Shown: piece by piece, positions 1 through 22,137 of the stretch | Numbering within the stretch: the first letter of the stretch is position 1 | How the letters are laid out: each line of letters begins with the position of its first letter | Notes under the pieces: generated by a model | Seen by the model: the letters and a program-made list of their open reading frames with translations, nothing else | The model's database searches: none | What the model was told of the DNA's origin: nothing | Assembly (NCBI GenBank): GCA_002887195.1 | Contig: PJAB01000681.1 | Span: forward strand, 1-22,137 | Direction of reading: 5' to 3' | Length of the DNA: 22,137 bases | DNA from: Chrysochromulina parva | Lineage: Eukaryota; Haptophyta; Prymnesiales; Chrysochromulinaceae | Program-made: the position numbers and the translations under genes

Positions 1-117
1 CCCCCGCCGCCGCCGCCGCCCGCGCCCGCGCCCAAGGTGGTTTCGATCCCCGGCGAGCCGTCGGCGGACGAGCTGCGCGCCATCCTCAAGGCCTCCACGA
101 AGGTCAAGAAGTACTGA
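1..117 (+). CDS. 3' end of a Pro/Ala-rich protein gene (partial)
   Basis: Frame 1 is open from the window edge to TGA at 115-117 and gives 38 residues. They are a poly-Pro/Ala run followed by a charged tail (KVVSIPGEPSADELRAILKA, then STKVKKY). The tail SADELRAILKAS looks like a short amphipathic helix. The GC-rich codon use matches the other genes. No family can be recognised from so little sequence. It runs toward the ligase gene, so the two are convergent. The rest of the gene lies outside the window. Confidence 0.6.
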   Translation, partial: PPPPPPPAPAPKVVSIPGEPSADELRAILKASTKVKKY

Positions 118-967
118 GGCGGAGGCAGCACGGGGACCGAACCCTGACGTGTGTGTGTGTACGTTGGCTCTGCGGCCGAGTCCCCACAGGACTCGCTCTC
201 GGCCGCGGCACGCACCAGGCGGCGTCGCGGCTGGTTCATGGCCAAAGGGGGGTAGGGACTCGGAAAGAGGGGGCTGGCATATCATCAGGCGGCCGTTGCG
301 GGCGGCGCTCTCCGCCGCAGCATCATCGACTCTGAACTCCCCGGGGCCCCCTCTCAATCGGCATGCTGAGTGTGCGCGTTCGCCGCGGGCATCGGGGCGG
401 ACGAACCGGGGCTGGTGTCTGAATACAAGTCTTGAGCCCTGAGGGTGCAGGATGTGGCGAGCGGCGAGATGAGCCAGACGACACAAGTAACAATTGTCTA
501 TTCTGATACGAGTCCAGCGCAGTGTTAAAAATTAAATCGCATGGGATGAACCGCTCGACAAAATAACGCCACGCCGCCCACGCCACGCCGCGCCGCGCAC
601 GGCGGGCGAGGCGGGGCGCGCCGGCGTGTCGTCCAGCCGGCGAACGCGCTACATTCCCGGCTCTTCCGCCTCCTGGGTTTTGCGACGACCTCACGAGCGC
701 GTATCTCACTCAGAGGCAGGAAGAGTGCTCGAGACCGCATGGGCAAACATGCCGCTCGAGCCCGCGTTTCGTGTTGGGATACGAGTCCAGCTCCAGGACA
801 CAGTCTGACAATGTCATGCGCGCAGGGGAGCCAGGCAGAGACGAAACTGACGGTAGTGGGTAGACGAGGAGGAGCGAGCCTTGTATCGCGCCTGCCGAAT
901 CATCGTGGTGTGAATGTACAGCCGTATGGAGGAGGTTCGGCAGATTGTGGAGGTCGATGACGTCGGT
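118..967. other. Convergent intergenic region, no gene seen
   Basis: About 850 bp between two convergent genes. It contains a short GT run near 149-160, an AT-richer patch at 480-540 and a GC-rich CGCC-type stretch at 565-640. Small ORFs occur on both strands, but none has a recognisable domain or a persuasive start. It probably holds the 3' UTRs of both neighbours. No tRNA or known small-RNA shape was recognised. Confidence 0.5.
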
Positions 968-3900
968 TCAGTATCTGGCGAAACTGCTCGGGCGCGAGAA
1001 GCCCGCCAGCATGCTCGCGAGTAATGGGGTGTCGAAGGTGCCTGCAGGCGCTGCTGCGTGCTTGTCTGGCTGCGTCTTGGCCCACGACGGCGCGCTGCTC
1101 TTGGGCTGCTGGACAGGCCACGGCTGCGTGGGAGGCGCAGCAGCAGCAGCACCTACGAAGGTACCGCCCACCGACTGCGTGGGAGGCGCAGCAGCAGCAG
1201 CACCTACCAAGGTACCGCCCACCGTGTGGCTCAGATTGCATGCAACTCGAGCCTGGTGCAAGATGAGCGGTGAGCGCACACCATCGGACGGCACGAGGCC
1301 GATCTCTTCAGCGAGGAGCGCATGCAGCTCGGTCACCGGATAGCTCCCCCGGTGCAGCCCAGGCGATCCTTGGGCGCGCAGGATGTGCAGGCACAGCTCG
1401 AGCGCATCGGCGAGGGTGCGCTCGGCAAGCTCGTGTGCATCCTGAGGCGCAGCTTGGCCCGCACTGAGGCGCAGCACGTCTGCAGTTTGGACGACGACCG
1501 ACGCGGCCTGCGAAAGCCGCGAGCGGGACGGCTGCTGGCTCCAGCGCCCGACGCGCCACTGCGTCGCGTTCGGCGAGGCGGCCGCATCCGTGGCACAGGC
1601 GAGCAGCACATTCACAGCCTCGGCGAGCTGCGCATCATGAATCAACGCACGACCAGCGCGGCTCGCGAGCAGCGACACCTCCTCGTCTGACTGCAGCACG
1701 CCGTGCATCTTCGAGGGTGAGCCTTGCACCGAGGTCGCGTAATTCGAAGGTGTGCTCACCTTGAGCATCAGGCCCGAGGGGAGCATCAGCAAGCACCCCC
1801 CCACTGGGTAGCGCAGCAGAGCGCTGTCCAGCTGCGCGCGGATCGAGCGGAGCACGGCCTGCAAGCGCTCCGAGACCGACTGGTGGTCGGGCCCATGGCT
1901 GTAGAGCGTCATGGGAGGATGCCACATGCCGAGCGAGGGCACCACGGGCACGCCAAAGCGAGCACCGAGGTGGGCGACGCGAGCGTACGGCATGTACACG
2001 CCGCTCCGTCGGTGTCGCAGGGCAGACAAGATGAGCGTCGCCGCCTCGGGACCGGATGGCCGCGAGGAGGCCGGGCAGAACTCGAAGAGCGGCGTGTAGC
2101 CCGCATCGACAGCGACGGCGGCCAGGCGCACCCAGCGCTGCCCCTCATCGCCCCGAAGGTGCGACTCGGCCTCCATGGCCGCGCTCGTCCGACCGGATCT
2201 CGTGGCGAGATACACGCGCCCCTCAATGACGAAACCCTGCACCATGACGCCGTCGACCTTTTCGAGCATCGGGAGCGCGGGTGCAGCCAGCAGCTCGGAG
2301 AGCTCCCGCTCCGACTGCTCGGGCCGCTGGCCCGCGTGCCAGAACTTGTGGTACGGCCGGCAGAGCACGCGCCGTGTCGGGCGATGGATAGCGAGGCCAC
2401 GCATCTCGTGTCGCATACGCGCCTCTTGCGCGCGCCGAGCGCCGTGCCGAGCGCCGTCGGCGGCGAGGGTCAATGGCGTCGTCGTGGGCTCGAGGCTCGA
2501 GGAGGCTGGCAAAAAGGGGAACTGCGCGGGCGACGCGCGTCCGCGGTAGCAATAGAAGCTGATCTGGGGCGCGCCGCGCACCGAGCACTCCGTGCGCATG
2601 AACCCGATGCGCTGCTCGACGAAGTCGTCCAGGAGCTTGAGCTGTTCGACGGTCAGGACATCGTCGAAGTACTCAAACTCCGTCGCAGGCGCTTCGTTCG
2701 CCGGTCTCATGTTGCCGCCGGCGCCCGTGGAACGCATCGGGGTATGCATCGGGTCGTGGAGCCGCAGCGCCGGAGTGGCCGAAAAGTACTCCTGCTGCTC
2801 CACGGGCGCGAACACGTCGATGTCGTGGAACGGGCCGAGAAGGGGCTGAGGCTGTATGGAGCGCTCGAGCATCCGTCGGCGCTCGAGCTCGCGGCGCGCC
2901 ACAAACCGGCGCGCCCAGCGCGCGAGCACGATCTGCGCGCGCGCCTGCTGCTGCATGATGCTGTGATTGTGCTGCTGCAGCTTGCGAAGGAGCGCCTCGC
3001 GCCCGGCGAGCCGCATGGCGAGTACGCCCTTCGAGAGCATGCTTCGGTTGCGCACGATGATGAGGCTCGCTGTGATGACCGCGGCGGCGGCCTCCCGCTC
3101 GACGCATTGGCGCGCGTGGCGGCCGGCGCGGACGAGATGCGCTTTGGCCCGGCCCCGTTTGCCTCGGGCCCATTTTTGGATCATGATGGCCGCCGGCATG
3201 AGGATCAGCCGCACCCTCCATTCGGCGAGGGACGACAACCAAGCGCCGAAGCCACGCGAGAGGCCGCGATGGATCATGTGCCCGAGGCTCTTGTGCATCG
3301 CCCCAAGTTGGCGCTCGCGCTCCTCGATGCTGGACTGCCACGCCCGCCAAGCCGCCGCCGCGCTCCGATGCGCAAACGAGCCCATGCTCCGATCGAGCAG
3401 CTCCAGCATGCGATAGTGCTCGTCCACCGCCCAGCACCAGCTCGAGAAGCTCTTTCGCTTGCCGCTCTGGCAGAGCGCAGCTAGGCCGCGCCGCGCGAGC
3501 CGTCGGGTGCGCTCGCGCTCCGCGAGCATCCCTATCCACGCGCCCCATGCCCTTGCCTCCCGTCGATAGATCAGCGAACCGATCACACGGCGCATCGCGG
3601 CGCTCCGGGGCGACCTCTTGAAATCCGTTCGGCACTTCCAAGAGTTGAACGCGGGCCCTGTGAACAGGTGAGCGAGTGCTTCTCGCGCTCGCATCCCAGC
3701 GGCCGTCCGAAGCCGTTCGGCATGCTGCGCGCGGCGAGCCAGGTACCCGCGTGCCCCCGCCTGCAGCACCTCGAGCGCCGTACCGAGCTGCTGAATGCCT
3801 TGGACCAGCCGGTTCGCAGGCACCTTGGACTTGCGACGGAGGATCGTCGCCGCCTGCGCATAACCCTCCTGAGAGACGGGCAGCCCGAGCTCAAGTACCG

Positions 3901-4747
3901 TCCGGTGCAGCTGCGCCGCACTCTCCAAGGCGGCCTCGCTGCTCTTGTGGAACGCGCGGCGCACCACGGAGGTCGCGTTCTTGCTCCCGCTCTTTTCGGC
4001 CGATCCTGGCCGGCTCGGTGGCAGGCTCGGTGGCGGGCTGGCGGACTGACTGGCGGACCTGCTGATTTTCGATGCCGCCTTCGGGCGCTCCGGTCTGCCG
4101 TCCTCGTCTCTGCGCAGCGTGGGCAAAGGCGAGTCGCCTCGCTGCTTGCGCGCCCACTGCTGCTCGAGGCGCAAGCGGTACTCCTGCTGCTGCCGGCGCA
4201 AGAGCACCTTGGAGATATCGGCACTCATGTCATTCGTCTCCTCGGCCCTCGGGGAAGACGCCTTTGTAGGGCTCGGCAACATGGCTTGGCTCGGCGCCTT
4301 GGCCGGGCTGGGCGCGTAGGCGATCGCGGAGCTTGGCGTCTTAGCCTGGCTCGGCGCTTTGACTGGACTCGGCGGTTTGGCTGGGCTGGGGGCTTTGGAG
4401 GGCGTCTGAATTCGGCTCATCGTCATCGCTCTCACAGGGCTAGTGGATATGCTCGGGTCCAGCGTCCGCAAGGCCGCTGCCGTGGACGCTGACCAGCGCC
4501 CTCCACTCTCATCCATCGTCCCCAAGGCCGCTGCCGTGGACGCCGACCAGTGCCATCGGACGTCGCCTGCAGCACTGGTCGCGTCCATCGTCCCCAAGGC
4601 CGCTGCCGTGGACGCCGACCAGGGCACCTCATTGCCAGCACGAGGCTGCTTCTGAGGGGTTGTGTACGCCACCGATGAGGAGCTCTTTGCCTCAGGCGAA
4701 GCGCCGCCACTCGCGGTGGGCTTCGGCACGGAGTTGTTTTGGCCCAT
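968..4747 (-). CDS. IQ/AW-repeat protein fused to a T4 Rnl1-like RNA ligase domain
   Basis: A single 1259-codon ORF. It starts MGQNNSVPK, which fits an N-myristoylation signal (Gly2, Ser6). Residues 43-97 hold three W-S-A-S-T-A-A-A-L repeats and 110-168 hold degenerate APSPAK repeats. Residues 330-620 are basic and helical, with IQ-like segments (LQAGARGYLARRA near 328, IMIQKWARGKRGRAK near 521, IVLARWARRFVARRE near 606) and about five units spaced near 33 residues with AWxAW or SW cores (355-513), as in calmodulin- or centrin-binding proteins. Residues about 690-1000 read as an Rnl1-type nucleotidyltransferase: MRGLAIH (782-788), RPYHKFW (797-803), motif I KVDG with candidate nucleophile Lys830, LFEF with Glu889 (motif III), and GLMLKV with Lys996 (motif V). 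The usual motif IV Glu-Gly reads Gly-Gly at 983-984, so activity is uncertain. The C-terminus contains two 17-residue repeats. The family role would be ATP-dependent RNA end joining; the calmodulin link is inference. Confidence 0.75.
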   Translation of the reverse strand: MGQNNSVPKPTASGGASPEAKSSSSVAYTTPQKQPRAGNEVPWSASTAAALGTMDATSAAGDVRWHWSASTAAALGTMDESGGRWSASTAAALRTLDPSISTSPVRAMTMSRIQTPSKAPSPAKPPSPVKAPSQAKTPSSAIAYAPSPAKAPSQAMLPSPTKASSPRAEETNDMSADISKVLLRRQQQEYRLRLEQQWARKQRGDSPLPTLRRDEDGRPERPKAASKISRSASQSASPPPSLPPSRPGSAEKSGSKNATSVVRRAFHKSSEAALESAAQLHRTVLELGLPVSQEGYAQAATILRRKSKVPANRLVQGIQQLGTALEVLQAGARGYLARRAQHAERLRTAAGMRAREALAHLFTGPAFNSWKCRTDFKRSPRSAAMRRVIGSLIYRREARAWGAWIGMLAERERTRRLARRGLAALCQSGKRKSFSSWCWAVDEHYRMLELLDRSMGSFAHRSAAAAWRAWQSSIEERERQLGAMHKSLGHMIHRGLSRGFGAWLSSLAEWRVRLILMPAAIMIQKWARGKRGRAKAHLVRAGRHARQCVEREAAAAVITASLIIVRNRSMLSKGVLAMRLAGREALLRKLQQHNHSIMQQQARAQIVLARWARRFVARRELERRRMLERSIQPQPLLGPFHDIDVFAPVEQQEYFSATPALRLHDPMHTPMRSTGAGGNMRPANEAPATEFEYFDDVLTVEQLKLLDDFVEQRIGFMRTECSVRGAPQISFYCYRGRASPAQFPFLPASSSLEPTTTPLTLAADGARHGARRAQEARMRHEMRGLAIHRPTRRVLCRPYHKFWHAGQRPEQSERELSELLAAPALPMLEKVDGVMVQGFVIEGRVYLATRSGRTSAAMEAESHLRGDEGQRWVRLAAVAVDAGYTPLFEFCPASSRPSGPEAATLILSALRHRRSGVYMPYARVAHLGARFGVPVVPSLGMWHPPMTLYSHGPDHQSVSERLQAVLRSIRAQLDSALLRYPVGGCLLMLPSGLMLKVSTPSNYATSVQGSPSKMHGVLQSDEEVSLLASRAGRALIHDAQLAEAVNVLLACATDAAASPNATQWRVGRWSQQPSRSRLSQAASVVVQTADVLRLSAGQAAPQDAHELAERTLADALELCLHILRAQGSPGLHRGSYPVTELHALLAEEIGLVPSDGVRSPLILHQARVACNLSHTVGGTLVGAAAAAPPTQSVGGTFVGAAAAAPPTQPWPVQQPKSSAPSWAKTQPDKHAAAPAGTFDTPLLASMLAGFSRPSSFARY
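1124..1225 (-). repeat. 51-bp tandem repeat, two copies, coding
   Basis: Two adjacent 51-bp units (1124-1174 and 1175-1225) encode two near-identical 17-residue blocks (VGGTxVGAAAAAPPTQ plus one residue) near the C-terminus of the ligase-fusion protein. The period is a multiple of three, so the frame is kept. The few differences suggest recent duplication. A run of GCT/GCA-type alanine codons makes the unit prone to slippage. Confidence 0.9.
4464..4622 (-). repeat. Three coding repeats near the ligase-fusion N-terminus
   Basis: Three copies of a roughly 33-bp core (starting at 4464, 4518 and 4590) encode WSASTAAALGTMD-type blocks, separated by spacers of different length. The nucleotide sequence of the core is almost invariant. 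This suggests recent duplication or local gene conversion rather than old protein repeats. Confidence 0.85.
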
Positions 4748-4863
4748 TGGGTTCCAACTCCATGCACGAGCGATCGAACCCCGACAGGAGAAGAAGGACG
4801 TCCAACGAGGGCCTCATGTCAATTTTGTTCGGTCGTTACAAACAACCACCGGTAAGCCAAATC

Positions 4864-6382
4864 TCATCCATTGTGGGACAACTGTGGAGTTTCACGCTTC
4901 ACCCTCTCGGCCTGCCGCTGGGCCGCTTGCTCGAACGTCGCGATGAGCCGCTTCGGGCGTCGCGGCGTGTGCCCGAGCGAGCGGCAGGCGCACGGGCCAC
5001 GCGGGCAGCGCTCCGATCGTCGGCGTTGGGTGGCGGCGTGGCAGCGCGCGAGCTCGGTCTCGTCGAGCTTGTGCAGGAGGACGAACTCCGTGTCTTCCTC
5101 GCATACAGTCACCGCATAGTCATCGCGGTTCTTGTGACGGAAATTCGCCGGCCGGTTGAGAGGTGTAGCGCTCCCGTCGAGGACTGCGCCGATGAAGGCA
5201 TCCTCGACTGCCGGCAGGGTGGGCAGTGTGTCGGCCTGACGCACCACGAGCGCTGCCAGATCGGCCGAGAGCGCGTACCCCGCCCCTTGCATATACGGAG
5301 CGTAGACTGTTCGGTTAAAGAGAACGACGTACGCGGGGTCGCGCCACCTCTCGTACTTCGCGTCCTGCTGTGGCGCGGTGATGACCTTGTGGTGAAGGTT
5401 GACGACGCCGACGTAGGCACGCTCACGCGGCAGCGCGCGCAGCAGCTCGAGCAGCCGTGCCGCGCACACGAATGAATCGTCATCGGTCTTGAGCACATAT
5501 TTAAAAGGGAGGTGCACGAGCGCCCAGCGCAGCGCGCCGATCACCTTGTGGAGGATCCGCGTGTAACCATCTCGGGAGTCATCAGGAGTCATCAGGTGTC
5601 ATCAGGAGTCATCAGGAGTCATCAGGGGTCATCAGGGGTCTTCAGGGGTCATCAGGGGTCATCAGGATTCATCAGGAGTCATCAGGAGTCATCAGGGGTC
5701 ATCAGGGGTCATCAGGGGTCATCACCTTGTGGAGGATCTGCGTGTAACCATCGGCCACCGGCAGCACAAGCACGTCGTCATGCCATACGTGCGGGCGACC
5801 CCGGCCGCCACCGACCACAAAGTAGTGACGCACCGCGCACAGTTCCGCAGCGCTCGCCTTCGGGTCACCCAACGAGCCTGCCACGTCGCGCACCCAGCTG
5901 CGCCGGACAGCCTCGCGCCGCCGCGCCGGGCTGAACTGCTTCTGACGGCTCGAGAGCACGAGGATTACGAGGTCGAAGCTGACGTCCGACGCGCTGCTGC
6001 CAAGCGCACCGCCATGCAGGCACTGCGACGTTGGGGTTTCTGGCATGGCCGGTTCATCTTGGGCTGCCTCACCATCGTCCTCACCGTAAGCTGAGGTCTC
6101 GTCCGCGATTCGCAATCCAACCGGGCTGGGCGAGGCACCTGATGCTACTGCAGCCGTGCGATGAAGGGCTGAAGACCCTAGTGGCGATCGAATCGGCAGC
6201 GGCGGCAGCACCAGCGATGGCCGTGGATTTGACGCTGTGGAGATTCCTGGAGCCGGTGTCTGTAGCTTACTGGCATGGAGCGTGGCTTGCGTCAGCGGGA
6301 GGCACGCAAATAGCAACGCAACTCCAAACGCAAGCAGGAACCGCAGCAGCCAAGTGGTCGGCGAGCGAGTTACTGCCGCCAT
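4864..6382 (-). CDS. GT31 beta-1,3-galactosyltransferase-like protein, two exons
   Basis: Exon 1 is 6382-5726 (219 codons) and exon 2 is 5544-4864 (226 codons plus stop), joined in phase 0 to give 445 residues. Residues 11-31 form a signal anchor typical of a type II Golgi protein. The catalytic domain shows FDLVILVLSSR, RREAVRRSW, then across the junction DGYTQILHKV|IGALRW, a DxD-type metal/UDP-sugar site KTDDDSF (Asp240-242), GAGYALS (306-312) and VEDAFIG (332-338). These are the ordered landmarks of the Galactosyl_T (GT31) family, which transfers galactose or GlcNAc from UDP-sugar in the Golgi lumen. The join restores the family spacing between Y-x-x-x-x-x-K and LRW; unspliced, the 181-nt intron shifts the frame. 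The exact donor and acceptor sugars cannot be read. The stop lies 116 bp upstream of the ligase start. Confidence 0.85.
5545..5725 (-). other. Phase-0 GT-AG intron (181 nt) with exon-copy ends
   Basis: Donor CACAAG|GTGATG and acceptor CACAAG|GTGATC (sense orientation). A 32-bp coding segment containing the junction is present at both ends (5540-5571 and 5721-5752, one mismatch), offset by exactly the intron length. The interior is a decamer minisatellite. Splicing is deduced from frame and GT31 family alignment, not from transcript data. Confidence 0.85.
5573..5722 (-). repeat. 10-bp minisatellite filling the GT31 intron
   Basis: About 15 head-to-tail copies of a decamer, TGATGACTCC or TGATGACCCC in the sense strand, with single-base variants. 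It occupies essentially all of the intron between the duplicated exon copies. There are no unique spacers, so it is not a CRISPR array. Copy number is likely to vary between strains. Confidence 0.95.
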
Positions 6383-6548
6383 CTTTCTTCAATGTTAATA
6401 CACGATGTACATCTTTCTTCACACGAGAATTCCTTCACAGCAATCTCGTGTGACCAAGGGCATTGTCACCAATATTCACAGATTATTCACACACTCATCT
6501 CGCCTCAACGCCTCACGAACGTGCAAACCGCCGCACGCGAACCAGAAG
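6383..6548. promoter_or_regulatory. Divergent promoter region, GT31 / selenothioredoxin
   Basis: These 166 bp separate the start codons of two divergently oriented genes and are clearly more AT-rich than the flanking coding DNA. They contain a 9-bp inverted repeat (6419-6427 TCACACGAG, 6445-6453 CTCGTGTGA, 17-bp spacer). A 12-bp direct repeat CATCTTTCTTCA lies at 6380-6391 and 6410-6421, the first copy overlapping the GT31 ATG. No canonical TATA box is evident. Regulatory function is inferred from position only. Confidence 0.4.
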
Positions 6549-6851
6549 ATGACCGTCGTCCAAATTGCTGACAAAGCAGGGCTGCAGGCCCTTTTCGCAA
6601 AGGGCGGCAAGGCTGTCGTGTACCTCTCGGCCACTTGGTGAGGCGGATGCAATCCCGGAAAGTTTTCGCAGACCTTCGGGAGTGACGAATTCGAGGGTCA
6701 AGCGGCGTTTGCGATTGGCGACTGGGACCAACTGAAAGCGCCCGAGTTTTCGACGGGCTACGTGCCCACCATCTTGCTGGTTTCGGATGGCAAGGTCGTC
6801 GAAAAGTTTGCGGGCAACGACTTCAACAAGATCTTGAAATTCCTCGGCTAG
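6549..6851 (+). CDS. Thioredoxin-like selenoprotein, UGA = Sec31 (WUGGC)
   Basis: Reading through TGA at 6639-6641 gives 100 residues to TAG at 6849. The protein begins MTVVQIADKAGLQALF and continues VVYLSATW-U-GGC, then ends with YVPTILLVSDGKVVEKFAG. That is the thioredoxin pattern: the ATW-C-x-x-C active site, a cis-proline V-P-T loop (Pro72) and the closing beta-beta-alpha. The UGA falls exactly on the first, nucleophilic Cys, with Cys34 as the resolving residue. Downstream homology stays in frame with no other defect. A SECIS-like structure follows in the 3' UTR. Likely role: thiol-disulfide or peroxide/repair reduction with a selenol nucleophile. It is slightly shorter than a classic thioredoxin. 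The same frame opens at an earlier ATG (6405), adding 48 residues with no acidic residue that could be a targeting peptide. ATG 6549 is preferred because the extension lies in UTR-like sequence. Confidence 0.88.
6639..6641 (+). other. UGA recoded as selenocysteine
   Basis: The TGA sits between TGG (Trp30) and GGC GGA TGC (Gly-Gly-Cys34). It replaces the first Cys of the thioredoxin C-x-x-C motif. A UGA at a catalytic Cys, intact homology on both sides and a downstream SECIS together indicate Sec rather than termination. Confidence 0.88.
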
Positions 6852-6886
6852 AGTGAAGAAGAACAACGAGATGTACTTCGCCAGGA

Positions 6887-6972
6887 GTGCCGGAACGAAT
6901 CATGATAGCGCCAGCCAACAGGCGGATCACCTCCGTCAGGCGAGGCGTTCTGGAGAACTTCGTTCCGATCAC
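6887..6972 (+). promoter_or_regulatory. SECIS element (type 2) in the selenothioredoxin 3' UTR
   Basis: Helix I is nine perfect pairs, CGGAACGAA (6891-6899) with TTCGTTCCG (6959-6967), plus an outer GTG/CAC. The quartet is ATGA at 6902-6905 facing GGAG at 6952-6955, giving tandem G.A pairs. Helix II pairs 6906-6916 with 6939-6952, with a TT bulge and one A mismatch. The conserved AA is at 6917-6918, eleven nt after ATGA. A six-pair apical helix (6921-6926 with 6932-6937, loop TCACC) places the AA in an internal bulge, as in type 2 SECIS. It lies about 260 nt after the UGA, a workable distance. Folding was done by eye. Confidence 0.85.
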
Positions 6973-7197
6973 TGCATCGCGGATCGCGCTCTCGACGCTT
7001 GGCTTTGACGCCAGGGCACCACAAATAGGCACACCGCGGCACTGTGCTCGGACACAAGCAATGTGCGGAGAGGAAGGCCAAAGTTGACCCTGTGGATGTG
7101 TCTGTCCTGGGGCAATTGGTGCAATCTCTGTAAGTTCAAGCAAAGATGATGTCTGAAAACGCCATAGGCACACGCGGTTATTTGATATTTCTCCACG
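6973..7197 (+). other. Short intergenic region, selenothioredoxin to GT23-like gene
   Basis: About 225 bp after the SECIS and before the next start. It should hold the 3' end of the selenoprotein transcript and the promoter of the following gene. No TATA box, clear poly(A) signal or small RNA was recognised. An in-frame TGA 12 nt before ATG 7198 closes the downstream reading frame. Confidence 0.4.
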
Positions 7198-8760
7198 ATG
7201 AAACCACAAATCCACATCATCCTGCTCACTCGTCACTGCAGCTCACAGTGTGCTCAGAAAGGCCGGAGGCCGGAGCGTCGTCGCGCGCCGAAACATACCG
7301 GTTTTTTACCGGTACCGGTACTGCCTGCGCGTCTCGCGCAACCCATGGTGCGCTACACTGCCAAGGACTTGGCTGCACAGAGTGATCCGAGACGGTTTCA
7401 CGTGCTACCGCCATTTCAGATAGCTGGGACCACGGATGGGGACAGTGCGGCTCTACAACGTGCTTACGCTCACATCGAAGGCGTGCATCGACAAAAGTGC
7501 GTGCTGGGAGTGACGCCATTAGTTGTGCACCGTTTGACAGTTCTTGGCATTGCTAACGATATCAACTACTTGGTGCGCGCGATGGCGATTGCCATGCGTG
7601 CCACAAATGAGGGTCGGCAGCTTCTCTTGCTTCCGCCGGTCCGCACGCCAGAAGGAAAATCGGGCAAGTGGGCTGGCGACCGCTCATCATTGATACGAGG
7701 CCGCACTATGGAGACGGCATGGCATTGGCTAGATGGTTTTCCTGGTGCATCGCATCGCTCCATATTTTGGCCGTCAGCGTGCCAAGAGCTCTTGGAGAGT
7801 AAGTCGGAGCAATGGCGGATGCAGTCTTTGGTCGAGCTGTCCCGCAACAGCTCCGTTGCTCTCGCTGCGGAGCGAGTCGGACTTGGCAAGCGTGTGTTTG
7901 ACACGGAACTTTCGTTGCGAATGCTGGCGAGAGGGATCGCGTACAGCGACGTCCCGGACGCCTTTCGCGACCACGGAGTGCTTTGGTGGTGGCAGGCGCT
8001 GACCACGTACGTCATCCGCGTGCGCGGAGCAATCGCAGAGCGTGTGCGGCAGCATCCAGCCTTGCGCGAAATGTTGAAGGGCATGCGCAAATCTACTTTG
8101 ATGATCGGCGACTCGGCGACTCAGCCCAATTCAACGCGCCTGCAGTATGATTGGCTGGAGCAGAGTCGCCGTGCATTGAGTCTGGCGACGAGGCCAGCCG
8201 GGGATGGGCGCAAGCTCGGGTGGGTGCCCCCGGTAGCATTCGACGCGGGCTTGCATATGCGCATGGGTGATGCCTGTGGGCCCAAGGCAAGGCCGCATCA
8301 AGCAGAGGTGCGAAAGTGCGTCCGCTCGCTGAGACAGGGACTGGAGCCCCTAGTTGCACATTCGGTGCTGCAGCCGGGAGCGCGAGTCTTCTTGGCTACA
8401 GACTCTGCCAGCATTATTGAAGAGGCAGAAGTCATGCGCGCGCAAGTTCAATTTGAAATAGTGTTCCTGCGGCTCAATCGAAGCAAGTACGACACAGAGG
8501 CATGGATCGAGCTCGCAAGTGCTGCAGACCGCTCGCAAGCAGACATCTTGGTAGAGGCACTGCTCGAGCTGCTGCTCCTCTCGCGTGCACGCTTCATTGC
8601 AGGCAGCATGTACGGCAACATGCCGCGCCTGGCTCTGCAACTGCGCACGACCACACCTGGCGATTTTCGACGCCTAGCGTACGTGACGACGGATGGACGC
8701 GACTGGTGCACAAAGCCAACTTGCATCTCCAACAATACGGCCACCGCGCGCTTCTGGTGA
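7198..8760 (+). CDS. Fucosyltransferase-like glycosyltransferase (FUT8/O-FucT fold)
   Basis: A 520-codon ORF. The C-terminal half carries the ordered landmarks of GT-B fucosyltransferases related to FUT8 (GT23) and O-FucTs. NDINYLVRAMAIAMRATNEG (120-139) resembles the N-terminal G-x-x-N/Q helix segment. LHMRMGDAC (352-360) matches the H-x-R-x-x-D GDP-fucose motif. VFLATDSASIIEEA (397-410) is the typical V-[FY]-L-A-T-D block. ALLELLLLSRARFIAGS-MYGNMPRLALQL (454-482) matches the final S/T-rich nucleotide-binding block. Expected reaction: transfer of fucose from GDP-fucose to a glycan or protein in the secretory pathway. The first 49 residues are basic and not family-like; Met50 (7345) is an alternative start, and an unseen 5' exon with a signal anchor is possible. 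Sugar and acceptor are not provable here. Confidence 0.7.
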   Translation: MKPQIHIILLTRHCSSQCAQKGRRPERRRAPKHTGFLPVPVLPARLAQPMVRYTAKDLAAQSDPRRFHVLPPFQIAGTTDGDSAALQRAYAHIEGVHRQKCVLGVTPLVVHRLTVLGIANDINYLVRAMAIAMRATNEGRQLLLLPPVRTPEGKSGKWAGDRSSLIRGRTMETAWHWLDGFPGASHRSIFWPSACQELLESKSEQWRMQSLVELSRNSSVALAAERVGLGKRVFDTELSLRMLARGIAYSDVPDAFRDHGVLWWWQALTTYVIRVRGAIAERVRQHPALREMLKGMRKSTLMIGDSATQPNSTRLQYDWLEQSRRALSLATRPAGDGRKLGWVPPVAFDAGLHMRMGDACGPKARPHQAEVRKCVRSLRQGLEPLVAHSVLQPGARVFLATDSASIIEEAEVMRAQVQFEIVFLRLNRSKYDTEAWIELASAADRSQADILVEALLELLLLSRARFIAGSMYGNMPRLALQLRTTTPGDFRRLAYVTTDGRDWCTKPTCISNNTATARFW

Positions 8761-9612
8761 GTTTAGCCGCTCTTTATCCAAACCGTGGCACTCCGGACTG
8801 TCCACTGATATCACTAACCGACGGAGATCGGAGAAGCTACGCTGCTCGTAAATAGCATCAGTAAAGCCGGCATCGGTCGATGCGTGCAGAGTTTTGAAGA
8901 GTTTTAGACATCATTGCGCACGGGGATCCGGACGTGTGCTACAGCCTACACAGGACCGCTCCTGAGTGCGTCACCTCTGGCGTTTTAATGTAATCAAAAT
9001 CTTAGTACCGAATGAACGGGAAGAGTGCCGGAGTGTAGATCGACGCAGTCCAGAACGCGGAGTCAGACCGGAACCGGACGGGACGTCCCATCGCGTCGTA
9101 ACGTACGCGGGCTCCGACCTCCCGCGGTCCCGGCGTACGAGCGGTTATGTATGACGTGAGCGCTCGCGGCTTCGCGCGCACGACGACGTCGTACGTCGAC
9201 ACGAAGCGATAGCCGGGGAATAGGCCCGCGCGGCTGACGTGTTGAGGTACTGTGCACGGTACGGCCGCCATGCCATGTGTGCATGTCAGCGTCTTAATAG
9301 TCTAAAACCGCTTTGCCTACGACACCAACGGAGCGCCGCCACAAATATGCGCTCTCGGGATCTTCAAAACGCGCAACGACTGAACACTGGACTCTGGAGA
9401 GCAAACGCTGAGGCCCGAGTCTCCGCCCACAAAGCCACAAAACCCCACTGCAAGTCATCCTGGAGGCGGGTGCGTTCTCGAATGGAATGCCCCGGGGTCC
9501 AGTCCAAAGAGGCGCCGCCGGCTGGCGCGCATCAGACCTCACGTCCCGGACCTCGATCACACCCTTTGGGTCATAGCCTATCCCACAGAAATGCACACAG
9601 AAATGCCCATCT
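8761..9612. other. Convergent intergenic region, about 850 bp
   Basis: Lies between the 3' ends of the convergent fucosyltransferase-like and cyclopropane-synthase genes. It includes an AT-richer stretch at 8860-9005 (several TTTT runs) and then GC-rich sequence. The only ORF worth naming is 9002-9271 minus, listed separately. No RNA gene or transposon ends were recognised. Confidence 0.45.
9002..9271 (-). CDS. Doubtful 89-aa ORF or orphan terminal exon
   Basis: A minus-strand ORF of 89 codons. From about residue 14 on, the codons look like local coding sequence and the peptide is protein-like (LFPGYRFVSTYDVVVRAKPR ... SAFWTASIYTPALFPFIRY). The first 13 codons are unlike the rest. The junction there reads CACGTCAG followed by GC-rich coding-type sequence, so it could be a splice acceptor and the ORF a last exon. 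No upstream exon, domain or family was recognised. It may equally be a decayed gene fragment or chance. Confidence 0.25.
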   Translation of the reverse strand: MAAVPCTVPQHVSRAGLFPGYRFVSTYDVVVRAKPRALTSYITARTPGPREVGARVRYDAMGRPVRFRSDSAFWTASIYTPALFPFIRY

Positions 9613-12600
9613 TCACAGCCGAGGCGTATACGGACCCATGAAGGCGCCCATGTTCGAGCTGTACGGGATCGGGGTCGAGGAGGCGTTCGTGTCCATGAAG
9701 TGCTCGAGACCACGCGAGGTCTCGCACAGCTCAGTCTCGACCTTGTCGTTGAGGTCGAGGTTCGCCGCCTTCGAGTAGACAATTTGGAGGTCGCCGAGCA
9801 CGCGCAGCTTGAACCCGACCTCGCAGTAGTGGAAGTAGTACTCCCACTTGCGGATGAAGGCGTCATCAAAGCCGAGCTTCTTGAGCTTCTCCTGATTCGC
9901 CATGAAGTTACGACGCCATTGCGCAAGGGTGGGCACGTAGTGCGGCCCGATATTCTGAACGTGCTCGACGGTCAAGCTCGAGGCGGCGGTGCACGCGGCG
10001 GTGAGCGCGCCAAACGAGGGGCAGCACGCGCCAGGGAAGATGTGCACATTGATGAACTCGGCCGAGTGACGGTAGTCTTCGTAACGGTCGTCTGGGGTCG
10101 TGATCACCTGCACGACAGCGATGCCATGCGGCGCCATCAGCTCGTCCACTGCCTTGTAAAAGTCGGGCAGGTACTCGTGCCCCACGGCCTCGAGCATCTC
10201 GCACGAGACGACGCGGTCGAACGTGCGCCCACCGCTGCTCTCATGGAACGTGCGATAGTCGGTGTAGTGGTACTGGATCAGGTCGCACACGCCCGCTTTG
10301 GCTACACGCATCTCGGCCTCGGCCTTCTGATCATGCGAGAGCGTCAGGCCTACAATCTTGCACCCCACCAACTGTGCGATCCGAATCGAGAGCGCGCCCC
10401 ACCCGAATCCGATCTCGAGGACCGTGTGATGCTTCTCAAGCTTCAGCTTCGAGATGAGCAGGTCGAGCTTGTTCATCTGCGCCTGCTGCAGCGACTCGCC
10501 CTCGTGCTTCCAGTACGCACACGAGTACGACATGTCGTCCGAGAGGAAGGTCTTGAACATGTCGTTTGAGAGATCATAGTGGTTGCCGATGTTGGTCGCC
10601 GTGTTGCCCACCTTGTTGTGCTGGGCCAGGTGCTGCCAGTACGCCATCGCCGAGCCGACGACCGCAGTGCTCATGCCCTGAAAGAGGCGCATCGAGCGAC
10701 CCTGCTTGACGAGCCGATGGCGGTTGAGTGCGAGCACCTGAGAGGACGTGAGGGTTAGGGGTCAAAAGAGGAGAATGAGAGAAGAAATGACCCTAACCCT
10801 GGCGGTTGAGTGCTAGCACCTCGAGAATGTCGCGCATCTCGGGCGTGTCGATGTCGAAGTGGAAGTACGCCTCGGGCAGCCCGAGGTCCGCCCGCAGCGC
10901 GATGCGCCGCCAAAAGTCCTCTCGCTTGACAATGATCGTCGCCTTGTGGGGAGAGGCGGTATCGCCGATGACGATCGTATCGCCATTGGACTCCTTGATT
11001 TTGAGGCAGCCGGACAAGACGAAGGAGCGTAGGAAGGAGAGCACCTGGGCCCGGAGCAGGCCGTTCATCGCGGTCAGCATGTAGCCAGCGCCCGTGGCCA
11101 CCGCGCGAGAGAGCAGTCCCGGTGACGCGACTGCTACCTCCGAGGAATCGGTGACCGCATGCTCGAGCGCCTTGCCGAGCGCCGCGGCCTTGGCGGCGGC
11201 GGCAGCCTTCACAGCAGCGGGCACGCGCACGACCGGCAGCGGGAACTTGCGTGCCGTCGTGTCGCCGAGCGCCTTGAGCAGCATATCAGCGGCGTTGAAC
11301 CCCGCCTGTGTTCCATCCTCATGGAATCCATACCCGAGGTAAGCGCCCGCAAACCAGACGCCGCGCTCGCCCTGAACCGCGGCCGCGTTGGCGGCAGCAT
11401 TGCGCGAGGCCATCGAGGGCACCGGGTGCGACGTGCGCCACGCGGACACGACGTGCTCGGCCGCGGGCGGCTTGGCTGGGTTGAGTGTGACGAAGACGTG
11501 ACCCACGTCCGGATGCTCCAGCTCGAGCTTCTGCAGCTTGTTCAGGTAGTAGGTGACCGCGACGCCACGTGCCTCGTCGGTGCCCAGGAAGTTCCACGCG
11601 GCCCAACACGCCTTGCGCTTGGGCATGAGGGCGGGGTCTTGGTGCAGGTACAGCTGCGACGTCTGGTACGCGAACGCGTCGAGCCACTGCGACTGGGCCG
11701 CGCTCGCCGCGCTCCCCATGATGGTCTTTGCATCTGGCGCATGGCATGCAAAGATGATCTGATCGAAGGTTTCGTCACGGATGGCATCTGGCGTCTTGAT
11801 GGTGAGCTTCCAGCCGCTCGCAAGCTTGCTCACGCCGGTCACCTCCGCGCTCGTCACGATCTTGTTCTTGAAGGCCGCCGTCACCTTGGCGATGTAACCG
11901 TCCGCCGAGCGGCCGCGCACTGTGTACCACTGAGGACGGTTGAAGACCTGGAGCATGTGGTGGTTGGCCATGAACTCGAGGATGAAGTAGGCGGGCGACT
12001 CCGTCACGCGCGCCGCGGGCACCGACCAGATCGACGCGCACGCCGGCACGAGGTACCGCTCGACGAAGTACGTCGAGTAGCGCTTCTCGCGCAGAAAGTC
12101 GCCGAGGCTGACGGAATTCTTGTCGGCGGGCGGCGAGGCGAGGAAGGCCTCGGCATCGGCCTTGAAGGTGGTCATCTCGCGCAACATGCGCAAGAAGGCG
12201 GGCGACGCCATGTTCGTCTTCGTCGCGAACAGCCCGCCCAGGCCCTCTGAGCCCCACTCCCATGCGCCGTCCTCGAGGCTCACCGAGAGCGACATGTCCG
12301 AGGCCTGGATGGCGACGCCCTCGTCCTCGAACCACTTGAGCATGGTCGGGTACGTGACGTGGTTGCACACCATGAAGCCCGTGTCCACGGGCACCTTGCC
12401 CACGTACTGCGTGTGCGCGTGGCCGCCCACGTGCGCGTCCTTTTCGAAGACCTTGATGTCGTGGCCGCTCCGGTGGAGCGCATAGGCCGCGGCGAGGCCT
12501 GAGCAGCCTGAGCCGACGATGGCGACGCGGACGGGATTTTTCGTCTCCGACATTAGGTCACTCTTGGGAGCAGTGGACACGAGGGCGGTGCCGACGGGGC

Positions 12601-12670
12601 CGACAAACAGATCCAAAGAGAAAAGTGCACCCTGGACGCAGGCCGAAGGAGTGGAGATCGAAGACCTCAC
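9613..12670 (-). CDS. FAD amine oxidase-cyclopropane fatty acid synthase fusion
   Basis: Exon 1 is 12670-10820 (617 codons) and exon 2 is 10737-9613 (374 codons plus stop), joined in phase 0 to give about 991 residues. The N-terminal half is an FAD-dependent amine-oxidase-like domain: Rossmann motif VGSGCSGLAAA (52-62), acidic FEKDAHVGGHAHT, and the FAD-closing AGAYLGYGFHEDG block. The C-terminal half is a cyclopropane-fatty-acyl-phospholipid synthase/SAM methyltransferase: GNHYDLSNDMF (668-678), MSYSCAYW, SAM loop VLEIGFGWG (723-731), CEMLEAVGHE, and the EFINVHIFPG block. Plants and algae have the same fusion (CPA-FAS), which adds a methylene from SAM across a phospholipid acyl double bond at membranes; the oxidase part's role is unsettled. 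Met40 (12553, MSETKNPVRVAIVG) is an alternative start that removes a possible targeting extension. It is divergent from a fatty-acid desaturase. Confidence 0.88.
10738..10819 (-). other. Phase-0 GT-AG intron (82 nt) with exon-copy ends
   Basis: Donor CTCGAG|GTGCTA and acceptor CTCTCAG|GTGCTC (sense). The junction segment is duplicated (10718-10739 and 10800-10821, 22 bp, one mismatch), offset by exactly the intron length. The interior has an imperfect inverted repeat built on telomere-like AGGGTTAGGG and CCCTAACCCT (10751-10764 and 10788-10800) around a pyrimidine-rich tract (sense strand). Unspliced, the frame shifts. Splicing is deduced from frame and family continuity. Confidence 0.85.
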
Positions 12671-12874
12671 GATCGAGATCTGGAAAGTACAATGCGCTTT
12701 CCAACGAGGTGGGAGGTTGATGAACGTGTTTTGGTGGTCACGCTACACGTAGAATAGATTTGTTGTGGCGCATGTCAGCATAATTCAGCACTGTAAAGGG
12801 ACCCATCAGCTGAACGCCACGTTCGGCGTTTTGTTGACCTCGGAGATCCTCGGTTGCGATCCAGATTCGACTAG
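12671..12874. promoter_or_regulatory. Divergent promoter region, CPA-FAS / desaturase
   Basis: These 204 bp lie between the divergent starts of two acyl-lipid-modifying genes. They contain an AACGCC-ACGTTC-GGCGTT hairpin or operator-like inverted repeat at 12813-12830, with an ACGT core in its loop, and an AT-rich stretch at about 12750-12800. No canonical TATA box was seen. A shared promoter would allow coordinated expression, but that is inference. Confidence 0.35.
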
Positions 12875-14806
12875 ATGCAGTCCGCGAACGAACTCTCGCT
12901 CCGCAGCAGCGAGGCACTTTCCGTGACGATCTCTTTCGTACGGAGTGCCCGGACTGCGCGCGCGGGCAGCATGTGCCTCGCTAAGGGCCAATCTCATCCT
13001 TCTTGCAAGGCCCTACCTGCACCGAGAGGCGTCGCACGCGGCGCGCTCTTCTGGCAGTGCGGTACCGCAGTGGTCGCCTCGCTCTCTGTCGGTCATGAGC
13101 TGGGTGAGGGGCTGCGACTCCTCTGGCAGACAGGGGCGATCGCGTGCTTGCTGTTTGCGGCGCTCCTGGGCGCACCGGCCTCGTGTGCAATGGCGCGCCG
13201 CCTCGAACGCGCCTTCAAGCGCCGCCGCCTCCTGAGCAGCAGCTGGAGCAGCGCTGGCGGCATGCAGGCCTGCTCCTCATCCGCCTCCGAGCAGCAGCAG
13301 TATGAGTGCGTCACGACCATCCATGGCCGCAAGTACGACCTGAGCGCGTTCGTGTCGAGCCATCCGGGCGGACCGACGGCTCTGCTGCTCACGCACGGCA
13401 CCGATGCCACCGCTCTCTTCGAGTCGTACCATCCGCTCTCGCACCTGCCCGCGGCGGTGCTTGCCAGGTATGAAGTGGGAAATAGCAGCAGCAGCAGCAC
13501 TGGCCACAGCAGCAGGAGCAGCAGCGGTGGCGGTGTCGCCACCAGCGATGTCGCCACCAGCGCTGCCGGCGCGATGGACGGCGAGGCGAGCGACGGCGGC
13601 AGCGGCTCAGACAGCGGAAGTGGCGAGAGTGAAAGTTCCGTGCTTGGCTGGAGGTCGCCGCGGGGGCGCACGGCCGACCCGATGTACGACGTGATGCGCG
13701 AGCGGGTCGCCGCCCTCTTCGAGGCGCGCGGCAAAGGCACCAAGGCGTCGAGCGCCCGGCTCGCGTATTACAGCCTCACGATCGCGCTGTGGGGAACGCT
13801 ATGTCGCGGCTATTACCTCGGCAGCTGGTGCGCGCTTCCGTGGTACGTTCTCTGCGCGTGGCACGTCGCGGGCATCGGGCATGATGCCGCCCACTTCGAG
13901 GTCTCGACCGAGCCTGTCGTGAACGCCGTGCTCGCCTGCTGCATCGGGACCATCTCCAACCCGCTCCATTGGTACTACCAGCACACTGTCGGGCACCACT
14001 CGCACACCAACGACCCCGACAAAGATCCGGACCTGCACCACTACGATCCCTTTTTGCGCGTGCACACGCGCCTCGCGCACCAGCCGTGGCACCGTTGGCA
14101 GCACTACTTCGTCTTCCCCTTCATGGCGCTCTTCACGTTCGGGCAGACGCTCTGGCAGCCGCTCATGCAGCAGGCACTCCCCGGTCAGCCTCGGGCGGTC
14201 AACGGCATCACGCCCATTTTGATGCAGGGCCGCCTGCGCGTGCATGTGCTAGGGTATGGGATGCTCCTCCTGTACGTGTACCTGCACCTCCTCCTCCCCT
14301 TGGCCTTCCACCCGTCACTCCTCTCGGCCGCTGCCTTCTTCTCCATCTTCCTAGGCGGCACCGGTGGCGCCTTTGGCCTCGCTTCCGCCATCAACCACCT
14401 CACGCCCGCCTCGGCCGCCGTAGAGCCCACGCCGCAGAGACTCCCAAGCTCGCCCAACACAAATGGCGCCGGCGCTGGGGGCCGCCTTGGCGGCATCGGC
14501 GGCGGCTCTCGCCAGCTGCAGCAGCACTCGTGGGCAGCGCGTCAGGCTGTCTCGTCCAACAACTTTTGCCTCGGTTCGCCTCTTGCTTTTTGGCTCTCGA
14601 ACGCGCTCAACTACCAAGTCGAGCACCACCTCTTCCCGGGCATCAACCACGAGCATCTGCCCATGATCAGCCCGATCGTGCGCGCCACCTGCACTGAGTT
14701 CGGCGTGCCGTATAACGCCTTCGCGTCTTGGACCGCCATCGCCGACGAGTTTCGGCAGCACCTGCGCAACCTGGGAGACGTGCCGCAGCACGCGAAGCTC
14801 GAGTGA
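12875..14806 (+). CDS. Cytochrome b5-fused front-end fatty acid desaturase
   Basis: A 643-codon ORF with an in-frame TAG immediately before the ATG. A cytochrome b5 domain at about 143-202 has the heme-binding HPGG (163-166) and a second axial His in SYHPLSH. The desaturase domain has three His boxes binding the di-iron centre: HDAAH (336-340), HTVGHH (370-375) and QVEHH (581-585), the Gln in box 3 being the mark of front-end desaturases. Hydrophobic spans flank the boxes, and the protein should sit in ER or plastid membrane. Reaction: O2- and electron-dependent insertion of a double bond between an existing one and the carboxyl end, as in PUFA synthesis; delta-4, -5, -6 or -8 specificity cannot be told. 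Low-complexity Ser/Gly inserts lie at 203-256 (after b5) and 511-550 (before box 3). Met33 is a possible later start. Confidence 0.9.
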   Translation: MQSANELSLRSSEALSVTISFVRSARTARAGSMCLAKGQSHPSCKALPAPRGVARGALFWQCGTAVVASLSVGHELGEGLRLLWQTGAIACLLFAALLGAPASCAMARRLERAFKRRRLLSSSWSSAGGMQACSSSASEQQQYECVTTIHGRKYDLSAFVSSHPGGPTALLLTHGTDATALFESYHPLSHLPAAVLARYEVGNSSSSSTGHSSRSSSGGGVATSDVATSAAGAMDGEASDGGSGSDSGSGESESSVLGWRSPRGRTADPMYDVMRERVAALFEARGKGTKASSARLAYYSLTIALWGTLCRGYYLGSWCALPWYVLCAWHVAGIGHDAAHFEVSTEPVVNAVLACCIGTISNPLHWYYQHTVGHHSHTNDPDKDPDLHHYDPFLRVHTRLAHQPWHRWQHYFVFPFMALFTFGQTLWQPLMQQALPGQPRAVNGITPILMQGRLRVHVLGYGMLLLYVYLHLLLPLAFHPSLLSAAAFFSIFLGGTGGAFGLASAINHLTPASAAVEPTPQRLPSSPNTNGAGAGGRLGGIGGGSRQLQQHSWAARQAVSSNNFCLGSPLAFWLSNALNYQVEHHLFPGINHEHLPMISPIVRATCTEFGVPYNAFASWTAIADEFRQHLRNLGDVPQHAKLE

Positions 14807-14927
14807 CGCACGTGCCGGGCGACAAGAACCGCAACCCAGGCAAGTGTATCTCAGAAGCGCCCACGCGTGATGTCGCGCGCTCGCAATCTCCGTCGGGGGA
14901 AACGGAACAGTGCTAATGACTTCATCT

Positions 14928-14933
14928 TATAAA
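14928..14933 (+). promoter_or_regulatory. TATA-like box upstream of the IPT/TIG gene
   Basis: TATAAA within CTTATAAAG, about 220 bp upstream of the preferred start at 15154 and 120 bp after the desaturase stop. Sequence and orientation fit a core promoter element. Whether TATA boxes are used widely in this organism is unknown. Confidence 0.35.
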
Positions 14934-15153
14934 GTCCGCTCTCTGCTCGCGACCTGCCGAGCTGCCGGTGCGCAAGCTGCGTGTAGCTGCCTGCCAAACG
15001 TGGGTCGTCGTAATCCTTCCCCTGCTCCAAGATGAATCTTGAATGTTGGTGTCGTGTGTGAAATATTTTCGTGTTGAAGCCGATATTCTCGTGTGTGGGA
15101 AAAACGGGTTCACAGCCAATGGTCATATTCATAGAAACACATTTGGTGCCTCA

Positions 15154-16506
15154 ATGAGCAAGGCCTGTCTCGGTGTTTTGAGCTTGCCGGTGCGGCTACT
15201 CTTCCATTTACTGGGACTGACAGTCTCGCAACCGACAGACAGTTCGCCGCTGCTGCCCTTCAATCGCACGCACTGCCTCGCGCGGGCGAGCGGGAGAGCT
15301 GGCGCCAGCGCCTTGTGCGACGCATTTGGAGCATTTGCAGGAGGCTTGTCGGTCGTGACTCCAGCCAGCTGCATAGGCCGTGCGAACCTCACCGCGGCCG
15401 GCGCGTACATCTGCCTCTTGGAGTCGCGGTGTATCGCCGCGTACGATGTGCGCACGTGCGTCGGCCCGCGAGGCTTTGCGTACATCGGTCGCGGCCTCTT
15501 CAACTCCAGCGCGTGCGAGGCGCTCGTCGCGCAGGAGAATGCGACGCTCCTCGGCACGCTCGTCTTTGCGCCCGGCGCTGGGTGCGCGGTGGTGCTCGGT
15601 GGGGAGCCGCCGGCCGCGGCCTACACGGATGAGTGGGCCGTCAACCGAAGCGGCCGAGCAGGGCTGCCGCCGCTCCCGTCATTCCACCCGTGCGCGGGCG
15701 GCGTGCTCGACAGCGAGCGTGCGGAGCGGCTGCTCAAGCTGAGCGCACGCGCGAGCCGGTACACGACTCACCACGTCCTCGCCCTCAGCCCATCCATCGG
15801 GCCGGTCGCGGGCGGTGCGAGCATCGGCGTGTGTGGGCTCGGCTTCACGAAGGCCAATGAGGCCGTCGGCCATCTCGCATGCAAGTTCACCGACGGACGG
15901 AATGAGGAGGCGGTGGCCGCGGTCTGGATCGACGAGCATCAGCTGCGCTGCGACGCGCCCGACTTTTCACGCTTCGCCGTCGGCATGCCGCACAATGTGA
16001 GCGTCGAGATCTCGACCAACCGCGGCGCCACATGGACGAGCAACCACGAGCAGTTCACCTACTATTCAACTCGGCCTTCCATCGACGCCTTTGGACGCGC
16101 GATGTGGGGTTACGAGCCGACGTTCACGCAGGCCGCGTGGCAGGTGCCGTACGCCGAGAATGACTTCGGCTCCATCGTCCGAGAGCTCTACTCGCCTAAG
16201 GGCCACCCGCTCAACCGGGGTCGGCCATCAAAATGGGATTCCCACAGCGACCCCTTCCACGCTACAGGCGAGAGCGCGGCCTGGAACCCGGTCGAAATGG
16301 ATACGGGAGACCGCTTCGAGCCGGCGGAAGACGTACAGGTGCGTGCGAGCCATGGCATCGATCACGGCGTCGAGGGCTCGTGGGGCGACCGACGCTCCTT
16401 CCTACGCGCGCACAACCTCGTACCCGATGTCTACATGAAGAAGGTCGTCGCTGCGCGAGCCAGGCTACGCGAGCAGGAGGCCTACTCCAACACGGGCGTC
16501 ATTTGA
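15154..16506 (+). CDS. Secreted or membrane protein with one IPT/TIG domain
   Basis: The frame is open from ATG 15043 (487 codons), but ATG 15154 (450 residues, MSKACLGVLSLPVRLLFHLL) is preferred because it begins a signal-peptide-like hydrophobic segment; the 37 codons before it look like 5' UTR. The N-terminal half is Cys-rich (for example HCLARAS, ALCDAF, ASCIGR, YICLLESRC, SACEAL) with several N-x-S/T sites (NRT, NLT, NSS, NAT), as expected for a disulfide-bonded ectodomain. Residues about 208-304 form an Ig-like IPT/TIG fold: VLALSPSIGPVAGGASIGV, a CGLGF turn, LRCDAP, VSVEISTNRGATWTSN and a closing FTYY. The C-terminal tail is polar with no clear membrane span. IPT/TIG domains mostly mediate binding at the cell surface. 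The partner is unknown. Confidence 0.75.
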   Translation: MSKACLGVLSLPVRLLFHLLGLTVSQPTDSSPLLPFNRTHCLARASGRAGASALCDAFGAFAGGLSVVTPASCIGRANLTAAGAYICLLESRCIAAYDVRTCVGPRGFAYIGRGLFNSSACEALVAQENATLLGTLVFAPGAGCAVVLGGEPPAAAYTDEWAVNRSGRAGLPPLPSFHPCAGGVLDSERAERLLKLSARASRYTTHHVLALSPSIGPVAGGASIGVCGLGFTKANEAVGHLACKFTDGRNEEAVAAVWIDEHQLRCDAPDFSRFAVGMPHNVSVEISTNRGATWTSNHEQFTYYSTRPSIDAFGRAMWGYEPTFTQAAWQVPYAENDFGSIVRELYSPKGHPLNRGRPSKWDSHSDPFHATGESAAWNPVEMDTGDRFEPAEDVQVRASHGIDHGVEGSWGDRRSFLRAHNLVPDVYMKKVVAARARLREQEAYSNTGVI

Positions 16507-16740
16507 TCAGTAGTCTTATAGTGTGACACTTAATGCCTGTGTATGAAGGAGCCTCGAGCAGGTAAGCCTCAGGCTCCCGTCCGCCCCTCTCTCGCGGGTT
16601 TAACATGCCAGACCACACCGGTCACCGCACACGCGTACGCCGCGCCGCCCCGCTGTGCGCTGACGCCCCGGCCCCGGTCGAAACGAAAAGGTAGCGTGGG
16701 CGGAAAGCGTGGGGATGCATCCCGGCCCTTCCTAATATCG

Positions 16741-16776
16741 CGGGTAGGTCAATCGGCTCAATCCCGATTGGACCCG
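16741..16776. other. Two-stem hairpin in the convergent spacer
   Basis: Outer stem CGGGT (16741-16745) with ACCCG (16772-16776). The inner stem is CAATCGG (16750-16756) with CCGATTG (16764-16770) plus a flanking T.G pair. The loop is CTCAATC, with a three-base AGG bulge on one side. It resembles no tRNA or snRNA I know. It might be part of a structured RNA or a 3' processing signal. Confidence 0.45.
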
Positions 16777-16812
16777 AGGTGTGATAACGCCCCCCCTATT
16801 AATAAAAGGCCC

Positions 16813-16820
16813 TATATAAT
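16813..16820 (+). promoter_or_regulatory. TATA-like box with no obvious downstream gene
   Basis: TATATAAT following an AT-rich run (TATTAATAAAA) in otherwise GC-rich DNA. The only plus-strand ORF downstream is short and antisense to the FHA gene. It may drive a non-coding or antisense transcript, or be coincidental. Confidence 0.25.
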
Positions 16821-16999
16821 GGGGTGAGCGCGGGAGTCGGTCCGCGAAACAACAGACTGTCTATCCCGCCTGGAATTAGGTATACTGTAGCAAGAGAAGC
16901 AGTCGTGCACCCACAGGTCGCGCGGAGTGCGTCCGGGGAGCACCGCTGCGAGGATGGGGGATGCTACTGAACAACCAAAGTTGGAAACAGCATTGGTGT

Positions 17000-19900
17000 T
17001 TAGATCCAAAGATCAAGATCCATGTCGGTCGGTGCCGCGCGCATGCCCTCGTCGTTGGGCCCCTGGGACAGATCCTGCAGCTGCTGCAGCCACCGGAAGG
17101 CCGACTTGAGCGGCGAGGTCGGCTCTTCGTGTCCACTGGCCACGGGCGACGCGACCACTTGAGCCAGTCGAGACGATTCCAATCGTGTTTGCATTCGAGC
17201 CATGGCTCCTGGCTCATACTCGAACGCCCTGGGCGGTGGAGCTATGGCTTCCTCTGAGGGTGGCGTGCCTGAGGCTGTCTCTGGAGTCGCCTCCGTCCTC
17301 TGAGGGGGCTGTGGCGGCGGTAACTGTGGCTGCGGCGCCGGCGGCGATTTTGGGAGGGTCCAGCGCTTGAAGAGCGTAGGAGCTGGCTCGGGAGACTGCA
17401 AACGCGACGCCGCGGCCGCCCTTGCACGTTTGAGGGCTGCCGAGCGCGAGGACGAGGCAGTGGGGGAGGCCTGCGCCTCCCCCGAAGTACACGTGCAGGA
17501 GGAGCATCCCATACCCGAGCGCGAGGACGAGGCAGTGCGGGAGGCCTGCGCCTCCCCCGAAGTACACGTGCAGGAGGAGCATCCCATACCCGAGCGCGAG
17601 GACGAGGCAGTGCGGGAGGCCTGCGCCTCCCCCGAACAAGCTTGCCAACCTTCCTGTGTGGCGGGCGCAATGCTCACCGTCACACCGAAGATGGGGCCCC
17701 GCTCTGGACTGTGGTGGAGGTAGTACGTGTCGCCGTCCTTGAGCTCGATGCTCTCGTTCATAGGGAGATTGTCAGGGAGATTGCGCCCAGGTTTCGAGCC
17801 GAGGCATGAGTGGGCCTTGCCTATTTTGGTCGCTCGCAGCACGCCGCCGACGAAAGTGAAGATGACTTGCTCACGTGAGAGCATCTTGCATGCGGGGTCG
17901 TCTGTCGACATGTGCTGGCGACCGAGGGTCCGCGTCTCGCCATCTCTTAATCCAAGGACTTGAGGTGGATCCTCGATTGAAAGCATAGCGGAGGCCAAGG
18001 GGTGGGCAGCAGAGGGAGGCCCAACGGCGAGAGCAGCGGCGAGAGCAGCGGCGAAGGCGCCCGAGGTGACGGGCAGCGCGCACTCTTGATTCGCCGCGCT
18101 GCGGGCGGCGGCGGGGCCGGCGGGTATGGGGGCACCAGGCACCAACTGACGGTTAAGGAAAGCCTGCAGCGCCATGATCGTCGGGTCCTTGTCACAGACG
18201 CCAAAGAGCGCGTTGCCGTCGAGGCCCATCCGCTGCGTGATCTCGAGGTCGGCTGCGCCATTCTTCTTGAGAAAGATCTGCAGCGCGGTCACCGCCTCGA
18301 CGTTCCACTCGGTGCCGAATCCAAAGCCCGTACGCAACGGCTCACGCTCGTCGCCCAAGCTGCTGGCGAGGTTGGCGTTCAGGAAGCTCTTGAGTGCCGT
18401 CTTGAGGTGCCGATCCCACTTGGTGAACGCCGCGCTGGCGAACTCGATGCCGTTGGAGAAGACATTGAAGGTGGGTACTTGCACCTCGGGCGATCGGTGA
18501 GGCGAGCGCAGACCGCCCTCATCGCCCCCACCTTCACCTCGGGCCGGCGACACTGGATCGGACACGACGAGATAATCCTCCTCGAAGTACATTGCGAGCT
18601 TGTCGTGCTTGACAGGGAAGCCATTCTGCTCGAGGAAGGCGGCGAGCGGCTCGAGGACGTGCTGCAGGCTACCATCGATAGCGAGCTCACCCGGCTCCCA
18701 CCTCCATGGCCACGACGTCGCACGTGCAACTGTGTCCGGTGGCACCGTCACCTTCGTTGCCTCCGTCTCCGTGTTGGCCGTAGTCAGTTCTGTGTGACCC
18801 TGTGCATGTACCTCGTTGGCCGCCGCCGCCTCAGCTGCGCGAACTGGCACGCCATCGGCATCACGAGGCAAGTCTCGACGGCGATAGGTGTAACGTCCCG
18901 GGCGATCTTTGGCAGAGGGCGTCCGCGGTACGGGTGAGCCAGGACTGCACGCGATCTTCTCGAGCGGCAGGCGAGTCACGACGAGCCGTCCAGCTCTCCT
19001 TGTTGGCTCCTCTGCCTCTGCCGCGGCGCGCCGCCGCTCCGTATTGGCAACGGCAGCGCATGGGATGCCATTCTCGATCACGTACATGGGACTGTCGCTC
19101 TTGGCGCCCTGCTTGCGCTTCCGTCGGCACAGCGAGCAATACAAGCGCGTGGAGAAAATACAAGCGCTTACGAGGCACAGCACAGCGATGACGATGCCCG
19201 CAATGATGCCGCCCTTGTTGACCTGCTCGCCGGCGCTCGGGTCACTACCTGGACGATCAGCGCGAAGCAAGTCCGAGGACAGCGTGGCGCGTCCTCGAAG
19301 CAAGAGCGGGGCGTTGACGCCCGACTCGGACAGGCGTGAGGAGAGCGCCGTCATGAACGCCGGCTCGTTGTTGATGATGACGACGAGCTCCGAGGCGTGC
19401 TCCTGCATCGAGCCGGTAGCAAGGCGCACCGCGATGTTCACCTCGATGCCCTCGGCCATCGTCGTAATGTAGTCGGCGCTGACAGGTGCATGCTCGTGCC
19501 CGTGCTCGTGCCCCATCTGGGAGAGCTCAATGGAAAGCTGAAAGGCCACGGCCTGCTCGAGAGCCACAATTGGAGTCAATCAGATATCAATCAGAGTCAA
19601 TCAGAGGCCATTGACGAGACTCGCCTGCTCGAGAGCCACTAACTCCGCCGCTGTCCAGGGCGTCTGAAGGCGGCGCAGGCGTGTCGATGCCACGGCCTTG
19701 GCGACGATAAACTGTATGGAACCATCCGGAGGTGGTGAGGGTGGCGGGCTTGGTGGTGGTGGCGACGGTGGCGGCGACGGTGGTGACGGTGGCGGCGAGG
19801 GAGGTGGAGGCGACGGTGGGGGCGAGGGCGGTGATGATGGAGGCGGCGGCGACGGCGGCGGCGCTGGCGGCGGGCTCGGCGGCGGAGGTGAGGGAGGTGA

Positions 19901-22137
19901 GGGAGGTGGGCTTGGTGGTGGTGGCAGTGGTGGAGGTGAAGGAGGTGGCGACAATGGGGGTGGCGAGGGCGGAGGTCGATATGGCGGTGATGAAGGCGGT
20001 GGTGGAGATGGTGGCGCCGAGGGAGGAGGAGGCAATGGTATCGGTGATGGAGGAGGTGGAGAGGGTGGAGGCGAAGGCGGCGGCGGAGCGGGTGGCGGTG
20101 AGGGCGGCGGAGGTGAGGGCGGTGGTGAAGGCGGGGGAGGCGAGGGCGGCGGTGATGGGGGAGGAGGCGATGGCGGTGGCGAGGGCGGCGGCGGCGATGG
20201 TGGAGGCGATGGCGGAGGCGGCGACGGTGGCTGGCTCGGTGGCGGAGGTGAGGACGGAGGTGGGCTTGGCGGTGGCGGGCATGGCGGCGGCGACGGCGGA
20301 GGAGGCGATGGCGGCGGTGAGGGTGGAGGCGGTGATGGCGGAGGTGGTGAGGGAGGCGGCGGTGAGGGAGGCGGCGATGGTGGCGGCGGCGATGGCGGCG
20401 GCGAAGGATGAGGTGGCGATGGAGGTGGCGATGGTGGAGGGGGCGATGGGGGTGGCGGAGAAGGCGGAGGCGGCATTGGAGGCGGGCTGGGAGGTGGCGG
20501 TGAGGGCGGTGGCGACGGTGGCGGGGGAGAAGGTGGAGGCGACGGCGGCGGCGGCGATGGTGGCGGGGAGGGCGGCGGAGGTAGAGGCGGGGGAGACGGG
20601 GGTGGCGGTGAAGGTGGCACTGAGGGTGGGGGAGGCGAAGGGGGCGGTGAGGGTGGGGGCGGTGAAGGCGGTGGCGACGGAGGTGGAGGCGATGGAGGTG
20701 GGCTTGGCGGTGGCGGGCATGGCGGCGGCGACGGCGGAGGAGGCGATGGCGGCGGTGAAGGTGGAGGCGGTGATGGCGGAGGTGGTGATGGGGGTGGTGA
20801 TGGAGGTGGTGGCGAGGGCGGTGGGGGCCGAGGCGGAGGTGATGGTGGTGGAGGCGATGGCGGGGGAGAAGGGGGTGGCGGGCGGGGAGGTGGCGATGGC
20901 GGCGGGGAGGGCGGCGGCGGCGAGGGCGGGGGCGAGGGAGGTGGAGGTGATGGAGGTGGCGAGGGAGGCGGGGGCGAGGGAGGTGGGGACGGCGGAGGAG
21001 GAGACGGAGGCGGCGACGGGGGGGGCGATGGAGGTGGAGAGGGCGGCGGCGAAGGTGGCGGTGGCGATGGCGGTGGGGACGGGGGAGGTGGAGAAGGCGG
21101 TGGCGATGGAGGTGGAGGAGACGGAGGTGGTGGCGAGGGCGGTGGGGGCGAGGGTGGCGGCGACGGAGGCGGCGGTGATGGTGGTGGAGACGGCGGCGGC
21201 GGCGATGGTGGTGGAGACGGCGGCGGCAGCGATGGTGGTGGACTTGGAGGCGGCGGCAACGGAGGCGGGGAGGGTGGAGGAGGTGAAGGCGGCGGCGAAG
21301 GAGGGGGCGGTGAGGGTGGAGGCGAGGGTGGGGGCGGCGAGGGTGGAGGTGACGGTGGCGGTGGTGATGGAGGTGGCGATGGGGGAGGCGGCGAGGGCGG
21401 CGGTGAGGGCGGTGGTGGTGACGGAGGCGGAGAAGGCGGTGGTGGTGACGGCGGCGGCGAGGGCGGCGGAGGAGATGGAGGTGGTGATGGTGGTGGGGGG
21501 GAAGGTGGTGGTGAGGGCGGCGGAGGCGAGGGTGGCGGGCTGGGCGGAGGTGGTGAGGGTGGCGGTGAGGGAGGTGGGGGCAATGGCGGAGGCGACGGTG
21601 GAGGCGGTGACGGCGGGGGCGACGGTGGTGGCGGAGAGGGTGGGGGCGATGGCGGGGGCGGCGAGGGTGGTGGTGAGGGAGGCGGTGGGAATGGCGGTGG
21701 CGATGGAGGCGGCGGCGAGGGTGGCGGGGAAGGTGGCGGCGGGGAGGGCGGCGGGGAGGGCGGGGGTGGAGACGGAGGCGGTGAAGGTGGTGGTGGCAGT
21801 GGCGGCGGCGACGGGGGAGGTGGAGAAGGCGGTGGAGACGGTGGCGGTGGAGACGGAGGAGGTGGCGACGGCGGCGGCGGTGAGGGCGGTGGCGAGGGCG
21901 GTGGGGGTGAGGGAGGCGGCGACGGAGGGGGCGACGATGGAGGGGGCGATGGCGGAGGTGGACATGGCGGTGGTGAGGGCGGCGGTGGCGACGGTGGCGG
22001 CGAGGGAGGAGGCGGCAAGGGCGGCGGCGAGGGAGGCGGCGGCGATGGTGGCGGGGAGGGAGGCGGCGGCAGCGGCGGTGGTGAGGGCGGCGGAGGCGAG
22101 GGCGGTGGTGAGGGCGGCGGTGGTGAGGGTGGCGGCG
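17000..22137 (-). CDS. Ser-Pro-rich wall-type receptor-like protein with FHA domain (5' partial)
   Basis: Open to the right edge. Exon 1 (22137-19625) encodes about 800 residues of SPPPxPPPP repeats, then DGSIQFIVAKAVAS and a short charged stretch. Exon 2 (19552-17000) has 850 codons. The ectodomain continues with MGHEHGHEHAPVSADYITTM and a SEA-like beta/alpha stretch. A single membrane span GGIIAGIVIAVLCLVSACIF follows (exon-2 residues about 114-136), then CRRKRK. The cytoplasmic part has ALQxFLN-type segments reminiscent of peptidoglycan-binding folds (about 380-470) and an FHA-like domain (about 532-616; LGRQ, MLSREQVIFTF). FHA domains bind phosphothreonine. Next come 25-residue repeats and a Pro-rich tail. 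Such Hyp-rich ectodomains belong to extensin/pherophorin-like wall glycoproteins. Exon 2 has no ATG before its 13th codon, supporting the join. Two separate genes remain possible. Confidence 0.7.
17441..17635 (-). repeat. 75-bp tandem repeat, 2.6 copies, coding
   Basis: Units start at 17441, 17516 and (partial) 17591 and are nearly identical. In the FHA gene frame they encode SGEAQASRTASSSRSGMGCS plus SCTCT (25 residues). Each unit has an internal hairpin, GGGAGGC/GCCTCCC. In another frame the same DNA would read LGYGMLLLHVYF, matching the desaturase gene at nucleotide level (see findings). Confidence 0.9.
19553..19624 (-). other. Probable phase-0 GC-AG intron (72 nt)
   Basis: Donor GAGCAG|GCGAGT and acceptor GAGCAG|GCCGTG (sense). 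A 17-bp segment GTGGCTCTCGAGCAGGC occurs at both ends (19551-19567 and 19623-19639), offset by exactly 72 nt. The intron is a multiple of three but has two in-frame TGAs. Its interior has three copies of an 11-bp TGATTGACTC-type unit, similar to the decamer in the GT31 intron. A GC donor is non-canonical, and no GT donor keeps the frame. Confidence 0.6.
19735..22137 (-). repeat. SPPPxPPPP coding repeat array
   Basis: At least 2.4 kb encoding alternating S-P3 and S-P4 blocks, with no other content and no frame break, continuing past the window edge. Third codon positions vary widely between units while the peptide hardly changes. The plus strand is almost pure G with scattered A/C/T (GGNGGNGAN). 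The likely product is a hydroxyproline-rich rod modified by prolyl hydroxylation and O-glycosylation. Confidence 0.95.

What the first reader, a model, noticed from the sequence alone, without database searches (positions are those of the whole stretch)
6549..6972. Selenothioredoxin with UGGC active site and its own SECIS
An in-frame TGA falls on the nucleophilic Cys of a thioredoxin active site (ATW-U-GGC), followed by intact thioredoxin sequence including the cis-Pro VPT loop. A foldable type 2 SECIS lies about 260 nt downstream. A standard gene finder would truncate this gene to 30 codons or miss it. Sec at the attacking position, with Gly-Gly where thioredoxins usually have Gly-Pro, suggests a distinct redox partner or substrate. 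Whether this subfamily is already described I cannot tell.
Basis: partly seen in the sequence, partly recalled or inferred. Interest (0 to 1): 0.9.

Follow-up and report, generated by a model that had tools for sequence, protein, structure and literature searches.

The report
Selenium-dependent thioredoxin of probable haptophyte algae
A small thioredoxin-like gene in a probable alga has a stop codon exactly where thioredoxins keep their key reactive cysteine, and this codon is predicted to be read as selenocysteine with the help of an RNA hairpin just past the gene; it matters because the relatives found in public data are held only as fragments, so the family is easily overlooked.

Summary
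ORF 6549-6851 is a 100-codon thioredoxin domain (PF00085) with an in-frame TGA at the first active-site Cys (W-TGA-GGC). A SECIS-type hairpin lies at 6889-6970. A second copy in the same genome (C600, 71% identity) has the TGA at the same codon. Selection on protein is equal before and after it (dN/dS 0.18 and 0.175). The hairpin is conserved between the copies (75%, z 10.3); from 20 bases past it the DNA is at chance. The genome has tRNA-Sec(UCA), SepSecS and part of a PSTK; TGA ends 4 of 5 other Pfam-bearing ORFs of the window. Of 50 protein hits I count 43 as family: none full-length, 12 ending exactly at the Trp before the TGA, none showing Cys there. So this is very likely a selenoprotein of a thioredoxin family for which I found no Cys form, with a soluble and a membrane-anchored version, probably from haptophytes (one named relative, Prymnesium polylepis). 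Thioredoxin-fold selenoproteins of algae are in print, so this is a new variant, not a new kind. Open: no Rfam SECIS match, no selD found, weak eEFSec, no transcript or selenium data.

The parts
6549..6851 (+). Coding sequence of the thioredoxin-like protein, 100 aa with TGA read as Sec, stop TAG
   Evidence: PF00085 28 bits; paralog 71% identical with TGA at the same codon; dN/dS 0.18 over codons 3-30 and 0.175 over codons 32-100
6549..6551 (+). Likely start codon
   Evidence: Public pieces P0007-P0010 share residues 1-30 but their upstream residues differ; P0007's upstream text matches another frame of the window. An upstream in-frame ATG exists at 6405
6639..6641 (+). TGA predicted to encode selenocysteine 31, at the attacking Cys position of the UGGC motif
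   Evidence: TGA also in the paralog; 12 of 43 family pieces end exactly at Trp30; the codon after Trp30 was seen only in the window and on C600
6648..6650 (+). TGC, Cys34, predicted resolving Cys
   Evidence: translation; conserved in the paralog and in P0020 and P0021
6765..6767 (+). Pro73, at the position of the cis-Pro of thioredoxins (role recalled), in the STGYVPT loop
   Evidence: STGYVPT in 26 of 31 C-terminal family pieces, 2 variants, 3 pieces too short; P73 and T74 nearly invariant in 23 aligned sequences
6889..6970 (+). SECIS-like hairpin: 9-bp helix I (6891-6899 with 6959-6967), ATGA at 6902-6905 facing GGAG, helix II, AA in the internal loop, small apical hairpin (type 2 layout)
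   Evidence: fold z -3.21, paralog z -1.69; best of both strands of the window in my motif-plus-helix scan; 75% identical to paralog, z 10.3, against z -0.3 and -0.9 for the stretches from 20 bases past it

Best explanation
Window 6549-6851 is a thioredoxin-domain gene with an in-frame TGA at the attacking-cysteine codon and, 37 bases past its stop codon, a hairpin conserved in a second gene copy, and the TGA is predicted to be read as selenocysteine with that hairpin likely acting as the SECIS, which would give a small thioredoxin-like enzyme. Steps inferred: SECIS-binding protein and eEFSec bring Sec-tRNA(UCA) to the UGA; Sec31 attacks a disulfide or oxidised substrate; Cys34 resolves the mixed selenosulfide; a reductase then reduces the Sec-Cys bond. 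The copy in the window has no N-terminal extension and probably works in the cytosol; the C600 copy, with a hydrophobic N-terminus, is probably membrane-anchored. The substrate is unknown; a fast disulfide or peroxide-linked reductant role is the most likely guess.
For: Paralog with TGA at the same codon. Equal purifying selection on both sides of the TGA; after it the changes fall 12, 6 and 30 at codon positions 1, 2 and 3. Hairpin conserved against chance-level DNA from 20 bases past it, with one A-U to C-G double change in helix I. tRNA-Sec 70.7 bits, over cut-off, anticodon TCA; SepSecS E 1.9e-124; partial PSTK. TGA ends 4 of the 5 other Pfam-bearing ORFs of the nine proteins scanned in the window, and the SepSecS ORF, so it is not reassigned. 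Of 70 thioredoxin-domain matches in the genome, 6 hold a TGA, in all 6 at the first active-site Cys. 43 family proteins among 50 hits: none full-length, 12 ending at Trp30, 0 with Cys31. The model of the Cys form (best of five, mean pLDDT 73) matches human thioredoxin 2 first among solved structures (TM 0.63).
Against: Rfam has no SECIS match at the hairpin; SECIS_1 also gives none in the genome, where that search rang in no control either, and none in the loci of five TGA-bearing PDI genes. Fold energy alone is fifth best of 87 sliding windows, and 13 of 200 shuffles fold at least as well as the paralog's hairpin. My scan's allowed AA distance was widened by one base after it had missed the paralog, and one place in the background loci outscored the hairpin (L022). 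selD was not found (the one AIRS match looks like purM); eEFSec is weak, 25 against 27 bits; PSTK is far below its cut-off. The machinery models are not fully specific: tRNA-Sec passes its cut-off in 5 of 14 control genomes and SepSecS in 3 of 14, Bacillus subtilis among them. P0011 aligns Ser and Gly at the two active-site positions. Neither this gene nor C600 is among the 70 matches. No transcript, protein or selenium data.
Confidence: 0.9

Rival explanations
1. Pseudogene or assembly error: a once Cys-coding thioredoxin gained a TGA by mutation or miscall.
For: A Cys codon TGC or TGT is one change from TGA; the genome is a draft of 2199 contigs.
Against: The same TGA is in a paralog at dS about 0.9 to 1.2, and dN/dS is 0.175 after it. 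Database pieces from other contigs, some perhaps of the same species, stop at the same Trp.
Confidence: 0.02
2. Stop read-through inserting an ordinary amino acid, or TGA reassigned genome-wide, so that no selenium is involved.
For: No call shows the amino acid; selD was not found.
Against: TGA ends 4 of 5 other Pfam-bearing ORFs; tRNA-Sec and SepSecS are present; the TGA lies at the first active-site Cys in 8 of 8 TGA-bearing thioredoxin domains seen, six plus the two copies here; the hairpin is conserved.
Confidence: 0.04
3. The truncated 30-residue product, or two separate proteins, is the real gene product and the TGA is a true stop.
For: Public gene calls hold such halves.
Against: Both halves are under equal selection in one frame and together make one thioredoxin domain; half a thioredoxin fold is not expected to be stable (general knowledge).
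Confidence: 0.03

Closest known systems
Thioredoxin-fold selenoprotein of Ostreococcus tauri, O. lucimarinus and Thalassiosira pseudonana (Lobanov 2007, PMC2375036, passages seen)
   Same: Eukaryotic, unicellular algae, thioredoxin fold, Sec
   Different: Described there as a homolog of bacterial selenoproteins; my scans, with two short peptide patterns each, confirmed no relative in viral or prokaryote contigs.
Selenoprotein PDI of haptophytes, EhSEP2 / PDI_a (PMC6254913 passages; PMC7539508 sections and passages)
   Same: Single thioredoxin domain with Sec at the first active-site position; five UGHC genes of this kind in this genome
   Different: UGHC in a longer protein with a hydrophobic N-terminus and a C-terminal extension; here UGGC in 100 aa
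Algal TlpA and PDI_b-d selenoproteins (PMC7539508)
   Same: Thioredoxin-like domain with Sec
   Different: Their motifs are in supplements I could not read; overlap with this family cannot be excluded
Bacterial selenocysteine thioredoxin and Trx-like 1-3 (UxxC) of the ocean survey (PMC2398784, passages seen)
   Same: UxxC in a thioredoxin fold
   Different: Bacterial SECIS elements lie just after the TGA, inside the gene (recalled in part); here a eukaryotic-type hairpin lies past the stop codon
Classical thioredoxin (TIGR01068, PF00085)
   Same: Fold, Trp before the active site, Pro of the cis-Pro loop, Gly near the end
   Different: Sec for the attacking Cys, Gly-Gly for Gly-Pro, and Tyr where a thioredoxin Asp aligns (that this is the buried Asp26 of E. 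coli thioredoxin is recalled)

Membership tests
Eukaryotic selenoprotein gene | In-frame TGA at a position held by Cys in relatives | tested here: met
   Cys at residue 31 in 6 of the 7 ordinary thioredoxins among the 50 hits
Eukaryotic selenoprotein gene | Coding constraint continues after the TGA | tested here: met
   dN/dS 0.175 over codons 32-100
Eukaryotic selenoprotein gene | SECIS-type hairpin with ATGA/GA core and AA in the 3' region | tested here: met
   own motif-plus-helix scan and paralog conservation
Eukaryotic selenoprotein gene | SECIS recognised by a covariance model | tested here: inconclusive
   Rfam gives none; SECIS_1 gives none in the whole genome, without a positive control; SECISearch3 not available
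Eukaryotic selenoprotein gene | Sec machinery in the genome | tested here: inconclusive
   tRNA-Sec and SepSecS found over cut-off, PSTK below it; selD not found, eEFSec just below cut-off; SBP2 not searched
Eukaryotic selenoprotein gene | Selenium shown in the protein | not testable with these tools
   needs 75Se or mass spectrometry
Pfam Thioredoxin PF00085 | Score over the curated cut-off | tested here: met
   28 against 23.5 bits
Pfam Thioredoxin PF00085 | Thioredoxin fold | tested here: met
   best of five models mean pLDDT 73 (others 65, 64, 52, 48); first PDB match human thioredoxin 2, TM 0.63; TM 0.49-0.64 over the 50 rows shown
Classical thioredoxin (NCBIfam TIGR01068) | Score over the equivalog cut-off | tested here: not met
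   23.4 against 96.8 bits; so it is not filed as a classical thioredoxin
Classical thioredoxin (NCBIfam TIGR01068) | WCGPC active site and buried Asp | tested here: not met
   WUGGC and Tyr25
Selenoprotein PDI (PDI_a) | UGHC motif | tested here: not met
   UGGC here; UGHC in C278, C152, C76 (two) and C1204
Thioredoxin-fold selenoprotein of Lobanov 2007 | Sequence homology to the Ostreococcus protein | not testable with these tools
   its sequence is in no text that I could read

The most novel reading that the evidence does not exclude
A selenium-obligate thioredoxin family of marine algae, probably haptophytes: every member uses Sec as the attacking residue in a UGGC site without the buried acid of ordinary thioredoxins, no Cys form survives, and soluble and membrane-anchored versions run side by side, so thiol redox in these algae depends directly on selenium supply. 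Gene callers have left it in fragments, so it has gone unnamed.
Probability: 0.5. Interest if true: 0.65.

Novelty: new variant of a known kind. Interest (0 to 1): 0.5.

Why it matters
Thioredoxin is usually the cysteine-based partner of a selenium-bearing reductase. A thioredoxin that carries selenium itself, with no cysteine version among the 43 relatives found, would tie a basic redox carrier of marine algae to dissolved selenium. It also gives a natural comparison for why evolution keeps selenium at the attacking position, and a clear case of genes split by standard annotation.

Tried and rejected
The first hairpin I folded (7090-7220) was not special (z 0.08); the right one is 6889-6970. 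Rfam gave no SECIS. Scans for relatives gave 89 pattern matches in viral contigs and 70 in prokaryote contigs, 0 confirmed by tblastn. Each scan used only two peptide patterns, one of them holding the Cys, which a TGA gene cannot match. An exact DNA pattern in viral contigs gave 0. A joint alignment of five SECIS elements was poor (52% column identity), and I built no covariance model. In one search SECIS-like hairpins of the usual layout were clear, by my eye, in 3 of 5 PDI genes (C278, C152, C76 near 16 kb) and weak in the other 2 (C76 near 41 kb, C1204).

My hairpin scan was written after I had seen the hairpin. With AA allowed 9-14 nt after the ATGA it missed the paralog; I widened it to 15.

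I considered that loss of the buried acid six residues before the active site goes with selenium. Acid was in 0 of 8 Sec domains (three, five read by eye). For Cys domains I hand-counted 24 of 48: rows with a motif, plus L007, L013 and L016. Dropped: 14 loci without a motif and L081, whose motif was misplaced. Fisher p 0.008, but the 8 fall into about three families, so I treat it as weak. The first 20 loci alone had looked stronger.

Paper searches used: all 10, seen as listings; four papers opened as passages or sections. 'selenothioredoxin' gave 0 papers; 'Prymnesium' with 'selenoprotein' gave 1, off topic by its listing. I did not search for the word UGGC. Supplements could not be read.

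Full report
Observation. The ORF at 6549-6851 carries an in-frame TGA at 6639-6641 and ends at TAG. Read with TGA as a residue it is MTVVQIADKAGLQALFAKGGKAVVYLSATWUGGCNPGKFSQTFGSDEFEGQAAFAIGDWDQLKAPEFSTGYVPTILLVSDGKVVEKFAGNDFNKILKFLG. It passes the Pfam Thioredoxin cut-off (28 against 23.5 bits) but not the NCBIfam thioredoxin equivalog cut-off (23.4 against 96.8).

Second copy. The window is contig C681 of a 45 Mb genome in 2199 contigs that has no relatives in the collection. The same genome holds a second copy on C600, 71% identical, with TGA at the same codon and stop TAG. The motif TGGTGAGGNGGNTGYRAYCC occurs twice in the genome, at these two genes, and its reversed control 0 times. dN/dS between the copies is 0.18 over codons 3-30 and 0.175 over codons 32-100. 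After the TGA the changes fall 12, 6 and 30 at codon positions 1, 2 and 3. The sequence after the TGA is therefore selected as protein.

Hairpin. At 6889-6970, 37 bases after the stop codon, lies a hairpin with a 9-bp basal helix, ATGA facing GGAG, a second helix, AA in an internal loop and a small apical hairpin. Its fold z is -3.21 against 200 shuffles; the paralog's is -1.69. By a rougher shuffle, fold energy alone ranks it only fifth of 87 sliding windows. My scan for core motif plus helices puts it first on both strands of the whole window. In the background loci (189,332 strand-bases, some loci overlapping) one place scored better, L022. The paralog's hairpin entered only after I widened the AA distance to 15. 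Between the copies the hairpin is 75% identical (z 10.3) and the 37 bases before it 65% (z 3.6), while two 100-base stretches starting 20 bases past it are at chance (z -0.3 and -0.9). One helix I pair changes on both sides, A-U to C-G. Rfam gives no SECIS match. SECIS_1 also gives none in the whole genome, where it rang in no control genome, and none in the loci of five other TGA-bearing genes, so this says little.

Sec machinery and code. tRNA-Sec scores 70.7 bits with anticodon TCA; SepSecS has E 1.9e-124. Both models also pass their cut-offs in some of 14 control genomes (5 and 3). PSTK is partial and below cut-off. eEFSec is weak, 25 against 27 bits. selD was not found; the single AIRS match resembles purM. 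SBP2 was not searched. The genome may be incomplete or the genes split by introns. TGA ends 4 of the 5 other Pfam-bearing ORFs of the window, so it is not reassigned. Of 70 thioredoxin-domain matches in the genome, a lower bound that does not include the two copies here, 6 contain a TGA. In all 6 it is at the first active-site position: five UGHC and one UGYC.

Family. Three searches against 5.8 billion proteins gave 10, 17 and 50 hits at E up to 0.001, 0.01 and 0.1. Of the 50 I count 43 as family members by alignment and motif; the two weakest, P0043 and P0050, have E 0.0084 and 0.044. The other 7 are ordinary thioredoxins, 6 with Cys at residue 31 and one with Ser. Of the 43, 12 end exactly at Trp30 (one is the window's own), 28 begin after residue 31, and 3 overlap column 31 with Ser, Ser or Leu (P0002, P0011, P0020). 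None is full-length and none has Cys31. I did not see the DNA of these pieces, so the codon after Trp30 is known only in the window and on C600. I read the three overlaps as intron or false-start sequence (inferred; P0020 and P0021 run into GCDPxKF at the same place). P0011, which also has Gly for Cys34, could instead be a member without the active site. STGYVPT is kept in 26 of 31 C-terminal pieces; 2 have variants and 3 are too short. The search finds only relatives that share five-residue words and have a similar length, so 'no Cys form' means none found this way.

Two forms. The window copy likely starts at MTVVQ: database pieces P0007-P0010 agree from there, while upstream they differ, one matching another frame of the window. 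The C600 copy begins MSMVIIGGVIAAGALASMLFCGRR, with mean hydropathy over 2 in its first 19-residue windows; P0013-P0017, P0043 and P0050 carry this kind of stretch. A soluble and a membrane-anchored form are therefore predicted.

Structure. AlphaFold2 models of the Cys form from 23 sequences have mean pLDDT 73 for the best and 65, 64, 52 and 48 for the others. The best model's first PDB match is human thioredoxin 2 (TM 0.63, 30% identity). By alignment Sec31 is the attacking residue, Cys34 the resolving one and Pro73 the cis-Pro (roles recalled from thioredoxins). Tyr25 aligns with an Asp of ordinary thioredoxins. An acid there is seen in 0 of 8 Sec and 24 of 48 Cys domains of the genome (partly counted by hand), a weak and family-confounded trend.

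Origin. The only named relative is P0002 from Prymnesium polylepis, a haptophyte (group recalled). Haptophyte origin is likely but not shown.

Literature. Algal thioredoxin-fold selenoproteins are in print for Ostreococcus and Thalassiosira (PMC2375036, passages). The algal survey (PMC7539508, sections 5, 7, 22 and passages) reports 42 families; its abbreviation list has PDI, TlpA ('thioredoxin-like protein'), DsbA, GRX, PRX, PITH and others, but no plain thioredoxin. Its PDI_b-d motifs are in supplements I could not read. Haptophyte UGHC PDI is in print (PMC6254913, passages). Bacterial UxxC thioredoxins are in print (PMC2398784, passages). Nothing that I saw in the listings of my 10 searches, or in the passages of these four papers, names this UGGC family; the word UGGC itself was not searched.

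Verdict. The gene-level and genome-level tests that could tell point to a real selenoprotein gene; selD and a covariance-model SECIS remain open. It is a new variant of a known kind; the function beyond predicted thiol-disulfide exchange is unknown.

Noticed in passing
L026 (C278), L027 (C152), L028 and L029 (C76), L030 (C1204): Five PDI-type genes with TGA in W-U-GHC, ending in TAA or TAG; clear SECIS-like hairpins, by eye, in three of the five.
   Followed up: partly
L031 (C460) and L073 (C104): A PDI-like pair in one genome, one with TGA (CRQS-U-GYC), one with Cys (CRPSCGFC): a natural Sec/Cys comparison.
   Followed up: no
P0020, 114 aa: This family member ends in GGCIIA, which resembles a CaaX prenylation box (motif recalled), hinting at another way to reach membranes.
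   Followed up: no
window 20001-22000: GC about 76% with GC skew about 0.66 and long open frames on both strands; probably a G-rich low-complexity tract.
   Followed up: no
window 5630-5729, - strand: Repeats of about CCTGATGAC give weak, likely false snoRNA matches below the gathering score.
   Followed up: no
window 968-4747 (-), 9613-10737 (-), 10793-12670 (-), 12875-14806 (+): Neighbours by Pfam: RNA ligase domain protein, cyclopropane synthase type methyltransferase, flavin amine oxidase, cytochrome b5 fused desaturase.
   Followed up: no
genome G000: No selD found, though tRNA-Sec and SepSecS are present; a missing contig, introns or a divergent gene may explain it.
   Followed up: partly
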